A stretch of 64,000 bases of DNA. Source: Bacillota bacterium (GTDB lineage: Bacteria; Bacillota; TC1). The translations under genes were made by a program, and so were the position numbers. Below, piece after piece: positions 1 to 64,000 of this stretch (positions are counted from its first letter, which is position 1; every line of letters begins with the position of its first letter). A model generated the notes under the pieces. That model was not told the DNA's origin. It was given only the letters and a program-made list of their open reading frames with translations, and did not search any database. The stretch is taken from positions 1-64,000 of the forward strand of contig JAQUGR010000002.1 of assembly GCA_028683955.1 (NCBI GenBank), written 5' to 3'.

Positions 1-28
1 TTAAAAAGACTGGATTTAATCCAGTCTT
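1..28 (-). terminator. Intrinsic terminator of topB
   Basis: Perfect inverted repeat AAGACTGGATT / AATCCAGTCTT (6-16 and 18-28, one-base loop) followed on the minus strand by TTTTT. The first stem arm overlaps the TAA stop of the topoisomerase gene by two bases, so the gene ends inside its own terminator. Confidence 0.85.
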
Positions 29-2072
29 ACTTAAAGGAAAACTCCAATCTCATCAATTCTTTGTTATATACAAGATAACCATCAAACTTCTTACCCTCAT
101 GATTGACAAAACCCTTGATAAAACCAGTCTTACCCTTAGTTATTAAAGTCTTAAGCTGATTGGCCGTCAGGTTCTTCTTGCCCACCTTCTTTAAAATAGC
201 ATACTTACAACCATCCCGATAACCAGAACAATAATATTTCATCTCTCCAATCAAGACAGGCTTTCCGCAAACAGGACAAATATACTCGGATCTATTTTTC
301 TCAACCCCAGTAAACCTGATTTCATTTCTATTACCCTTTAAAGTCTCCAACATATCCAAACACATACTATTAATATCATCAAGAAAACTATTGAAAATAT
401 TCTTATCCTTAATAATCCCATCAAGCCTATACTCTAAATCAGCAGTATAACCAACATCAAGCAGCTTAGAATTCTCAGACTGTAATATTTCAATAATCTG
501 CTTACCCTTATCTGTAATAATAATAGCCTTCTTCTGATCTGTAATATACTCTCTCTTATATAAAGTCTCAATAATAGCACCACGAGTAGCACCAGTACCA
601 ATACCCTTAATTTCCTTTAGTTTTTCTTTAATCTCACCCTCTTCTTCGTTATGAATATTCTTCATCTTCTCCAAAAGAGTAGCCTGCGTAAACAAAGGCT
701 TAGGTTTACTTTCAATTTCTTTTATTTCATACTCTAGTTCATATTCCCCATCAGCAATAATATCCTTATAAGTATGACTAGTATCCTTATAGGTCTTAAG
801 ATAACCTAAATCAATAAGCTCCTTTTCTGAACCCTTTAATACATTCTTATCATCAATAATACCCTCATACTTAATACTACGATACTGATAATCATCACAA
901 TAATTGGCCAAGAAAATAGCCACCACAAGATTGTAAATATTACTCTCCTGTTCAGATAAACCCTGAGGAATGATACCAGTAGGAGTAATACCCTCGTGAG
1001 CCTCTACCTCGCCGATAACCTGCTCATTTATCTTCTTACTAGTAATATGCTCATATCCCTTAAACTTACTAAAATTATCAATCCTGGAATTCAACTTATC
1101 TGCAGTATTTTGAGTAATAAAATTACAATCAGTCCTAGGATAGGAAACAGCCTTATATTTCTCATACAAACTCTGAACAATACTCAAAGTACTATCAGCC
1201 TTATAACTCCAAAAATTATTAGCCAACTTTTGAACATCCAAGATAGTAGGCAACTTTGGAGGAGATTTCTTTTTATCTTCTTTAGTAGAAACTATGTTTA
1301 AAGTCTTAGGCAGACCTAATAACTTCTCTTCAGCTTCATTTCTTTTAGCAACCCTATATTTATCAAGTTCCAATTCAATATCAGTACCCACCACTTTAGC
1401 CTTAATTCCATAATCAATCTTCTTTTGATGTCCTGCATTTTCTTTACAACGATCATATATAAGTTTAAGAGTTGGTGTTTGCACTCTTCCTACAGATAAA
1501 ACACCCCCGCCTCTATACTTACAAGAATAAGCTCTAGTCATATTAAGACCTATAATATAGTCAGACAATGCTCTGCCATAAGCTGACATTTTTAAACCTT
1601 CATAATTTTCACCCAATTCTAAATTGGTGAACTGTTCCTTTATCCCATCCGGAGTTAAATCCTTTATAATCAATCTTTTTACAGGTTTATTAACCTTAAA
1701 ATATGAATAAATATTTTGAAATATTAACTCACCTTCTCTATCAGGGTCAGTTGCATTAATCAGACTCTCAATATCGTCCCTCTTTAATATTCCTTCTATT
1801 GCCTTCAATTGGCTAGTAGTATTAGCATTAGGTTTATAGTTACCAATAATATTTTGTTCATCTATTCTAATAGGCAAATTTGCCAAATTCCACTTTTGAT
1901 ATTTTTGATCAATTTCACCTGGTTCTTTTAATTGAAGTAGATGGCCAACAGCCCAAGTTATTATATACTTATCCCCTTCAAGATAACCATCTTTTCTCAT
2001 AGTTCTATTTTCAATAGCCCCGGCTATATCTCTACCTTGACTTGGTTTTTCTGCAATTATTAGTGTTTTCAT
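27..2072 (-). CDS. topB: DNA topoisomerase III (type IA)
   Basis: This 681-residue protein is a type IA topoisomerase that cleaves and rejoins one DNA strand to relax or decatenate DNA in the cytoplasm. The N-terminal TOPRIM domain shows IIAEKPSQ with Glu8 and the metal-binding DPDREGE at about 109-115. The VGRVQTPTL segment near 195-202 and the catalytic tyrosine in SYPRTD (Tyr311) follow. The C-terminus carries one zinc ribbon (CPVCGKP ... YYCSGYRDGC, about 596-618) that fits TopB rather than TopA. Length is usual for TopB. An AAAGGGAG ribosome site precedes the ATG. It is a single-gene unit with its own terminator. Confidence 0.95.
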   Translation of the reverse strand: MKTLIIAEKPSQGRDIAGAIENRTMRKDGYLEGDKYIITWAVGHLLQLKEPGEIDQKYQKWNLANLPIRIDEQNIIGNYKPNANTTSQLKAIEGILKRDDIESLINATDPDREGELIFQNIYSYFKVNKPVKRLIIKDLTPDGIKEQFTNLELGENYEGLKMSAYGRALSDYIIGLNMTRAYSCKYRGGGVLSVGRVQTPTLKLIYDRCKENAGHQKKIDYGIKAKVVGTDIELELDKYRVAKRNEAEEKLLGLPKTLNIVSTKEDKKKSPPKLPTILDVQKLANNFWSYKADSTLSIVQSLYEKYKAVSYPRTDCNFITQNTADKLNSRIDNFSKFKGYEHITSKKINEQVIGEVEAHEGITPTGIIPQGLSEQESNIYNLVVAIFLANYCDDYQYRSIKYEGIIDDKNVLKGSEKELIDLGYLKTYKDTSHTYKDIIADGEYELEYEIKEIESKPKPLFTQATLLEKMKNIHNEEEGEIKEKLKEIKGIGTGATRGAIIETLYKREYITDQKKAIIITDKGKQIIEILQSENSKLLDVGYTADLEYRLDGIIKDKNIFNSFLDDINSMCLDMLETLKGNRNEIRFTGVEKNRSEYICPVCGKPVLIGEMKYYCSGYRDGCKYAILKKVGKKNLTANQLKTLITKGKTGFIKGFVNHEGKKFDGYLVYNKELMRLEFSFK

Positions 2073-2183
2073 TAATTATATAACTCCCTTTATTAAAAGC
2101 TTTATCTCTTATAAAATTACTTACTTACAAGTTTAACAAATTTTCCGGATTTTTTCATATATAAATTAATATTTATAAGTAAA

Positions 2184-2215
2184 AAAGCAACTAGTAATGG
2201 TTGCCTAGTTGCTTT
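2184..2215 (-). terminator. Terminator downstream of the EF-Ts paralogue
   Basis: An 11-bp perfect stem AAAGCAACTAG / CTAGTTGCTTT (2184-2194 and 2205-2215, 10-base loop) is followed on the minus strand by TTTTTTAC. It lies about 80 bases past the EF-Ts stop. A weaker inverted repeat (about 2266-2297, one mismatch in 12) straddles the EF-Ts stop codon. The same stem arm recurs in a prophage terminator at 35331-35359. Confidence 0.8.
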
Positions 2216-2292
2216 AATATAGTTGGTATATAAATAAATCAGTCAATACCAAATACATTTTATCATTAATTCATGCATTTGAAAAGCATGTA

Positions 2293-3141
2293 TTAATCAA
2301 TAAACATATTTGTACCACAAGCACATTTTAATTTAGCTTCTTCTTTTTCATACCTATAGAACTTATCAATCAACTTAACTTTAGAAAGATTCTCATAATC
2401 CCTATTTAACATCTCTTTAACTGTTAAAGTCTCATCTTTAATATATGCTTGATCCATAAGACAATTTTCCTTATAGAACTTTTCAATTTTACCAATTAAT
2501 ATCTTATCTAAAACCTTCTGTGGTTTTTTTGAAATAACCTCATCACTCTTCAAACTATCAAGAAATTCATTTTTAATAACTTCCATTTCCGGTGCAGAAA
2601 TATCTTCTCTTGAAATATATCTTGGAGCTGAAGCAATTATCTGCATAGCTAAATCCTTACTCAATAAGTCACTATCCATCTTAACTTCTAAATTTAAAAG
2701 AACAGCATATTTACCATTACCATGCATATAGGCAAATGGAGCCAGGCCTTTTAAGCTATTATATCTTTTCAATTTAACATTCTCTCTAAATTTCATAACC
2801 ATTGCTCTAACCATATCATCAATCTTATCATCTTCACCTTTAGCGATTATTTTAGCAATATCTTTTACGCCCTCAAGAAATTCTGGACTTCTTGCCACAA
2901 AATCAGTTTCAGTACTTACCTCTAGGATAACACCTGTCTCTTCAAATACTTCAGCATAAACGATACCCTCTTCAGAATTTCTTTCTGCTTTCTTTTCTTG
3001 AATTTGTAAGCCTCTTTCTTCTAGTAAATTAAAGGCTACCTCCACTACTCCATTAGCTTTTTCCAATTCTTTTTTACAATCCATTATTCCAAAACCTGTT
3101 TTTTCTCTTAAATATTGAATATCTTTTATTTGTATTTTCAT
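2293..3141 (-). CDS. tsf: Translation elongation factor Ts, stand-alone paralogue
   Basis: EF-Ts recycles EF-Tu by expelling GDP. The 282-residue protein starts with the UBA-like signature LREKTGFGIMDCKKEL and has the nucleotide-exchange motif TDFVAR at about 79-84, followed by a recognisable dimerisation core. It ends in an unusual CACGT tail of unknown role. Canonical tsf sits next to rpsB (ribosomal protein S2); here it follows a PadR regulator by one base and shares its promoter, so this is probably a second, conditionally expressed copy (inference). An AAGGAAGG ribosome site lies inside the end of the regulator gene. Whether the genome has another tsf cannot be seen from this window. Confidence 0.9.
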   Translation of the reverse strand: MKIQIKDIQYLREKTGFGIMDCKKELEKANGVVEVAFNLLEERGLQIQEKKAERNSEEGIVYAEVFEETGVILEVSTETDFVARSPEFLEGVKDIAKIIAKGEDDKIDDMVRAMVMKFRENVKLKRYNSLKGLAPFAYMHGNGKYAVLLNLEVKMDSDLLSKDLAMQIIASAPRYISREDISAPEMEVIKNEFLDSLKSDEVISKKPQKVLDKILIGKIEKFYKENCLMDQAYIKDETLTVKEMLNRDYENLSKVKLIDKFYRYEKEEAKLKCACGTNMFID

Positions 3142-3142
3142 T

Positions 3143-3691
3143 TTATTTCCTTCCTTTTACTTCCATTCCTGCTTTTACTTTTTCTATCCATAACAACTCA
3201 TTTTCATATGTGTTTATTATATTTTCACTAATCATTGACCAAAGGTACTCTTCTTGCTTGTTCCTTCTCTTATCTAATCCTTGTCGTCTTTGCATTTCCT
3301 TTTCCATTAATAGTTTCATGCTTACAGATTCTTCATATTGAGATAAGATAGCCATTACATTATCAACCTTCAAATCTCCACTTAAGGCCATCTGAATCAA
3401 GAATTCCTTTTTAAATTCTGGAGGTTCTTTAGGTGATTCCATAATCCATTTGTTAAACTCTTCTATACCCGATGCAGTAATTGTATATATTTTTTTAGAA
3501 GGTGCTCCATCTTGATGTTTTACTTCATTTGTGACAAGTCCCTGATTTTGCAATGCTAAAAGTCCCTTATAGATTTGATTGTTATTACCAGACCAATACA
3601 TAAATGTTGTTTTCTGAATGATTTTTTTTAAATCATATCCTGTCATTGGTTTCCATTTTAATACTCCTAGTATTGTGAAATTGAAAGACAT
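3143..3691 (-). CDS. PadR family transcriptional regulator
   Basis: PadR proteins are winged-helix repressors, usually released by small molecules. The N-terminal part shows the typical ILGVLKWKPMTGYDLKKII start, the YKGLLALQNQGLV recognition region and a wing with KKIYTITASG; the C-terminal half is helical, as in the Vir_act_alpha_C dimerisation domain. The longest frame begins at 3736, but the ATG at 3689-3691 (protein starting MSFNFTIL, 182 residues) has an AAGGGAG site at the right distance and is preferred. A palindromic operator overlapping the promoter lies immediately upstream. It is the first gene of a two-gene operon with the EF-Ts paralogue, which it most likely controls together with itself. 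Confidence 0.88.
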   Translation of the reverse strand: MSFNFTILGVLKWKPMTGYDLKKIIQKTTFMYWSGNNNQIYKGLLALQNQGLVTNEVKHQDGAPSKKIYTITASGIEEFNKWIMESPKEPPEFKKEFLIQMALSGDLKVDNVMAILSQYEESVSMKLLMEKEMQRRQGLDKRRNKQEEYLWSMISENIINTYENELLWIEKVKAGMEVKGRK

Positions 3692-3710
3692 ATTAAACTT
3701 CTCCCTTGCT

Positions 3711-3755
3711 GTTTTAACATAGGTTAATGATAACATATGTTAAAACTATTATCAA
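3711..3755 (-). promoter_or_regulatory. Promoter and palindromic operator of the padR-tsf operon
   Basis: The minus strand reads TTGATA (3750-3755), 17 bases, TATCAT (3727-3732). An 11-bp perfect inverted repeat, GTTTTAACATA (3711-3721) and TATGTTAAAAC (3736-3746), covers the spacer and flanks the -10 box; a 12-bp palindrome TAACATATGTTA (3731-3742) sits within it. The position fits autorepression by the PadR protein, which is inference from layout. Confidence 0.7.
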
Positions 3756-3821
3756 CTTTTATTATTTAAATAATAGCTGTATAGTTAAAAATCCTATATA
3801 ATAAATAATGAGGTAGTTAAT

Positions 3822-4466
3822 ATGAAAATAAAATTAATTCTACGATATATAATCTTTCTAATAGGTATATTCATGATGGGCCTAGGAATTAGCATGACTG
3901 CTAAAACAGGACTTGGCACTACACCAATATCTAGTGTACCCCTTCTATTATCAAGAATCTTTCCACTTAGTTTTGGTACAATGGCTTTTTTATTAAGTCT
4001 TGTCTTTATTATAATAGAATGGCTTATTTTAAGGGAGGATTTCACCAAAGAGCATTATGCTCAGATAATTGTCACACCCTTCTTTGGTTATTTTATAGAT
4101 TTAGGAATGCTAATATTTAAAAATCTAAAACCTGAAACTTATCTTGATAATATTATAGTTTTACTTATTGCTTGTATTTTAATAAGTTTTGGAATATCCC
4201 TGCAAGTTATCGCCAGGGTTCTTATCAATTCTGCAGAAGGTCTAGTAAAGGTTATGGCAGACAAAACTAGATGTAAATTTGGAAATATTAAAATTTTATT
4301 TGATAGTAGTTTGATTTTAATAGCCTTGGTTATTTCCCTTTTGGCTTTTAGAAAAGTAAAGGATGTTAGGGAAGGTACTATAATAGTAGCAATAGCCCTA
4401 GGATCACTTACCAAAGTCTTTTTAAAATTCTTTGATTGGCTTGGTATAGATTGGCTTTATGAATAA
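3822..4466 (+). CDS. YczE/YyaS/YitT-type integral membrane protein
   Basis: A 214-residue membrane protein with about five hydrophobic segments (roughly 8-28, 47-68, 80-100, 110-132 and 155-176). The N-terminal pattern MGLGISMTAKTGLGTTPISSVP is typical of the YczE/YitT-like family of unknown function. It has a GAGG ribosome site and is transcribed divergently from the padR-tsf operon, sharing an 80-100 base intergenic region that also holds the PadR operator, so PadR might affect it too. It converges on the NagZ-like gene with only 28 bases between them and no clear terminator. Transport substrate or role cannot be named. Confidence 0.75.
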   Translation: MKIKLILRYIIFLIGIFMMGLGISMTAKTGLGTTPISSVPLLLSRIFPLSFGTMAFLLSLVFIIIEWLILREDFTKEHYAQIIVTPFFGYFIDLGMLIFKNLKPETYLDNIIVLLIACILISFGISLQVIARVLINSAEGLVKVMADKTRCKFGNIKILFDSSLILIALVISLLAFRKVKDVREGTIIVAIALGSLTKVFLKFFDWLGIDWLYE

Positions 4467-4494
4467 ATAATTAAATAAAAAAATATAATTATTA

Positions 4495-5745
4495 TTACCA
4501 GTCCAACATTTCTTTTTTAAGTTTTAAAATTCTAGTTACTGATTCATTTATTCGTTCCTGGCTTATTTCACCATTATTTACGGCTTCTAATAAACCATCA
4601 TATGCCTTCTCAAAGTTTGCAGGCATTAGTAGCAGGTCAACACCTGCATTTATTGCCTTAAAAGATGCTTCACTAGAACTAAACTTATTACTTATAGCAC
4701 CCATATTTAAAGCATCAGTAATAATAACTCCCTCAAAGCCTAATTCTTTTCTTAAAATACCTTGAATCATCACAGGAGAGAATGAACTTGGTGTACTATC
4801 ACCTATTACATTAGGAACGGAAATATGAGCCATCATAACTATTTGAGCACCTTCAGCTATGCCTTTTTCAAACGGTATAAACTCACAAGCTCTTAATTCC
4901 TCTATCGTCTTCTTAGTAAATACATAACCATCATGGCTATCATTGGTTGTATTCCCATGTCCTGGAAAATGCTTTAAAGTAGTAATAATTTGGTTATCCC
5001 TCAAGCCCTTAATTTCCTCAGCAACATAGTCTGCAACAATATTTGGATCTGATGAGAAAGCCCTATACTTTACTACAATATTTTCAGGATTTGTAAAAAC
5101 ATCGGCTATAGGAGCATAATTAAGATTAAATCCATAATCTTTTAGATATTTACCTATTGTATCCCCTAAAGTATATGCGTCCTGTGGAGTTTTTATTCCG
5201 TTTAAATTTCCAAATGATTTTACGTCAAAATTTTTATTACTTGCTAACCTAGAAACTGTGCCACCTTCTTCATCAATACTAATAAACATTGGTATACCAA
5301 TACTATCTATAGAGTACTCCTGGGTCTTGGAAATCATAGTTCTAATTTGATTTGGTGTTTCTATATTTTTAGAAAAATAGATTAAGCCTCCTACTGGATA
5401 CTTTTCTAAATTTTCTTGAGTGAATTTTGTTGCTGTTGTAATTTCTTCATCCTTACTTAAAGCTTCTGGTGTAATTATAAATAATTGAGCAACTTTTTCC
5501 TCTATTGTCATCTTGTTTAGAATTGCTTGTATTTCTGCCTCATTCCTCTTTTTTTCTGCCTCCACAATTAGGGCATAATCTATTGAATATATCTTATCTC
5601 TATTGGTGTATACCAATATTTTATTAAATATAAATAGTCCAAATAAAACTAAAATAATTCCACTAAATAATAAAATTATCTTTTTTTTAAATCTTTTATT
5701 CTTTAAGTTTTGTTTTTTTTGTTTTCTCACACTGTTTCCAATCAT
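4495..5745 (-). CDS. nagZ: Glycoside hydrolase family 3, NagZ-like beta-N-acetylhexosaminidase
   Basis: NagZ removes N-acetylglucosamine from muropeptides during cell-wall turnover. The 416-residue protein has a basic N-terminus, one membrane anchor (about 22-41), then the GH3 barrel: SIDEEGG near 157, NYAPIADV near 209, the signature KHFPGHGNTTNDSH at 258-271 with the Asp-His pair of the NagZ subgroup, and ITDALNMGAI near 340. The membrane segment suggests it works outside the cell, attached to the membrane, as in other Gram-positives. No strong ribosome site precedes the only plausible ATG. It stands alone, between the YczE-like gene and the terminator of the LacI operon. Confidence 0.88.
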   Translation of the reverse strand: MIGNSVRKQKKQNLKNKRFKKKIILLFSGIILVLFGLFIFNKILVYTNRDKIYSIDYALIVEAEKKRNEAEIQAILNKMTIEEKVAQLFIITPEALSKDEEITTATKFTQENLEKYPVGGLIYFSKNIETPNQIRTMISKTQEYSIDSIGIPMFISIDEEGGTVSRLASNKNFDVKSFGNLNGIKTPQDAYTLGDTIGKYLKDYGFNLNYAPIADVFTNPENIVVKYRAFSSDPNIVADYVAEEIKGLRDNQIITTLKHFPGHGNTTNDSHDGYVFTKKTIEELRACEFIPFEKGIAEGAQIVMMAHISVPNVIGDSTPSSFSPVMIQGILRKELGFEGVIITDALNMGAISNKFSSSEASFKAINAGVDLLLMPANFEKAYDGLLEAVNNGEISQERINESVTRILKLKKEMLDW

Positions 5746-5787
5746 ATATTCTTATTTATAAATATAATTATATCATAATAGAAAAAA

Positions 5788-5814
5788 ACCCTTAAAGCAT
5801 TATACTTTAAGGGT
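5788..5814 (-). terminator. Terminator of the molybdenum hydroxylase-LacI operon
   Basis: The stem ACCCTTAAAG / CTTTAAGGGT (10 bp, 5788-5797 and 5805-5814) is followed on the minus strand by seven T. It ends the operon finishing with the LacI gene. An almost identical stem ends the GGDEF gene at 9642-9672. Confidence 0.85.
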
Positions 5815-5836
5815 CATATCATTAATCTATTTATAA

Positions 5837-6844
5837 TCAGCAAGATTCTCTAATTTTTAAAGTTGGTGAAAATAAAACTTTTTGTATGGGAATATCCTTA
5901 TTATCTATCCTGTCTAGTAATATTTGAGCTGCGGTCTTGCCGATTTCTTCTCCAGGAAAATTAATTGTAGTAATTCCAGGATGATAATAATTAGCCATAG
6001 GTATATTATCACAACTAATTACCGCCAAATCCTCAGGAATTTTATAATTATTTTCTAATAAGTATTTCATGACCCCTATAGCAAGTAAGTCATTAAATGC
6101 AAAAATAACTGTAGGTTTAGGATTTAAAGTTAATAAGCTTTTTACAACATTATATCCACTTTCTATAGAATCATATACTCCATACACTATATTTTCTTCA
6201 TTTATTTTAATTCCTAACTTTTCACTATTTATGAATAATTCCTTTAATCTACGTTTTGTAACGTTGTAATCTTCATTACCGGCTATTACACCAATATTAT
6301 GATGTCCTTTTTTCTGTAAATATTGTAAGGTCAATAATATACTTATTCCTTCATCAATGTATACAGTATCTAAGTGTTTATCTATTGCTCCTGTATCAAT
6401 AACTACTATTGGTGTGTTGCTTAATTTATCAAGAGATTTTTCATAACCTTCTTGAAGAGATGCTGAGCCAAATAGAATTAATCCATCCATAAAAAAATTA
6501 TTGCGGTTTTTATGGATCATATCTATTAAGCCTTCTTGTTTTTTCAGACTTTTTCTATTATTGAATAAGGTAATTATATAACCATATTTCTCTAATATTT
6601 CCTCTGCTCCTTTTGCTATATCAAAAATTATCGGATTAACATCATTAGGTATAATCATTATTATGTTTTTAGTTCTAACTTTTTTTAAATTTCTTGCAAA
6701 GGGGTTTATTTTATAATTATTCTCTTCCATTACTGTTTTAACTTTTATCAATGTTGATTCTTTTACTAATTCTGGATTATTTATCACCCTCGAAACAGTT
6801 GCAACAGAAACATTAGCTAGTTTTGCAATTTTATGAATATTCAT
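5837..6844 (-). CDS. LacI family transcriptional regulator
   Basis: A 335-residue LacI/GalR regulator: the helix-turn-helix IHKIAKLANVSVATVSRVIN at 3-22, the hinge helix NPFARNLKK near 47-56, then a periplasmic-binding-protein-like sensor domain (IIMIIPNDVNPIIF, a TPIVVIDTG segment, GHHNIGVIAG, FAFNDLLAIGVMKYL, CDNIPMANYYHPGITTI). It is the last gene of the operon: its ATG lies inside the end of the molybdopterin subunit gene (14-base overlap), with AAAGGAAAT as ribosome site, so translation is coupled. The ligand is unknown; context suggests the substrate or product of the hydroxylase, such as a purine or N-heterocycle. Confidence 0.92.
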   Translation of the reverse strand: MNIHKIAKLANVSVATVSRVINNPELVKESTLIKVKTVMEENNYKINPFARNLKKVRTKNIIMIIPNDVNPIIFDIAKGAEEILEKYGYIITLFNNRKSLKKQEGLIDMIHKNRNNFFMDGLILFGSASLQEGYEKSLDKLSNTPIVVIDTGAIDKHLDTVYIDEGISILLTLQYLQKKGHHNIGVIAGNEDYNVTKRRLKELFINSEKLGIKINEENIVYGVYDSIESGYNVVKSLLTLNPKPTVIFAFNDLLAIGVMKYLLENNYKIPEDLAVISCDNIPMANYYHPGITTINFPGEEIGKTAAQILLDRIDNKDIPIQKVLFSPTLKIRESC

Positions 6845-9086
6845 TCTTTATTTCCTTTAATATTTTATTAGAAGTTATTGGTAGATCAAGTAATTCACTA
6901 CCAAGAGCATCATTAATCGCATTTACAATAGCTGGAGCAACTGGTACAGTTGCAATTTCACCAATTCCTTTAGCCCCAAAAGGACCGCCAATTTCATTTT
7001 CTTCTATAAGTTTAATTTTAATATTTGGCATATCTTTAGCTTTTGGCATTTTATATTTTTTTAGATTTGCATTTGTAACTCTTCCAGTCTCTTTATCTAT
7101 CAAAATTTCTTCAGAAAGGGCATAGCCTAAGCCCATTTGAATGCCTCCTTCTATTTGACCTTCCAATAACATTGGATTTATAGCTCTACCAACATCACAA
7201 ACTGCTAGGTAATCAACAACTTTAATTTCACCCGTTTGTGTATCAACAATAACCTTGGCAAAGTGTGCACCATATGATCCAACATTTGTTTTAGAGTTAT
7301 AACTATTAGATATTAACATTTTTCTATGTTTATTAATAAAAATATAATGAACTAAACTTTCTCTTGTTATATAACTACTTTCATTATTTTTATTTATAAA
7401 TTTTCCATCTTTTAGATTAATATTTGCAGGTATTGTTTCTAAGACTTCTGCAGCATAAGTAATAAGTTCATTTTTCAACTTATTACATGTTTCAACTATA
7501 GCATTTCCACCCACCCAAGTATTTCTACTGGCAAGTGCCCCTAGATCATAAGGTGTATTTTGGGTATTGGATTCTACAATAGTTATAAGTTCTGGGCTGA
7601 TATCTAAAATTTCTGAAGCCATTTGTTTTAGAATTGTATATGTACCTGCACCTGGGTCACATATACCTAGTGATAATACTGCACTTCCATCTTCTAGAAT
7701 TTGAATCGTGATACCTGCTATATCAGGGAAAAAAGGTACTGATCCATTACCATGGGCTGCAACCGCAAAGCCATATCCAATTTTATATCTATTTTCATTA
7801 TTTTTATTCAAATCACTCTTATAATTTGTCATTTTAAATAATCTATCACCTTCATTTATGCAATCGATTATTCTACAATTACCTAAAGATAAATTTGTTA
7901 GTGGATTTATATCGTAAGGCTTAAATAAATTGTTCTGATAAAGAAGGATTGGATTGATATTTATAGATCTTGCAATTTTAAACATATGTGTTTCGATTGC
8001 TGCAAATATTTGTGGAGCTCCATAACCCCTCATTGCTCCCCCACTTGGTGTATTAGTATATATATTATGACCTATGAATTTAATATTAGGAATATTATAA
8101 ATCATAAAAACTTTTGAACACATTCCTGCTAATACTGTAACTGTATTACTACAATAAGCACCAGCATCTAAAAAAACTTCAATCTCCATCGATTTTATAA
8201 AACCCTTTTTACTGACTATACTAGAGATATTAATTTCTGTAGCGTGTCTTGTACTTGTTGAAACAATTGTTTCTTTTCTATCTAATCGAATTCTCACGGG
8301 TCTTTTTGTTATTTTTGAGAGTAATACAGCAATAGGTTCTAATATTACACCACGTTTTCCTCCAAATGTTCCACCTATTTTGGGTTTAATAACCTGTATC
8401 TTATTAAATGAAAGATTAAATATTTTACCTAATAATAATTGTGTGCTAAATACACCTTGATTTGGTGTCCATACACTTATTTTATTATCCATTGACCAAA
8501 ATGCTGTACATAGATATGTTTCTAATGCACCATGATGTACTTTAGGAGTTTTAATTGTACTTTTCACTTGCATTTCATCTTTATTAATTATACTTTGTGA
8601 AGTTCCAACTTCTTCTATAATATCACTAATCAAATTCCCCTCAGGATGTATTTTATAAGAATTATCATTTATTGCTTCCTTCATATCATATATAGCAGGA
8701 AGTATTTCATATTCAACTTTAATTAAACTAATTGCTTTGGTGGCAATTTCTAAACTTATTGCCGCAACAGCTGCTACTTTATCACCAACAAATCTTACAA
8801 CAGAATCAAAGACCATCTCTGTTTTTGGAGAATCATCATCAATACTTATCATGGCACTATTAAACTTAACTTTAGGACTATTTAAATATGTAACTACAGC
8901 TTCAACGCCTTCTAATGATTCTGCTGCACTTGTATCAATACTAATTATTTTAGCATGAGCTACAGTACTAAAAAGAATTTTACCATATAACATATTTGGT
9001 AAATTAATGTCATCAGTATATAAAGCTGAACCAGTTACTTTTTCAACTGCATCAAATTCAGGATAAGACTTTCCAACGTATTCCAT
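6831..9086 (-). CDS. Xanthine dehydrogenase family, molybdopterin-binding subunit
   Basis: This 751-residue subunit of a molybdenum hydroxylase carries the Mo cofactor and hydroxylates a carbon of an N-heterocycle or aldehyde with water-derived oxygen. The N-terminus (KVTGSALYTDDI) is the a/b hammerhead domain, GGTFGGKRG near 235 is the cofactor motif, MRGYGAPQ follows near 350, and the C-terminal GPFGAKGIGE contains the catalytic glutamate. It starts one base after the [2Fe-2S] subunit and overlaps the LacI gene. No FAD subunit gene lies nearby, so the enzyme is either a two-subunit type or uses a partner from elsewhere. The substrate cannot be decided from sequence. Confidence 0.9.
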   Translation of the reverse strand: MEYVGKSYPEFDAVEKVTGSALYTDDINLPNMLYGKILFSTVAHAKIISIDTSAAESLEGVEAVVTYLNSPKVKFNSAMISIDDDSPKTEMVFDSVVRFVGDKVAAVAAISLEIATKAISLIKVEYEILPAIYDMKEAINDNSYKIHPEGNLISDIIEEVGTSQSIINKDEMQVKSTIKTPKVHHGALETYLCTAFWSMDNKISVWTPNQGVFSTQLLLGKIFNLSFNKIQVIKPKIGGTFGGKRGVILEPIAVLLSKITKRPVRIRLDRKETIVSTSTRHATEINISSIVSKKGFIKSMEIEVFLDAGAYCSNTVTVLAGMCSKVFMIYNIPNIKFIGHNIYTNTPSGGAMRGYGAPQIFAAIETHMFKIARSININPILLYQNNLFKPYDINPLTNLSLGNCRIIDCINEGDRLFKMTNYKSDLNKNNENRYKIGYGFAVAAHGNGSVPFFPDIAGITIQILEDGSAVLSLGICDPGAGTYTILKQMASEILDISPELITIVESNTQNTPYDLGALASRNTWVGGNAIVETCNKLKNELITYAAEVLETIPANINLKDGKFINKNNESSYITRESLVHYIFINKHRKMLISNSYNSKTNVGSYGAHFAKVIVDTQTGEIKVVDYLAVCDVGRAINPMLLEGQIEGGIQMGLGYALSEEILIDKETGRVTNANLKKYKMPKAKDMPNIKIKLIEENEIGGPFGAKGIGEIATVPVAPAIVNAINDALGSELLDLPITSNKILKEIKNEYS

Positions 9087-9087
9087 T

Positions 9088-9558
9088 TTATTCTCCTTTC
9101 ATTTTCAAACTTGCTAATTCAATAGCTTCAATAATTTTTATGTAACCTGTGCATCTACAAATATTGTTATCTAATGCATCAAGAATTTCTTTTCTTGTAG
9201 GCTGTTTATTATTTGAAAGTAAAGCCACTGAGGTTATAACCATTCCTGGTGTACAAAAGCCACATTGTATAGCTCCTGCCTCAATAAAAGCTTTTTGAAC
9301 AGGATGTAATTCTTCACCATTACTTAAGCCTTCTATCGTTATTATGTTACTATTTTCCACATTCTTTGCCAAAATAGTGCATGAGTTTTTTGCAACTCCA
9401 TCTATTAACACTTTACATGCACCACAATCACCTGTTCCACAACCGAATTTAGTACCTGTTAAATTTAAAACATCTCTTAAAACGTATAATAATGTCCATT
9501 TATCCTCTATCGCTATTTTATAGTTTCTGCCATTTATTTTTAAACTAATTTCTTTCAT
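9088..9558 (-). CDS. Xanthine dehydrogenase family, [2Fe-2S] subunit
   Basis: A small iron-sulfur subunit that passes electrons from the Mo site. It has the plant-ferredoxin-type cluster motif GCGTGDCGACKVLIDG (about 38-53) plus a later Cys, then the helical four-Cys cluster domain CGFCTPGMV and ICRCTGY. Length of about 156 is typical for XdhC/CoxS/HcrC-type subunits. The frame is open to a GTG at 9570, but the ATG at 9556-9558 has GGAGGG four bases upstream and is preferred. It is first in the operon, directly behind a strong promoter with a palindromic operator. Confidence 0.92.
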   Translation of the reverse strand: MKEISLKINGRNYKIAIEDKWTLLYVLRDVLNLTGTKFGCGTGDCGACKVLIDGVAKNSCTILAKNVENSNIITIEGLSNGEELHPVQKAFIEAGAIQCGFCTPGMVITSVALLSNNKQPTRKEILDALDNNICRCTGYIKIIEAIELASLKMKGE

Positions 9559-9578
9559 AACACCCTCCACTTCTATTC

Positions 9579-9624
9579 ACAATGTAATTAATTACATTGT
9601 AGATCAAAATAATACATAAGTCAA
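9579..9624 (-). promoter_or_regulatory. Promoter with 22-bp perfect palindrome for the hydroxylase operon
   Basis: The minus strand reads TTGACT (9619-9624), 17 bases, TACAAT (9596-9601), close to the sigma-A consensus. A perfect palindrome with half-site ACAATGTAATT (9579-9600) overlaps the -10 box and the likely start point. A bound protein would block transcription. The LacI protein of the operon is the natural candidate, although the centre is AATT and not the CG or GC common in LacI operators. Confidence 0.75.
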
Positions 9625-9641
9625 ATTATTCTTGTTATAAA

Positions 9642-9672
9642 AAACCCTTAAAGCGTTTTACTTTAAGGGTTT
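9642..9672 (-). terminator. Terminator of the GGDEF gene
   Basis: Perfect 12-bp stem AAACCCTTAAAG / CTTTAAGGGTTT (9642-9653 and 9661-9672) with a 7-base loop. It lies 11 bases after the GGDEF stop on the minus strand; the minus-strand sequence is rich in T/A after the stem. Confidence 0.8.
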
Positions 9673-9682
9673 AAACTCTATT

Positions 9683-11218
9683 CTACTTATCTCTGTTTTC
9701 TTTAAATAATCTTTTATACTCATACATTCGTTTATCTGCAATTTCCATTAACTCTGTTGAGGATTGAACATTTTCTTTCTGTGTTACAGCAATCCCATAG
9801 CTTAAAGTCATAGCATATGGTTTTACTACTTTTTCAGAAATTAGTTTTAAATTCTTGTTGATTCTTTTTATGACTAATTCTGAAATCTTTAAATCGCAAT
9901 TATCTAATACCAATACTATTTCATCTCCACCATATCTGAAGACTGTATCTGATGAACCAACGCTATTTTTTATTATATTAGCTATAGTTTTAATAAAGTA
10001 ATCACCCTCTTGATGTCCATAATTGTCATTTACAGATTTCAAATCATTTAAATCTATAAATATAATGCTGAAGTTGGTATTGTTGTACTTGTTTCTTTCG
10101 AATACATTTTCCATTATTAACATACCTGATCTTTTGTTTAGAATACCGGTCATTTCATCAACAGTTGCGTATTTTTTTAGAACTTCTTCAGCTTCTTTGA
10201 GCCGGGTTATGTCTGAAAGTCCTAATAATATCATGCTTTTCCCGTCATATTGTATTTTATTCGAGTCTAACTTAAGTACAAAGTTTAAATCGTGAATATC
10301 TTTTAATACCATTTCTATATTTTTAAGTTTATCTTTAACTAGCAACATATCAAGAAGTTTTTGATCTTCTTCTTTCTTTTGGAACAGGTCTCTTAAATTT
10401 AGTTCTTTTGTATCATTAATAGTTTCTTTAATTATACTTTCCGCTACTGTATTTAATTTTTCTACATTTAAACCATCTGGGTTTATTAACATCATTGCAT
10501 AAGGTGATGAATCAAATAGTTTTTCTAAGTTTTCCTTACTTATTGATAATTCCTTAAGGCTTTTCTCCAGTTGTTTTTGTGCGGGTCTGAATATGAAAAT
10601 TGCCTCAATTATTAGTGCGCCTAAAGTAACTATAAGTATTATAACTTCTGTTATTTGTATTGTTTTAAGGTTTTCTTTTGATTCACTATCATACTGAAAA
10701 ACAATTGCGTCCATTCCTTTTAAAAATGTCTGCTCATTATCTTGGATGATTTTAATTTCTTCCCGAATTTTCTCCTTATCATTTTCATTCGAATTTGGTA
10801 AGCCAACTAATAGTTTAGCACTTTTTAATATTGTATTATATTCTTCATCAATATCATCAAACATAGATTTAATCTTAGTACTATTATTGACATCAAGTCC
10901 TAATTCTTCACTTCCATTAAGTAATCCAATGTATGAATTTTCCCATAAATCAATATCTTGACTTAACTCTATTTTATATCTATATTTATCTCTTTCTGTT
11001 TCACTGAAATATAGACCAAAAGCCGCTTTATTAATACTCTGGCTAAGCATACTTTGTCTTCCAGCAATATTAATTTTTCTAGAATTATTTTCTCCTTGAA
11101 TAATGGTAAACTGCATTATAATCTGACTAATAATCACTAGTGTAGCAATTATAATTAAGGCAGCAATATATCTGTGTTTGAACATTTGAACTAGTTTGTT
11201 CTTTATCAACTTGCGCAT
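9683..11218 (-). CDS. Membrane PilJ-type sensor with PAS-like and GGDEF domains (putative diguanylate cyclase)
   Basis: A 511-residue signalling protein. Two membrane segments (about 15-37 and 188-210) enclose an extracellular helical domain starting GRQSMLSQSINKAAF, the hallmark of the PilJ/NarX-type sensor. A PAS-like region follows (about 232-345, starting LEKLFDSSPYAMMLI). The last 160 residues are a GGDEF domain (ATVDEMTGILNKRSG; FIDLNDLKSVNDNYGHQEGD; RYGGDEIVLVL) expected to make cyclic di-GMP. The signature reads GGDEI, so the usual Phe is Ile; activity is likely but not certain. No inhibitory RxxD site is seen just before it. It is a single-gene unit with a GGAGG site. Confidence 0.88.
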   Translation of the reverse strand: MRKLIKNKLVQMFKHRYIAALIIIATLVIISQIIMQFTIIQGENNSRKINIAGRQSMLSQSINKAAFGLYFSETERDKYRYKIELSQDIDLWENSYIGLLNGSEELGLDVNNSTKIKSMFDDIDEEYNTILKSAKLLVGLPNSNENDKEKIREEIKIIQDNEQTFLKGMDAIVFQYDSESKENLKTIQITEVIILIVTLGALIIEAIFIFRPAQKQLEKSLKELSISKENLEKLFDSSPYAMMLINPDGLNVEKLNTVAESIIKETINDTKELNLRDLFQKKEEDQKLLDMLLVKDKLKNIEMVLKDIHDLNFVLKLDSNKIQYDGKSMILLGLSDITRLKEAEEVLKKYATVDEMTGILNKRSGMLIMENVFERNKYNNTNFSIIFIDLNDLKSVNDNYGHQEGDYFIKTIANIIKNSVGSSDTVFRYGGDEIVLVLDNCDLKISELVIKRINKNLKLISEKVVKPYAMTLSYGIAVTQKENVQSSTELMEIADKRMYEYKRLFKENRDK

Positions 11219-11334
11219 TTATTTTATCCTCCATTATATAACAGGACTTATCTTTAGCTGCAATAATCTTGATTCAATTGCTATGATTATACCATAAAAT
11301 TCAATTTTATATTAAACTTTACAGCATAAATTAG

Positions 11335-11363
11335 TAAAGAGCCCATTTATTATGGACTCTTTA
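11335..11363 (-). other. Inverted repeat after the first C39 peptidase gene
   Basis: TAAAGAGCCCAT (11335-11346) and ATGGACTCTTTA (11352-11363) form a stem with one mismatch. It lies between the C39 peptidase stop (11408) and the GGDEF promoter region. No real T-run follows on the minus strand, so termination is possible but unproven. Confidence 0.45.
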
Positions 11364-11407
11364 AATATATTTAAAATTTATTGACGATTAGGAATAATGT
11401 GCTTTAA

Positions 11408-12091
11408 CTAATAACTAAGAGCTCGATACTCCTGATTAGACCAGTAATCTATAAAAACATTATTAGTAAGCCAATCATTTTTTCTACCAGTCCATGGATC
11501 ATTAAAATATATTCCTTCTTGATTATAACCAGTAACTATTACAGAATGTAATAAAAAACCATGAATTTTAGATAACCAGACAACAACTGGTTTTCCTTCA
11601 TTTAATTGCTCTTTTAATTCCTCTATACCATCACCATTAACAGTCAATACTTTAGCAGTTGGTATATATTTACTAACAGTTTCAACAATTCCTTCTGGAT
11701 ATATTGTCCATCCACCTTTTCCAAATGGATCGCCCACATATCCTAATGAAGGATTGCTATTATCATAGGGTATTTCTTTTGCCAATTCACTGGCTGAAAG
11801 TGAAACCCCGTTATATTCCATCATCATTATAGTTGAAACAATTTCACAACCAGTTGGTAATAGTGGTCTTTGCAGTATTAAGGGTACATTTAAAAGAACT
11901 GACTCTAAAGAAACTGATTCTTGAGACAATTCTTCTAAATTATTATTATTAAATTCTTTTTTTATTACTTGAATATGTGTTTGGCTAATCTTTGTTTCTT
12001 CTAACTCTGGTTTATTTTGGTTATTAAAATACCAAAAACTTATTACAAATATTGATAAAACCAAAGTAGTTATAGCAACTAATTTTTTCAC
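11408..12091 (-). CDS. C39-like cysteine peptidase, membrane-anchored or secreted (paralogue A)
   Basis: A 227-residue protein with an N-terminal hydrophobic segment (about 4-22) acting as signal or anchor, an acidic linker, and a Peptidase_C39_2 domain. The catalytic Cys is in LPTGCEIVST, the His in FLLHSVIVTGY and the Asp in YFNDPWTG; the family cleaves peptides, often outside the cell. The frame extends to a TTG at 12106, but the GTG at 12089-12091 with GGGAG eight bases upstream gives a normal signal peptide and is preferred. A clear paralogue lies at 13940-14608, with the hcp gene between them. Substrate unknown. Confidence 0.85.
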   Translation of the reverse strand: MKKLVAITTLVLSIFVISFWYFNNQNKPELEETKISQTHIQVIKKEFNNNNLEELSQESVSLESVLLNVPLILQRPLLPTGCEIVSTIMMMEYNGVSLSASELAKEIPYDNSNPSLGYVGDPFGKGGWTIYPEGIVETVSKYIPTAKVLTVNGDGIEELKEQLNEGKPVVVWLSKIHGFLLHSVIVTGYNQEGIYFNDPWTGRKNDWLTNNVFIDYWSNQEYRALSY

Positions 12092-12180
12092 AAATTTAAC
12101 TCCCAATATTTATTGATATATTTATTATACTCCTTTTTATTGAAAGATGTTATGTCCTTGTTTAAAAACTAGCCGGATTT

Positions 12181-13827
12181 TTATGCCCCTATTAATATTG
12201 CTATATCATCATCTACATTTGTTATTCCAGCAATGCCAAAATTATCAACTAAAACATTAACTACATTAGGTGATAAAAATGCAGGTAATGTTGGTCCTAG
12301 ATGGATATTTTTCACTCCAAGGTATATTAGAGCCAATAAAACAATAACAGCCTTTTGTTCATACCAGGCTATGTTATAGGCTATAGGTAGTTCATTAATA
12401 TCATTAAGTTCAAATACTTCTTTAAGCTTTAGGGCAATGATTGCAAGTGAATATGAATCATTACATTGACCTGCGTCAAGAACTCTTGGAATACCACCAA
12501 TATCACCAAGTTCTAACTTGTTATATCTGTATTTTGCACAACCAGCAGTTAGAATTACTGTATCCTTTGGTAGTTTTTGGGCAAAGTCTGTGTAGTATTG
12601 TCTTGATTTATGTCTACCATCACAACCTCCCATAACAACAAATTTCCTTATGTCTCCTGACTTAACGGCTTCTACAATCTTGTCTGCTAGTTGGATGACT
12701 TGATTATGTGCAAAGCCCCCTATAATAGATCCTTTTTCAATTTCTGTTGGTGGTTTGCATTTTTTAGCATGTTCAATTATCAAAGAAAAGTCTTTATTTC
12801 CATGTTCATCGGCTGATATATGTATACATCCAGGATAGCCTGATGCTCCAGTTGTATATATTCTTTTTCTAACTTCTTCACTCTTTGGTGGAACAATACA
12901 GTTTGTTGTAAATAGAATTGGTCCATTAAATGTTGGGAATTCTATATTTTGTTTCCACCAGGCATTACCATAATTTCCTACAAAGTGTTCATATTTTTTA
13001 AAGGCTGGATAGTAGTTGGCTGGTAGCATTTCTGAGTGAGTATAAACATCTACTCCTGTTCCTTCTGTTTGTTTTAATAATCTTTCCATATCTTTTAGAT
13101 CATGGCCTGAGATCAGAATAGCTGGGTTGTTTCTTACGCCAATATTAACTTCTGTGATTTCTGGATTGCCGTATTCTGTAGTGTTGGCTGTGTCGAGTAA
13201 AGCCATGGCTTCCACTCCGAACTTTCCTGTTTCTAAGGTCAGGGTTACTAGGTCATCAAGTGATAATGTATCATCTAGTGTTGAGACTAGTGCTTTTTCA
13301 ATAAAAACAAAAAGTTCTTCATTTTTATAGCCTAGATTAAAGGCATGTTCTACATATGCCGCTAAACCTTTTACTCCATATATTACTAGTTCTCTAAGTG
13401 ATCTTATGTCTTCATTTTCTGTTCTTAGCACTCCTACTTCTTTTGCTTTTTTATCAAAACCTTCTTTATCAGTGTACCATAATGCTGCATCTTCATTTAT
13501 GTTGCTTGTGTCAATTCCATTATCTATTAGTGTTGTTTTTAATTTGTCTCTTAATTGTAGAGCTTCACCAATTTTATTGGCAAAAAAATCATAGTCAAAA
13601 TTGGCATTGGTAATGGTTGTAAATAGTCCTTCCATTATGAATTCGTCTGCCTCTGCTGTTTCTAACTTATTTTTTCTTACTTCTTTATTAAAAAGGGCCA
13701 TGCCTTTTAGTGTGTATAATAACAGATCTTGCATGTTAGCTAGAGCTGATGTTTTACCACAGACTCCCATTGCAGTACAGCCAGTTCCTGCTGCTGCTTC
13801 TTGACATTGATAACAAAACATACTCAT
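12181..13827 (-). CDS. hcp: Hydroxylamine reductase / hybrid-cluster protein
   Basis: Hcp is a cytoplasmic iron-sulfur-oxygen protein that protects anaerobes from nitrosative stress (hydroxylamine or nitric oxide reduction). The 548-residue length matches the class found in strict anaerobes. The N-terminus holds the cubane cluster cysteines [17 protein letters not shown] and GVCGK. Hybrid-cluster ligands are visible later: [31 protein letters not shown] and [19 protein letters not shown] ribosome site precedes the ATG. It is monocistronic by layout, placed between two C39 peptidase paralogues on the same strand; no HcpR or ferredoxin gene adjoins it. Confidence 0.95.
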
Positions 13828-13880
13828 TAAATTTTCCTCCTAAGTTCTTTTTAGTAACAGAATTTTCTGAAACCTAGGTT

Positions 13881-13922
13881 ATTATATCAAATGAAAAATT
13901 CAAAGTAAGTATCACAAGATAC
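13881..13922 (-). promoter_or_regulatory. Probable hcp promoter and hairpin/operator
   Basis: On the minus strand a TATAAT -10 box lies at 13881-13886, about 55 bases before the hcp start; the -35 (TTACTT or similar) is weak. Just upstream is GTATC-ACAA-GATAC (13909-13922). A weak -35 with a palindrome upstream suits an activator such as a CRP/FNR-type regulator, or the palindrome may be a short hairpin after the upstream gene. Confidence 0.4.
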
Positions 13923-13939
13923 GCTTTTAGCAAAATATA

Positions 13940-14608
13940 TTAATAACTTAATGCTCGATATTCCTGGTCGGCCCACATATTTATAAAATCATCATTTGAG
14001 ATCCAAGCATTCTTTTCGCCTGTCCATGGATCATTATAGAATAGGCCAGTTTGATCATAGCCTGTAATAATTACTGAGTGTATAGTAAAGCCATGCATGT
14101 CTGATAACCAAACAACTATTGGTTTTTCTTGTACTATTTGCTCTTTTAATTTATCTAAGGTTGTTACCTCTAATACTTTTGTTGTAGGTAAGTATTGTTG
14201 TACTGTTTCCAATAGGGCTTCTGGGTAGATCGTCCATCCGTTTGTAGTAAAGGGATCTCCAACATAACCAAGTGATGGATTGCTACTATCATATGGTATT
14301 TCCCTTGCTAGTTGGACGCCTGTAAGGTTTATACTATTATACTGAACCATCATAGCTGTTGATACTATTTCACAGCCTGTTGGTAAATCTGGTCTTTGTA
14401 AAAGTAGGGGAACATTAAGTATTTTTTCTTCCAAAATAGTTTCTACTTCTGGTAGAATTGGTGCTTCTTCAACATAATTGCTACTTAATTCAATTGTGCT
14501 GGTCTCTTTACTTACTTCTAGATTTTTTATTGTTCCCAACTTCCAAAATAGTATAACTCCTCCTATAACTGCAATTATTAATATATTGAAAATTATTGAT
14601 TTTATCAT
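13940..14608 (-). CDS. C39-like cysteine peptidase, membrane-anchored or secreted (paralogue B)
   Basis: A 222-residue paralogue of the protein at 11408-12091: N-terminal hydrophobic segment (about 2-22), acidic linker, then the same domain with LPTGCEIVST, FTIHSVIITGYD and FYNDPWTGEKNAWIS and an identical QEYRALSY end. Sequence agreement runs over the whole peptidase domain. The frame reaches a GTG at 14617 that lies too close to AGGAG; the ATG at 14606-14608 is better spaced. It reads towards hcp with about 110 bases between. Role unknown; a secreted peptidase or bacteriocin-leader-type processing is possible but no export ABC domain is present. Confidence 0.85.
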   Translation of the reverse strand: MIKSIIFNILIIAVIGGVILFWKLGTIKNLEVSKETSTIELSSNYVEEAPILPEVETILEEKILNVPLLLQRPDLPTGCEIVSTAMMVQYNSINLTGVQLAREIPYDSSNPSLGYVGDPFTTNGWTIYPEALLETVQQYLPTTKVLEVTTLDKLKEQIVQEKPIVVWLSDMHGFTIHSVIITGYDQTGLFYNDPWTGEKNAWISNDDFINMWADQEYRALSY

Positions 14609-14658
14609 ATTTAACACTCCTATACTATTTGATATAGTATATTATCTTCTATTTCTCT

Positions 14659-14697
14659 GAAGTACATCTAATGTTCATCTGAAGGTTTTCTGAACTT
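14659..14697 (+). promoter_or_regulatory. Phased direct repeats upstream of lysE (shared element, copy 1)
   Basis: GAAG or GAAC words start at 14659, 14681 and 14692 (22 and 11 bases apart). The block TCTGAAGGTT, four bases, GAACTT (14678-14697) recurs at 15516-15535 with the same spacing. Direct repeats phased at 11 bases are usual for OmpR/PhoB-type response regulators. The element points towards the LysE gene, 130 bases away, but is also just upstream of the divergent C39 gene. A TATAAT lies at 14769-14774. Confidence 0.5.
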
Positions 14698-14824
14698 ATT
14701 AAAATGTACATGACTAATAGATTTATTTATATAATTATTTATTAACGTAGCTTTAGTCTAAATAATGTTATAATATAGTAGAAATATATTACATTTATTA
14801 AATAATTATAGGGAGTTTCAATTA

Positions 14825-15409
14825 ATGCCAAGTATTACTGTGTTTTTATCTTATGTACTTTTAACGACTTTTACACCAGGTCCAAATAATATTATGTCCA
14901 TGTCGAATGCTAGTCGTTATGGGTTTAGAAAAACTCTAAATTTTAATTTAGGTATTTTTTTCGGTTTTTTATCGATTATTGCTCTTTGTAGTATTTTTAG
15001 TGTGACTCTATTTCGTCTAATACCTTCAATTAAGCCGATTATGACCTGGATTGGGGCTATCTATATTTTGTTTTTAGCTTGGAAGACTTTTACTAGTAAA
15101 CCTGATCTTCATGATCCTAGTAAAAAGAATACTAATACTTTTTTGATTGGTTTTCTTTTGCAGTTTGTAAATCCTAAGGCTATTCTTTATGGTATTACTA
15201 TTTTCTCTACTTTTATCGTTCCTTATTATAAGTCTTTTTATATGATTAGTTTTTTTGTGGTGTTCTTGGCCTTAATTGGTTTTACTTCGACTTGTTCTTG
15301 GTCTCTTTTTGGATCTTTATTCCAAAAATTACTATATAAGTATAGTAAAATTATCAATTCTGTTATGGCGCTTTTACTTGTATATTGTGCTGTTTCTTTA
15401 TTTCTGTAA
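14825..15409 (+). CDS. LysE/RhtB family exporter
   Basis: A 194-residue membrane protein of the LysE family, which exports amino acids or related small molecules. The N-terminal family signature LLTTFTPGPNNIMSMSNASRYGFRKT (about 11-36) is clear, with about six hydrophobic segments and the conserved FLLQFVNPKAILYGITIFSTF at about 108-128. It begins ATG behind GGGAG and ends in a terminator. It stands alone on the + strand, divergent from the C39 peptidase gene. The substrate cannot be read from sequence. Confidence 0.9.
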   Translation: MPSITVFLSYVLLTTFTPGPNNIMSMSNASRYGFRKTLNFNLGIFFGFLSIIALCSIFSVTLFRLIPSIKPIMTWIGAIYILFLAWKTFTSKPDLHDPSKKNTNTFLIGFLLQFVNPKAILYGITIFSTFIVPYYKSFYMISFFVVFLALIGFTSTCSWSLFGSLFQKLLYKYSKIINSVMALLLVYCAVSLFL

Positions 15410-15432
15410 TCACTGATATAATTTCATACATT

Positions 15433-15468
15433 AAGAATCACTCAGGTATTATGGCTTGAGGGATTCTT
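15433..15468 (+). terminator. Terminator of the LysE gene
   Basis: AAGAATC (15433-15439) pairs with GATTCTT (15462-15468), and the inner CTCA...TGAG extends the stem; ATTTTATAA follows on the + strand, 23 bases after the stop codon. Confidence 0.75.
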
Positions 15469-15498
15469 ATTTTATAATATGTTTTGTGTAGTCTTTCT

Positions 15499-15544
15499 GA
15501 AGTCTTGGTGAAGTCTCTGAAGGTTACACGAACTTCTTGAGAAG
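15499..15544 (+). promoter_or_regulatory. Phased direct repeats upstream of the Cys-repeat secreted protein (copy 2)
   Basis: GAAG/GAAC words begin at 15499, 15510, 15519, 15530 and 15541, mostly 11 bases apart. TCTGAAGGTT plus four bases plus GAACTT (15516-15535) matches the element at 14678-14697. It lies about 95 bases before the start of the secreted protein gene, on the same strand. A response-regulator operator is the simplest reading. Confidence 0.5.
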
Positions 15545-15637
15545 TCTATATCTTTTAGTTTTTTTATGGATTATTCTTAAAGCAGATAAAGCATAACTTG
15601 CCTTATCAAAATAATATTTATAAAGGAGATATAGATC

Positions 15638-15985
15638 ATGATTATGAAAAAAATAGTTTTAGGTGCAGTTATAACAGCAGGCTTGCTGATTCCAACAGGG
15701 GTTCTTATGGCTAGTGAAAAAAATGTGAACCAGAATAATAGTGCTCAGCAAACATGTACTGAAAGTGAAACTTGTACAGAAAGTGAAACTTGCACTGAAG
15801 AACAAAACTTAGTAGGATCTGAGAATGCTACTATGAATAGACAGGGTAACACAACAGAATCTGAAAATGGTACAAATACTAGAGAGAGAAGTAGTGACAG
15901 TACTGGTACTAGTGACCAAACTAGAATCAGACAAAATCTACAAGATGAATCTGGTGAAAACTGTGATGGAACTTGTTTAAACTAA
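15638..15985 (+). CDS. Small secreted protein with Cys-Thr-Glu-Ser repeats, unknown function
   Basis: A 115-residue protein with a typical signal peptide (MIMKKIVLGAVITAGLLIPT, cleavage perhaps after MAS near residue 26). The mature part is hydrophilic, rich in Ser, Thr, Glu and Asn. Three near-identical six-residue units, each with one Cys (TCTESE), lie at about 38-55; two more Cys sit at the C-terminus (NCDGTC). An AAAGGAGAT site precedes the ATG, and a strong terminator follows. No known family is recognised. Regular acidic/Cys spacing could bind metal or form disulfides, which is speculation. The only clue to regulation is the upstream repeat element shared with lysE. Confidence 0.7.
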   Translation: MIMKKIVLGAVITAGLLIPTGVLMASEKNVNQNNSAQQTCTESETCTESETCTEEQNLVGSENATMNRQGNTTESENGTNTRERSSDSTGTSDQTRIRQNLQDESGENCDGTCLN

Positions 15986-16008
15986 TATAGACTTAGTTCT
16001 ATAGAATA

Positions 16009-16042
16009 AACCCAAAAGTTATTATATTAATAGCTTTTGGGT
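16009..16042 (+). terminator. Terminator of the Cys-repeat secreted protein gene
   Basis: AACCCAAAAG (from 16009) pairs with CTTTTGGGTT (to 16042) in a long stem with an AT-rich loop, followed by TTATTTTTTT on the + strand. Confidence 0.9.
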
Positions 16043-16083
16043 TTTATTTTTTTGTTTTATTAAAACAAAAAAGGCAACAAAAA

Positions 16084-16112
16084 AACCCTCAAAGCCATAA
16101 GCCTTTAGGGTT
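16084..16112 (-). terminator. Original tRNA operon terminator, now cut off at the attL side
   Basis: On the minus strand AACCCT-AAAG pairs with CTTT-GAGGGTT around an 8-base loop, with TTTTTTT after it. In the uninfected chromosome this would lie just past the tRNA-Arg 3' end. The prophage now separates it from the tRNA operon; a diverged equivalent is at 46585-46614. Confidence 0.7.
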
Positions 16113-16115
16113 AAA

Positions 16116-16163
16116 ATGGTGTGCCTTGAGGGATTTGAACCCCCGACCTCTTGATTCGTAGTC
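16116..16163 (-). repeat. attL: 48-bp copy of the tRNA-Arg 3' part
   Basis: The 48 bases are identical to 46617-46664. They hold the 3' end of tRNA-Arg(ACG), from the anticodon loop to CCA; the tRNA 5' half is absent on this side (sequence diverges at 16164), so this copy is not a functional tRNA. Confidence 0.95.
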
Positions 16164-16252
16164 TGAACTAGGGCTAAGTGCCAGTAGGAGTTAGCCTATA
16201 TTAGGCAATTTAACTAAAATATCCTATTCTATTTTATACTATTTTAATTCTT

Positions 16253-16275
16253 TTTCGGTGTCAATTTCGGTGTCA
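16253..16275 (+). promoter_or_regulatory. Integrase arm-type sites, left end
   Basis: Two direct copies of TTTCGGTGTCA (16253-16263 and 16265-16275, 12-base period). The same pair occurs inside the right end at 46527-46549, and a degenerate single copy TTTCGGTGCCA is at 16447-16457. Position and repetition fit arm-type sites of a tyrosine recombinase with an N-terminal arm-binding domain. Between them and attL lies a short palindrome GCCTATATTAGGC (16194-16206). Confidence 0.65.
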
Positions 16276-16277
16276 AA

Positions 16278-16300
16278 TAGGGAGCCCTAAAAGCTCCCTA
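16278..16300 (-). terminator. Hairpin after the small attL-side gene
   Basis: TAGGGAGC (16278-16285) and GCTCCCTA (16293-16300) form a perfect 8-bp stem with a 7-base loop, seven bases beyond the stop of the small minus-strand gene. The following bases are only modestly T-rich, so it is a probable rather than certain terminator. Confidence 0.55.
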
Positions 16301-16306
16301 TACTTA

Positions 16307-16426
16307 TTAAGTTAACTCAACAACAGCCAACTCCAACATTGAAACTTCGACAAGGCTTATTTCTCCATAACAATACCACTCATCAATAACATCCTCAATC
16401 AGATGCCTAACCAACTCTAGATCCAT
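16307..16426 (-). CDS. Small acidic prophage protein, 39 residues
   Basis: A short frame of 39 residues beginning MDLELVRHLIEDVIDEWYCY, preceded by AGGGGTGATAAA as a good ribosome site and followed by a hairpin. It is acidic and predicted largely helical. It is the prophage gene nearest attL and lies between integrase arm sites, a place where excision or late accessory genes can sit. No family recognised; the real-gene call rests on ribosome site, hairpin and compact placement. Confidence 0.5.
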   Translation of the reverse strand: MDLELVRHLIEDVIDEWYCYGEISLVEVSMLELAVVELT

Positions 16427-16496
16427 TTTATCACCCCTGGTTAATGTTTCGGTGCCAGGAGCTGGAGTTGGTTGTTTTTTACTGTTTTATTACTTT

Positions 16497-16560
16497 GAGT
16501 GCCATTAAGTGCTATTGAATGCTATTTAGTTCCATACAGTTCTAAATAGTTTCATCAAAA
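16497..16560 (+). repeat. Degenerate 10-bp phased repeats before the ncRNA promoter
   Basis: Six consecutive near-10-mers resemble each other: GCCATTAAGT, GCTATTGAAT, GCTATTTAGT, TCCATACAGT, TCTAAATAGT and TTCATCAAAA (16501-16560). They end four bases before the -35 box at 16564. The helical period points to a cooperative protein-binding site or a curved upstream element. Confidence 0.5.
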
Positions 16561-16563
16561 CTA

Positions 16564-16593
16564 TTGCCATGTCATCCTAGGCTGTAGTATAAT
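16564..16593 (+). promoter_or_regulatory. Promoter of the RNA upstream of the Abi gene
   Basis: TTGCCA (16564-16569), 18 bases, TATAAT (16588-16593). Transcription would start near 16600, right at the structured RNA and well before the Abi ribosome site. Confidence 0.7.
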
Positions 16594-16599
16594 TCTTAT

Positions 16600-16672
16600 A
16601 CGGAAGACGTTCCTATACTTGTTGGGTACTGGAACAATAGAGGCGGTGGCTAAGGCTGCCGTTTCTTTTTTT
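16600..16672 (+). ncRNA. Candidate abiF-type noncoding RNA (possible RNA antitoxin)
   Basis: A 70-base segment between the promoter and the Abi start codon holds no reading frame but has structure: GGAA-GACG-TTCC (16602-16613), an alternative pairing GTTCC/GGAAC (16609-16613 with 16631-16635), and a terminator hairpin CGGTGGC-TAAG-GCTGCCG (16644-16661, two G-U pairs) followed by a T-rich tract to 16672. The Abi ribosome site AGGAGGT (16678-16684) follows at once. An abiF RNA motif has been described by comparative genomics upstream of Abi_2 genes, with a proposed type III toxin-antitoxin-like role; the identity here is inferred from position and layout, not from a covariance search. Confidence 0.6.
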
Positions 16673-16690
16673 ATTATAGGAGGTAAATAA

Positions 16691-17581
16691 TTGCATACAA
16701 ATATAAAACCTTTTAGAACACTCACTGATTTAGTAGAAATAATGAATTCTAGAAATATTGAAATCAATGAGAATACGATAAGCAAACTTTATTATGATAG
16801 TCACTATTCGATAGTAAATGGCTATAAAGATCTCTTTATTGATAAAAAGAGAAATAACGAACATGATGATATTTATAAAAATGGAACTCATTTTGATGAA
16901 ATATACTCATTATATTCTTTTGATAGAGAATTAAGATCTTTATTCCTAAAGGAGTTAATGCGGGTAGAAACATTTTTTAAAAACGTTTATTTTTATGAAT
17001 TCTATAAAGAATTTGGAGATGGTGCTTCATATCTAAATATTAATAATTATAATACAAGTCATGAAGATTTGCCGAAAACCATAGCAAGCATGCAATCATT
17101 AATAAGAAAAGCAATATCTGAAGAGCAGGATAGTGCAATTAAATATTGTCATAAAGTTTACAGCTATGTACCATTTTGGGTGTTAGTAAGATTTCTTACA
17201 TTTTCCAAAATGTATTTTTTGTATTTTGAATCCAAAGATTCGACCCGTTTAGCTATTTCAAAAAAAATATGCTCAATACATGAAGATAGGCCCTTTTTAA
17301 ATCCTAATGATATAGAAAAACACTTGAATACTTTTAGAGATTTTCGAAATATTTGTGCGCATGATAATATATTTTATAAACATAAAACTAGAAATTCAAG
17401 GGATGTATACTATATGTATGAAAACATCAAGTATTATTTGTCCAAAGATTGTTATAATGATTTCACATCATCGTTAAAAATAATTATAAATAATTTCTGC
17501 GAAAACGGTCCCTTCAAAATTATAAATGCGGATCAGATACTAAATATAATGGGATTTCCTAAAGATTGGAATACAAAATAA
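16691..17581 (+). CDS. Abi_2 (AbiF/AbiD-like) HEPN protein, abortive infection
   Basis: A 296-residue member of the Abi_2 family, linked to phage exclusion in lactococci. Conserved segments are visible: the N-terminal LTDLVEIMNSRNI, the FDRELRSLFLKELMRVETFFKN helix near 77-98, the VPFWVLVRFLTF segment near 160-171, and the HEPN-type ribonuclease motif RNICAH (Arg219 to His224). The family is thought to act as an RNA-targeting toxin. It starts at TTG (16691) with a perfect AGGAGGT site. It is on the + strand against the late operon, behind its own promoter and a structured RNA, the layout of a lysogen-expressed accessory cassette protecting the host from other phages (inference). Confidence 0.88.
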   Translation: MHTNIKPFRTLTDLVEIMNSRNIEINENTISKLYYDSHYSIVNGYKDLFIDKKRNNEHDDIYKNGTHFDEIYSLYSFDRELRSLFLKELMRVETFFKNVYFYEFYKEFGDGASYLNINNYNTSHEDLPKTIASMQSLIRKAISEEQDSAIKYCHKVYSYVPFWVLVRFLTFSKMYFLYFESKDSTRLAISKKICSIHEDRPFLNPNDIEKHLNTFRDFRNICAHDNIFYKHKTRNSRDVYYMYENIKYYLSKDCYNDFTSSLKIIINNFCENGPFKIINADQILNIMGFPKDWNTK

Positions 17582-17582
17582 A

Positions 17583-17609
17583 AAAGGAGTAGCGTTATGC
17601 TACTCCTTT
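17583..17609 (-). terminator. Bidirectional terminator between the Abi gene and endolysin
   Basis: Perfect 11-bp stem AAAGGAGTAGC / GCTACTCCTTT (17583-17593 and 17599-17609). The minus strand continues with TTTTTTATTTTG, ending the late operon; the plus strand is AT-rich and can end the Abi transcript. Confidence 0.9.
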
Positions 17610-17616
17610 AATATAT

Positions 17617-18603
17617 TTATAAATCTTTTGGATCCATCCAATACAGATTACCTTTACCTATATTCCAAGCTCCTGAACTATGCTTTATCATAATTGGATA
17701 AGTACCCTTTGGTATTAATTTTACTCTGTTTATATCTCTTAACGCATCGGTGGCTGTTCTATAACCATATATATTTTTAGAAATAGAAACTGTGTTAGCA
17801 ACTGGAACAGTTGTTATGAATTTAGGATTTATCCAAAATAAATAGCCCTTGCCAATGTTCCATGCACCAGTTATATGTTTAATCATAACTGGATATGATC
17901 CTTTTGGTACTAACTTAACCCTATTCTTATCTGCTATTGCATCTGTAGCAGTTCTATATCCCCATATATTAGTTGCAATAACTACTGATGTAGCATTTGT
18001 ATTAACCAATGGCTTAGATACCACTTTATTAATAATATTAATCACTGGGTTAAGCGGGTTGAGTATATTACCAATATCACTAACAAAATTACTCCAGCCA
18101 TTTTTTCTACTTAATAATACATGAGGGCAATATTTACCGCTAAATGATTGATGAGTTCTAATTACTTTTAATTGCGACATTGTATATTGTAAACTAGCAA
18201 TTAGTTTCTTAGCATTTTCTTCTGCTTTTAGAATATTTCCATTTTCGCATATTTCAACTGAAACGTGTTTAAAGTTACCAGGGCCATTTCCATCACCTGC
18301 ATTGTATGTAACCATATTAATAGGAATAGTTTGAGTTATGCTATCATCATCTACAAAAAAATGAACTGACACATATTGCTTGTCAGCATCTTCAACACTT
18401 TGTAGCCATCTAGCATGAGCTTCATCTGTTGCTGTTGGAGCAGGGTTTGAAGTATTATGAACAGCAAAGCCTATTGGCACCATTGATATTCTAGTATAAA
18501 CATTAGACTTACCTTTAGGAACAACAATATCTCTTTTAAATGGAATCCCAAGGATATTATTATCTTGTATTATTCCATTGACTATTGTTAGTTTATTTAT
18601 CAT
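17617..18603 (-). CDS. Endolysin, N-acetylmuramoyl-L-alanine amidase (Amidase_2) with two C-terminal repeats
   Basis: The phage lysis enzyme, 328 residues. The Amidase_2/PGRP-like domain (about 30-175) has the zinc ligands in GFAVHNTSNP (His) and the later HQSFSGKYCPHVLL (His and Cys region), with SVHFFVDDD and TYNAGDGNGPGNFKHVSVEIC between. Two copies of a roughly 57-residue wall-binding repeat follow (about 205-262 and 272-328), each with NIxGYRTATDA, RVKLxPKGxYPxMIKH and GAWNIGKG. It ends just before the bidirectional terminator and follows the 18600-18740 gene by a four-base overlap, at the end of the late operon. Confidence 0.93.
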   Translation of the reverse strand: MINKLTIVNGIIQDNNILGIPFKRDIVVPKGKSNVYTRISMVPIGFAVHNTSNPAPTATDEAHARWLQSVEDADKQYVSVHFFVDDDSITQTIPINMVTYNAGDGNGPGNFKHVSVEICENGNILKAEENAKKLIASLQYTMSQLKVIRTHQSFSGKYCPHVLLSRKNGWSNFVSDIGNILNPLNPVINIINKVVSKPLVNTNATSVVIATNIWGYRTATDAIADKNRVKLVPKGSYPVMIKHITGAWNIGKGYLFWINPKFITTVPVANTVSISKNIYGYRTATDALRDINRVKLIPKGTYPIMIKHSSGAWNIGKGNLYWMDPKDL

Positions 18604-18740
18604 TTCTTACCTCCTAAATCTTGAGCTTTACATTTTTTCCAACCTTCTCTTATATAAGCATCAACTTGTTCAGCTGATACAAATTTTACATGTCCCTCTT
18701 TTTTCATTTCGTATAAAACGAAGTTCTCTGAAGTACACAT
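18600..18740 (-). CDS. Small phage protein between holin and endolysin
   Basis: A 46-residue frame starting MCTSENFVLYEMKKEG and containing VSAEQVDAYIREGWKKCK. The longer frame begins inside the holin gene; the internal ATG at 18738-18740 has GGAG at a proper distance and directly follows the holin stop. Small proteins of this kind are common next to clostridial phage holins, but no function is known. Confidence 0.6.
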   Translation of the reverse strand: MCTSENFVLYEMKKEGHVKFVSAEQVDAYIREGWKKCKAQDLGGKK

Positions 18741-18741
18741 A

Positions 18742-18975
18742 TTATTTTGCTCCAGTATTTCTAAATGATTGTACAAGCGTGAATAACCACAAACCAATTA
18801 AATATGGGTTGCTAAAAAACCTCACTACTAAATCACCAATAGAAGCCCAACTTGTTAGATCAGTTTGGCTCATTCCAAAGTAAGATAGTATTGGTAAGAA
18901 ACTAATTAATATTACTCTGATATAAAACTCTGGGTTTTGTACTCTTTCCTTAAAAAATTGTCTTAATTCTTTCAT
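18742..18975 (-). CDS. Phage holin, phi LC3 type
   Basis: A 77-residue holin that makes the membrane hole through which the endolysin is released. It has the class signature of two hydrophobic segments (about 18-34 and 52-70) around LPILSYFGMSQTDLTSWASIGDLV and starts NPEFYIRVILISFL. The frame extends 21 bases further up, but the ATG at 18973-18975 has AAAGGAGAAAG in place. It sits between the XhlA-like gene and the endolysin. Confidence 0.85.
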   Translation of the reverse strand: MKELRQFFKERVQNPEFYIRVILISFLPILSYFGMSQTDLTSWASIGDLVVRFFSNPYLIGLWLFTLVQSFRNTGAK

Positions 18976-19047
18976 TTTCTTTCTCCTTTTCACCAACGAA
19001 ACAATGTTCGCATTTCATCTTGCTCAAATTTAACCACAACAAGAGAA

Positions 19048-19084
19048 AAGCACCTGACAAGTGTATTTGCTTGTCAAAGTGCTT
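19048..19084 (-). terminator. Hairpin inside the lysis region
   Basis: AAGCAC + TGACAAG (19048-19061) pairs with CTTGTCA + GTGCTT (19070-19084) with a small internal bulge; TTTTCTC follows on the minus strand. It lies between the XhlA-like gene and the holin and could partly terminate late transcription or separate processed messages. Confidence 0.6.
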
Positions 19085-19142
19085 CGCTTTTATTCTAGGC
19101 TATATTTTAAGCCTTTTAATTGATTTGATTGTTATTTTTTAC

Positions 19143-19511
19143 TTAACTTATGTAAGCATTAATAAGAAATGATATAAAACTTAAAATAGCCACAAAAACA
19201 GCTAGTTTAATTTGCCATTTCCTTGTGTCTATCTTTTCATCTTTTTCATTTAGTTTTTTCTTCAAGGTGGCAACTTCACTTTCTTCCTGTTCATCGTGTT
19301 TCTCAATTAACTTGTCTAAACTTGTTTTAATTCCATCAACACTACCTTGAAGAAGTAGGACATCAGTTCTAGTGTTATAGTTATCTAAAACTAATCCTTT
19401 AATATCATCTTTGATTATTTTGATATCGCCTTTAATGGCTTCATTATTAACCTCCATAGTCTCTTTTAGAAATACTAAGTCCTTGCATGCTTTCTCCAAT
19501 CTTTCGCACAT
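19143..19511 (-). CDS. XhlA-like coiled-coil protein with C-terminal membrane anchor
   Basis: A 122-residue protein, mostly charged coiled coil (about 5-95) with one C-terminal hydrophobic segment (about 100-119, LAVFVAILSFISFLINAY). This form is typical of XhlA-type accessory lysis proteins. The start has AGGAG seven bases upstream. It lies between the tail genes and holin, as xhlA does in PBSX-like phages. Assignment rests on form and context. Confidence 0.55.
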   Translation of the reverse strand: MCERLEKACKDLVFLKETMEVNNEAIKGDIKIIKDDIKGLVLDNYNTRTDVLLLQGSVDGIKTSLDKLIEKHDEQEESEVATLKKKLNEKDEKIDTRKWQIKLAVFVAILSFISFLINAYIS

Positions 19512-19544
19512 ATACCGACTCCTTTCATATTTTATTATCGACCC

Positions 19545-21446
19545 CTACACAATTGTTTTTTTCAATTTTTCGATTACTACTAAACCATGAGTATTTTGAA
19601 TAACCATAGTAGTACCTACTTTCAATGTACAAACGACTTTGATAACCATATCAGACGCAGCCAATGTTAAGTCTATTTCGCCATAGCCCCTACAACTACT
19701 CCTGCCACCTGTTTCAGTTGAGCCAGTTACTAAATTTTCACTATCTAGTAATGATACAGAACCACCATTCTCATATATAGTTATTCTTCCTAATCCTGCT
19801 CCAACACCATATAAATCGCTTACTATTTTGTAAATATATCCTTTGGGCAAAGTAATTAAGTCTGAGGATATATTTAAATCACCTCGAATCTTATTCATAG
19901 GTATTAGTTGAGGATATGTACCAGTAATAGTAGTCAATGCAGAAGGCATAAAGCTATTAGAGCTAATTGATTGCACTCCTGTTTCTGTTAGTTGAGGAAT
20001 CTGAACTCCATTTACTAATAATTGTCCTTCAACATTCACATCTTTTGCAAAGTAGCTATCCACATAAGACTTAAACCAATCTTTACCATGTGCAGTAGCT
20101 GGAATACCTGGATTAACACTATCAGGTGAAGTTACACCGCTAGTTGATACCTCATCATAGGCTATTAACTCGAATTCGTAACCTAGCCCATAAGGAAAAC
20201 TTGTCTCAACTCCTCCTGGAGCAAGAATGATATTCTCAGCACTAAAAGTATCACCTGATAGTGTTGGTGCTGGCAAAGTGTATAATGGACTCCATGTTGG
20301 TGTTCCTTTTTCTCTATACCTGTATTTTAAGGCTAGAGTATTTACTACACTTCCAAAAGTGTCATTAAAATAGTTGCCGTTATAAGAAAGTTTCACTTTG
20401 TTATCTGTTGGTGTATTTCTTTGAAAGTTCGGGTTTGCCGTTAATTTAACATAATCTACTAACGTTAGTGTGTATCTAACAGTTTTAGTTAATCCTCTAC
20501 TATCAGTAGCCATTACATCAAAAATATTAGACTCAACAAAATTAAGCCAATTCTCTTGTAAGGTTGATATCTTACCATCTAAGCAAGTTGTTTTGTAACT
20601 CACTATAGAAGCACCATTTTTAGCTAATGCTGTAATTAAAGTATGAGCCTGTGAAGCAAACTTTACTATTTTAGCATTACTTCCTGATAAGGCAACAGTT
20701 AAGGCATTTGAATCTTCAATAACTGCTGATACATCAGGTGCATTGGTGATAGGATTTACACTTGCATTAAATAAACAAGCTTTAGTTTCAATCAAAGTGT
20801 CACCTGAATAAGTATCACAATAGATTTTGCATTGGGCTAATGAAGAATTTGGTATTTTATCATAAAAACTTGAAGGTAATTCCCAACCATATGATATCTG
20901 AGGTGTCTTATCTACTATAGTTCCAATTAAAGGACTTGCATCACCTGCTGGAAATTCAAATCTCAAAGTACTAGTAAATCCACTATTATATTTATTTATA
21001 TTAATAGTAGTGGCTTCTTCAATATTAGCTGCTGTTGCTGTTGGAACTGAACCTCTTGGTATAGTAGGTAAAATAACTGTAAAGTCATTCCACTGTGTAC
21101 TATTAACTATCCCAGTAATATTGAAATAACCTCCGACTTGTAATGACTTTGAACCATCAGCATTATGATCAACCCATATTTCATCCTCAAATAATACTGT
21201 ATATGTATTAAGATTTATTACTTGAGAAGGTGATATAGCTTCATTAGATGGAGTACCTAAATCATTTCTAACAGATGCAGTACCACTACCATATGTTCCA
21301 CCACTCCAATATGTAGTTCTCCAAGCCTGCAGTCTTCTTCTTAATTTGGATTTAGCAAGAATATTATCTTGCTCTAATAAATCAATAACTAATCTATACT
21401 TCACATATTGGTTAGTTGTTGCCCAAGTTGGACTTATATATGCCAT
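19545..21446 (-). CDS. Phage minor structural/tail protein, DUF859-like
   Basis: A 633-residue structural protein beginning MAYISPTWATTNQYVKYRLVIDLLEQDNI with WRTTYWSGGTYGSG, similar in layout to DUF859 siphophage minor structural proteins. It is rich in Ser, Thr, Val and beta-forming sequence, suggesting repeated Ig-like or fibre domains. The middle includes a VSAVIEDSNALTVALSGSN stretch; the end (about 520-633) looks like a separate beta domain. It is the last tail gene, next to the lysis module, which suits a distal tail fibre or receptor-binding component. Family assignment is moderate. Confidence 0.65.
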   Translation of the reverse strand: MAYISPTWATTNQYVKYRLVIDLLEQDNILAKSKLRRRLQAWRTTYWSGGTYGSGTASVRNDLGTPSNEAISPSQVINLNTYTVLFEDEIWVDHNADGSKSLQVGGYFNITGIVNSTQWNDFTVILPTIPRGSVPTATAANIEEATTININKYNSGFTSTLRFEFPAGDASPLIGTIVDKTPQISYGWELPSSFYDKIPNSSLAQCKIYCDTYSGDTLIETKACLFNASVNPITNAPDVSAVIEDSNALTVALSGSNAKIVKFASQAHTLITALAKNGASIVSYKTTCLDGKISTLQENWLNFVESNIFDVMATDSRGLTKTVRYTLTLVDYVKLTANPNFQRNTPTDNKVKLSYNGNYFNDTFGSVVNTLALKYRYREKGTPTWSPLYTLPAPTLSGDTFSAENIILAPGGVETSFPYGLGYEFELIAYDEVSTSGVTSPDSVNPGIPATAHGKDWFKSYVDSYFAKDVNVEGQLLVNGVQIPQLTETGVQSISSNSFMPSALTTITGTYPQLIPMNKIRGDLNISSDLITLPKGYIYKIVSDLYGVGAGLGRITIYENGGSVSLLDSENLVTGSTETGGRSSCRGYGEIDLTLAASDMVIKVVCTLKVGTTMVIQNTHGLVVIEKLKKTIV

Positions 21447-23240
21447 CTAACTACCTCCATTAAAAAAGAAGCCTACACCAGCTCCTAATTCTTCATCTGT
21501 GAAATCCATTATTCTTGAATTACTTCCTATATCGATACTTCCTGTAGTTACTTTAATAGATCTTACACCTGTATTATCAACGCCAAGTATTTCTGTTGTA
21601 TCTCTATTTACCTGTAATCCAACTTGCTGGTTAGCCAAATAGCCTAAGAGTAAGCTCATTTCTTCACCACTCTTTGATATACCTATCCCGCTTTCATCAA
21701 TATCAACTAAAGTATTTACAACTTTAGAAACTCCATTATTTATGATCTCTGTTACTTGCACCTGGATACCATTTGCATTTTGAGTCAATGTTGTAATATT
21801 AGATTGTAAAATCACAATGTCTTGAGCATTAGCATCACTTAAGGCCTGCACTTGCTCAGATGTCAGATAGTTATTATTAATATCTGTTGATAATTCTGAA
21901 ACTATGCCTGTAGTTTCTTCAACTGTACTGATAATCGAATTATCTTTAACATCTATTTCAGCCTTTGTATAATAATCTGTTAAGACGTCAGGTGATATAC
22001 TTGTTGCCTGCCAGTCTGTGCCATCATATCTATAAATGATATTCTCTAAGGTATTTAACCACAGATCATTAGCTATAGGATTATCAGGTGCAGTATCTTG
22101 CTTAATAATAATTGTCACATTTTCTAATGATTCGTTTATCAATTCTATATCTTGACCTTGCTTATCTACTTTAATTTCAGTATTAGTTAACCTTCTGCCA
22201 ACAGTTCCCGCATAACTATAATTTGTTGCTGTTTTACTTTCTGCTTTGGTAATTAAGGTCTCACTAATACCACCATCAACAAGTATCGACACGCTTAAAA
22301 TCACTGTGCTAAAGGCCTCTGATGAGTCATTAAGTATTTCTACCATATCACCAATTTCATACCAACCTAGACCCTCTGTGGAGGCCTCAATTGGATAGTA
22401 TCTAATTCCCTCTAACTGATTAAATATTGGTGTGATAGCACCTTCTCGGTTATGATCAACAAGCCAGTTATTAGATATCTTGAATTCAGTTAATCCATTC
22501 AAATCGATTGATGCCTGGTCTACAACAACAATATTATCTTCCTGTGGTTGTCTACTTAGAACTACACTATTAATTGGTCCATATTCCGGCTCAAGTTTTA
22601 ACTTGAACAAATTACTATAGGTTATTTGCTCTGTAGTATCATATATTGATTTGAAATAGAGTTTATCATCATTTCCTATCATCGCAATACTACCAGACAT
22701 CTCAGCAATTTGAGCAATAATATCTCTATATGTTATATCCTTGATGTTTTCATAGAGTTCTCCAGGTATTATCCATGTTGAATTAACAAAGACAGTGTTT
22801 CCTAAAGTTAGTCCACACTGTCCTGCTAAGCCACTAGCAAAGTCTATTAAATTTACTGGATAAGTTGCAAATGGTTCGTATGCTTTCATAGTTTTGATCA
22901 TTAAATCATATCCAACGACTGTTGTAGTTTCTGATTCTTTAGTTGATGTAGTTTCAGTAATTAAAAACTTACCATAATCCAAATATTCATATGTTCCACC
23001 TGGCAACTTAACACCGATACCAACATTAACCTCTACTCCTAGTAGGTTATGTTCACCTAGGAGCTTAACTTCAAACTTTTTCATAACTGTTTTACATAAA
23101 GCACCTTCACTAGAGATTTTTACACTAATTAGATCATCATCACTTCTTATATATGTATCATCAGGTAGTTTGATATATGACTTCAATTCTTTAACTGGTT
23201 GCTTCATTGCAGTTTTAAAATCACTGCTTACATTAATCAT
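21447..23240 (-). CDS. Phage tail hub / tail-associated protein (Gp37-like)
   Basis: A 597-residue protein. The N-terminal 330 residues (VSSDFKTAMKQPVKELKSYI; GKFLITETTSTKESETTTVVGYDLMIKT; DITYRDIIAQIAEMSGS) resemble baseplate hub and tail endopeptidase N-domains of siphophages. A YRYDGTDWQATSISP segment near 412 is a common structural linker, and the C-terminal part is helical and beta mixed (INNNYLTSEQVQALSDANAQDI). It lies between the distal tail-like gene and the fibre gene, in standard siphophage order. A peptidase active site was not identified. Confidence 0.7.
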   Translation of the reverse strand: MINVSSDFKTAMKQPVKELKSYIKLPDDTYIRSDDDLISVKISSEGALCKTVMKKFEVKLLGEHNLLGVEVNVGIGVKLPGGTYEYLDYGKFLITETTSTKESETTTVVGYDLMIKTMKAYEPFATYPVNLIDFASGLAGQCGLTLGNTVFVNSTWIIPGELYENIKDITYRDIIAQIAEMSGSIAMIGNDDKLYFKSIYDTTEQITYSNLFKLKLEPEYGPINSVVLSRQPQEDNIVVVDQASIDLNGLTEFKISNNWLVDHNREGAITPIFNQLEGIRYYPIEASTEGLGWYEIGDMVEILNDSSEAFSTVILSVSILVDGGISETLITKAESKTATNYSYAGTVGRRLTNTEIKVDKQGQDIELINESLENVTIIIKQDTAPDNPIANDLWLNTLENIIYRYDGTDWQATSISPDVLTDYYTKAEIDVKDNSIISTVEETTGIVSELSTDINNNYLTSEQVQALSDANAQDIVILQSNITTLTQNANGIQVQVTEIINNGVSKVVNTLVDIDESGIGISKSGEEMSLLLGYLANQQVGLQVNRDTTEILGVDNTGVRSIKVTTGSIDIGSNSRIMDFTDEELGAGVGFFFNGGS

Positions 23241-23249
23241 TCATACCAC

Positions 23250-23618
23250 CTACCTTTTCGATACAGGAATTAATTTAACTTTGAAAGACTTGTATAATCC
23301 CCTGTTTTTAAATAACATATCAATATCAAAATTATCTGGATAATATTGTGCAGTATGTGTATTATTTATAAGCACATCAAACCATTCAACAGATAAGTAA
23401 GGTTGGTCTAGTAATTGAATAAGAGTAGTAATCTGATCTTGAGTGCATACATTTATTTCGATTTCTATTTCCGGATAAATACCTATTAATGTTGCTCTCA
23501 TATCTCCAGCCATATTAGTTTCTGTATCTCTCCATTTTTTTATTCTATTTACCTTATAACCAATAATACTATCAATTACATTGCCATTTATTTTTAATAA
23601 ATCTCCTGTAAATGTCAT
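23250..23618 (-). CDS. Small tail protein, DUF6711-like
   Basis: A 122-residue protein starting MTFTGDLLKINGNVIDSIIGYKVNRIKKW and ending KSFKVKLIPVSKR. Its length, position between tape measure and hub, and the SVEWFDVLINN segment are like small distal-tail-type proteins of Firmicute phages annotated DUF6711. The start overlaps the tape measure stop by four bases, so translation is coupled. Confidence 0.6.
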   Translation of the reverse strand: MTFTGDLLKINGNVIDSIIGYKVNRIKKWRDTETNMAGDMRATLIGIYPEIEIEINVCTQDQITTLIQLLDQPYLSVEWFDVLINNTHTAQYYPDNFDIDMLFKNRGLYKSFKVKLIPVSKR

Positions 23619-26005
23619 ACCTTAATCACCGCCTCATTATTCACGAAAGATTTGTTTTCAAAACCTTTTATCATTTTATCAATTAGATTATCTTCACCAA
23701 TATTAACAACTAATCTCAATGAACTATTACCACCATTATTAGCAACGACAACTTTATCCCTTGTGCTTGTATTCTTTGCATTCATGGTAGACATATTATT
23801 ACTATATTGATCTATCATTCTTTTTGATAAGTCATGAGGAATAACTTGTGTTCCATTTGGCAGATTAACTAACTCACCTCTACCTTGTTCATTAATCCAA
23901 GCAGGACCACCACCCCAATTATCGGTACCATGTGCTAGATATGGGAATGATTTAATATTAACTCCTGCAAATCCAAGAGCACTATTCAACTTGCTAATAA
24001 CACTATTTACTGGTCTAATAATATAATCGTTTATTAATCCCTTAACCTTGTTTATAGCAGTTCCAATTGCACTACTTATAGCACCTGCAATACCACCAAA
24101 AAAGCCTTTAATTTTATCAACTATTCCTTGAACAGTATCTTTTAACTTATTGAATAAGCTAATTCCAGTATCAATTGCTCCTTTAATAGCACCTGATATG
24201 GCACTCCCCACTGCTGAAAATGCACTTTTGACCTTTTCTACTACTGGAGAAACATAATTTACCCACAGACTTGTAAAAAACCCTGCTATTGCATCTATTT
24301 TAGGTTTAAGAAAACCCCAAATTTGTTCACCGAGCCATTTAAAAGCAAACACAATTAAATTAATAATACTAGTTACTACTGACCACCAGAACTGGAAGTA
24401 TCCGACAATGATATCTATCGCTACACCTACAACTGCCATAATTATGCCACCAACAAACTTGAATATATTTACTACAAATCCTATAACAGTTGATACTACC
24501 GCCCACCATATTTTAAAATACGTTGATATAATATCTATAGCTACACCAATTACAGTCATAATAATATTGCCAAGCCATTTAAAGAATCCTGCTATTGCAT
24601 CAACAATGGCCATAACACCATCTCTAAACCAATCACAGTTATTCCAAAGCCATAAGATACCTGCAACTATTGCTGCAATTGCTAATACTATAAGGATTAC
24701 AGGAAAAGCAGCCATTGCTGCATTCAATGCCCATTGTGCCGCTGCCGCTCCGAAAGTTACCCCAGAACCAGCAGCTATTTCAGTAGTTAAAAAACCATAA
24801 ATAGGTATTAAAGTTGATATAAAACCTAGAATTGGACCAATAGCAATACCCAATGCAATAAACGCAATGGCGACACCCTGACCAACTGGTCCTAGTTTTC
24901 CAAACCAATCTGCTAATTTCCCAATTTTATCAGCTAATTTACCAACTGCAGGTGCTACAACATCAGCTAGTTTTATACCTGCATTGGTTATTTTAGCCAT
25001 AGTCTGTTGAATTTTAGCTGTATTAGTACTATTCATCTTGTCAAAAGCCTCTTTAGTAGCTCCTGCTGAATCTCCCATTTTACCTAAGAATTCATTATAT
25101 GTGCCTACATCCCCAGCAATAGTCATTGCCGCTTTACCTGCTTCAATACTTCCAAACATTGTAGGCATACTTTGTCCATTGGCCTTAGCATAATCATCCA
25201 TAATTTTTAATACATCACCAACAGATTTTCCTTCAGACATTAACTGTCCAAATGATTTCCCTGTAAGTTCTAATATTTTAGATCCTGCAATGCTCGTTGT
25301 ATCACCTAATTCATTTAACATGGCATTAATTGAAGTAGTTGATTGTGCGGTATCAATACCTTTTGCAGTCATTAGTGCATATGATGCACCTAATTGTTCT
25401 ATATTAACTCCATAAGCTTTTGCAGTAGGAATAACATTACCCATTGATTTAGATAATTCATCAACTGTAGTTTTACCTAAATTTTGGGTTGTTATCAGTA
25501 CATCTGAAATTCTTTTGCTATCCTTAGCCTCTAATCCATACGCATTAATAGCAGAAGTCATTACATTAACAGCTGATGCTGTATCAGTAAATCCACCCTT
25601 AGATAATTGAATTGCCTGTGTCATGAAATCTGTTGTATCCTTCATATCATTAGTAACGGGCAATCCAGCAGACAAAGCTTCGTAATAACCTCCGGCAATT
25701 TCATTTGCTGCAATACCTGTTTGATCAGATAAACCCATTATGGATTTTTTAAGATTATTTGTATCTACTTCAATACCGCCATATAGTGTTGATATCTTAG
25801 CCATTGAGTCACTGAATTGGTTTGATGTATTAATAGCTACACCACTCGCTGCAATTAATGGTACACTTAGACCTATTGTTGCCATTGTTCCTGCTTTACC
25901 TAGTGATTTTTGAGTGCCTTCTAGTTTACTATTAGCAGTTGCAAGATTCTTTTCAAAATCTTTTATATCTGCTCCTACTATTGCTTTTATAAGAAAGTTT
26001 GACAT
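23615..26005 (-). CDS. Phage tail tape measure protein (TP901-type)
   Basis: A 796-residue tape measure protein that sets tail length and helps DNA entry. The N-terminal 340 residues hold the TP901 core domain (SDSMAKISTLYGG, AANEIAGGYYEALSAG, TTQNLGKTTVDELSKSMG, TAKAYGVNIEQLGASYALMT). Hydrophobic stretches follow (about 370-460 and 465-560, with WWAVVSTVIGFVVNIFKF), then a glycine-rich amphipathic part. The C-terminal AHGTDNWGGGPAWINEQGRGE is the usual tape measure end motif. Its start overlaps the chaperone T stop. Confidence 0.95.
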   Translation of the reverse strand: MSNFLIKAIVGADIKDFEKNLATANSKLEGTQKSLGKAGTMATIGLSVPLIAASGVAINTSNQFSDSMAKISTLYGGIEVDTNNLKKSIMGLSDQTGIAANEIAGGYYEALSAGLPVTNDMKDTTDFMTQAIQLSKGGFTDTASAVNVMTSAINAYGLEAKDSKRISDVLITTQNLGKTTVDELSKSMGNVIPTAKAYGVNIEQLGASYALMTAKGIDTAQSTTSINAMLNELGDTTSIAGSKILELTGKSFGQLMSEGKSVGDVLKIMDDYAKANGQSMPTMFGSIEAGKAAMTIAGDVGTYNEFLGKMGDSAGATKEAFDKMNSTNTAKIQQTMAKITNAGIKLADVVAPAVGKLADKIGKLADWFGKLGPVGQGVAIAFIALGIAIGPILGFISTLIPIYGFLTTEIAAGSGVTFGAAAAQWALNAAMAAFPVILIVLAIAAIVAGILWLWNNCDWFRDGVMAIVDAIAGFFKWLGNIIMTVIGVAIDIISTYFKIWWAVVSTVIGFVVNIFKFVGGIIMAVVGVAIDIIVGYFQFWWSVVTSIINLIVFAFKWLGEQIWGFLKPKIDAIAGFFTSLWVNYVSPVVEKVKSAFSAVGSAISGAIKGAIDTGISLFNKLKDTVQGIVDKIKGFFGGIAGAISSAIGTAINKVKGLINDYIIRPVNSVISKLNSALGFAGVNIKSFPYLAHGTDNWGGGPAWINEQGRGELVNLPNGTQVIPHDLSKRMIDQYSNNMSTMNAKNTSTRDKVVVANNGGNSSLRLVVNIGEDNLIDKMIKGFENKSFVNNEAVIKV

Positions 26006-26427
26006 TATTTACCTCCTTTCCCTTTAGAATTTTGACTGATTAGTTTAATCCATTCTTTATTAGGATCTTGTTTATCAATTTCAAGAATTTTGTTCTTAAC
26101 TTCGATAATCTCTTCTTGCGAGACTTCAACTTTGTTTCTTTTCTTGTAGAGTGGTTTATTATAATTCTTTTTATTAGCAGACATATAAGCATGATAGAAA
26201 GCATTCCTGATTCCAGACATTTCTACTACCTGCTTATCTTGATGAGCTTTAACAATCAAAGATTTTTCTATTTCATTTAAATCCAAATAGTCTGCCTTAG
26301 TAAATCCAAAATTTGCAACAAAAAAGGCAAATCTCTTTGCCTCTGCATATTCTGGATATTTATCTTTTTTCCCTGGCTTTTCATCTTCCCAGAAGTAATC
26401 ACTTTGAATTACTTCTAGCGGAACAAA
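26005..26427 (-). CDS. Tail assembly chaperone T domain, made by -1 frameshift from G
   Basis: In the -1 frame relative to G, reading is open from the slippery site to 26005, giving about 140 residues: first VPLEVIQSDYFWEDEK and KRFAFFVANFGFTKADYL, then DLNEIEKSLIVKAHQDKQ and a lysine-rich end. A TTG at 26284-26286 could start a 93-residue product, but it has no ribosome site and the open frame runs far upstream of it. The fusion GT protein would be about 231 residues. G/GT pairs between major tail protein and tape measure chaperone tail assembly in most siphophages. Start overlap with the tape measure supports the same operon. Confidence 0.8.
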   Translation of the reverse strand, partial: FVPLEVIQSDYFWEDEKPGKKDKYPEYAEAKRFAFFVANFGFTKADYLDLNEIEKSLIVKAHQDKQVVEMSGIRNAFYHAYMSANKKNYNKPLYKKRNKVEVSQEEIIEVKNKILEIDKQDPNKEWIKLISQNSKGKGGK

Positions 26428-26699
26428 AAACCCGCCTGCTCCTGTATTTGATCAGCTAAGAATTTATATACTCCACCAAATCCATATTCCTCTAATGCTT
26501 GTTCGAATAATTTTTGTTTATCTCTATCAACATCAATAAACATATTAAACATTAATTTAACACTAGACAAAGATGCCTCTTGCATAAGATTCATAATACT
26601 TTTTTTACTGGCCACTTCTAGTGTTTCTAATTTAGGAGTATTTATTATAAACCTAAATTCCTGTTCACCAATTTTCAATTTATTATCATCAATATTCAT
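26415..26699 (-). CDS. Tail assembly chaperone G
   Basis: A 94-residue protein (MNIDDNKLKIGEQEFRF...EQAGFLFR) with the size, position and beta-then-helix form of siphophage tail assembly chaperone G. It follows the major tail protein by 53 bases and ends at a -1 frameshift site that fuses it to T. It is expected to coat the tape measure during tail assembly in the cytoplasm, then leave. Confidence 0.8.
   Translation of the reverse strand: MNIDDNKLKIGEQEFRFIINTPKLETLEVASKKSIMNLMQEASLSSVKLMFNMFIDVDRDKQKLFEQALEEYGFGGVYKFLADQIQEQAGFLFR
26424..26430 (-). other. Programmed -1 ribosomal frameshift site (TTTTTTG)
   Basis: The minus strand reads T-TTT-TTG in the G frame, a classical X-XXY-YYZ heptamer, preceded by GGG (an overlapping G-GGT-TTT is also present). 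The G stop codon TAG lies two codons after the heptamer. Shifting back one base enters an open frame of 140 codons. Confidence 0.8.
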
Positions 26700-26752
26700 T
26701 TTTAATTCCTTTCTTGTTTAAAAAAATAAGGAGGGTGTTACCCCTCCTATAA

Positions 26753-27475
26753 TTATTTTGCAGTAGCAATTGCCACGTTTGAGTTTCCAGCGAATGAACC
26801 ACCAGTTACTACTAACCTTACACTATATGTAGTACCTGATGTTAATCCAGTTATAAGTGCACTAATTGCAGTATCATCGATTGTAGATGGTGTTGTAGTT
26901 GCAACAGTCCATAGACCAACGCCAGTCTTAGTCTCAACAACAACAGCTGTACTACCAGTTGGTGGACTGAACGTTAAGTCAATTTGACCAATAGTTGCAC
27001 TTTGTGAAGCTACTAAATCATTAATTGGAACAGTTATTCCAACCGGTAAATCAACAATTGCATCACCAGATAAATCAACTAAAGCTCCTGCACCTTCAAG
27101 AGTAGCAGACCATGTAACTATATCATCATATGGAGCCTCTGCTGAATAATCACTAAGAGTTGCTAATCCACCATACATTGCTTTACCTGTTTTAATATTA
27201 ATTACTTTTATTGCTATAGTATCACCATTTTCAAATGCCTGATCTAGAATAGTTGAAGCTGGGTCACCAACCACCATTCCTCCATCTGTGTCAATGCTCC
27301 ATTTTTTTAAGCCAGCCATACCTGATGCCCAACCCCCACTAAGTTTATCTGATGTATCAATGTTTTCTGCTGATCTGTTTACTTTTAGACCTTGTTGTCC
27401 ACCAACAGCATATAAACTTGTTCCTGTCTGATCATATATAGCAATAACTATATCTTTACCAGCAATTTTTTCCAT
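26753..27475 (-). CDS. Major tail protein with C-terminal fibronectin/Ig-like domain
   Basis: A 240-residue tail tube protein. The first 155 residues (KDIVIAIYDQTGTSLYAVGGQQGLKVNRSAENIDTSD; KKWSIDTDGGMV; DDIVTWSATLEGAGAL) match the phage major tail family (TP901-1 type). Residues about 155-240 form an added fibronectin type III-like domain (IDLTFSPPTGSTAVVVETK; YSVRLVVTGGSFAGNSN), a common decoration of tail tubes that may bind carbohydrates on cells. It precedes the G/GT chaperone genes in the standard order. Confidence 0.9.
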   Translation of the reverse strand: MEKIAGKDIVIAIYDQTGTSLYAVGGQQGLKVNRSAENIDTSDKLSGGWASGMAGLKKWSIDTDGGMVVGDPASTILDQAFENGDTIAIKVINIKTGKAMYGGLATLSDYSAEAPYDDIVTWSATLEGAGALVDLSGDAIVDLPVGITVPINDLVASQSATIGQIDLTFSPPTGSTAVVVETKTGVGLWTVATTTPSTIDDTAISALITGLTSGTTYSVRLVVTGGSFAGNSNVAIATAK

Positions 27476-27489
27476 TTTATTTCTCCTTC

Positions 27490-27903
27490 CTATATTTTAG
27501 ATTCAAAACCATAACAGACTTTTAACTCAATTTCTATTACAGCATGTTTTTCTTGTGTTTCATTTTCTTGATAAAGTGAATTTAAGCCCGTAACTGCTTG
27601 AGATACCAACCAAAAAGGTTCTGGGATATAAATATCCTCAGTCAAAGCTTCTTCAATCTCTTGACATAGATTCAATACCGGAACACTACTATTTGTGGAA
27701 TCAGCAAATGCATGAATCCACAAAGTAAATAAATCCATATTGGATGTTTTAGTATTTGCAGCCTTTACCTTTACAAGTTCAATATAGCAAAAAGGAGTAG
27801 TTTTATTTGGAGTAACAATATCAAAGGTTTGAATACCTTTTTCTCTAAGTTTGTCAATTACTCCACCTATTACATACTTAAAGTTTAATTTTTTTATTGC
27901 CAT
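27490..27903 (-). CDS. Neck/tail-completion protein (tail terminator-like)
   Basis: A 137-residue protein placed between the HK97-gp10-like gene and the major tail protein, the usual place of the tail terminator. It has KKLNFKYVIGGVIDKLREKGI at the start, an FCYIELVKVKAANTKTS beta segment and IEIELKVCYGFESKI at the end, resembling DUF3168/DUF5072-type tail completion proteins. Assignment is based mainly on position and size. Confidence 0.6.
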   Translation of the reverse strand: MAIKKLNFKYVIGGVIDKLREKGIQTFDIVTPNKTTPFCYIELVKVKAANTKTSNMDLFTLWIHAFADSTNSSVPVLNLCQEIEEALTEDIYIPEPFWLVSQAVTGLNSLYQENETQEKHAVIEIELKVCYGFESKI

Positions 27904-27912
27904 ATAATCCTC

Positions 27913-28284
27913 CTAATTACCTGTAAGTTTTTTAACTAAATCACTTACTGCTTTTTGATGAGCTTCCCTATTATCTTCCGCTGCATTATATAAAAATTTA
28001 ACACCTGGTACGAATCCACCACCTCTAGTTCTATGTCCAAACTCAACATGAGGTGCATATTTCACTGAATACCCTATTTCACCATTTAGCCCCTTAATAT
28101 TAAAGCTTCCACTCTTAGATAATCCACCAGTTTTATAATGAGGATTTAAGTTTTTCTGGCTATCACTCAAGATATCTGCAGTTGTATCGGTAACAATTTT
28201 TAGAAATTCACCACTTGAATCAACAGAGTTTTCCAATACTTTTTGCAGTTTTTCTGCCCCAATAAACCTAAAATTATCACTCAT
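27913..28284 (-). CDS. HK97 gp10 family head-tail/neck protein
   Basis: A 123-residue protein of the HK97 gp10-like family: helical N-terminus, then TGGLSKSGSFNIKG and the conserved YAPHVEFGHRTRGGGFVPGVKFLYNA. The frame runs up to a TTG at 28302, but the ATG at 28282-28284 overlaps the previous stop as TAATG with AAGGTG in front and is preferred. It likely joins head and tail or completes the neck. Confidence 0.85.
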   Translation of the reverse strand: MSDNFRFIGAEKLQKVLENSVDSSGEFLKIVTDTTADILSDSQKNLNPHYKTGGLSKSGSFNIKGLNGEIGYSVKYAPHVEFGHRTRGGGFVPGVKFLYNAAEDNREAHQKAVSDLVKKLTGN

Positions 28285-28601
28285 TACTTCACCTTCTGAC
28301 AATAGATCATCAACTTATTATTTTTAGGTAATATTGTTTTCTCCTTCAAATCATAAATAATACTGTCTACTTCAGCTTTTGTTGCTTCTTTATAGATTGA
28401 ATCACTATAAGGAACTACTATGGTATGAAGCGTTTTAGTTACATCATAACTAACAGAATTTTGAGCAGTATTACTTAAAATACTGCTCTTTATTGTTGAT
28501 ATACTACCTTCAATAATTGCTAATTCACCATTACTTTTAACCTTATTACCGAGTTCATCCTCTTGACCGGCATTAGTTTTATAAAACTTAATATTAATCA
28601 T
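28284..28601 (-). CDS. Head closure / head-tail adaptor protein
   Basis: A 105-residue protein located between connector and gp10-like genes, the slot of the head closure protein (SPP1 gp16-like). It has beta-rich segments (INIKFYKTNAGQEDELGNK; HTIVVPYSDSIYKE; VDSIIYDLKEK). Start and stop overlap both neighbours by one base, which fits coupled translation. Family name is inferred by position. Confidence 0.6.
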   Translation of the reverse strand: MINIKFYKTNAGQEDELGNKVKSNGELAIIEGSISTIKSSILSNTAQNSVSYDVTKTLHTIVVPYSDSIYKEATKAEVDSIIYDLKEKTILPKNNKLMIYCQKVK

Positions 28602-28927
28602 TAGATAAACCTCAGCTTTCCAGCACCCTGGCTCTTCTTGTAAGCCTCAAAATCATCAGTATAAGGAGTTAATAAATCGCCTATCATACTTACACTAACT
28701 TCACCTTCTGATTCATTAGAGTAGCCTTCTTTACCTCTTCTGTTGATGTAAGAAACAACTATATCAATTGTTATTTCATCCATATCTGTTGGGTAATCAG
28801 AAACATTACATTTAGCTTTAATTCTTTTCTTTACCAGGCCAATGTAAAAGGTGATAGCATCATCATTGACACTATCACCAGTTAATAAAAGTTTTCGAAT
28901 TGTTGAAATCATTGTGGAGTCATCCAT
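28601..28927 (-). CDS. Head-tail connector protein (gp6-like)
   Basis: A 108-residue helical protein with the gp6/Phage_connect_1 form: an N-terminal STMISTIRKLLLTGDSVNDDAITFYI helix pair, ITIDIVVSYINRRGKEGYSNESEGEVSVS in the centre and a YTDDFEAYKK end. Proteins of this family form a ring beneath the portal. It lies just after the capsid genes. Confidence 0.75.
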   Translation of the reverse strand: MDDSTMISTIRKLLLTGDSVNDDAITFYIGLVKKRIKAKCNVSDYPTDMDEITIDIVVSYINRRGKEGYSNESEGEVSVSMIGDLLTPYTDDFEAYKKSQGAGKLRFI

Positions 28928-28938
28928 TTAGATACCTC

Positions 28939-29115
28939 CTATTCTTTTTCTCCTGCTGAATCTTTATCAACTTTAATTGCCTTAGGTGTTTTAACCTCTT
29001 TTGCCTTTTCCACCTTAGAGACTCTATCAGACTTTTTATAACCTATAGCTTCAAAATGTTTTAATTGATCATCATGAATTTCTATTATAATTCTATTTTT
29101 TTCAACAAATATCAT
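28939..29115 (-). CDS. Small lysine-rich protein downstream of the capsid gene
   Basis: A 58-residue frame, MIFVEKNRIIIEIHDDQLKH...KVDKDSAGEKE, with GGAAGG before its ATG and fitting tightly between capsid and connector genes. The N-terminal half looks folded and the C-terminal half is a charged, lysine-rich tail. Small proteins with a VSKVEK-type charged tail are frequent after siphophage capsid genes; function unknown. Confidence 0.65.
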   Translation of the reverse strand: MIFVEKNRIIIEIHDDQLKHFEAIGYKKSDRVSKVEKAKEVKTPKAIKVDKDSAGEKE

Positions 29116-29132
29116 TAGTTATACCTTCCTTC

Positions 29133-29927
29133 CTATGCTGTAGCATCATCAATTGCAATCAATGCTGTTGGTACAGTAACTAGTCTTCCATATACAGTCA
29201 AGTTCTGTACTTTAACTCCGTCACCATTTTCAACATCTTTTTTAAGCATCTTAGCAACACCAATACCCATTGTAGTAGCAAGACTATGTCCAGCTAATAG
29301 TTGAGCTTTTGCAACTTCACCTAAATCATTAGATACATAAACATCAAATCCACCAATTCTACCAATCATTCCGTCAGCTAACTGTTTTGGGTCTGCTGTC
29401 GGAACCATCTTGTTACTTTCTAGAATTGCTACTTCCATGTCTGGAGTACAAATTAAGTATCTTCCAGTAACAGGAACTTTATTAGTTTTCAATGTTTTTT
29501 TCATAGTAAGGATAGTTGAATAAACAGTATCCTTAGTTAAAGTAGCTGCAGTCAATTTTGGTGCTGTTGTATGCATATAAACCATTACTTCATTTTCCAT
29601 GAATTCGGCCATAGCCAATGCAGTGTTAAGAACCGCTCTTTGTTCCATATCATATGGTACTTGTGTAGCACTTACACCATCAACATATTCAGCAGTCCAC
29701 TTTTCTTTATCGATTAGCATTTTTACCTTTGAGTTATCGTGAGCAGTAGCTCCATTAGCACCATCTCTTGTATAATCTGTTACAGCAGGTAGTACCACAC
29801 CAAAGATATTTACAGCATTACCGCCTTTAACATCTCCATCATAATTTCTATTAGTTATTTTTGATACAAGTAAATCTTCTTGTAATCTTTCTAGAACCAC
29901 AGGGCTCCAAGTTTCAGCAAATGTCAT
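29133..29927 (-). CDS. Major capsid protein
   Basis: A 264-residue head protein directly after the scaffold gene. It starts MTFAETWSPVVLERLQEDLLVSKITNRNYDGDVKGGNAVNI and includes DKEKWTAEYVDGVSATQVPYDM, VPVTGRYLICTPDMEVAILE and GRIGGFDVYVSNDLGEV, all typical of the P22-coat-like/HK97-fold capsid proteins of small Firmicute siphophages. It has the leader AAAGGATGATGAA also found before the scaffold gene. Confidence 0.88.
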   Translation of the reverse strand: MTFAETWSPVVLERLQEDLLVSKITNRNYDGDVKGGNAVNIFGVVLPAVTDYTRDGANGATAHDNSKVKMLIDKEKWTAEYVDGVSATQVPYDMEQRAVLNTALAMAEFMENEVMVYMHTTAPKLTAATLTKDTVYSTILTMKKTLKTNKVPVTGRYLICTPDMEVAILESNKMVPTADPKQLADGMIGRIGGFDVYVSNDLGEVAKAQLLAGHSLATTMGIGVAKMLKKDVENGDGVKVQNLTVYGRLVTVPTALIAIDDATA

Positions 29928-29949
29928 TTCTTCATCATCCTTTCAATTT

Positions 29950-30516
29950 TTAATATCGTCTTAATGGTGGCAATGATGGTTTTTCATTTTTATCATCATG
30001 CCTTAAATTGTTTGGTGGATTAGGATTTTTCAACCTTTCTTCCACAGCCTTTTGAACTTCATCTTTAAATGATTTTTCAAAAGTTTTAATTTTCTCTAGT
30101 GCTTTTGCACTATCTGAATCAACCAGGAATTCAGCAAATCCCAAAGGTAATTTCCTTTCTTCAAGTTCGGTCTTAGTATCAGCCAAGGCATTGTTATAAG
30201 CTTCTTTGCTTACATACTCTGCAAGTTTATCCTCTAATGCTTTTTTCTCTTCCTTGGCCTTTTCTTCAGCAGATAACTTTGAAAGCCTTTTTTCTTCCTC
30301 AATCTGAGTCTTAGCTTCTTCCTGTGCCTTCTTGACTGCTGCTGCAATCATTGCATTTACATCTTTTCTAGTGAAAGAATCATCTTTCGGAGGTTCAACT
30401 GGCGGTTCCTTAGGTGGCTCAACCGGTGGCGGATTTGGTGGCGGTGGCGGTGGTTCACCTGGTTCCGCATGCAATTGCAGATTTAGCTTGAATTTGTTTT
30501 CAATTTCCTTTGTCAT
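29950..30516 (-). CDS. Capsid scaffolding protein, DUF4355-like
   Basis: A 188-residue scaffold protein. The N-terminus contains LNLQLHAE, the short motif usual at the start of phage scaffold genes, then a proline-rich stretch (about 22-47), a long charged helix (about 52-110), LPLGFAEFLVD and a helical C-terminus with PNPPNNLRHDDKNEKP. The ATG at 30514-30516 is better spaced from AAAGG than the one nine bases upstream. It precedes the capsid gene, as usual. Confidence 0.85.
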   Translation of the reverse strand: MTKEIENKFKLNLQLHAEPGEPPPPPPNPPPVEPPKEPPVEPPKDDSFTRKDVNAMIAAAVKKAQEEAKTQIEEEKRLSKLSAEEKAKEEKKALEDKLAEYVSKEAYNNALADTKTELEERKLPLGFAEFLVDSDSAKALEKIKTFEKSFKDEVQKAVEERLKNPNPPNNLRHDDKNEKPSLPPLRRY

Positions 30517-30606
30517 TTTCATCATCCTTTCAAATAGTTTTTACGGTAAAACTTTAACCTTAATCATGGACCTTTTATAGCCTTGACCACGTTTTGGGCA
30601 TACAAA

Positions 30607-30626
30607 AAGACACCCTGAGGTGTCTT
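30607..30626 (-). terminator. Terminator between the MuF unit and scaffold
   Basis: Perfect 8-bp stem AAGACACC-CTGA-GGTGTCTT followed by TTTTTG on the minus strand. It separates packaging and portal genes from the scaffold-capsid genes, so either late transcription is antiterminated or partly terminated here, or a second promoter lies before the scaffold. Confidence 0.8.
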
Positions 30627-30647
30627 AGTTACTAATATTAATTTAAT

Positions 30648-30908
30648 TTAGTATTTTTCAACAAACTCCCATTTACCACCTTTAGAACTACCATCTAATG
30701 GTGCTGGATTTACAAGAAAATACAAGTAGTCTTCTCCACTGTCATCAATTACTCTAATATAATCCTTGTCTAATATTTCTAAATATTCATATATATTGCC
30801 ATTTGTTAATGAATCAACTCCAAAGCTCTCTCCAATATATTTCACTTTGCCTATCGATTCCTTTTCCAGAAAACTATTGCTTTCTGAATCAAAAACTTTT
30901 ATTTTCAT
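30648..30908 (-). CDS. Small protein after MuF, possible immunity or accessory protein
   Basis: An 86-residue protein whose ATG overlaps the MuF stop by one base (TAATG). It has a beta-rich single domain with KVKYIGESFGVDSLTNGNIYE, YIRVIDDSGEDYLYFL and a SSKGGKWEFVEKY end, a type of small Firmicute protein with the IDDSGEDYLY motif, often found in accessory regions. Because it is the only gene coupled to a MuF protein with an extra C-terminal domain, an immunity role is a reasonable but unproven guess. It is followed by a terminator. Confidence 0.6.
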   Translation of the reverse strand: MKIKVFDSESNSFLEKESIGKVKYIGESFGVDSLTNGNIYEYLEILDKDYIRVIDDSGEDYLYFLVNPAPLDGSSKGGKWEFVEKY

Positions 30909-32299
30909 TATTTCTTTTTACCTTCTTTATATTTTATTTCATATTGCTTATATTGATCATCATATGAATACCAATGAACATCAATTACATAATTATCAGA
31001 CTCGACTTTTCCAACTTTTTTAGCCCACTTCAAAGGGTCTCCACCATATATTTTAGATAACCTTTCTGCTTCATTTAATTTATTAGTTGTTCCATTACCA
31101 AATAAAGATTTTGTATTAGTCACAATTGTATTGGTAGGAATAAATAATTTTTGCCCACTATCTATAAATGGTAATTGTCTTTCTAGGTAAGTACTATTCT
31201 TACGATTTCTGTATAAGCTTTTTAACTCATTCCACTTGTCTTCATTATACTTCAATTCAACAAACTTATCAAAACTATCAGGAACAATTCCACCTAGTGC
31301 ATTTTTATATTGATTATATTGTTTTTCATTAATGTCTTTTAATACTTTATCGCTACTAGGAACTGCATTCTCCTCTAATCCTAACTCCTTCGCTCTTCGA
31401 TTACTAACTGGTAAACCTCTGCTTCTACAGTTTGGATGTAATGGAGGGTAATTAATACCTATTTGTGCTTTAGAAAGTTCAAAAACTTTGCCATCTAAAG
31501 TGCTACATCTTTCACTAGTTCTGCTATCCTCTACAGCCAAATATTCATAGAATTTTAAGCCATTATCAATATAGTTCTGCATGTTAGATCTATTAGCTAC
31601 ATAACTGGTCTCAGTTCTTATTAATCTTTCTGCATCTGATTTACTAGCTCCTGTTATTGATTTAAGATGGCCAACCATTGTATCAAAGTCATCACCTCGG
31701 ATAATTCCATTTCTTAATTCATAATCTAAATGGCCCAGAAGCTTATCTTTATTTCCCCAAAGTCTATCAGAATAGTTCTGCCCACTAATCCACTTAGTAC
31801 TAATCATTTTATCAGCTTGAAGATCATCGAGCATTGCAACATTACCACTTAAAACTTTACCCATATTAGCATATGTGCTTTTAGCAGTTCCTTTGAGTGA
31901 TTTAGCCATTATTTCGGCTTCTTTAGCACCCAATTCACTTATCTGATATCTCGACTTCTCTATAAGCATCTCATAACGATCTAACTTATACATATTTTCT
32001 CTAACTGGTTTAAGGTATGCATACTTCGGATATTTCTCTGCGAATCCTTCCCAGTCCTTGTAAAGCATATCAAGGTCATTTTTGCTTGCAATACTTCTTA
32101 AATTACTAAACTCTATAATATTATCTTTTCCATATTTCTGGTAGAAATATGCCACTTCATTAGAAAGTTCTTTATCAAGTTTATTATAATGTGTTTGTAT
32201 ATCCTTTAATGCAGTCAATGCTTCTACATCCGTCTTTTTCACATCTGCAATCTGTCTATCAGCCCAATACTTACTAGGCTTTTCTTTTATATCCCCCAT
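30908..32299 (-). CDS. Minor head protein, Mu gpF/SPP1 gp7 (MuF) family, with C-terminal extension
   Basis: A 463-residue MuF-type head morphogenesis protein. The MuF domain lies at about 165-305: NGIIRGDDFDTMVGHLKSITG, RLIRTETSYVANRS, FYEYLAVEDSRTSERCSTLDGKVFEL and NYPPLHPNCRSRG, including the Cys and His pattern of the family. Residues about 330-463 form an extra domain (KLFIPTNTIVTNTKSLFGNGT; KVGKVESDNYVIDVHWYSYD) of the sort found as variable toxin-like C-termini on MuF proteins of Firmicute temperate phages. Whether this one is an active toxin is unknown. Confidence 0.88.
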   Translation of the reverse strand: MGDIKEKPSKYWADRQIADVKKTDVEALTALKDIQTHYNKLDKELSNEVAYFYQKYGKDNIIEFSNLRSIASKNDLDMLYKDWEGFAEKYPKYAYLKPVRENMYKLDRYEMLIEKSRYQISELGAKEAEIMAKSLKGTAKSTYANMGKVLSGNVAMLDDLQADKMISTKWISGQNYSDRLWGNKDKLLGHLDYELRNGIIRGDDFDTMVGHLKSITGASKSDAERLIRTETSYVANRSNMQNYIDNGLKFYEYLAVEDSRTSERCSTLDGKVFELSKAQIGINYPPLHPNCRSRGLPVSNRRAKELGLEENAVPSSDKVLKDINEKQYNQYKNALGGIVPDSFDKFVELKYNEDKWNELKSLYRNRKNSTYLERQLPFIDSGQKLFIPTNTIVTNTKSLFGNGTTNKLNEAERLSKIYGGDPLKWAKKVGKVESDNYVIDVHWYSYDDQYKQYEIKYKEGKKK

Positions 32300-32301
32300 A
32301 T

Positions 32302-33615
32302 TTATGCACCTGGAGGAGTAAATGTATCAATAACACTTTTTTCTTTATTTATTCGCACAATTTCCTCTTTTACATCATCTACGATACTTAAAGTTTCAAG
32401 TTGTGTCTCCTGGCTAACAATCCCACTTAGATTTTTAGCATTAGTAATCTCTTCAGCTATATCAGCAGGTATATTTTTATAGAATGTAAAATCAATCATA
32501 CCAGAAAATAAGCCTTCATTATTTAGTTTATTCAACCAAGTAAACAAATGCTTAAATCTCTGTCTTAGTGCTGATCTAAATTGCATTTCTTTTTCTGTTC
32601 TGGAATTTTCTAAGGCCAGCATCCTATATCTTAATGATTTACCAGATGCATTTCCAAAATCCTCAGCCGTCATATCCGGTACACCTGAAATAGTAAATAT
32701 TTCTTTTCTTAACCTATCCAATAAGTTCTCCTGGCTTCCATCTGCATTAGGTTTCTCAAGGAATCTAATATCATATTTTTCAGTTAGGTCTTTTAGATAT
32801 AACAATCTAGTAGTTCTCAGCTTTTTGTCGGTAGTTTCATCTAAGTCAGCACCAGCAATAAGCAGATATGCATCAGCAAAATATTCTACATCATTTGCCT
32901 TTTCTGAAATTGTCTTATTATAGGCATCTATCAAACTAATTATGTCATCAAAGCAACCTTTTCTATATTCATTCTGTTTAAACTCTACTATTGCAACTTT
33001 ACCAGTCACATTAGGTGTTGTTTCTTCCAAGATTATATTCTCGCCCAAAGTAAAACCTTGTTGATAATCCTTAGTATATATAGTGCCTACCTTGATAACT
33101 TTGTCATCTTTTCCTAATCTATTAGCGTAATATATTGCTGCTATTCTAGTTTCTTCTACAGTATCTGAATATATCATAATTACATTCTCTGGTAATAGAT
33201 TTCTCATCCTATATTCACCATTACCATCAATAAATTGGAGTTCAAAACTATGACCATAAATACTACAGTTTTTGGTATGGTTAAAATCTATGTTTCCAAG
33301 TTCATTGTTATCTTTGATAGAATCAAACGTTTTAGCTATACCATCATCCCCAAATATATATTTCCACCTTTGACCAGCAAAATATCCACACTCCATATCT
33401 GTTATATACCTGATAAAATTAACGCATATTTGATTATTAGGCTTGCCCTCTGCAGTTTCTAAATCAAAAACCGCCTGTTTTCCAAGATAATATTCTTTAT
33501 TTTTCTTGTAATAATCAAGTAGTGGTGTGTGTGCTTCAAATATCTTTTTCAAAACATCTTTATTTGTAAAATCTGTATCCTCAGCTTTATAAAATACCTT
33601 TTCTAATAGTTCCAT
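32302..33615 (-). CDS. Phage portal protein (SPP1 gp6-like)
   Basis: A 437-residue portal protein forming the DNA entry ring of the head. Recognisable parts are YYLGKQAVFDLETAEGKPNNQICVNFIRYITDMECGYFAGQ at the start, an ENVIMIYSDTVEETRIAAIYYANR central region and SGVPDMTAEDFGNASGKSLRYRMLALENSRTEKE near 320, a signature of the SPP1 gp6 family. It follows the large terminase by nine bases with GGAGGAAAG in front of its ATG. Confidence 0.93.
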   Translation of the reverse strand: MELLEKVFYKAEDTDFTNKDVLKKIFEAHTPLLDYYKKNKEYYLGKQAVFDLETAEGKPNNQICVNFIRYITDMECGYFAGQRWKYIFGDDGIAKTFDSIKDNNELGNIDFNHTKNCSIYGHSFELQFIDGNGEYRMRNLLPENVIMIYSDTVEETRIAAIYYANRLGKDDKVIKVGTIYTKDYQQGFTLGENIILEETTPNVTGKVAIVEFKQNEYRKGCFDDIISLIDAYNKTISEKANDVEYFADAYLLIAGADLDETTDKKLRTTRLLYLKDLTEKYDIRFLEKPNADGSQENLLDRLRKEIFTISGVPDMTAEDFGNASGKSLRYRMLALENSRTEKEMQFRSALRQRFKHLFTWLNKLNNEGLFSGMIDFTFYKNIPADIAEEITNAKNLSGIVSQETQLETLSIVDDVKEEIVRINKEKSVIDTFTPPGA

Positions 33616-33624
33616 ACTTTCCTC

Positions 33625-34854
33625 CTATAATCCAAATGGTTTGTTTCTTGCTTCAAGTTTATTTGTCTTACCTGTCATGTATGGCTCTAATCCATATCTC
33701 AATGCATCTAAACAGTGATTAAACATGTCTACAGGTTTATTAATATATTCTCCTGACTTTTTATCTTTTTTCCAAGTGTAGTTGTCTAACTCTTCTGTGA
33801 TTTTAGGACAACGTTCATCTACAACAAGTTCATACTGCTGTATAAATTGAATCCCGTTGATTACACTATCAGGTCCTTTTCTTGCTGGTTTTATCCTAGC
33901 TACACCTTTTCTTTTTATCTCTGCTATAGACTTTTGTTCAGCACTATCAGCATTGATTACTTCTTTTGAATATCCTAGATCTATAATTACATTTGCTATT
34001 TCATCATTTAGCATTCCTTTTCTGACATATTCACCAGTGACATATATTTTCTTATTGACTAAGTCGATTCTGCCATTAATAAAAGCTGATGGGTCGTTAA
34101 CATAACCAAAATCTAATCCATTAAAAAGAGGAAGTTCTTTAACTTCCTCATGCGGTATTATTCTTTTTGTATATCTAAATATCAACTTATCCAAAGTAGC
34201 AAATTCTCCCAAAGCATATATTTTATAATATGCTGGGTTCTTATCTGCCATTGTATTTAGATAATCAATATAACTTCTTCTTAAGAATCTATTATTTTTA
34301 TAATTAGTTTTTATAATTTTGCAATCATCAACTGGATTTACAAAGAAATAAGGATAAACCCAATTCACTTTGCTTACTGGGTTAAACATTAGATATATTT
34401 GAGGATAATCAACTTCTTCACCAGGTCTAAGTCTTAAGTTCAACTGGGTAAAATCCTCTAAAGTTATGTCTGTTGCTTCCTCTACCACAATATCAGTTAT
34501 TCCATCAATAGATTTTATTTTTTCAGGATCATCTAATCCTTTAAAGATAAACTCAGAACCATTGCTCAGTGCTATGGTAAAATCACTCTTGTTTGATTTA
34601 TATGATTTACTTAATCCAGCTTGATTTAATAACTCAATTGTTAAGTGCCAAATACTCTCTTTAATAGTTCTTTGAACCTTTCTTATAACAAGTATTCGTC
34701 TTTTACTATTACATGCCTTTAGAACAGCTTTTTGTATTGCTCCAACTGATTTTCCAGAACCAGCACCACCATAATATACTTCAGTGCCACAACTATAATC
34801 ATCAATTATATCCCATACCCAATTATTAAATGGTTCTTTTTTTAAGGCCTTCAT
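33625..34854 (-). CDS. Terminase large subunit (PBSX type)
   Basis: The 409-residue packaging motor. The ATPase domain has Walker A YGGAGSGKSVGAIQKAV (about 28-44), Walker B-like IVVEEATDI near 121 and LMFNPVS near 155. The nuclease domain has FNGLDFGYVNDPSAF (about 236) and the acidic INADSAEQKSI and DALRYGLEPY segments. The length is typical for PBSX-type TerL. Its start overlaps the small subunit stop by four bases. Confidence 0.94.
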   Translation of the reverse strand: MKALKKEPFNNWVWDIIDDYSCGTEVYYGGAGSGKSVGAIQKAVLKACNSKRRILVIRKVQRTIKESIWHLTIELLNQAGLSKSYKSNKSDFTIALSNGSEFIFKGLDDPEKIKSIDGITDIVVEEATDITLEDFTQLNLRLRPGEEVDYPQIYLMFNPVSKVNWVYPYFFVNPVDDCKIIKTNYKNNRFLRRSYIDYLNTMADKNPAYYKIYALGEFATLDKLIFRYTKRIIPHEEVKELPLFNGLDFGYVNDPSAFINGRIDLVNKKIYVTGEYVRKGMLNDEIANVIIDLGYSKEVINADSAEQKSIAEIKRKGVARIKPARKGPDSVINGIQFIQQYELVVDERCPKITEELDNYTWKKDKKSGEYINKPVDMFNHCLDALRYGLEPYMTGKTNKLEARNKPFGL

Positions 34855-35288
34855 TTTTCATCAACTTCTTTATACCAACCTAACTCAGTTACCGTTAAAT
34901 CTAACTTATCATTCAACAGGCCATGTCTTTTAGCTAGTAATTCAGCAGCTTTTAATCTTTCCTTTTCGTCAGGATGTTTTTCTAATGTTCTAGCCTCTGA
35001 TGTACCTAAACCGATACCCTCAACCACAACAACCTCAGCTGTTGCTTCGCCCCTCATCACCGAAGTTAGATATTCTAGTACTTCTGTTGCATCTGCCATT
35101 CTTTTAGTTTTCATTTTATCTAGTTGTTCATCTATGTAATTTTTGAGGTGAGGTTTTGTTAGGTTCTCATTGCCTATTTCCTTTGCTGATTTTTCACTAT
35201 ATCCGGCCTCAATTGCTGCTGCTGTTGCATTCCCTAACTCAATGTAAAAGTCAGCAAATCTTTTTTGTTTTTCTGTTAGTTTCTGCAT
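34851..35288 (-). CDS. Terminase small subunit
   Basis: A 145-residue DNA-recognition subunit of the terminase: MQKLTEKQKRFADFYIELGNATAAAIEAGYSEKSAKEIGNENL forms the helix-turn-helix, followed by LKNYIDEQLDKMK and VLEYLTSVMRGEATAEVV, the oligomerisation region of the family. It is first in the late packaging-head operon, downstream of the regulated promoter region at 35412-35457. Confidence 0.93.
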   Translation of the reverse strand: MQKLTEKQKRFADFYIELGNATAAAIEAGYSEKSAKEIGNENLTKPHLKNYIDEQLDKMKTKRMADATEVLEYLTSVMRGEATAEVVVVEGIGLGTSEARTLEKHPDEKERLKAAELLAKRHGLLNDKLDLTVTELGWYKEVDEK

Positions 35289-35330
35289 TTTGCAGCTCCT
35301 TTCATTTTTTTATAAATGCAAAAAGCAACT

Positions 35331-35359
35331 AGGGTATCTAGCTGCTTTTCACTTTTCTT
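35331..35359 (-). terminator. Terminator between early and late genes
   Basis: AAAAGCAACTAG (35331-35342) pairs with CTAGCTGCTTTT (35348-35359) with one G-U; on the minus strand TTTTTG follows. It lies between the late promoter region and the small terminase, so late messages begin upstream of it and must pass it, or it is a leader attenuator. Confidence 0.75.
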
Positions 35360-35411
35360 TATTCAATTAACTAAAAAGAGGTTTTAATGATTGCTCATTA
35401 CTTCCACTTAC

Positions 35412-35457
35412 ACTATATCACTGTCAATATATAACATTCTATAACATTTTATAACAT
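35412..35457 (-). promoter_or_regulatory. Candidate late promoter with three 10-bp phased repeats
   Basis: TATAACAT occurs three times exactly 10 bases apart (35430-35437, 35440-35447, 35450-35457); on the minus strand these are ATGTTATA boxes. A TATAGT -10 box lies at 35412-35417 without a matching -35, since the repeats occupy that place, the form of an activator-dependent promoter. TTGACA also occurs at 35422-35427. The third repeat overlaps the end of the regulator gene that starts at 35850. Confidence 0.6.
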
Positions 35458-35850
35458 CTTTCTTAATTCTTCTAAGCTTTGACCATGCAATCTTTGTATA
35501 TGCATATAACAATAACCCATAATAATTGCTACTTCTTCCCACGATTTATTGTTAATATAATACTCAGTTAATATTGACCTTTTAGTTGTATCGTGTAATT
35601 TCCCAATTATCGTTTTTGCCTCATCAATCAATTCATATAGCCTTATAGAATCTTGACTAATTCTATTTTCCAAATCTATCCTTTTATCAGTTATTTTTGT
35701 TTTATCCGATACTGAATCATTTCTAGGTTCATCGGTTAATACAGATGTACAACTATGCTCTTTAGCTCTTAATCTTTCGATTAAATCAATATTTGATGAT
35801 ATTTCTTTATCAATTCTTCTGACTTGCTTTAAATAATCCTTTATATCCAT
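35449..35850 (-). CDS. Phage late transcription regulator, sigma-region-4-like (DUF1492/ArpU-type)
   Basis: A 133-residue protein with an N-terminal coiled coil (DIKDYLKQVRRIDKEISSNIDLIERLRAKE) and a C-terminal sigma-70 region 4-like helix-turn-helix (RSILTEYYINNKSWEEVAIIMGYCYMHIQRLHGQSLEEL). Proteins of this class sit just before terminase genes in Firmicute phages and switch on late transcription. Here the candidate late promoter overlaps its own 3' end. Confidence 0.8.
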   Translation of the reverse strand: MDIKDYLKQVRRIDKEISSNIDLIERLRAKEHSCTSVLTDEPRNDSVSDKTKITDKRIDLENRISQDSIRLYELIDEAKTIIGKLHDTTKRSILTEYYINNKSWEEVAIIMGYCYMHIQRLHGQSLEELRKML

Positions 35851-35853
35851 TCA

Positions 35854-36249
35854 TTACCTCCAAATCAATTTAGTTAGTTTTCTTTTCAATCTATGCAGTT
35901 TCTTGTTATTCTTTTTATGTTTCTTATCGTTGAATATTTGTCCGTTAATTGCTTTTCTGATTAATTCAAATAATTGGTTAATAACATTAATAAAGACATC
36001 AATTATAGCTTTAAATGATTCTATTAAATCTTTCATACTGTTTTCTAGACTTGGTATCCTTCTCAATAATGCTTTATACTCTTCTGGGTGGTCTTTGTAA
36101 TACTGGTCAATAATCTCGCCTAATTTAATAGCTCTTAAACCAGCCTCTTCAGCAGTTAATCCTTGTGCTCTTAATGATTCCGATAATTCATTTCCTGTTT
36201 TTTCAATTTCTTTTTCTGCTTCTGTTGCTGTCTCATCTTTATTTGTCAT
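35854..36249 (-). CDS. Hypothetical prophage protein with basic C-terminus
   Basis: A 131-residue protein: acidic helical first half (EAEKEIEKTGNELSESLRAQGLTAEEAGLRAIKLGEII), hydrophobic centre (FKAIIDVFINVINQLFELI), and strongly basic end (KKHKKNNKKLHRLKRKLTKLIW). An AGAGAGGTG site precedes the ATG. It lies between the late regulator and short early genes. No family is recognised; the basic tail could contact nucleic acid. Confidence 0.6.
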   Translation of the reverse strand: MTNKDETATEAEKEIEKTGNELSESLRAQGLTAEEAGLRAIKLGEIIDQYYKDHPEEYKALLRRIPSLENSMKDLIESFKAIIDVFINVINQLFELIRKAINGQIFNDKKHKKNNKKLHRLKRKLTKLIWR

Positions 36250-36268
36250 CTTGCACCTCTCTCGTTAG

Positions 36269-36415
36269 TTAGTTCCATTCTTCTATCCGCTCTGTTGGTA
36301 ATGGATAACATTTGTCAATGTACCTATATATTGCTTCTCTAATCTCTATTATTCTTTGTTGATTATGAATATATTTTGGTTTTAATCCTAATGGTGGCAT
36401 TTGATATTTCATCAT
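36269..36415 (-). CDS. Small prophage protein, 48 residues
   Basis: A frame starting MMKYQMPPLGLKPKYIHNQQ and containing RIIEIREAIYRYIDKCYPLP, whose ATG overlaps the stop of the preceding gene as ATGA, with GGAGGTGG in front. Short proteins with a PPLGLKPKYIHNQQR-like core are seen in early regions of other clostridial phages. Function unknown. Confidence 0.65.
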   Translation of the reverse strand: MMKYQMPPLGLKPKYIHNQQRIIEIREAIYRYIDKCYPLPTERIEEWN

Positions 36416-36597
36416 TCCACCTCCACTAAAGGGCACCAGTCAGGTTTAATTGTTTCATCTATTATTTTTTTATCTGAATTATTGCACTCATAGCCAAATG
36501 TTTTAAACTCACCTCTATTGTCAATTTTACACATATAGAAAACACAGGGACATTCATTACAGCTTTTTATTTCATCGCATTCAAATTGATATTTCAT
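36412..36597 (-). CDS. Small Cys-rich prophage protein
   Basis: A 61-residue protein with seven Cys (CDEIKSCNECPCVFYMC, YECNN, DWCPL) in spacing that suggests a metal-binding fold. GGAGGG precedes the ATG. It sits between the replication gene and a 48-residue gene in the early operon. No known function. Confidence 0.65.
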   Translation of the reverse strand: MKYQFECDEIKSCNECPCVFYMCKIDNRGEFKTFGYECNNSDKKIIDETIKPDWCPLVEVE

Positions 36598-36645
36598 TTC
36601 TACAATCCCTCCTTCATTTTCAAATCTAACCTTTTATAACCCAGT

Positions 36646-37437
36646 TTAATTTCTATAAACATCTTCGTACTTACCGGTTTTAGCTTTATTACTTTTACCA
36701 GGGTTCAATTTTTCCTTTACTCCATCTCGAACACAACTATCAAGAATCACTTTGATATAGTTCCATGAATTTGGTTTATATGGACTGGCTTGTAGTATCG
36801 CTTTGATAATCATATCTTCTGGAAGATCATTCAGTAATGCTAACATTTCATTTTTATCATTTTCAGTTAAAGTTACATTTGGTATTTGTTGTTCGAATAC
36901 ATCAATAATTTTTTTAAGAGAATCATCATCATCATCAACTTCCTTGTCTGACATTTCCTCTTGACTAGACTGTTCTAGACTAGACTTAACTAAGCTAGAC
37001 TGATCTAGACTAGACTGTTCTATGTCGCCATTTGTCAGTCTTTTGCCTGTCTTTTGTCTGTCAAGTGGTTGCACCTCAAGTGCTGGTACACTTTCAGCCC
37101 TACTATAAACACCATTTTTATCTAATTCCAGTAATAATCTTTCATTTTGATATGCAGTATCTTTTATTCTGTCTGTCCTAATCCAGTTATGCATTCTCCA
37201 ATGTTTTATAACTATAATTCCGTTATCAAAGGCTATTATAAATTTCTTTAACAACAATAAATTAAGGTCATCTTTTGCAGCTCCGCAATTTCTTAAAACC
37301 TTATTTGGTGCATTCACAAAACCTTCATCATCAGCATTTAAATTAAGATGAAAATATAGAGCTTGTGAACTAGAAGGCATATCAAGAAAAGCATCTGATT
37401 CAGTAATTTGTTTATTAAACATTCTTTTATTTGCCAT
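36646..37437 (-). CDS. Phage replisome organiser / replication initiation protein
   Basis: A 263-residue protein. The N-terminus (MANKRMFNKQITESDAFLDMPSSSQALYFHLNLNADDEGFV; LRNCGAAKDDLNLLLLKKFII; IIVIKHWRMHNWIRTDRIKDTAYQNE) is the winged-helix phage replisome organiser domain. A Ser-Gln-Leu repeat linker follows (about 139-158), then a C-terminal DnaD-like helical region (NEMLALLNDLPEDMIIKAILQ) ending in SWNYIKVILDSCVRDGVKEKLN. Such proteins bind the phage origin, often inside their own gene, and bring in the helicase loader. The linker DNA here is a tandem repeat. Confidence 0.85.
   Translation of the reverse strand: MANKRMFNKQITESDAFLDMPSSSQALYFHLNLNADDEGFVNAPNKVLRNCGAAKDDLNLLLLKKFIIAFDNGIIVIKHWRMHNWIRTDRIKDTAYQNERLLLELDKNGVYSRAESVPALEVQPLDRQKTGKRLTNGDIEQSSLDQSSLVKSSLEQSSQEEMSDKEVDDDDDSLKKIIDVFEQQIPNVTLTENDKNEMLALLNDLPEDMIIKAILQASPYKPNSWNYIKVILDSCVRDGVKEKLNPGKSNKAKTGKYEDVYRN
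36965..37021 (-). repeat. Iteron-like repeats inside the replication gene (candidate phage origin)
   Basis: On the + strand CTAGACTG, one base (T or A), then TCTAGACTAGACT begins at 36965 and again at 36995, a 30-base period, followed by a partial third copy at 37009-37021. The repeats encode the SSL-rich linker. Phage origins made of iterons within the initiator gene are known in lambda-like and lactococcal phages; function here is inferred. Confidence 0.5.
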
Positions 37438-37793
37438 TATCTGTTCACCACCTCATCAATGGTAATTTGGTTTGGATCTATTGGTTTAATGTGAACTGAT
37501 AATGCTTGGAATGTCTCCGATAAATCCTTTATTTTTGATAGTATTTCTCTGTTTAGAAACCTTGATATATCAGCATCACGATAGCTTAAAAAATAACCAT
37601 AATTAGAACTGTCAGATAGGATAGGAATACCTCTTTTTCTTGCTTTTTTAATCATATCTCTGATGATTCTATCACTAATTCCTAAACATACTTCTAAGTC
37701 TTTTCTACTTATTGGATTTCTAAAATCTCTATGTAAGGCCATAACTTCTAATAGTTTTTGATAACTCTCGCTTTTAATTTCATGTAACTCCAT
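37437..37793 (-). CDS. Helix-turn-helix protein upstream of the replisome organiser
   Basis: A 118-residue protein beginning MELHEIKSESYQKLLEVMAL with a winged-helix part (SRKDLEVCLGISDRIIRDMIKKARKRGIPILS, then SSNYGYFLSYRDADISRFLN). The frame runs back to 37856, but the ATG at 37791-37793 has AAAGGGG six bases upstream, while the upstream one has no site. It is probably a DNA-binding regulator or replication partner; the gene ends overlapping the replisome organiser start. Confidence 0.7.
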   Translation of the reverse strand: MELHEIKSESYQKLLEVMALHRDFRNPISRKDLEVCLGISDRIIRDMIKKARKRGIPILSDSSNYGYFLSYRDADISRFLNREILSKIKDLSETFQALSVHIKPIDPNQITIDEVVNR

Positions 37794-37807
37794 AACTAAC
37801 CCCTTTC

Positions 37808-37855
37808 TGGGAACTGGAGAGAATTTCATTGAGGTGAGTATCTTTACAGTTCCCA
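37808..37855 (-). promoter_or_regulatory. Inverted repeat in the leader of the HTH gene
   Basis: TGGGAACTG (37808-37816) and CAGTTCCCA (37847-37855) are a perfect 9-bp inverted repeat with a 30-base spacer, just before the ribosome site of the HTH gene. It may be a split operator or an mRNA hairpin controlling translation. Confidence 0.45.
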
Positions 37856-37882
37856 TTTGTTTTATTTGAATAATTGTAAGTA

Positions 37883-38248
37883 TTAAATTAATTTTAGGTA
37901 GTTTGTAATTGTTTTTATCGCTTCATCAAATCCATATGCTACCTCTGCTTTGTACCCTTCATCTTTTAAATCTGTAAGCCATTTTTCTTGTTCCTTAGAT
38001 AATTTGCCTTTATCAGCTTTAAGTTCTAAATATAAACCATGAAAACCGCCTCTAGCAACTGGTAAAACTATATCAGGAACACCTGGCTTAACTCCTTCAG
38101 CTTTCAATCTCATTGCTGTTGTAATATGTCTGTGACCACCATTAGGCACATGATACATTTTTTCCAAACCTGGATATTTATTTCTCATCATCGATGCCCA
38201 ATCAAATATCATTATTTGTATTTGAGATTCTGTTACTTTAAGCTTCAT
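37883..38248 (-). CDS. VRR-NUC domain nuclease
   Basis: A roughly 121-residue VRR-NUC (PD-(D/E)xK superfamily) protein. Conserved parts are MYHVPNGG, AMRLKAEGVKPGVPDIVLPVARGGFHGLYLELKADKGKLS with catalytic Asp and the E-x-K, and QEKWLTDLKDEGYKAEVAYGFDEA. Phage members are thought to act in replication or recombination as structure-specific nucleases. Two starts are possible: 38272 or 38248; both overlap the RecT stop and have no good ribosome site, so coupled translation is likely. Confidence 0.88.
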   Translation of the reverse strand: MKLKVTESQIQIMIFDWASMMRNKYPGLEKMYHVPNGGHRHITTAMRLKAEGVKPGVPDIVLPVARGGFHGLYLELKADKGKLSKEQEKWLTDLKDEGYKAEVAYGFDEAIKTITNYLKLI

Positions 38249-39179
38249 TTGGGAATGCACCAAACATATCATCTAATTTCTCATCAGTCGGTTCATAAGT
38301 GGTTTCCTCTGATGTTTCATCAACCTCTATTTTTGTATTCAACCTAGCCTTGTTTTTGCCCTTCTGTGGTTGGTCTTCTATAATGGTTTCTGCCTTTTCT
38401 TCTGTCATGGGTTCGTTATCTACATACTCAACTGCTCCATCTTGATGTATTACTCCCATATCCTTGGTGTAGGCATCCTGCATTTCAATACTCATGATTC
38501 CCCACTTACTGATCAGTTGTCTTAGCATTGTTTTAAAGGCCATTCCGTCAAAATCCTTACTCCAAAATGTGTATTTATTGCCTTTTTTCTTGTCTGATTT
38601 ATATCCTTGAGAATATTCTAGTGCGTGAGCTTCCATTTTAGCCTTTGACCAGTACATTGTTTTTCTAAATCCATTATTATATTCAAACATTGCAAAGTAG
38701 CCAATTGTATTTGCTTTCTCCCTTGCTTCTTCATCATCAATTAGATTTACTTCAATCTCCTCGAATAATGGATCATAATTTATTAACTCACCCTCTTTAA
38801 TTGCTAGAACATTTAACTTCTTATATTGCCCAGACCTTAAAGCCAATTGAATATAACCTTTATATCCTAGTTGGAATTGAGCAACTTTATACCCCTTATT
38901 GTTATCATTAAAAGGTACCATGTAGTACTGGCCTAATATTGCAGATGGAGATAACTCCAAACTTTCACCTAGTAATGCAGCGGAAATAATACTTGATGGT
39001 TCACATTCTTGTAATGTCTGATTAGACACTACAGCACTTGTAATTGAAGCCACAAACCTATTTGCCCTTTTTGGGTCTCTTAAAGTATTGTTTATCATCT
39101 TTTTGTAACCTTCTGATGAAATTACCGCACTGAATTTTGGTTTTTCTTGTGATTTTGTTAATGAATTATTTACTGCCAT
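38238..39179 (-). CDS. recT: RecT single-strand annealing protein
   Basis: A 313-residue RecT recombinase that anneals complementary strands after exonuclease action. Conserved features include MINNTLRDPKRANRFVASITSAVVSNQTLQECEPSSIISAALLGESLELSPS, YYMVPFNDNNKGYKVAQFQLGYKGYIQLALRSG and WSKDFDGMAFKTMLRQLISKWG. The C-terminus is acidic. It follows DUF1351 and the YqaJ exonuclease, the common recombination module of Firmicute phages. Confidence 0.95.
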   Translation of the reverse strand: MAVNNSLTKSQEKPKFSAVISSEGYKKMINNTLRDPKRANRFVASITSAVVSNQTLQECEPSSIISAALLGESLELSPSAILGQYYMVPFNDNNKGYKVAQFQLGYKGYIQLALRSGQYKKLNVLAIKEGELINYDPLFEEIEVNLIDDEEAREKANTIGYFAMFEYNNGFRKTMYWSKAKMEAHALEYSQGYKSDKKKGNKYTFWSKDFDGMAFKTMLRQLISKWGIMSIEMQDAYTKDMGVIHQDGAVEYVDNEPMTEEKAETIIEDQPQKGKNKARLNTKIEVDETSEETTYEPTDEKLDDMFGAFPNEA

Positions 39180-39183
39180 TTTA

Positions 39184-40044
39184 TTATTCCCCCAATTTTC
39201 TTATTTTTATTTTATTTTCTTGGATCCAATTTTTTAGTTCATTTACTTGTACTTGTTTCATGTAAAGGCTAAAGTTATACCATCTGTCGTTATTAATTTC
39301 TGTTGGTTCTTCCACATCTGTTTTTCTAATTGGTTCTGAATTATTATATGGAGTTTGTGGTAATTCTTTCTCTACTGTTTTTTCTTTTGCCTTTTCAGCC
39401 TTTAATCTTTCTGCTTCCAGCATTGCTTCCTTAGACTTTTTGAGGCTTTCTTCTTTTCTTAAAACCAAGTCTAAATCTCTAGTTGTAAAAAATACATCTA
39501 ATAGAGTTGTTTCAAATTCTGAATTTTTGTCTTTGATTATCTTTACTCCTGTTTGAATATTTGAATATATCTTCTCAATATCTGCTCTAACATCCTTAAT
39601 ATTAAAAGTGGTGTTTTGCCACCTTTTATCCTCTATAGAATTAAAGCCAATAACTTCCTGGTAATCTTCAAATATCTCATTGTATATCTCTAATGCTTGC
39701 TCTCTCTTTTTAGCTTTATTTCTTGATTCATAATCTTTAACTTGATCATCAATAGCTAGAAGTGGCTGGTCAATTAATGCAATTAGTTCTTTAATAGATG
39801 ATTCGAATGCATTGTATGGCTCCAGGCACTTGTTTTTGATTTCTTTTCTTTTTGATTCTAATGCGCTTTTGAAAATATTAAGTGTTGATCTATCTGTTTT
39901 TGCTGATTTTATTGAGCTATCGTCATAAATCAAGCCCTGGTACTTATCTAAGTTCTGATTTATATATGCTTTAATCTCATCTTTGTTGAATTCAATGGAT
40001 TGTACAAATCCATCTTCTTTTGGTGTATAAATTACTAATTCCAT
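39184..40044 (-). CDS. DUF1351 family phage protein
   Basis: A 286-residue mostly helical protein with LVIYTPKEDGFVQSIEFNKDEIKAYINQNLDKYQGLIYD at the start and LNIFKSALESKRKEIKNKCLEPYNAFESSIKELIALIDQP, the pattern of DUF1351. The family always lies among RecT and exonuclease genes and is presumed to help recombination, perhaps as an inhibitor-type or scaffold partner. The C-terminal part is charged coiled coil. Confidence 0.8.
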   Translation of the reverse strand: MELVIYTPKEDGFVQSIEFNKDEIKAYINQNLDKYQGLIYDDSSIKSAKTDRSTLNIFKSALESKRKEIKNKCLEPYNAFESSIKELIALIDQPLLAIDDQVKDYESRNKAKKREQALEIYNEIFEDYQEVIGFNSIEDKRWQNTTFNIKDVRADIEKIYSNIQTGVKIIKDKNSEFETTLLDVFFTTRDLDLVLRKEESLKKSKEAMLEAERLKAEKAKEKTVEKELPQTPYNNSEPIRKTDVEEPTEINNDRWYNFSLYMKQVQVNELKNWIQENKIKIRKLGE

Positions 40045-40055
40045 GTTTTACCTCC

Positions 40056-40313
40056 TTAAAATGGTACATCTTCTTTGTTAATTATTGGTTCTAGTGGTGC
40101 CTTCGGTATAGTTTTCATATAGTCTATAAATGTAACTACTTCATCTGCTGGTACATTAATTTGAGTGACCTTAGCAATTGATTTACCAAACTTAGTATCA
40201 ACTTCTACTTCATCATCAATTTTTAGATTTTCATCTTCTGCGAAGTAGCTATATTGTGTTCCTCTGAATTCACCAGATTGTGAATGTTTGAATTGTACTT
40301 TTACTATTTGCAT
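40056..40313 (-). CDS. Hypothetical small prophage protein
   Basis: An 85-residue beta-rich protein: MQIVKVQFKHSQSGEFRGTQYSYFAEDE, VEVDTKFGKSIAKVTQINVP, ending EPIINKEDVPF. The layout resembles small OB- or SH3-like proteins found between exonuclease and DUF1351 genes in phages. The PF-type C-terminus resembles single-strand DNA-binding protein tips, but no SSB homology is evident. Confidence 0.6.
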   Translation of the reverse strand: MQIVKVQFKHSQSGEFRGTQYSYFAEDENLKIDDEVEVDTKFGKSIAKVTQINVPADEVVTFIDYMKTIPKAPLEPIINKEDVPF

Positions 40314-40325
40314 TTGTTTACCTCC

Positions 40326-40973
40326 TTATAATTCCGGCAGTATCAGTGGTGGTCTTGTTCTATTTTCTACATGTTCCCAAAACTTAATACCTGCCTCTTC
40401 TAAATAATCTATATCTTCTTGAACTTCTGACCGTTCTATGAAATAATGTTTGGCTTCAGTTCTAACTTCCCCAGAATACTGATATTTAAGTTGGGCTTTA
40501 AGTACAGTGAATTCTGCCCAGGGTGCTGTTAACAATTGCCATAATACTTGAATATAATAATTATCTGGTATTCCATTGTTCCATTTTTCTTTTTGCATGG
40601 ATCTAAGAATTTCAGTAGTCTTTACTTCAAGAATACCCTTGCGTCCAGTTAGTTGTTCTATAAGTCTCCCATCCAAAGTTGATAATATAAATGGATGCTT
40701 TGGGTTTCTGATTAAATCAAAATCCTTATAGTGGACTACATATTTTGGAAAGTCTAATTTAAATAATTCCCTTAATGGAGCTTCAGCTTCTTTGCCATAT
40801 TTAACACATGGTTTATTTCCAATATCTTCGTGTTCCTTTAACCCAACTTTCAATTCCCATAGTTCTTGATTGTTCATATATGGATTCTTGCCGATAATTG
40901 CAGCTGCTTCTGAACCACCAATTCCATTTAGTCTTTCCTGGAGCCATTCCTTTTCATTTATTATTATTGCCAT
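40326..40973 (-). CDS. YqaJ-type recombination exonuclease
   Basis: A 215-residue alkaline exonuclease of the YqaJ family: EWLQERLNGIGGSEAAAIIGKNPYMNNQELWELK at the start, PFILSTLDGRL and GILEVKTTE with the PD-(D/E)xK catalytic residues, and YIQVLWQLLTAPWAEFTVLKA. It degrades one strand of double-stranded DNA, giving the substrate for RecT. It heads the recombination module. Confidence 0.92.
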   Translation of the reverse strand: MAIIINEKEWLQERLNGIGGSEAAAIIGKNPYMNNQELWELKVGLKEHEDIGNKPCVKYGKEAEAPLRELFKLDFPKYVVHYKDFDLIRNPKHPFILSTLDGRLIEQLTGRKGILEVKTTEILRSMQKEKWNNGIPDNYYIQVLWQLLTAPWAEFTVLKAQLKYQYSGEVRTEAKHYFIERSEVQEDIDYLEEAGIKFWEHVENRTRPPLILPEL

Positions 40974-40981
40974 TGCTCCTC

Positions 40982-41365
40982 CTACAGATATCTTTTGACT
41001 TCTTCCATTAATTCTAAAAATGCAACTATATGGGATGGTGTTTTAACTCCAAAGACTACTTTTCCAACCTGCTCACCGTACATGATTGCTTCATTCATAC
41101 AATCAATTAATTCATATTCTAGGTGTCTAGGTTCTTCCTCTAATTCTTCTGGTTTATATCCACTACTAATTAAATGATTTTGAACTTCACTTACTAATTC
41201 CATAGCGAATTCCCATAATGGTACTTCTTGACCTCTAACCAGCCATACGATTGTATTACTTTCCTTTGGTATGCTATAATTAGATTTAATAAGAATATCT
41301 TTGCAAACTTCGCTTAATTCCTCGCTAGAATTATTGTTTGATTGATGTTCTTTTTCTTTATCCAT
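40982..41365 (-). CDS. Hypothetical early prophage protein
   Basis: A 127-residue acidic protein (ELSEVCKDILIKSNYSIPKESNTIVWLVRGQEVPLWEFAMELVSEVQNHL). It lies between the small gene 41358-41501 and the exonuclease. No family is recognised; helical content is high and no membrane segment is seen. Confidence 0.55.
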   Translation of the reverse strand: MDKEKEHQSNNNSSEELSEVCKDILIKSNYSIPKESNTIVWLVRGQEVPLWEFAMELVSEVQNHLISSGYKPEELEEEPRHLEYELIDCMNEAIMYGEQVGKVVFGVKTPSHIVAFLELMEEVKRYL

Positions 41366-41501
41366 TTCTAAAACCCTCCCTTATTATGCTAATCTTGACT
41401 AACGCACTCTCTTTTGCCTCTTGTACTTTTATTCTTATTTGGTCTTGCCATGTTTTGAATTTAACAGCTTCAATATTCTCTTTGATTATTTCTTTTGTCA
41501 T
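41358..41501 (-). CDS. Small early prophage protein, 47 residues
   Basis: A frame starting MTKEIIKENIEAVKFKTWQD and ending ISIIREGFRNG. The ATG overlaps the preceding stop (ATGA), a GGAGAAAGGTG site precedes it, and its end overlaps the next start. The tight packing on both sides supports a real gene; function unknown. Confidence 0.6.
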   Translation of the reverse strand: MTKEIIKENIEAVKFKTWQDQIRIKVQEAKESALVKISIIREGFRNG

Positions 41502-41770
41502 TGCACCTTTCTCCTTCTTTGCGTTTTAATTTCTTTAATATCATCTGCTCTGTGCCTTTCAGTGAATCCTTCTCTATCTTCCGCTAGTTTTGCAAAAGCT
41601 TCTTCTGCTTTTTTAACTGGTATTTTTATGTGATCACCTTTTTTAAAACAGGGTATTTTTCCTTTCATACAAAACTCTCTTATAGTTTGGCTAGATAATC
41701 CTGTTAAAACTGCTGCTTCATCAGGTGTTATTATCCAGCGTCTCCATAGCGGTATATCTGCTCTTTTCAT
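41498..41770 (-). CDS. Excisionase-like MerR-type helix-turn-helix protein
   Basis: A 90-residue protein: MKRADIPLWRRWIITPDEAAVLTGLSSQTIREFCMKGKIPCFKKGDHIKIPVKKAEEAFAKL. This is the winged-helix excisionase/helix-turn-helix type 17 form used as Xis or as a small regulator in phages. The longer frame up to 41824 has no ribosome site, while the ATG at 41768-41770 has AAGGAGGA. It is second in the early operon after the Cro-like gene. Whether it is Xis or an early regulator cannot be decided. Confidence 0.75.
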   Translation of the reverse strand: MKRADIPLWRRWIITPDEAAVLTGLSSQTIREFCMKGKIPCFKKGDHIKIPVKKAEEAFAKLAEDREGFTERHRADDIKEIKTQRRRKVQ

Positions 41771-41785
41771 TTTGTCCTCCTTTCT

Positions 41786-41801
41786 ATTGCGTTCATGCAA
41801 T
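41786..41801 (-). promoter_or_regulatory. Operator copy O1 at the end of the Cro-like gene
   Basis: ATTGC-GTTCAT-GCAAT matches the half-sites of the operators between cro and cI. It lies over the end of the Cro-like gene and just before the next ribosome site. Confidence 0.5.
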
Positions 41802-41999
41802 AATATTGTTAAAAAAAATTGCATTCGGATTACTAATTTTCAAGGCTTTTATTAAAATCCTTGCTTCTTTAATAGTAAACTCGGTTGTACCGTTTAGCTT
41901 CAATCCTAGCCCCTGAGGGCTTAAGTTCAATATTTCAGCTAATTGTACTCTGCTAATATGCAATTCAGCCATTCTTCCTTTGATTTTATCTTGATACAT
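41793..41999 (-). CDS. Cro-like repressor (DUF739-like)
   Basis: A 68-residue helix-turn-helix protein, MYQDKIKGRMAELHISRVQLAEILNLSPQGLGLKLNGTTEFTIKEARILIKALK, of the phage Cro/DUF739 form. The ATG at 41997-41999 with AGGAGGTG is chosen over the frame extending to 42068. It heads the early lytic operon, divergent from the CI-like gene, and is expected to bind the operators between them. Confidence 0.82.
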   Translation of the reverse strand: MYQDKIKGRMAELHISRVQLAEILNLSPQGLGLKLNGTTEFTIKEARILIKALKISNPNAIFFNNIIA

Positions 42000-42012
42000 A
42001 TTTTCACCTCCT

Positions 42013-42064
42013 ATTGCGTGATTGCTATATTCTAATATTAAACTATCTCTTGCGTGATTGCAAT
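42013..42064 (-). promoter_or_regulatory. Early lytic promoter with two operators (O2, O3)
   Basis: The minus strand has TTGCAA (42058-42063), 17 bases, TAATAT (42035-42040). Two nearly identical sites, ATTGCGTGATTGCTAT (42013-42028) and CTTGCGTGATTGCAAT (42049-42064), lie over the start region and the -35. They share inverted half-sites TTGC/GCAA around GTGATT and are 36 bases apart, as operators of a CI/Cro switch would be. Confidence 0.75.
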
Positions 42065-42102
42065 ACAATTTGAAATTATTTTTACTTATTTACCAATTTT
42101 TA

Positions 42103-42130
42103 TTGCATTTCTGAAAATATTATATACAAT
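42103..42130 (+). promoter_or_regulatory. Promoter of the CI-like repressor
   Basis: TTGCAT (42103-42108), 16 bases, TACAAT (42125-42130), about 25 bases before the repressor start. The -35 region ATTGCATT resembles a degenerate operator half-site. Confidence 0.6.
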
Positions 42131-42155
42131 ATTAGATAGAAGAGAGGTAATTGAT

Positions 42156-42548
42156 ATGAGCGAAAAAGAAATAAGAGAAAGAATATCTAGTTTAAGAAAA
42201 CAAAAAGGAATGTCATACCAAGACTTAGCGAACTTAACGGAAATGAGTCCTTCAACTTTACAAAGATATGAAACAGGAAGTATAGATAAAATGCCTATTT
42301 CTAAAATGGAAATTATTGCAAAAGCTTTAGGAGTAGAACCTTCGTATCTCATGGGTTGGGATGATGAAACTACAGAACCAATCCAGGAATACGATCCAGA
42401 CGCTCTAGAAATATTAGAAATGCTTGAAAGAAACCAAGATTTGAAGATGTTGTTTATGAAGACGGGAAAACTTTCAAAAGAAGATAAAGAACAAATAGTT
42501 AGGATACTTAAAGCAACTCTACCTCCTAATAATGATGATGGATGTTAG
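42156..42548 (+). CDS. CI-like repressor, XRE family
   Basis: A 130-residue XRE regulator beginning MSEKEIRERISSLRKQKGMSYQDLANLTEMSPSTLQRYETGSIDKMPISKMEIIAKALGVEPSYLMGW, a classical phage repressor helix-turn-helix. The C-terminal part is short and acidic, without a LexA-type autocleavage domain; removal by the adjoining ImmA-type protease is therefore the likely induction route. The frame runs back to 42054, but the ATG at 42156-42158 has GAGAGG in place. Confidence 0.9.
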   Translation: MSEKEIRERISSLRKQKGMSYQDLANLTEMSPSTLQRYETGSIDKMPISKMEIIAKALGVEPSYLMGWDDETTEPIQEYDPDALEILEMLERNQDLKMLFMKTGKLSKEDKEQIVRILKATLPPNNDDGC

Positions 42549-42609
42549 GTAGTTTATTGGACAGTTAAATTGATATACTGAACAGACCAAATTACAGGAG
42601 ATGATTCAG

Positions 42610-42891
42610 TTGTTAGAATTAATAAATAAAGTAACTTCAGAGTTAACAATCGAAGAATACAACTATATTTTATCAGAATTAGATTGTTGTGTAACCGAGA
42701 CAATATTCCCAAAGAGTATAAAAGGATTAACTATCAAGAACGATTATGGAACTGGATATATAGTATATATAAATAGTTTGTTATCTGAGAAAATGAGAAA
42801 AAAAGCTATGAAACATGAATTATTACATTTATATAATGAGGATTTTGAAAAAGACAAGAATTTATTAATAAAAGAAAAGGAGAATGTTTAA
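42610..42891 (+). CDS. Short ImmA/IrrE metalloprotease
   Basis: About 93 residues with the zinc protease motif KHELLHLYNEDF and the family segment GLTIKNDYGTGYIVYINSLLSEKMRKKAMKHELLH. ImmA-type proteases cut CI-like repressors after DNA damage. The ATG at 42601 touches its own AGGAG, so the in-frame TTG at 42610-42612, nine bases after AGGAG, is the better start. The protein is shorter than usual ImmA (130 or more residues). It is between the repressor and a PH-SHOCT gene. Confidence 0.82.
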   Translation: MLELINKVTSELTIEEYNYILSELDCCVTETIFPKSIKGLTIKNDYGTGYIVYINSLLSEKMRKKAMKHELLHLYNEDFEKDKNLLIKEKENV

Positions 42892-43725
42892 ATGAAAGAG
42901 TATAAAGGATTTGGTGGCAATGTAGTTACTATTGATGGAGATAATGTATTTATCAAACAATTACTTGTAAAAGAAAATTGTACTTTTAATGATATTAAAA
43001 GTGTTGATATTATATACCCAACAATGTTAAAAAACGGTAGTATTGCAATTACTACACAAAAAATGACGTATCAAATAATATTTACAAAAAAAAATCCAGA
43101 GGAATTTAAAGAATTGTTTGATTTAATAAATGAAAAAGTTAGTTCAGAATCAAGTGTTATTGATGATCCTATGAAAACTGCTGAAGGTCTATATCAATAT
43201 TGTTTAGATAATAATTTCGGACAAGGGCTGAATAGAGAATGGGGCATTAAACACTTTAATATAATTTCTCAAAACCTTATGAATGATGAAGAGGTTAAAG
43301 TTGCATTTATAGGATTGCAAAATTTTATATCTATGACTAAACATAATGGTAATTATGCATATGCAATTACCAATAAACGAATTTTATCTGCACAAAAGAA
43401 AATTATTGGCGAATCATTTCAAACTATCTCTTTAGATAATATCAATGATATAACATTAAATACTGGCATGTTAATGGGTATTATTACTGTTGACACGATA
43501 AAAGAAACATTTAACATTGCAGTTAATAAACAAGTAGCACAAAATATATTTACAAAAGTTCATGAAGTATTAGATGCTATCAAAAATCCACAAGTAAATA
43601 ACAAGGAAGTTAACTCTAATATTTCTATTGCAGATGAATTAAAAAAATTCAAGGACTTGTTAGACTCTGGTATATTAACTCAAGAAGAATTCGATGCTCA
43701 GAAAACTAAATTGCTTAACTCATAA
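42892..43725 (+). CDS. PH-like and SHOCT domain protein
   Basis: A 277-residue protein. Residues 1-90 form a PH-like/DUF4429-type beta domain (YKGFGGNVVTIDGDNVFIK), residues about 110-230 a second PH-like domain (NYAYAITNKRILSAQKKIIGESFQTISLDNINDI), and the C-terminus has a SHOCT helix pair (IADELKKFKDLLDSGILTQEEFDAQKTKLLN). Its ATG follows the ImmA stop without a gap. Such proteins are common in prophage lysogeny regions; function is unknown, perhaps membrane or protein binding. Confidence 0.78.
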   Translation: MKEYKGFGGNVVTIDGDNVFIKQLLVKENCTFNDIKSVDIIYPTMLKNGSIAITTQKMTYQIIFTKKNPEEFKELFDLINEKVSSESSVIDDPMKTAEGLYQYCLDNNFGQGLNREWGIKHFNIISQNLMNDEEVKVAFIGLQNFISMTKHNGNYAYAITNKRILSAQKKIIGESFQTISLDNINDITLNTGMLMGIITVDTIKETFNIAVNKQVAQNIFTKVHEVLDAIKNPQVNNKEVNSNISIADELKKFKDLLDSGILTQEEFDAQKTKLLNS

Positions 43726-43758
43726 AAATGAATAGTGTCCAATATGCAACCCTATTAA

Positions 43759-43878
43759 ATTGTTTATATAAATACAATATATTCAGAGAGAACACAGAGG
43801 AAGACTTTAACTATTGAGTTGATGCATATTTTTAATAGTGATTTTTTAAAAGAAGGCAGGAGTAAAAAACATGCGTAA
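43759..43878 (+). pseudogene. Remnant of a second ImmA/IrrE gene (3' end)
   Basis: After a stop codon (43756-43758) the frame reads IVYINTIYSERTQRKTLTIE and LMHIFNSDFLKEGRSKKHA. It aligns without gaps to the intact ImmA (VYINSLLSEKMRKKAMKHE, LLHLYNEDF). The first His of HExxH is replaced by Ile, and there is no start codon or ribosome site. It fills the gap between the PH-SHOCT gene and the DnaQ-BRCT gene, whose start lies inside it. Confidence 0.75.
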
Positions 43879-44827
43879 TACAGATAGACTTTATAAAGGT
43901 CAAAGTATCATCTCTTTGCATGATGATTATATTGTTATCGATATTGAAACTACTGGATTAAGCCCATCATTTGATAAAATAATTGAAATAGCAGCAATAA
44001 AGATTAAAAATAATGAAATAGTTGATCAATTCAAAACCTTGGTTAATCCAGGTTTTGAAATTACTGAATTCATTGAAAAACTAACAGGAATAAATAATGA
44101 TATGCTAACCTGTGCGCCTTATATAGAATCGGTTTTAAATGATTTTAATATTTTTATTGGTGATAGTTTTCTACTGGGTCATAATGTTTCCTTTGATATC
44201 AATTTCTTATATGATGCTTATATGGAACATTTAAATATTCCTTTATCTAATGATTTTATTGATTTGTTAAGAATTTCGAGAAGAGAACATAACGATCTTG
44301 AAAATCATAAATTGAAAACTCTTGCAGAATACTTTGATATTGATTATTCCAAAGCACATAGAGCTTTAGAAGATTGTATAATAACTAATAAAATCTTCCA
44401 CAAATATAAAAAAATAATTATTGAAAAATATGGTTCTTTAGACCAATTTTTGTCTAATAAGAAAGGTAATCATTGTAATAGAACAAAGATAGATATTAGA
44501 GAAATATCATTAAGTGAAAACTGTACAATAGATCCAACACATCCTTTTTATGATAAATCGTTTGTTTTCACTGGAGCATTAAATATTCCTAGGACTAAAG
44601 CAGCTCAAATTGTTGTGGATCTAGGTGGTCATTGTGAATTAGGAGTTACAAAAATTACAAATTATCTTGTTATAGGTAATTTTGATTATATTAGAAATAT
44701 CAATGGTGATAAATCTAATAAAATTAAAAAGGCTGAATCTTTAATATTAAAAGGTCAAGATTTAGTCATTTTATCTGAAGATGATTTTTTTCAATATTTA
44801 AAAATGGAGAGTGAAAATAATGAATAG
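43871..44827 (+). CDS. DnaQ-like 3'-5' exonuclease with C-terminal BRCT domain
   Basis: A 318-residue fusion. The exonuclease domain (about 18-185) has Exo I YIVIDIETTGLSP (Asp24, Glu26), Exo II LLGHNVSFDINFLYDAY and Exo III AHRALEDCIITNKIF. The BRCT domain (about 228-315) starts YDKSFVFTGALNIPRTKAAQIVVDLGGHCELGVTK. DnaQ-BRCT fusions occur in many Firmicute genomes and prophages; in a lysogeny module the role may be repair or defence, but it is not known. GGCAGGAG precedes the ATG, and a small gene overlaps its end. Confidence 0.9.
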   Translation: MRNTDRLYKGQSIISLHDDYIVIDIETTGLSPSFDKIIEIAAIKIKNNEIVDQFKTLVNPGFEITEFIEKLTGINNDMLTCAPYIESVLNDFNIFIGDSFLLGHNVSFDINFLYDAYMEHLNIPLSNDFIDLLRISRREHNDLENHKLKTLAEYFDIDYSKAHRALEDCIITNKIFHKYKKIIIEKYGSLDQFLSNKKGNHCNRTKIDIREISLSENCTIDPTHPFYDKSFVFTGALNIPRTKAAQIVVDLGGHCELGVTKITNYLVIGNFDYIRNINGDKSNKIKKAESLILKGQDLVILSEDDFFQYLKMESENNE

Positions 44828-45320
44828 TAAAGATTATTTAAATAATCTAGTTAAACTAATAAAATTAAGTGATAATTTTGATGATAGATTATTAACAATT
44901 ACTGAAACCAATAATAAAAATGATAATTATTTAGATTTAGAAATTAATGGTCAGAAAGTCTTAAGATTTCCAACTTGGTTAAATTATAATGACAGCAACT
45001 ACTTTATAGAGCTACATAAAGATGTTTCGAACACTATTGATAATTTAAATGAAAAAGTTAAAGTGAAAAACCCTTTATGGTTAATTTATCCTTTAACATT
45101 CATTACAGAATCAGAAATTACTAATAACATAATCAAAATTTATGACTGGTATTATTTAAATATTTTACCTGCAGATACATTTGCTTGTTGCCAGCTATAT
45201 ATGGAATGCAGCAATGAAAAATCTTGTTTGCATAAAGATAAAATTTTTAGAACAAGATGCATTTATAAACGCAATTTAGAGAAAAATTTGATTTTTTTTG
45301 GTAAAAATATGAACATATAA
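44820..45320 (+). CDS. Hypothetical protein coupled to the DnaQ-BRCT gene
   Basis: A 166-residue protein starting MNSKDYLNNLVKLIKLSDNF. It is unlike known families. A central LWLIYPLTFITESEITNN segment is followed by a Cys-rich end (CCQLYMECSNEKSCLHKDKIFRTRC) that could bind metal. The ATG at 44820 overlaps the DnaQ-BRCT stop by eight bases, with GGAGAG in front, so the two are made together. A partner or effector of the exonuclease is plausible. Confidence 0.6.
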   Translation: MNSKDYLNNLVKLIKLSDNFDDRLLTITETNNKNDNYLDLEINGQKVLRFPTWLNYNDSNYFIELHKDVSNTIDNLNEKVKVKNPLWLIYPLTFITESEITNNIIKIYDWYYLNILPADTFACCQLYMECSNEKSCLHKDKIFRTRCIYKRNLEKNLIFFGKNMNI

Positions 45321-45422
45321 AAAAGAACCCCTCGCCATCAAGCTCCAGGGTTATACATGAAAAGTTCATCCCCTATATAAGGGACGTTTATATTTTATCA
45401 TAATAGAAAGGTGGTGTAAATC

Positions 45423-46511
45423 ATGGCAACATTAAGAAAAGATGGAAGATACCAGGCAAAAGTACAACTGGGCAAAGGTGCAGACGGCAAATATAAGGAA
45501 AAGCCTTTTTATAGTCGTATTTCGCCTGAAGATGCTGAACAACAAGCCGATGAATATTACAATAAATATATTATAAGAGATTATTCATTATTGACTATAA
45601 AACAATATCTGAAAATGTATTTAGATACAAGAAGACCAACAATACTACCTAACGGAACCCTTAAAAAAGAAAATGGAAAACTATCTCCAACAACAATTGA
45701 AGGGTATGAAAATCAACTTAATAAGCACATAGATCCATATATAGGTGATATATTATGGGGCGAACTTTCCAGTAAAGAAATAAAGAATTGGATAAGAAAA
45801 TTAAAGGAAAAAGAAGTTGGTGCTAGAACCATTGAAGCTTCCTATAAATTTGTAAAAAGTGTATATAATTATTCTGTTGAAGAAGAAGACATTGGTGAAA
45901 ATCCATTAAAAGGAAGTCCTAGAAAAATATCAGGCTATGTTCCTAAAATTGTGGGCTATATTCCAAAAGAGCACTTCTGGAAAATATTTAAATATGCTAA
46001 CAAAAGAATGCAGGCAATTATGTTTTTGATTTGGGGAACTGGATGGAGAGAAGGTGAAGTTGCAGGCCTTCAGTGGACTGATATAGAAAAGGAAAGAAGC
46101 ATAATCACTTTAAGAAGAAATATTATTAGGACTAAACAAGGATTAGTTATCAAAGGTCTTAAAAATGGTAAGGATAGGATTACATTTATAAGTGATGAAA
46201 TATTCGAAGTGCTTGAAGAATTGCCAAAAACTTCAATATTTGTTTTTCCTAATTCACTTGGTAATATACAAGATCCAAATATTATTGGAAAACAATTTGA
46301 AAAAGTATGTGCAAAGGCAGGATATGTTTATCATATACACCAGCTTAGACATTCTCATGGAACATACGCAGCGGCTAACAATGTTAATCTATTTGCATTG
46401 AAACAAAGAATGGGTCATTCTGACATTAAAACAACTGAGGGATATATCCATAGTGATGTTAGTATTCAAAAAGAAATAGCTAACTTAGGAGTGTTTAAAC
46501 GCAAGGTTTAA
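45423..46511 (+). CDS. int: Tyrosine recombinase integrase
   Basis: A 362-residue phage integrase. The N-terminal AP2-like arm-binding domain (about 1-55, MATLRKDGRYQAKVQLGKG) is followed by a SAM-like core-binding domain (about 58-165) and the catalytic domain with Arg209 (GTGWREGEVAGLQ), Lys near 246-250, His306-Leu-Arg309-His310 (HQLRHSHGTYAA), His332 (MGHSDIKTTEGY) and nucleophile Tyr341. AAGGTGGTG lies before its ATG. It sits next to attR and recombines at the tRNA-Arg 3' half. The 100 bases before it include a near-palindromic TCCCCTATATAAGGGA. Confidence 0.96.
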   Translation: MATLRKDGRYQAKVQLGKGADGKYKEKPFYSRISPEDAEQQADEYYNKYIIRDYSLLTIKQYLKMYLDTRRPTILPNGTLKKENGKLSPTTIEGYENQLNKHIDPYIGDILWGELSSKEIKNWIRKLKEKEVGARTIEASYKFVKSVYNYSVEEEDIGENPLKGSPRKISGYVPKIVGYIPKEHFWKIFKYANKRMQAIMFLIWGTGWREGEVAGLQWTDIEKERSIITLRRNIIRTKQGLVIKGLKNGKDRITFISDEIFEVLEELPKTSIFVFPNSLGNIQDPNIIGKQFEKVCAKAGYVYHIHQLRHSHGTYAAANNVNLFALKQRMGHSDIKTTEGYIHSDVSIQKEIANLGVFKRKV

Positions 46512-46526
46512 TTTTTTTTAATTAAG

Positions 46527-46549
46527 TTTCGGTGTCAGTTTCGGTGTCA
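46527..46549 (+). promoter_or_regulatory. Integrase arm-type sites, right end
   Basis: Two direct copies of TTTCGGTGTCA (46527-46537 and 46539-46549, 12-base period), same orientation as at 16253-16275, between the integrase stop and attR. Confidence 0.65.
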
Positions 46550-46584
46550 AATTAAAATCAGTAAACACAAAAAAGCAACAAAAA

Positions 46585-46614
46585 AACCCGCAAAGTCTAC
46601 TGACAGTACAGGTT
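46585..46614 (-). terminator. Phage-supplied terminator for the tRNA operon
   Basis: On the minus strand AACCTG pairs with CGGGTT (one G-U) and TTTTTTT follows. It lies immediately past tRNA-Arg. The surrounding sequence resembles the original terminator at 16084-16112 (shared A-rich GCAAC and AACCC/CAAAG words), so the phage seems to carry a replacement. Confidence 0.6.
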
Positions 46615-46616
46615 AG

Positions 46617-46664
46617 ATGGTGTGCCTTGAGGGATTTGAACCCCCGACCTCTTGATTCGTAGTC
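46617..46664 (-). repeat. attR: 48-bp core within tRNA-Arg
   Basis: Identical to 16116-16163. Here it continues into the 5' half of the tRNA, so the tRNA gene remains whole after integration. Confidence 0.95.
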
Positions 46665-46694
46665 AAGCGCTCTATCCAGCTGAGCTAAAAGCAC
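46618..46694 (-). tRNA. tRNA-Arg (anticodon ACG)
   Basis: 77 bases including encoded CCA. Acceptor stem GTGCTTT/AAGGCAC, D-loop AGCTCAGCTGGATAGAGC, anticodon arm CTTGA-CTACGAA-TCAAG with ACG, T-arm GGGGGTTCAAATCCCTC. It is the last gene of the tRNA operon and the prophage attachment site. Confidence 0.97.
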
Positions 46695-46700
46695 AAAATT

Positions 46701-46793
46701 TGGCGGAGAAAGAGGGATTCGAACCCTCGGTACAACTTAACATCGTACACTTGCTTAGCAGGCAAGCGCCTTCAGCCACTCGGCCATTTCTCC
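46701..46793 (-). tRNA. tRNA-Ser (anticodon GCT)
   Basis: 93 bases with CCA, long variable arm, acceptor GGAGAAA/TTTCTCC, anticodon loop CTGCTAA (GCT) and T-arm GAGGGTTCGAATCCCTC. Confidence 0.97.
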
Positions 46794-46800
46794 ATAGTAT

Positions 46801-46889
46801 TGGCGGAGAGGGTGGGATTCGAACCCACGGCCCCTTTCGAAGTCACTGGTTTTCAAGACCAGCTCCTTAAACCGCTCGGACACCTCTCC
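46801..46889 (-). tRNA. tRNA-Ser (anticodon TGA)
   Basis: 89 bases with CCA, long variable arm, acceptor GGAGAGG/CCTCTCC, anticodon loop CTTGAAA (TGA) and T-arm GTGGGTTCGAATCCCAC. First gene of the three-tRNA operon. Confidence 0.97.
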
Positions 46890-46909
46890 AATAATACTAA
46901 GCAAGAAAC

Positions 46910-46938
46910 ATTTTATCACATACATTAAACAATGTCAA
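46910..46938 (-). promoter_or_regulatory. Promoter of the tRNA-Ser-Ser-Arg operon
   Basis: Minus strand TTGACA (46933-46938), exactly 17 bases, TAAAAT (46910-46915), about 20 bases before the first tRNA. The perfect -35 fits a strong stable-RNA promoter. Confidence 0.85.
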
Positions 46939-46951
46939 ACAAACCAACAAT

Positions 46952-49498
46952 CTATTTTTTCCTATTAATAAATTTAAAAAACTCAACAAACAACAACATA
47001 ACAAAAGACAACCCACCAACAATTAACCACTGCGCAACATCCAGCATAGTCAAATTAAAAAGCTTATTCAAAGGAGGAATCACCACAACCAACAATTGCA
47101 ACAACATAGAACCCCCAAAACACAACCACAAAATCGGATGTTTCTTAACCTTAATCTTAAAAATACTATCAGACCTGCTCTGAAAACCAAGAGCAGCAAA
47201 CAACTGCGCAGCAGCCAAAGTAACAAAAGCCATAGTCGTAGCAACCAAACCATCATTAAAATAATAAAAACCAATCCCATAAGCACCAAGAGCCAACATT
47301 GCCTCCATAATACCCATAACACTAATAACCACTAAATTCCTACTACTAAAAATAGAACCACGACTATCAAGAGGCGCCCTATTCATAATATTACTCTCAG
47401 CAGGCTCGACACCCAACGCCAAAGCAGGAAAAGAATCAGTAACCAAATTAATCCACAATATCTGAACAGGAGATAAAAAACTCCACCCAATAATAGTCGC
47501 AACCAAAACAGCCACAACCTCACCCGCATTACTAGACAACAAAAAACTAATAGTCTTCTGAATATTATCAAAAATCCTACGACCCTCTTTAACAGCCACT
47601 ACAATAGTAGCAAAATTATCATCCGTCAGAACCATATCAGAAGCCCCCTTAGAGACCTCTGTACCAGTTATACCCATACCAACACCAATATCCGCTATCT
47701 TAAGTGCAGGAGCATCATTTACCCCATCTCCAGTCATAGCTACAATCTTCCCCTTACTCTGCCACATCCTAACAATCCTAGACTTATCCTCAGGAGTAAC
47801 CCTGGCATAAACGCCAATATTCTCAATATCATTTCTAAACTCATCATCAGACATCTTAACCAAATCAGCACCAGTAATAGCCCTACGACTATCATCCAAC
47901 AAACCAATATCCCTAGCAATTGCCATAGCAGTAATCTTATGATCACCAGTAATCATAACAGGCACAATCTCAGCAGACTTACAAACATTAAGAGCCTCAA
48001 CAACCTCAGGCCTAGGAGGATCAATCATCCCAACCAGACCAACAAAAACCAAATCCCTCTCCAAAGACAAATCAACAACACCATTATGGGCACCAAGATC
48101 CCTATACCCAAAAGCTAAAACCCTCAAAGCCTTATTAGCCATACGCTCATTAACCTTTTCAATCTCCAACTTCTCTTCATCAGATAAAGAAAAAGAACCA
48201 AGCATATTATCAACAGCACCCTTAACAAAAATCCTATGATTAATATCATCAAGCTCAATCACAACACTAGACTTCTTCCTAACAGAATCAAAAGGAATCT
48301 CACCATCCCTTTCCCTGCCATTAATATGCTCCTTATTAATATCACCCTTAGACAATAGATAAGCCAACAAAGCACTCTCAGTTGGATCACCCATCAAAAG
48401 ACCCTTTTCATCTAAAACAGAATCATTACAATGCAACATAGCATCAAACAACAAATCCTCATCCTTACTAAAAATTTCTTGAACAGTCATCTTATTTTGA
48501 GTCAAAGTACCAGTCTTATCTGAACATATAATTTGAGTACTACCCAAAGTCTCAACAGCAGGCAACTTACGAATAATAGCACCCTTAGCTGCAAGCTTTG
48601 ACATACCAAGAGCAAGAACAATCGTAATAACAGCCACCATACCCTCAGGAATAGCAGCAACAGCCAAAGAAACAGAAGTCAGAAAAGAATCCAACAACGC
48701 CTTTCCAGAAATAAAACCAATAACAAAAATAACAATCGCTATAAAAATAACCCCAATAGAAATATAATTTGACAACTGATTCAACTTCTTCTGCAAAGGA
48801 GTCTTTTCCTTCTCGTCAGAATTTAAAGCCAAAGCAATAGAGCCCATCTCAGTCCCAAGACCAGTAGCCACCACAACTCCAGTACCCCTGCCATAAGTAA
48901 TAGCAGTACCCATATAAACCATATTATCCCTATCAGCAAGAACAGCAGATTCTGGCATAATACCAACAACCTTGTCACTTGCCACAGACTCACCAGTCAA
49001 AGAAGACTCATCAATCTTCAACGAAAAAGACTCAAACAACCTAATATCCGCAGGAACAGAATCCCCGGCATTCAATAACACCACATCACCCAAAACCAAC
49101 TCATGACTTAAAATCTTCTTAGGTGAACCATTTCTTAAAACCAATGCATAAGGAGCAGCCATCTTCTTCAAGGCATCCAATGCCTCCTCAGCCTTATACT
49201 CCTGAATAGTACCAAGAATAGAATTAAGAACAACAACAAATATAATAATACCAGCATCAATCCACTCACCAAGAAAACCAGAAATACCACCAGCAATAAT
49301 TAAAATCCAAATCATGAAATCAGAAAACTGACTTAAAAAAATAGACAATAAACCCTTCTTCTTTCCCTCTGGTAATTGATTAAGACCATATTTTTCAAGA
49401 CGAACCACAGCTTCCTTATCACTTAAGCCCTCTTTACTACTTTCAACAGCCTCTAAACAATCCTCAACACTATAACTATAATATTTATCCCTATCCAT
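46952..49498 (-). CDS. P-type calcium-transporting ATPase (PacL/SERCA type)
   Basis: An 848-residue P2-type ATPase that pumps Ca2+ out of the cytoplasm. The N-terminal cation ATPase domain (YSVEDCLEAVESSKEGLSDKEAVVRLEKYGLNQLPE) is followed by the actuator motif DESSLTGES (about 163-171), the phosphorylation site CSDKTGTLTQNKMTV (Asp near 325), MITGDHKITA, and the hinge GDGVNDAPALKIADIG. Membrane segment 4 shows AAIPEGMVAV, the Ca2+-type PEG motif, and about ten membrane helices are present. GGGAG precedes the ATG. It ends 62 bases before the tRNA genes. Confidence 0.93.
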   Translation of the reverse strand: MDRDKYYSYSVEDCLEAVESSKEGLSDKEAVVRLEKYGLNQLPEGKKKGLLSIFLSQFSDFMIWILIIAGGISGFLGEWIDAGIIIFVVVLNSILGTIQEYKAEEALDALKKMAAPYALVLRNGSPKKILSHELVLGDVVLLNAGDSVPADIRLFESFSLKIDESSLTGESVASDKVVGIMPESAVLADRDNMVYMGTAITYGRGTGVVVATGLGTEMGSIALALNSDEKEKTPLQKKLNQLSNYISIGVIFIAIVIFVIGFISGKALLDSFLTSVSLAVAAIPEGMVAVITIVLALGMSKLAAKGAIIRKLPAVETLGSTQIICSDKTGTLTQNKMTVQEIFSKDEDLLFDAMLHCNDSVLDEKGLLMGDPTESALLAYLLSKGDINKEHINGRERDGEIPFDSVRKKSSVVIELDDINHRIFVKGAVDNMLGSFSLSDEEKLEIEKVNERMANKALRVLAFGYRDLGAHNGVVDLSLERDLVFVGLVGMIDPPRPEVVEALNVCKSAEIVPVMITGDHKITAMAIARDIGLLDDSRRAITGADLVKMSDDEFRNDIENIGVYARVTPEDKSRIVRMWQSKGKIVAMTGDGVNDAPALKIADIGVGMGITGTEVSKGASDMVLTDDNFATIVVAVKEGRRIFDNIQKTISFLLSSNAGEVVAVLVATIIGWSFLSPVQILWINLVTDSFPALALGVEPAESNIMNRAPLDSRGSIFSSRNLVVISVMGIMEAMLALGAYGIGFYYFNDGLVATTMAFVTLAAAQLFAALGFQSRSDSIFKIKVKKHPILWLCFGGSMLLQLLVVVIPPLNKLFNLTMLDVAQWLIVGGLSFVMLLFVEFFKFINRKK

Positions 49499-49601
49499 AA
49501 TTTATCTCCCTTTATCTTAATTAAAATCAATTGCTACATATAATTATACACAAAAAAGTACTCTCATAAAGAGAAAAAACAACTTTTCACCAAACAACAT
49601 T

Positions 49602-51542
49602 CTATTTAATAACCTTACTAAAATAATCAGTCTCTAGAATCTTTTCTGAATAATAAAACTTAGCATTAATAATAGCAGACATACGCTTCAAATAATCATC
49701 ATCAACCACAACCCCAGGCGCAGGTTTAAAAACCTTAGTCTTAGAATTATAAAATCCTTTATCTGAAATAAAACTTCTATTATTAAAAATAACTAATGAA
49801 TCACCAGGAGCAAAAATATCACTACCCATAAACAATCTACTATCATATTCAAGTCCTAACATATTAGAAATAGTTGGAATTATATCCAAACTGCTGGCAG
49901 GTTTTTCCACATTAACAGGTGTCATTCCATCCACATAAAGAATAAAATTATTCTTATACATTTCAAAATTAGTCTCCACAGGATGACCCAAAAACTCACT
50001 CATAGTAGATACCTTTAATCCATAAGGATAATGATCAGCACTTAAAGCTATTAGCGTCTTATCAGCAATACCCCTATCCCTTAAAGACTGTAATAAATAC
50101 TCCAAGGCCTTGTCAAGTTCAATCTGACAAGCAACATAAGCTTTAGCTTCTTCCGACATATTTAAATCAGCAACTAGAGCCTTATTCTTATTAGCCATAG
50201 AATTGCCTATATAAGTATACCTCAAATGCCCACTCACAGTCATATAGTAAGCATGAAAAGGCTGATTATCCATATACTCATCAACAGTAACCTGCATCAT
50301 TTCAAGATCAGAAGCCGGCCACATCTTTTTAACTATTAAACCATTACCAACCCCCTTATAGTCATAACCCATATTGGGATGAGATAAATCTCGATTATAA
50401 TAATCATAAGTATGATCATGATAAGCTACAGTCTTATAAGCTAGACTTTTAAGCTGATTTCCAAGAACTTGAGGAAGGTCAATCTTGGAAGACTCAGAAA
50501 AACTCCATACACCAGCTTTTGGAAGAAGACCTACATTAGCAACATATTCCCCATCAGAAGTACTCACTCCCCATACAGGAGTATAGAAATTCTCAAAATT
50601 ATAACCTTCGTGAACCATTTTATAAAGAGTAGGGGTAAGATCCTTATTAACAGCATAAGGTGAAAAACCTTCAGCAGTTAATACAATCACATTATAACCT
50701 TCATATATTCCAGTATATTCATTTTTTTGCGTAGGTGTTACACTACCAAAATACTGATGCATAGCCTTTAAGGTTTCATCAGTTGTATTACTTGCCAAAC
50801 TTTCAAAATCAATATCCAGTTTGTTATATTCAACAGTTGGAACTATCACTTCTGATTCTTCTTCATCTTCATATAAATTTGATAGATCAATCACAGGACT
50901 CCAACCAGTAACCAATCTCTCTATATCCAGCCTCATAGTAGTCAACAACCCAAGTTGTTCAACAGAAGCAATTGTATCGCTACTTTTATAGTAAAGATCA
51001 AAAGGTGATTGAAAACTTTTTGAACCATAATTTAACAAACCAATACTACCAATATAAGTTAGAATTATTACCAAAACCAATATTAGACGTTTTTGCCAAC
51101 CAAGTTTTTTTAAATTAAATTTTTTTATAAAATATCCTAAATAACCAAAAATTGGAAGAGCAATAAGAATTATCCAAAGAATACTTCCAGATATATATAA
51201 TATAATTTCTCTCCAAAAAGTAAAAACCATTGCACCTCTAGTCATTGAGTAAATAGTATAATAAGTTTTGAATATTTTATTATAAACCAACTGTGATGAG
51301 TATATCAACCAAAAAATACTCATAACCAAAGTAGTCATAAACACAATTAATCGTCTAGGAAACAAGGTTATAATAAAATAAGACAAAAGACCATATATTA
51401 AAACCATTCCTAAAGAAAACAACATACCTATCCCATAAAAAGCCGTTGATGTAGCCAGCCGAAATACTATTTCCATATAAATAAGAGCTCCTACAAGATA
51501 GAAACCCAAGAATACACTTTTACCTTCTTTAATACTATTCAT
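49602..51542 (-). CDS. LTA synthase family membrane sulfatase
   Basis: A 646-residue protein of the lipoteichoic acid synthase family: five N-terminal membrane helices (to about residue 175), a linker, then an extracellular sulfatase-type domain with NVIVLTAEGFSPYAVNKDLTPTL (metal-binding Glu), the catalytic Thr in GVSTSDGEYVANVG, FHAYYMTVSGH and LIALSADHYPYGL. LtaS transfers glycerol phosphate from phosphatidylglycerol outside the cell. Length matches LtaS (about 640-650). It is likely monocistronic, between the Ca2+ ATPase and a molybdenum hydroxylase subunit. Confidence 0.88.
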   Translation of the reverse strand: MNSIKEGKSVFLGFYLVGALIYMEIVFRLATSTAFYGIGMLFSLGMVLIYGLLSYFIITLFPRRLIVFMTTLVMSIFWLIYSSQLVYNKIFKTYYTIYSMTRGAMVFTFWREIILYISGSILWIILIALPIFGYLGYFIKKFNLKKLGWQKRLILVLVIILTYIGSIGLLNYGSKSFQSPFDLYYKSSDTIASVEQLGLLTTMRLDIERLVTGWSPVIDLSNLYEDEEESEVIVPTVEYNKLDIDFESLASNTTDETLKAMHQYFGSVTPTQKNEYTGIYEGYNVIVLTAEGFSPYAVNKDLTPTLYKMVHEGYNFENFYTPVWGVSTSDGEYVANVGLLPKAGVWSFSESSKIDLPQVLGNQLKSLAYKTVAYHDHTYDYYNRDLSHPNMGYDYKGVGNGLIVKKMWPASDLEMMQVTVDEYMDNQPFHAYYMTVSGHLRYTYIGNSMANKNKALVADLNMSEEAKAYVACQIELDKALEYLLQSLRDRGIADKTLIALSADHYPYGLKVSTMSEFLGHPVETNFEMYKNNFILYVDGMTPVNVEKPASSLDIIPTISNMLGLEYDSRLFMGSDIFAPGDSLVIFNNRSFISDKGFYNSKTKVFKPAPGVVVDDDYLKRMSAIINAKFYYSEKILETDYFSKVIK

Positions 51543-51643
51543 TTTTTTTATCCATTCTAATATTAACTTATAAAGTTACACTCTATACAAAAAAATTATA
51601 CCATACGCCAACTTTATTAAAAACAATCAACTTAAAAGAAAGA

Positions 51644-51666
51644 AAGATACTCCAAGGGAGTATCTT
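51644..51666 (-). terminator. Bidirectional terminator after the lone hydroxylase subunit
   Basis: Perfect 10-bp stem AAGATACTCC-AAG-GGAGTATCTT (51644-51666). On the minus strand TTTCTTTCTTTT follows; on the plus strand TTTTTT follows. It ends the hydroxylase gene read leftwards. Confidence 0.85.
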
Positions 51667-51711
51667 TTTTTTAGATATACTTATTTATCTTAATATTTTT
51701 ATTTATATACT

Positions 51712-54006
51712 TTATTTGTTTAAAGTTTCTAAAACTCTTTGAGGTGTTAAAGGAATAGAATTAATCTCCAAACCAATAGCATTAGCCACCGCATTCCTTA
51801 TAGCTGGAGCAGGAGCACTAAGAGGAGGTTCACCCAAAGATTTATTACCAAATGGACCAGTCGGATCTATAGGCTCTACAAATGCAACCTTTAAATCAGG
51901 TACATCCATACAAGTAGGCATCTTATAATCCAGCAAGTTATTATTTAATGGCTTACCATTATTGTAATCATACAGTAACTCCTCACCAAGACCATAAGCA
52001 ATACCCATAGCCATACCACCTTCAACCTGACCAGAAGCTAACATCGGATTAATAATCTTACCAGCATCATGAACGTTCATAATATCTAGAATCTCAACTT
52101 TTCCAGTCTTAGTATCAACCTCAACATAAGCTAAACAAGCAGTCCCAGAATAAGCTGTAGTCTGACAATTGATAGAAACATCTGCAGTCAAACAATTACC
52201 CTTATGAAAATCATAATAAGTTTTTAAAGCTAAATCACCTAGTGACTCTAATTTCTTACCTGTTTTCTTAAAGACAACATAACCATCAACTAAATCCAAA
52301 TCAATCTCACTATAAAGTGGAGTAAAAAGAATATAAGCCTCAAGAATCTTGACCTTTAATACCTCAGCCGCTTTTTTTACAGCCATACCAGACACATAAG
52401 TCTGCCTAGAGGCAAAAGAACCAGGATCAAATGGAGATACATCAGTATCAGTATATTTATCAACATAAACATTATCGTAACTTATACCAAGAACCTCAGC
52501 TGCCATCTGAGCCAAAACAGTATCAGAACCCTGACCTATTTCAGTAGCACCAATCATCATCTTAACACTACCATCCTGATTTAAAATCAACCTACAACCA
52601 GAACTTTCAATAGAAGGGGAATGAGGTTTAGTATTTGTGGCATAAATTAAAGTACCAACTCCTAGTCCTCTTTTTCTGTCACTATTATCTAAATTAAATT
52701 TTTTACAATCTTCATTTCTTTTAACCCAGTCAAAACTATCTCTACCAACTCTTAAACACTCAGAGAGTTCACTAGTAAAAAACATTACTTGTGTACCGTT
52801 ACACAGTTCACCTGATTTTGGAACATTTTTCATTTGAAATTCCAATTGATCAATTCCTAGTTCCCTGGCAGCTTTACCTGCAAGAGAATTAAGAGCAAAT
52901 GCAGCTTGAGGAGTTCCATAAGCTCTCATAGCTCCACCAACCGCTGTATTAGTATAAACAGTTCTAGAACGCGCTCTGAAATTTTCAACATTAAAAAGTT
53001 CCATAGCCGCTTCTTCACCTACTAGGGCAATTGTATGGCCATGAGATGTATAAGCACCATTTTGTGATAGAACATCCATATCAATCCCAGTTATATGATA
53101 ATTTTCATCAATAGCAATTTTCATCTTATAGTCATTTGCATGTCTTACTCTACTACAAACAAATAACTCCTCACGAGTCATTTCTAAAACAACAGGTTTA
53201 CCATCAACTGCCATGGACATTGCCATTACTAATGGTTCAATTACAATATCTTGTTTATTACCAAAACCACCACCAACAAAAGGCTTAATAACTCTAAATC
53301 TGCCAAAAGGCATATTAAAAGCATCACCTAGTATATGACGACAGATATGAGGTATTTGAGTTGATGATATACAAACCCATCTATTATCAACATCCTTATA
53401 AGCATAGGCTACCATAGTTTCCAAATGACAATGTTGAACTGTTTGAGTATGATATTCATCCTCAAAAACATATTTTGCTTCTTTGAAAGCTTTATCTACA
53501 TCACCATATTCATTAGTTGTATCTGCAACCAAGTTTCCTGAACCGTCATGAATTTCTTTTGCGCCGGGCTGTAAAGCATCAGTAGAATTTAGATAAAAAG
53601 GCCACTGCTCATAATCAATTTTTATCTTATTAACAGCAATCTCTGCTGCCAGCTCAGTTTCCGCTATAACTGCACCTATTGCATCACCAAAATATCTAAC
53701 TCTTCTAGTGAATATATTCGTGTCTTTTTTATCCTGAAATTTTACATTAAGCTTATGTGGATGACCAGCAGTTGAATATGTATGCTCTGGTACATCGTCA
53801 GCCGTTAAGATCTTAATAACTCCAGGTACTTTTAAGGCTTCTTCTAAATTGTAGTTAATAACTCGGCCATGAGCTATTTTGCTTCTAACTACTTTGCCAT
53901 ATAGAAGATTGTGCATAGGTATGTCCCTTGTATACTCAGCCTTTCCAGTAACTTTTGCTTCCGCATCCCATCTAGTCTGACTGGTTCCTACTACCTTAAA
54001 ATCCAT
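51712..54006 (-). CDS. Xanthine dehydrogenase family, molybdopterin-binding subunit (orphan)
   Basis: A 764-residue molybdenum hydroxylase large subunit: RWDAEAKVTGKAEYTRDI (hammerhead domain), GGGFGNKQDIV near 250, GGAMRAYGTPQ near 365, and the C-terminal GPFGNKSLGEPP with the catalytic Glu. The frame extends 57 bases upstream, but the ATG at 54004-54006 has GGGAGGTG in place. Unlike the set at 6831-9558, no iron-sulfur or FAD subunit adjoins it, so it must use subunits coded elsewhere or be unassembled. It differs clearly in sequence from the other large subunit; substrate unknown. Confidence 0.9.
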   Translation of the reverse strand: MDFKVVGTSQTRWDAEAKVTGKAEYTRDIPMHNLLYGKVVRSKIAHGRVINYNLEEALKVPGVIKILTADDVPEHTYSTAGHPHKLNVKFQDKKDTNIFTRRVRYFGDAIGAVIAETELAAEIAVNKIKIDYEQWPFYLNSTDALQPGAKEIHDGSGNLVADTTNEYGDVDKAFKEAKYVFEDEYHTQTVQHCHLETMVAYAYKDVDNRWVCISSTQIPHICRHILGDAFNMPFGRFRVIKPFVGGGFGNKQDIVIEPLVMAMSMAVDGKPVVLEMTREELFVCSRVRHANDYKMKIAIDENYHITGIDMDVLSQNGAYTSHGHTIALVGEEAAMELFNVENFRARSRTVYTNTAVGGAMRAYGTPQAAFALNSLAGKAARELGIDQLEFQMKNVPKSGELCNGTQVMFFTSELSECLRVGRDSFDWVKRNEDCKKFNLDNSDRKRGLGVGTLIYATNTKPHSPSIESSGCRLILNQDGSVKMMIGATEIGQGSDTVLAQMAAEVLGISYDNVYVDKYTDTDVSPFDPGSFASRQTYVSGMAVKKAAEVLKVKILEAYILFTPLYSEIDLDLVDGYVVFKKTGKKLESLGDLALKTYYDFHKGNCLTADVSINCQTTAYSGTACLAYVEVDTKTGKVEILDIMNVHDAGKIINPMLASGQVEGGMAMGIAYGLGEELLYDYNNGKPLNNNLLDYKMPTCMDVPDLKVAFVEPIDPTGPFGNKSLGEPPLSAPAPAIRNAVANAIGLEINSIPLTPQRVLETLNK

Positions 54007-54111
54007 TTGACACCTCCCATATTTATTATCTCTTAGAATACCACCAAAACATGCTTTTTTCAACTAATATAAACTAATTAGTATGATTTAATACCAGCAC
54101 AAGATAAAATT

Positions 54112-54135
54112 AGAACCAAGTTTTACCTTGGTTCT
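54112..54135 (-). terminator. Terminator of the acc-fab operon
   Basis: Perfect 9-bp stem AGAACCAAG-TTTTAC-CTTGGTTCT, 14 bases past the fabZ stop; AATTTTAT follows on the minus strand. Confidence 0.8.
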
Positions 54136-54148
54136 AAAGCTTCTATAT

Positions 54149-54577
54149 TTAACCTATAGCGAAAGTCATATCAACATTAACAGCCAATTCATCACCAACA
54201 TAAGCCTTACCTACGCCATAACCAACTGGACCCTTAATCTTAACCAATTGTACTTCCAATCTTAAAACATCACCAGGTACAACCTGACGTCTAAAACGAC
54301 AATCCTTAATACCAGCAAAAAGTGCATACTTACCTTTAAATTCCTCTTTAGAAAGTAAGGCAATAGCACCAGCTTGAGCAAGTGACTCTACAATTAAAAC
54401 ACCCGGCATAATTGGTCTGCCTGGAAAATGACCTTTAAAATAGTACTCTTCCAAACGTACATGTTTGATAGCAACAATCTTATTTTCAACACTATCAAGT
54501 TCTAATACCTCATCTACAAGCAGAAAAGGATCTCTATGAGGTATAATCTTTTTAATATCTTCTTGATTCATAACCAT
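54149..54577 (-). CDS. fabZ: 3-hydroxyacyl-ACP dehydratase FabZ
   Basis: This 142-residue hotdog-fold enzyme removes water from 3-hydroxyacyl-ACP. The active-site pattern is HRDPFLLVDEVLELD and YYFKGHFPGRPIMPGVLIVESLAQAGA with catalytic His and Glu; the end is AVNVDMTFAIG. Length is normal. It is last in the operon, three bases after fabF, and a terminator follows. Confidence 0.96.
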   Translation of the reverse strand: MVMNQEDIKKIIPHRDPFLLVDEVLELDSVENKIVAIKHVRLEEYYFKGHFPGRPIMPGVLIVESLAQAGAIALLSKEEFKGKYALFAGIKDCRFRRQVVPGDVLRLEVQLVKIKGPVGYGVGKAYVGDELAVNVDMTFAIG

Positions 54578-54580
54578 AAT

Positions 54581-55819
54581 CTATTCCTCCCACTTTTTAA
54601 ATAAAACAGAAGCATTATGACCACCAAATCCTAAAGAATTAGAAATTGCATATTTTAAATCCTGATTAGGTCTTCCAACATTAGGAACAATATCCAAGTC
54701 ACAATCTGGGTCAGCTTCCTTATAGTTTATAGTAGCTGGTACAAAACCTTCAATTAATGATTTAATACAAACAATACCCTCTACAGCACCAGCAGCACCT
54801 AACAAATGACCAAACATAGATTTACTTGAACTCATAGGAATTTTATAAGCATAATCACCAAAGACTTTTTTAACAGCCAATGTTTCAGTTTTATCATTAA
54901 GTGGAGTACTTGTACCATGAGCATTAATGTAACTTATATCTTTTGGCTCAATACCTGCAACATCCATTGCAAGACTCATAGCTCTAGCCCCCTGGGCTCC
55001 ATCCTCACTAGGTGCAGTTATATGAAAAGCATCACAAGTAGTTCCATAACCAACTATTTCCCCATAAATTTTAGCTCCTCTTTTTTTTGCATGTTCTAAA
55101 TCTTCAAGAACAAGAATTCCAGCTCCTTCACCCATAACAAAACCACTTCTTTCCTTATCGAAAGGAATGGAACCCCTATTAGGATCATGACTATCACTTA
55201 GAGCTCTTAAGTTCATAAAACCAGCAATACTTAATCTTCCAATAGAAGATTCAGTTCCACCAGCTATAATCACATCAGCCCTTCCACCTTTTATAGCATA
55301 AAAAGCTTCTCCCATAGCATTATTACTAGAAGCACAAGCAGACACAACATCCAAACATGGACCATTAGCCTTTAATGCAATAGCAACATTACCACTAGCC
55401 ATATTACCAATCATCATTGGTATAAATAGTGAATTAACTCGTCTTGGACCCTTGTTTAATAAGGTTTCAATTTCAACTTCACAATCTGATATTCCACCTA
55501 CACCAGTTGAAACATATACACCCATACGATTATGATCTACATCACTATCAGCCAAACCAGAATCAGCATAAGCTTCCTTAGCGGCTGCTACTGCAAATTG
55601 ACTAAATCTTGACATTCTTTTAGCTTCTTTGGCATCAATATAATCTCCAGGAATAAAATTCTTTACTTCTGCAGCAATTTTAGTCTTATAGTCAGTAGTA
55701 TCAAAATTAGTAATTTCACTAACTCCACATTTTCCAACTTTAACATTATCCCAAAATTCAGCTACACCTAGTCCCAAAGGATTAATTGTCCCCATTCCTG
55801 TTACTACAACTCTTTTCAT
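54581..55819 (-). CDS. fabF: 3-oxoacyl-ACP synthase II FabF
   Basis: The condensing enzyme that elongates acyl-ACP with malonyl-ACP, 412 residues. The catalytic Cys is in DVVSACASSNNAMGEA, and the two His are in INAHGTSTPLNDKTE and SKSMFGHLLGAAGAVEG; FGFGGHN-type ending appears as NSLGFGGHNASVLF. The frame runs 12 bases further, but the ATG at 55817-55819 has GGAGGAAAAT in front. It follows fabG closely. Confidence 0.96.
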   Translation of the reverse strand: MKRVVVTGMGTINPLGLGVAEFWDNVKVGKCGVSEITNFDTTDYKTKIAAEVKNFIPGDYIDAKEAKRMSRFSQFAVAAAKEAYADSGLADSDVDHNRMGVYVSTGVGGISDCEVEIETLLNKGPRRVNSLFIPMMIGNMASGNVAIALKANGPCLDVVSACASSNNAMGEAFYAIKGGRADVIIAGGTESSIGRLSIAGFMNLRALSDSHDPNRGSIPFDKERSGFVMGEGAGILVLEDLEHAKKRGAKIYGEIVGYGTTCDAFHITAPSEDGAQGARAMSLAMDVAGIEPKDISYINAHGTSTPLNDKTETLAVKKVFGDYAYKIPMSSSKSMFGHLLGAAGAVEGIVCIKSLIEGFVPATINYKEADPDCDLDIVPNVGRPNQDLKYAISNSLGFGGHNASVLFKKWEE

Positions 55820-55830
55820 ATTTTCCTCCA

Positions 55831-56565
55831 TTAAATTACCATACCACCGTCAACAGTTAAAACCTGACCTGTAATATAGGTATTTTCATCACTACCTAAG
55901 AAATACACTGCTCCAGCAATTTCTTCAGGTAAACCAAATCTGCCTAATGGAATTTTACTATTGGCAGCTTCTTTAACTTCATCACTTAATTTTTCTGTCA
56001 TAAGTGTTTGTATAAAACCAGGAGCCACTGCATTAACCAAAATACTTCTAGAAGCAAGTTCTTTTGCAGCAGTTTTAGTTACACCAATTAAACCAGCCTT
56101 AGCAGCTGCATAATTAGCTTGACCAATATTTCCTACTAGACCAACAACTGAAGCAATATTTACAATTCTTCCACTTCTTTGCTTAGCCATGTGCTTAGCT
56201 GCAAATTTAAGTGTATAAAATGCACCTTTAAGATTAGTATCTATAACTGCATCAAATTCTTCATCCTTCATTCTAAGAAGAAGTCCATCTCTAGTAATTC
56301 CTGCATTATTAACCAAAACATCAATTGAAGAAAACTCTTTTACTGTTTTATCAATCATTTCAGCAACAACTTTGCTATCTCTAATATCTCCATAAAGTAA
56401 AAGTACTTTAACTCCATTACCTTCCAATTCTTTTTTAACAGATTCAGCTTCTTCTTCACCAAATAGATAATTCAATGCTAGATTATAGCCATGCCTGCTG
56501 AATTTTTCAGCAATAGCTTTACCAATACCTGTAGTTCCACCTGTGATAAATACTACTTTTCCCAT
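55831..56565 (-). CDS. fabG: 3-oxoacyl-ACP reductase FabG
   Basis: A 244-residue short-chain dehydrogenase using NADPH to reduce 3-oxoacyl-ACP. It has the nucleotide motif FITGGTTGIGKAIAEKF (about 6-22), NNAGITRDGLL, the catalytic Ser in NIASVVGLVGN, and YAAAKAG with Tyr and Lys; the end is ITGQVLTVDGGMVI. It is separated from fabD by one base. Confidence 0.96.
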   Translation of the reverse strand: MGKVVFITGGTTGIGKAIAEKFSRHGYNLALNYLFGEEEAESVKKELEGNGVKVLLLYGDIRDSKVVAEMIDKTVKEFSSIDVLVNNAGITRDGLLLRMKDEEFDAVIDTNLKGAFYTLKFAAKHMAKQRSGRIVNIASVVGLVGNIGQANYAAAKAGLIGVTKTAAKELASRSILVNAVAPGFIQTLMTEKLSDEVKEAANSKIPLGRFGLPEEIAGAVYFLGSDENTYITGQVLTVDGGMVI

Positions 56566-56566
56566 C

Positions 56567-57490
56567 TTAACCTCCTAAACTAGTTAAAGTTTTCTCTAAA
56601 GTTGTTAAATTATTTACATTATAAACCTTATATTCATAAGGCATTCTTTTCAAGAAACCTGCCAAGGTTTTACCTGGACCAATTTCAATAAAAGTATCAA
56701 CACCAGATTCCAGCATTTTAATCATTGTATCTACCCAAAGTACAGGCTTCATAACCTGCTTTGTAAGCAATTCCTTGATTAATTCCGGATTTTCTTCTAT
56801 ACCTGCAATTGTATTAAAGTATACTGGTATTTCCGGTTTTTTTATTTCTACATCTTTCAATAACTCTCCAAGTCCAATACTTGCTGATTTAAGAAGTTTT
56901 GTATGAAAAGGAGAAGAAAGATTTAAAGGAACTACTCTAGCACCAATTTCTTCCAATTTAGGAATAGCTTTTTCTACTCCCTTAGCATCTCCTGATATAA
57001 CTATCTGCGCCATTGAGTTAAAATTAGCAGGAACTACAAAATCCCCTGTAATAGAAACAATTCTGCATATATCAATTACTTTTTGTCTATCTGCACCAAT
57101 TACAGCGGCCATTTTACCTTTTTGACCCTGCAACATTAGTTCTCCTCTTTTTTCTACAAGAGGTAGTGCATCTTCTAATTTCAAGGCACCACTAAATATC
57201 AAGCTTGAATATTCTCCAAGACTGAGTCCTGCGGTAACATCTCCGATAACTTTATGTTTTAAAAAGACTTTTAGCATGGCTATTTCAGCTGAAATAATTG
57301 CGGGTTGGGTATTTCTTGTTATATTTAAATCATCTATTGTACCTTCCATAACCAGCTTGTATATGTCTCTATTTAATGTTTCATTAGCTAAATCAAAAAC
57401 GTCTTTTGCTTCCTGAAAGTTATCTACAAAATCCTTGGCCATTCCAACTTCTTGGACCCCTTGACCAGGAAATATTATTGCAGTTTTCAT
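56567..57490 (-). CDS. fabD: Malonyl-CoA:ACP transacylase FabD
   Basis: A 307-residue enzyme that moves malonyl groups from CoA to AcpP. It starts AIIFPGQGVQEVGMAKDF, the catalytic Ser sits in TAGLSLGEYSSLIFSGAL (so the usual GHSLG is GLSLG, a variant seen in clostridial FabD), with Arg in GELMQ-type VEKRGELMLQG and His in LNLSSPFHTKLLKSA. The end ETFIEIGPGKTLAGF-type motif appears as DTFIEIGPGKTLAGFLKR. It lies between fabK and fabG. Confidence 0.95.
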   Translation of the reverse strand: MKTAIIFPGQGVQEVGMAKDFVDNFQEAKDVFDLANETLNRDIYKLVMEGTIDDLNITRNTQPAIISAEIAMLKVFLKHKVIGDVTAGLSLGEYSSLIFSGALKLEDALPLVEKRGELMLQGQKGKMAAVIGADRQKVIDICRIVSITGDFVVPANFNSMAQIVISGDAKGVEKAIPKLEEIGARVVPLNLSSPFHTKLLKSASIGLGELLKDVEIKKPEIPVYFNTIAGIEENPELIKELLTKQVMKPVLWVDTMIKMLESGVDTFIEIGPGKTLAGFLKRMPYEYKVYNVNNLTTLEKTLTSLGG

Positions 57491-57511
57491 CTATTCCTCC
57501 TAACAAGAAAA

Positions 57512-58444
57512 TTAGCAGTATGTTCTTAGTACTTCTAATCCTTGATTGTATATTTCTTCAACAATTTCTTTAGCTGATTGACGCTTGCTAACCATTCCTG
57601 CAACTTGACCTGCCATTAATGCTCCATTGGCCACATCACCTTCTCTAGCTGCTCTTTGTAGTGAGCCTACTCCAAGTGCTTCAATCTCTGCAATTGTTGC
57701 TCCATTTTTTTCTAACTTTATAAATTCTCTTGCCAACTTGTTTTTTAAGGCTCTAACAGGATGACCAGTAATTCTTCCAGTAACAATAGTATCAGTATCA
57801 CGAGCCTTTAAAACTTGCTCTTTATATTTCTCATGTACCGTACATTCATTTGCTACTAAAAATCTTGTACCAACTTGCACTCCATCTGCACCAAGCATTG
57901 CAACAGCAGCAAATCCTCTACCATCAGCTATTCCACCTGCTGCAATAACTGGAATGTTGACAGCATCAACCACCTGTGGCAATAAAGCCATCGTAGTTAA
58001 TTCTCCAATATGGCCGCCTGCTTCCATACCTTCAACTATAACTGCATCAACACCAAGTTTTTCCATACGAGTAGCCAGTAATACACTTGGAACTACTGGA
58101 ATAACCTTGATATTATTTTGATGCCATCCTTCTAGATATTTTTCTGGACTTCCAGCACCGGTAATAACAATTGGCACTTTTTCTTCAATAACAACTTTTG
58201 CTACTTCATCAGCAAATTCGCTAAGTAACATAACATTAACAGCAAAAGGTTTATTAGTGATTTGTTTTGTCTTAATAATTTCCTGACGCACAATTTCACC
58301 AGGTGCTCCACCTGCTGCAATTACACCCAAGCCACCTGCCTCAGATACGGCAGAAGCTAATGATGAGTCCGAAATCCAAGCCATACCACCTTGGATAATT
58401 GGATATTTAATATTTAGAAGCTTTTCTATAGTTTTGTCAAACAT
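57512..58444 (-). CDS. fabK: Enoyl-ACP reductase II FabK
   Basis: An FMN-dependent enoyl-ACP reductase, 310 residues, replacing FabI in many Firmicutes. Typical parts are KYPIIQGGMAWISDSSLASAVSEAGGLGVIAAGG, ITGAGSPEKY, VDAVIVEGMEAGGHIGELTTMALLPQVVDAVNIPVIAAGGIADGRGFAA and GTRFLVANECTVHEKYK. The presence of FabK, with no FabI or FabL in the operon, suggests triclosan-insensitive enoyl reduction (family knowledge). Confidence 0.95.
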   Translation of the reverse strand: MFDKTIEKLLNIKYPIIQGGMAWISDSSLASAVSEAGGLGVIAAGGAPGEIVRQEIIKTKQITNKPFAVNVMLLSEFADEVAKVVIEEKVPIVITGAGSPEKYLEGWHQNNIKVIPVVPSVLLATRMEKLGVDAVIVEGMEAGGHIGELTTMALLPQVVDAVNIPVIAAGGIADGRGFAAVAMLGADGVQVGTRFLVANECTVHEKYKEQVLKARDTDTIVTGRITGHPVRALKNKLAREFIKLEKNGATIAEIEALGVGSLQRAAREGDVANGALMAGQVAGMVSKRQSAKEIVEEIYNQGLEVLRTYC

Positions 58445-58473
58445 TATATTTATTCCTCCAGTTAATAGGAAAA

Positions 58474-58488
58474 CGACCTTTAAGGTCG
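58474..58488 (-). terminator. Hairpin between acpP and fabK (attenuator or processing site)
   Basis: CGACCTT-T-AAGGTCG (58474-58488) is followed on the minus strand by TTTTCC. It is the only sizeable gap (50 bases) in the operon. A partial terminator here would give more acpP than downstream messages. Confidence 0.55.
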
Positions 58489-58494
58489 CTTTCT

Positions 58495-58719
58495 TTATTT
58501 ATGGCTTCCGATGTAGTTAACAATGTCAGCAACAGTTAATATTTTTGCTAGCTCACTAGTGTCTACCTCTACGCCAAATTCTTGTTCTAAAACGTCTACA
58601 ACTTGCATCATGTCGATTGAGTCTGCGTTTAAATCATCTTTAAGACTAGTCTCCAATTTGATTTCTTCAATGTCTACGCTTAATTCTTCTGCTAAAATCT
58701 CTTTAATTCTTTGTTCCAT
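58495..58719 (-). CDS. acpP: Acyl carrier protein
   Basis: A 74-residue acidic protein carrying growing acyl chains on phosphopantetheine. The modified Ser is in DDLNADSIDMMQVVDVLEQEF (about 30-50). The acidic helices and size are standard. GAGAGAG precedes the ATG. It lies between fabH and fabK, and a hairpin follows it. Confidence 0.96.
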   Translation of the reverse strand: MEQRIKEILAEELSVDIEEIKLETSLKDDLNADSIDMMQVVDVLEQEFGVEVDTSELAKILTVADIVNYIGSHK

Positions 58720-58737
58720 TTTTCTCTCTCCTTTAAT

Positions 58738-59703
58738 TTACATTTTTATTAACAAAGATCCCCATGTAAAACCGCCACCAAAACCAACTAAGATAATAAG
58801 GTCTCCGGTTTTCACAAGTTTCTTTTGTCTTACTTCACTAAGGGCAATAGCAATGCTACCAGCAGATGTATTGCCAAATTTACTGACATTTAAATAGAAT
58901 TTATCTTTTAATTTTTCATTTTTATCAATGGCATAGTCTATTAATCTAGTATTAGCTTGATGAGGTATGATCATTTTTATATCATCGTAATTATAACCCG
59001 TTCCTTCAAGCACTTTATCTATTGTATCAACAATAACTTGCTTAGAAAATTTAAAAACTTCTCTACCATCCATAGTCATTTTATTAGTATCATTTTTTTG
59101 TTTTACAAAAGGATTATCTACAGGTAAAGCTTTTAGAACTAAACTACCCTTTACATCATCTTTAGAACCAAGATACGAATTTATAATTCCAGGTTCATTT
59201 GAACCTTGTAGAATTACTGCACCAGCCCCATCTCCAAAAAGAACAGCTGTACCTCGATCAGTAAAATCTAAAGATTTAGACATTACTTCACCACCAATAA
59301 CTAGAACATTTTTAACTTTTCCATTTTCCAAGAATTCCTTAGCAACACTCAAAGCATACATAAAACCTGAACAAGCAGCACTAATATCAAAGGCAAAAGC
59401 ATTTACCGCTCCTATATTTTTTTGTACTAAACATGCAGTTGATGGCATGAATGTATCTGGAGTCATGGTCGCAAATACTATCATATCAAGCTCTTCTGCC
59501 TTTATGCCACTATCATCTAAAGCAATTAAAGCTGCATTTGTACCTAAGTCTGAAGTATTCTCTCCTTTAGAAAAATATCTGGTTTTTATACCTGTTCTCG
59601 AGCTTATCCATTCATCGTTAGTTTCCAATATATTTTCAAAAAATTCGTTTGGCACTTCATTATCAGGAACATAAAAACCTGAACCTATAATTTTCCCGTA
59701 CAT
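58738..59703 (-). CDS. fabH: 3-oxoacyl-ACP synthase III FabH
   Basis: A 321-residue enzyme that starts fatty-acid synthesis by joining acyl-CoA to malonyl-ACP. The catalytic Cys is in DISAACSGFMYALSVA, the His in IIPHQANTRLIDYA and the Asn in NVSKFGNTSAGSIAIAL. It follows accA by 17 bases and begins the fab part of the operon. Confidence 0.96.
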   Translation of the reverse strand: MYGKIIGSGFYVPDNEVPNEFFENILETNDEWISSRTGIKTRYFSKGENTSDLGTNAALIALDDSGIKAEELDMIVFATMTPDTFMPSTACLVQKNIGAVNAFAFDISAACSGFMYALSVAKEFLENGKVKNVLVIGGEVMSKSLDFTDRGTAVLFGDGAGAVILQGSNEPGIINSYLGSKDDVKGSLVLKALPVDNPFVKQKNDTNKMTMDGREVFKFSKQVIVDTIDKVLEGTGYNYDDIKMIIPHQANTRLIDYAIDKNEKLKDKFYLNVSKFGNTSAGSIAIALSEVRQKKLVKTGDLIILVGFGGGFTWGSLLIKM

Positions 59704-59720
59704 ATTTCCTACTTTCTCAA

Positions 59721-60668
59721 TTATTCAAATTCACCAAAGGCTCTGAACCTTTCATATCTATGATTCAGCAATTCTTCCTGACTTTGTAATTGTAATTTTT
59801 CAAGTTCTTTTATCATAACTTCTTTTATTCTACCTGATACTAGCTGAAAATCCTTATGAGCTCCACCTACAGGTTCTTCTATTATACCATCAATCACCTT
59901 AAGACCTAACAAATCATTAGCAGTAATTTTCATTACATCAGCTGCCTCTTGAGCTCTAGTACCATCTTTCCAGAGTATACTGGCAAAACCTTCTGGTGAT
60001 AATACACCATAAATACTATTTTCCAGCATGTATATCTTGTTTGATACTGCTACAGCCAAGGCACCACCACTACCACCTTCACCAATTATGAAAGTAAGTA
60101 CTGGTACTTTTAAACCAGCCATTTCCATAAGGTTTCTAGCAATAGCTTCTCCTTGTCCTCTTTCTTCAGCTGTAACTCCACAAAATGCTCCAGGTGTATC
60201 AACAAAGGTAACAATTGGTCTATTAAACTTTTCAGCTTGTTTCATTAATCTTAAAGCCTTACGATAACCTTCTGGTGCAGGCATACCAAAGTTTCTATAA
60301 ATATTGTCTTTAGTATCAGTACCTTTTTGCTCTCCAATAACAGTAACGTTCATACCATTAAGACTCGCTACACCACCAACGATTGCCTTATCATCACCAA
60401 AGTATCTATCTCCGTGAAATTCAATAAAATCATCAAATATTTCTTGGATATATTCTAGCGATGTAGGTCTTTTTTGTTCTCTTGATACTAAAACCCTGTC
60501 CCATGGAGTCATTTCATCAACTATTCTTTTTTCCATTTCTTGAATTTTATCATCAAGTTCTTTTATTTGGTCTGAAAAATCAATGTTTTCATTACTTTCC
60601 ATTAATTTTAATTCTTTAATTTTTAATTTAAGCTCTTCGATTTTTCTTTCTTTTTCTTTAATTGTCAT
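59721..60668 (-). CDS. accA: Acetyl-CoA carboxylase carboxyltransferase subunit alpha
   Basis: A 315-residue subunit that, with AccD, transfers CO2 from biotin to acetyl-CoA. Typical segments are helical N-terminus, [15 protein letters not shown]-type [64 protein letters not shown] and [41 protein letters not shown]. Its start overlaps accD by 11 bases. Confidence 0.96.
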
Positions 60669-61551
60669 CTTGCACCTCCTGGTGAAGAATTAGTATTCTA
60701 GAAAGGAGGTTTTTCATATCTTTCCTAGCAACTATCTTATCTATAAAACCATGATCTTGTAAAAACTCTACAGTCTGGAATTCATCAGGTAATTTTTGCT
60801 TAATTGTTTGTTCAATAACCCTTTTACCGGCAAATCCAATTAAAGCACCTTTTTCACCGATGATTATATCTCCAAGCATAGCAAAACTTGCTGTAACTCC
60901 ACCCGTTGTTGGATCAGTTATAACTGAAATGTATAAACCACCAGCATCTGAGAATCTTTTAATAGCACTACTAGTTTTAGCCATTTGCATCAGAGAAATA
61001 ATCCCCTCTTGCATCCTAGCACCACCTGAAGCAGTAAATATTATTAATGGTAGTTTTTCTTTTGTAGCCAGCTCAATTGCTCTAGTAACTTTTTCTCCTA
61101 CTACACTACCCATACTACCCATCATAAAATTACTATCCATAATGCCGATAACAACCTTAATACCCTCAATTGTACATGTACCAGTTACAACACCTTCAGT
61201 AATTCCACTTGATTTTTGATAGCCTTTTATCTTTTCAAGATAACCTGGATAATCTAAAGTATTAACAGATGTCATATTTTTATCCATTTCCTTAAAGGAA
61301 TCTTTATCAGCTATTAACTTAAGTCTGTCAACATTTCCAATTCTAAAGTTATGTTCACAATACTTACATGTGTTTAGATTTTCTTTAACCTCTTCTGTAT
61401 ATAATTTTTCACCACAATCTGGACATTTTATGAAAAGATTATCCGGAATAGAAGGAAGTTCCAATTCCACGCTTTTTTCTCTGTCAATGCCTGCTTTTGC
61501 ACTTAATTCAATATATTTGAGATTTTTTTTAAATAGATCACCAATTGGCAT
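60658..61551 (-). CDS. accD: Acetyl-CoA carboxylase carboxyltransferase subunit beta
   Basis: A 297-residue subunit with an N-terminal zinc ribbon ([30 protein letters not shown], four Cys) and the crotonase-like core ([99 protein letters not shown]). It follows accC by one base and overlaps accA. Confidence 0.96.
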
Positions 61552-61552
61552 A

Positions 61553-62893
61553 TTATTCCTCCATTACAGTACTGATGAAGCTGGTTGTAAACCTGCCATT
61601 TTGATATTCAGGAGTTCCTAATATTTTAAATTGATAGGCAATATTTGTATCAATACCTTCAATAATAAATTCTCCTAAAGCTCTTTGCATTTTATGTATG
61701 GCCTCATCTCTGTCTTTACCATGAACAATCAATTTACAGATCATAGAATCATAGTATGGTGGTACAAAGTAGCCTGTATATACACAACTATCTATACGAA
61801 CACCATTTCCACCAGGGAAAAACAGTCTTGTAATCAAGCCAGGGCTTGAACGAAAACCTTCTTCAGGTTTTTCTGCGTTGATTCTACATTCTATAGCATG
61901 ACCAGTTATCTTAATATCATCTTGAGTATATTCTAATTTTTCACCAGCAGCTATCTTGATTTGTTCTCTTATTAAGTCTACACCTGATACCATTTCGGTA
62001 ACAGGATGTTCTACTTGAATTCTAGTATTCATTTCAATAAAGTAGTGCTTTCCATATTTATCAACAAGAAATTCCACAGTCCCAGCACTAAAATAGTTTA
62101 CTGCTTTTGCGGCAGTAACAGCATCTTTATAGATAGCAGCTTTAACATCAACATCTAAAAGAGCTGGTGATTCTTCAATCATTTTTTGATGCTTTCTTTG
62201 AATTGAGCAATCTCTTTCTCCTAAATGAATAGCATTTCCAAATTTATCAGCTAGGACCTGAACTTCTATATGTCTAGGTTCTTCAATAAATTTCTCTAAA
62301 TAAATCCTATCATCTTTAAAAGCCATTTCTGCTTCTGATTTGGCTTGATGATAAGCATGGTCCAATTCAATCTCGTTATAAGCAATACGCATACCTCTGC
62401 CACCACCGCCACCAGATGCTTTAATCATAACTGGATAACCAACCTTCTCACTTAAAACTTTCGCTTCATCCAAACTATTAAGTACACCTTCAGATCCTGG
62501 TGAAATGGAAACTCCTGCTGCCATCATAATTTCTTTAGCTTTAGCTTTATTTCCCATATTTTCAATCATTTCTGATGTTGGTCCAATAAAATTAATATTA
62601 CACTGTTCGCACATCTTGGCAAAAGCAGCATTTTCTGATAAAAATCCATATCCTGGATGGATGGCTTCAGCTCCAGATAAGATAGTTGCATTAAGTATAT
62701 TTGAAATATTCAAATAGCTATCTTTAGATGATGCCTTCCCTATGCAAATAGCTTCATCCGCTAATTCTTTATGAAGAGCATCTTTATCTCCTGTCGAATA
62801 AACAGCTACAGTTTTAATCCCCATCTCTCTACAAGCACGGATAATTCTGACAGCTATCTCTCCTCTGTTAGCAATCAATATTTTTTTAAACAT
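61553..62893 (-). CDS. accC: Biotin carboxylase subunit of acetyl-CoA carboxylase
   Basis: A 446-residue ATP-grasp enzyme that carboxylates biotin on AccB. Family signs are KKILIANRGEIAVRIIRACREMGI, EAIHPGYGFLSENAAFAKMCE, YPVMIKASGGGGGRGMRIA (glycine-rich ATP loop), HLGERDCSIQRKHQKMIEESPA and FIEMNTRIQVEHPVTEMVSGVDL. The start overlaps the accB stop by one base (TAATG). Confidence 0.97.
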   Translation of the reverse strand: MFKKILIANRGEIAVRIIRACREMGIKTVAVYSTGDKDALHKELADEAICIGKASSKDSYLNISNILNATILSGAEAIHPGYGFLSENAAFAKMCEQCNINFIGPTSEMIENMGNKAKAKEIMMAAGVSISPGSEGVLNSLDEAKVLSEKVGYPVMIKASGGGGGRGMRIAYNEIELDHAYHQAKSEAEMAFKDDRIYLEKFIEEPRHIEVQVLADKFGNAIHLGERDCSIQRKHQKMIEESPALLDVDVKAAIYKDAVTAAKAVNYFSAGTVEFLVDKYGKHYFIEMNTRIQVEHPVTEMVSGVDLIREQIKIAAGEKLEYTQDDIKITGHAIECRINAEKPEEGFRSSPGLITRLFFPGGNGVRIDSCVYTGYFVPPYYDSMICKLIVHGKDRDEAIHKMQRALGEFIIEGIDTNIAYQFKILGTPEYQNGRFTTSFISTVMEE

Positions 62894-63354
62894 TATTTTA
62901 CTCTCACTTTAAATATTTTTTGGCCGAATTCAACCATATCTTCATTTTTAACTAATATTTCAACAATTTCTCCATTAAGCTCTGATTCAATTTCATTCAT
63001 TAGTTTCATAGCTTCCAAAATACAAACAACTTGTCCTTCTTCAATAACAGAGCCTACTTTTACAAATGGTTCTGATGCTGGATTTGAAGAACTATAGAAG
63101 GTTCCTACTATTGGTGATGTTATATAGGCTATACCACTTTCTTCTTCTGGAGCTAGGACTACACCACTATGTACAGGTGCATGAACAGGTGCTGCTTGTT
63201 GTGCTACATGTTGACTATAGACTGGTGCACTTTGCATAACAACATTTGATTCTTTAGAAATTTCTACTAATCCTTCTTCTGTTTCTACAACTAATTTGCT
63301 AATTGAAGAATCTTCAAGTCTATCAATTAGTGTTAAAATATCTTTTAATTTCAT
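62893..63354 (-). CDS. accB: Biotin carboxyl carrier protein of acetyl-CoA carboxylase
   Basis: A 153-residue carrier. The N-terminal helix pair (LKDILTLIDRLEDSSISKLVVETEEGLVEI) is followed by an Ala-Pro-His-Val linker (about 45-65) and the biotinyl domain with Lys in CILEAMKLMNEIESE. It is the first gene of the acc-fab operon, with AAAGGAG before the ATG; no clear FapR or FabT site was seen before it. Confidence 0.96.
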   Translation of the reverse strand: MKLKDILTLIDRLEDSSISKLVVETEEGLVEISKESNVVMQSAPVYSQHVAQQAAPVHAPVHSGVVLAPEEESGIAYITSPIVGTFYSSSNPASEPFVKVGSVIEEGQVVCILEAMKLMNEIESELNGEIVEILVKNEDMVEFGQKIFKVRVK

Positions 63355-63452
63355 TTTTTACTCCTTTTATTTGTTAATTTTTATTCTCGAAGCCTTTTAT
63401 TTATCGCTTCTATAATTTTTAATACTTTCAGCCTGCTATTAAAGACAAAAAG

Positions 63453-63474
63453 CTCCTAGAATAAATCCTAGGAG
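63453..63474 (-). terminator. Terminator of the small membrane protein gene
   Basis: CTCCTAG (63453-63459) pairs with CTAGGAG (63468-63474); CTTTTTG follows on the minus strand. The TAG stop of the small gene lies inside the stem. It separates that gene from accB, so the acc-fab operon probably has its own promoter at about 63370-63450. Confidence 0.75.
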
Positions 63475-63671
63475 AAATTTAAAATAGTTTTTAATTGGGT
63501 AATGAAACCAACTTTGCCTTTAGCAAAGATAACATGACCAACTAGACCGTGTAATATTATTATTAATCCGGCCATCAGCATAACTAAAATTTGTAGGAGA
63601 TGAGGGATTGTTGCAACAACAACCAGACATTCTACAAAAAGTGCTGTTTTAATCAGATCTTTTAGTTTCAT
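63468..63671 (-). CDS. Small two-helix membrane protein
   Basis: A 67-residue protein with two hydrophobic helices (about 9-26 and 28-48; VECLVVVATIPHLLQILVMLMAGLIIILHGLVGHVIF). A good GAGGAGG site and an overlapping terminator support it being real. Its first codons resemble those of accB (both start Met-Lys-Leu-Lys-Asp). No family is recognised. Confidence 0.6.
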   Translation of the reverse strand: MKLKDLIKTALFVECLVVVATIPHLLQILVMLMAGLIIILHGLVGHVIFAKGKVGFITQLKTILNFS

Positions 63672-64000
63672 GAAAATTCCTCCTCAAAGAAGAAATAGCC
63701 TATGTTCTCATACTTGATATAAATAATAAATAATAACGATAAAATGTTTAAGTAATGAGAATACTAATTTGTTTTCTTCTTTTTAATATTTGATTGGTTT
63801 AATCTTTAAATTAGAAACACAGCTTTATAACTTCACACTCCCTTCATTATTAAAATAAAACCTATACCAACAATACACCTATTGTTGGTATAAATCATCT
63901 ATAACTATCTATATTGAAATTTTGTAAATAACTATTTTAATCTATTTGCTACACCATTATAGCATATTTTCTAGTTTTGTTCATCAAGTAGTATTTTTGT
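63672..64000. other. Right-edge intergenic region
   Basis: No gene could be supported in the last 329 bases. It is AT-rich. It holds an imperfect inverted repeat GTTCTCATACTT (63704-63715) and AAGTAATGAGAATAC (63750-63764) upstream of the small membrane protein gene, possibly an operator, and the hairpin at 63863-63892. Confidence 0.6.
63863..63892 (-). terminator. Strong hairpin, probable terminator of a gene beyond the right edge
   Basis: Perfect 13-bp stem TATACCAACAATA-CACC-TATTGTTGGTATA. On the minus strand GGTTTTATTTTAAT follows, consistent with termination of leftward transcription from a gene outside the window. Confidence 0.65.

What the first reader, a model, noticed from the sequence alone, without database searches (positions are those of the whole stretch)
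2293..3755. EF-Ts paralogue in a PadR-controlled operon
An elongation factor Ts gene is not beside rpsB but one base behind a PadR regulator, with a palindromic operator (11-bp arms) overlapping a good promoter. PadR regulators answer to small toxic molecules. An inducible EF-Ts that rejuvenates EF-Tu could protect against drugs or toxins that trap EF-Tu, such as elfamycins, or serve stress translation. The CACGT tail is also unusual.
Basis: partly seen in the sequence, partly recalled or inferred. Interest (0 to 1): 0.55.

Follow-up and report, generated by a model that had tools for sequence, protein, structure and literature searches.

The report
Second EF-Ts under PadR control
A few anaerobic bacteria carry, besides their normal copy, a spare version of a core protein-synthesis helper (EF-Ts) directly behind a chemical-sensor-type switch gene, and the same pairing turns up in a distant relative, which suggests a spare translation factor kept off until some signal, not yet identified, calls for it.

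Summary
Window 2293-3141(-) is a second EF-Ts (tsf2); the usual rpsB-tsf-pyrH operon is elsewhere in the genome. It lies one base behind padR, whose start is probably 3691, so the palindrome (core 3715-3739, over the -10 box) is upstream of the coding region. tsf2 is at this locus in 4 of 5 genomes of the genus; one of the four lacks padR and has a decayed operator. Among 398 phylum genomes, tsf2-grade scores occur only there and in a distant genome, G038, again behind a PadR of this subfamily with the same operator. The operator also precedes the 12 other subfamily PadRs found, 7 of them beside a hydrolase, and occurs once in the window's genome. tsf2 is a long-type EF-Ts under weaker but real purifying selection; the EF-Tu-contact motif is kept, the C-terminal end is replaced by a KCxCxxNMFI tail. 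tsf2 has one origin in the trees; the PadR tree neither shows nor rejects joint descent. Best reading: an auto-repressed, inducible alternative exchange factor, favoured to be of foreign origin. The elfamycin/toxin role is untested.

The parts
2293..3141 (-). tsf2: long-type EF-Ts paralogue, 282 aa; keeps the N-terminal domain, ETDFV motif and two-subdomain core
2296..2328 (-). C-terminal tail KCACGTNMFID where canonical EF-Ts has a longer C-terminal end; KCxCxxNMFI invariant in 4 of 4 genus orthologues; low confidence (disordered) in the model
3143..3691 (-). padR, 182 aa from the likely start at 3691 (ORF opens at 3736); autorepressor by inference
3711..3746 (-). operator: inverted repeat, 16-nt arms 3711-3726 and 3731-3746; core CATATGTTATCATTAACCTATGTTA at 3715-3739, containing ATGT-N8-ACCT
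3727..3755 (-). predicted promoter TTGATA (3755-3750), 17-nt spacer, TATCAT (3732-3727); operator covers the -10 box
2185..2206 (-). terminator-like stem-loop with T run after tsf2 (7 pairs); one such site is about what shuffles give (mean 0.8)
3822..4466 (+). divergent neighbour, DUF6198/YczE-like membrane protein; next to the tsf2 locus in all four genus genomes that have tsf2, not seen beside it in G038; control by PadR unknown

Best explanation
padR-tsf2 is an auto-repressed two-gene operon. PadR binds a two-half-site operator over the -10 box and keeps both genes off; a small molecule or other stress signal releases it (inferred). EF-Ts2 is then made as a second guanine-nucleotide exchange factor that acts on the cell's ordinary EF-Tu beside the short housekeeping EF-Ts (inferred from the kept fold and contact motif), probably to keep EF-Tu cycling in a condition in which the normal factor does not suffice. 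tsf2 was probably acquired from outside, likely together with its regulator, though the second point is not shown. The same regulator-operator set elsewhere drives other cargo, often an alpha/beta hydrolase. Shown: paralogy, operon layout, operator conservation, purifying selection. Inferred: repression, ligand, exchange activity, benefit, joint transfer.
For: Second tsf beside an intact rpsB-tsf-pyrH. Same locus order YczE<>padR>tsf2>topB in G001, G004 and the window; G003 lacks padR and has an extra reverse gene before topB. G038, a distant family with its own rpsB-tsf-pyrH, has padR overlapping tsf2 by 4 bp. tsf2 profile: 5 of 398 genomes at 429-519 bits, next 256 bits; 25 of 25 next-best loci fetched are rpsB-linked. 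tsf2 of both lineages form one clade, support 99-100. The operator consensus made from the 4 tsf2-linked sites fits 12 of 12 other subfamily PadR loci with 0-3 mismatches; in 26 genomes it lies beside padR in 16 of 16 carriers and turns up in 1 of 10 non-carriers (3 mismatches; the reversed pattern hit once) (one search held). G003, without padR, has the site decayed to 5 mismatches at the old promoter place. dN/dS of tsf2 0.16-0.30. AlphaFold2 model pLDDT 85.8; the 20 PDB matches at E<=0.001 are all EF-Ts or complexes holding it, query TM-score 0.76-0.80 for the best eight.
Against: No expression, binding or exchange data. dN/dS is about five times that of the canonical tsf (0.02-0.06; dS is near saturation), so a weakened or changed task is possible. 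padR is dispensable in G003. The PadR tree does not put the G000-group and G038 PadRs together (0% of 200 bootstrap trees; the window's PadR is closer by BLAST to all 12 hydrolase/DUF4180-type PadRs than to G038's), though holding them together costs only 1.7 log units (p-AU 0.39): the pair may have been put together twice. Local duplication as origin of tsf2 is not rejected (p-AU 0.218). tsf2 and the G038 rows are long branches, flagged by the tree tool. Only two lineages are known. The C-terminal end is gone (G038's canonical EF-Ts also ends early).
Confidence: 0.57

Rival explanations
1. Inducible protection against an EF-Tu-directed drug or toxin: PadR senses the compound (or its class) and EF-Ts2 frees or competes for trapped EF-Tu. 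A sub-case of the best explanation.
For: The PadR protein LmrR works by multidrug binding and induction (PMC3506622, passages). Kin of this PadR often sit beside an alpha/beta hydrolase, as a detoxification operon would (7 of 12 by Pfam). PMC9529903 (passages) describes kirromycin as sharing enacyloxin's location, in a passage on the EF-Tu domain I/III cleft, and EF-Ts as docking through domains I and III.
Against: No ligand known; no resistance gene, efflux pump or variant EF-Tu was seen in the stretch 1-6000 around it. PMC3506622 notes that two other PadR proteins lack a ligand pore. Hydrolase substrate unknown. The listings (titles and abstract starts only) showed no report of EF-Ts as a resistance factor.
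Confidence: 0.2
2. EF-Ts2 is a brake or decoy: it holds EF-Tu in a slow complex, or replaces EF-Ts where an enemy exploits it.
For: Lost C-terminal end and fast change of the protein; CdiA-CT of E. coli EC869 needs EF-Tu/EF-Ts for tRNA cleavage (PMC9071432, start of abstract only).
Against: ETDFV and the core are conserved (4 of 4; ESDFV in G038); no PADLOC match; no relative in viral contigs.
Confidence: 0.12
3. A redundant or decaying extra tsf, kept by chance and with no special role.
For: Faster evolution than canonical tsf, padR missing in G003, tsf2 absent from G002 (79% complete).
Against: Purifying selection (dN/dS 0.16-0.30), an invariant tail in the genus, and recurrence of padR-tsf2 with the same operator in a distant lineage.
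Confidence: 0.13
4. tsf2 arose by duplication of the host's own tsf rather than by horizontal transfer (a rival on origin only, compatible with the functional reading).
For: AU test does not reject tsf2 plus the own short forms as one clade, p 0.218.
Against: Best trees place tsf2 with Ruminococcus/Pusillibacter-type long EF-Ts (support 99), 18.8 log units better; tsf2 has the second core subdomain that the own tsf lacks; joining G038's tsf2 to its own canonical kin is rejected, p 0.023. Long branches make all of this uncertain.
Confidence: 0.2
5. The pairing is not one inherited unit: the same kind of PadR cassette was recruited next to tsf2 separately in the two lineages.
For: G038's PadR does not group with the genus PadRs (0% of 200 bootstrap trees).
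Against: Forcing them together costs only 1.7 log units, p-AU 0.39; G038's PadR is a very long branch (1.88). The tsf2 proteins do share one origin in the trees. Either way two recruitments would strengthen the case for a functional link.
Confidence: 0.35

Closest known systems
Canonical bacterial EF-Ts (tsf, TIGR00116), long E. coli type
   Same: Fold, N-terminal domain, TDFV motif, two-subdomain core
   Different: Not with rpsB; padR operon; shortened C-terminal end; CxC tail in the genus; second copy in the genome
PadR autoregulated operons (padR-padC recalled; lmrR-lmrCD)
   Same: Regulator upstream of its target and an ATGT-N8-ACAT-like operator at the promoter (motif and lmrR-lmrCD layout from PMC5050560 and PMC3506622, passages)
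   Different: Target is a translation factor rather than an enzyme or efflux pump; ligand unknown
PadR-DUF4180 / alpha-beta hydrolase loci found here in the same phylum
   Same: Same PadR subfamily (YWSGNNNQIYK) and same operator
   Different: 9 of 12 carry a fused DUF4180 domain, 7 of 12 a Pfam-confirmed hydrolase neighbour; none of the 12 loci (about 3.5 kb each) has an EF-Ts

Membership tests
EF-Ts (TIGR00116 / PF00889) | Scores above the curated cut-off | tested here: met
   182.5 vs 104.05; 142.7 vs 27 bits
EF-Ts (TIGR00116 / PF00889) | TDFV motif that contacts EF-Tu domain I (motif from PMC9529903, passage) | tested here: met
   ETDFV in 4 of 4 genus members; ESDFV in G038
EF-Ts (TIGR00116 / PF00889) | EF-Ts fold | tested here: met
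   AlphaFold2 pLDDT 85.8; the 20 PDB hits at E<=0.001 are EF-Ts or complexes with it
EF-Ts (TIGR00116 / PF00889) | C-terminal module (recalled; not universal) | tested here: not met
   Chain ends in a low-confidence tail; not family-defining, since G038's rpsB-linked EF-Ts also ends early
EF-Ts (TIGR00116 / PF00889) | Nucleotide exchange on EF-Tu | not testable with these tools
   Needs protein
PadR regulators (PF03551) | PadR winged-helix domain | tested here: met
   49.8 bits, cut-off 27
PadR regulators (PF03551) | ATGT-N8-ACAT-type inverted repeat at its promoter | tested here: met
   ATGT-TATCATTA-ACCT here, one mismatch; exact ATGT-N8-ACAT in kin such as G354 and G041
PadR regulators (PF03551) | Ligand-relieved repression | not testable with these tools
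   Needs footprint and reporter work
EF-Tu-inhibitor resistance determinants | Confers reduced sensitivity to an EF-Tu-binding compound | not testable with these tools
   No computational evidence for or against

The most novel reading that the evidence does not exclude
padR-tsf2 is a chemically induced 'spare exchange factor' cassette: a sensor that elsewhere switches on what looks like a detoxifying hydrolase here switches on a replacement EF-Ts that rescues EF-Tu from an inhibitor, a resistance principle (inducible protection of the target's cycle by a guanine-nucleotide exchange factor) that I do not know from the literature and that the listings did not show.
Probability: 0.14. Interest if true: 0.85.

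Novelty: new variant of a known kind. Interest (0 to 1): 0.6.

Why it matters
EF-Ts is usually seen as a housekeeping factor tied to rpsB (132 of 139 EF-Ts rows here are rpsB-linked). A second EF-Ts with what looks like its own dedicated repressor, recurring in a distant bacterium, makes the exchange step of EF-Tu a regulated and possibly tradable trait. It can be tested directly: the operator is defined to the base, occurs once in the genome, and the two EF-Ts forms can be compared side by side on one EF-Tu. The same operator gives a handle on the unknown ligand of a PadR subfamily found in 16 of 398 sampled genomes.

Tried and rejected
Phage or plasmid origin: tblastn hits in the phage collection (9 records) and plasmid collection (58 records, 20 listed) are all under 60% identity; the three plasmid hits opened (H10, H16, H17) were rpsB-linked canonical operons, and no phage hit was opened. 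Viral contigs gave no relative of tsf2 or padR. Second EF-Tu as partner: none seen, but tuf is cut at contig ends in the window genome, so this is weak. Defence system: no PADLOC match. Larger PadR regulon: one operator site in the genome at up to 3 mismatches, its two strands counted once. 'Shortened C-terminus is a tsf2 hallmark': dropped, because G038's canonical EF-Ts also ends early. Horizontal origin of tsf2 as proven: lowered to 'favoured' after the AU test. 'The pair moved as one unit' as shown: lowered to 'likely, not shown' after the PadR tree, and the confidence of the best explanation from 0.60 to 0.57 and of the novel case from 0.15 to 0.14 for that reason. Papers with both 'PadR' and 'elongation factor Ts': 5, titles and abstract starts seen, none evidently on such an operon; EF-Ts paralogue searches listed nothing relevant (20 of 140 listed, 20 of 69 listed, none). 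Only the open-licence library was searched.

Limits: the 398- and 391-genome samples are parts of larger groups. The match list, in which G038 was noticed, is cut, and many genomes there show 2-3 EF-Ts matches (mostly, I think, split short forms); I did not resolve them one by one, so EF-Ts paralogues of other kinds may exist. The operator pattern was relaxed after seeing the 12 sites, so the independent test is (consensus from 4, tried on 12). In one search G004 has one further 3-mismatch site away from padR. The structure model covers residues 2-282 because the range given left out the start codon. Tree rows were filtered to 195-400 aa and at least 100 bits and de-duplicated (139 rows); 58 were hand-picked. 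PadR kin above E 1e-30 were not looked at. dS for tsf2 is about 1 or more, so the ratios are rough.

Full report
What is there. Reading the minus strand, the window holds a predicted promoter (TTGATA-17-TATCAT, 3755-3727), an inverted repeat over its -10 box (3711-3746), padR (likely start 3691, end 3143), then after one base an EF-Ts gene (3141-2293) and a terminator-like hairpin (2206-2185, about chance level). Pfam and NCBIfam confirm EF-Ts, and Pfam confirms PadR, above cut-off. The genome has another EF-Ts gene in the standard rpsB-tsf-pyrH operon on another contig.

The paralogue does not look like a recent copy. The housekeeping EF-Ts is short (215 aa, lacking the second core subdomain); tsf2 is long (282 aa). 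In a tree of 139 EF-Ts rows tsf2 lies inside a group of long EF-Ts of Ruminococcus/Pusillibacter type (support 99), far from the own short form. A 58-row tree agrees (support 99); tying tsf2 to the own short forms costs 18.8 log units but is not rejected (p-AU 0.218), while tying G038's tsf2 to its own canonical kin is rejected (p 0.023). Horizontal transfer is favoured, not proven; the tool flags tsf2 rows as long branches.

Conservation. tsf2 is at the same place (YczE<>padR>tsf2>topB) in G001 and G004; G003 has tsf2 there without padR and with an extra reverse gene before topB; G002 (79% complete), G005 of the same family and G006-G009 of the order have none. Orthologues share 58-75% identity against 89-98% for canonical tsf of the same four genomes. 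dN/dS is 0.16-0.30 for tsf2 and 0.02-0.06 for tsf: constrained, but less so.

The distant case. In a screen of 299 phylum genomes with the EF-Ts family (list cut), G038 showed two long EF-Ts genes. One is in rpsB-tsf-pyrH; the other overlaps by four bases a PadR gene 43% identical to the window's. A profile from the five tsf2 proteins, run on 398 phylum genomes, scored those five at 429-519 bits and nothing else above 256; the 25 next-best loci fetched are all rpsB-linked. None of 391 genomes of G336's class reached E 1e-78, though no known positive lay in that sample.

The operator. The four padR-tsf2 promoters share CATATGTTAYNATTAACCTATGWTA without mismatch. A PadR profile found this subfamily in 16 of 398 genomes at E<=1e-30; the 12 not in the tsf2 set all have the element upstream of padR with 0-3 mismatches. 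It contains ATGT-N8-ACMT, the motif reported for PadR proteins (PMC5050560 and PMC3506622, passages). A scan of 26 genomes found it beside padR in 16 of 16 carriers and in 1 of 10 non-carriers (3 mismatches); G004 has one further 3-mismatch site; the reversed pattern hit once (places held). In the window's genome it occurs only here. In G003, without padR, a 5-mismatch remnant stands in front of tsf2. This is good evidence that the element is PadR's operator and that PadR is dedicated to this locus; repression itself is inferred from the overlap with the -10 box and from PadR practice.

Kin of the regulator, and a result against my first reading. In 9 of the 12 other loci PadR carries a fused DUF4180 domain; in 7 a neighbouring alpha/beta hydrolase was confirmed by Pfam, and an eighth (L171) looks like a split homologue without a Pfam match; none has an EF-Ts. 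One paper in the library names DUF4180 (listing only). By BLAST the window's PadR is closer to all 12 of these (164-195 bits) than to G038's PadR (145 bits), and in a 16-row tree the two tsf2-linked PadR groups do not come together (0% of 200 bootstrap trees), although forcing them together costs only 1.7 log units (p-AU 0.39) and G038's PadR is a very long branch. So joint descent of the pair is open: tsf2 has one origin in the trees, the pairing may have one or two. Two independent pairings would themselves argue for a functional link.

The protein. [quoted passage not shown] a model (pLDDT 85.8) matches solved EF-Ts best, query TM-score 0.76-0.80 for the best eight. It ends in KCxCxxNMFI; that CxC is in 4 of 139 EF-Ts rows, all from this genus, and absent from G038's tsf2. 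Its use is unknown; redox or metal sensing is a guess.

Mechanism. Shown: layout, operator, one tsf2 clade, selection. Inferred: PadR represses, a signal relieves it, EF-Ts2 exchanges nucleotide on EF-Tu. I put the general reading at 0.57 and the drug or toxin version at 0.2.

Noticed in passing
L187:1495-3138 (G336): In G336 a YczE/DUF6198 gene follows the canonical rpsB-tsf directly, and YczE is also the divergent neighbour of padR-tsf2 in the window; G336's EF-Ts is among the closest canonical ones to tsf2 (231.6 bits, third). May hint at the donor, or be chance.
   Followed up: partly
L167-L178: A PadR subfamily with fused DUF4180 (9 of 12) and an alpha/beta hydrolase neighbour (7 of 12 by Pfam) shares the operator found here; function and ligand not described in what I saw.
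   Followed up: partly
L124:4757-4910 (G003): padR missing between yczE and tsf2, old operator decayed: a natural padR-minus case in which tsf2 should be uncontrolled; no strong promoter was found by the scan just upstream.
   Followed up: yes
G157, G183 and others: Some phylum genomes show 2-3 EF-Ts matches; mostly probably split short forms, but other EF-Ts paralogues cannot be excluded.
   Followed up: no
window 23615-26005: Phage tail tape measure protein (TIGR01760), so a prophage probably lies around here.
   Followed up: no
window 6831-9570 and 51712-54063: Two sets of xanthine-dehydrogenase-type molybdenum hydroxylase genes in one 64-kb window; a LacI-type regulator (5837-6844) overlaps the end of the first.
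   Followed up: no
G000 contigs C15, C2, C6 ends: EF-Tu genes are cut at contig ends, as expected of near-identical tuf copies; so the EF-Tu partner of EF-Ts2 could not be read whole.
   Followed up: no
G000:C7:80670-81704 (outside the window): A 631-aa EF-Tu-like GTPase with like-sized counterparts in G001, G003, G004 and G005, by length possibly SelB (guess, not tested).
   Followed up: no
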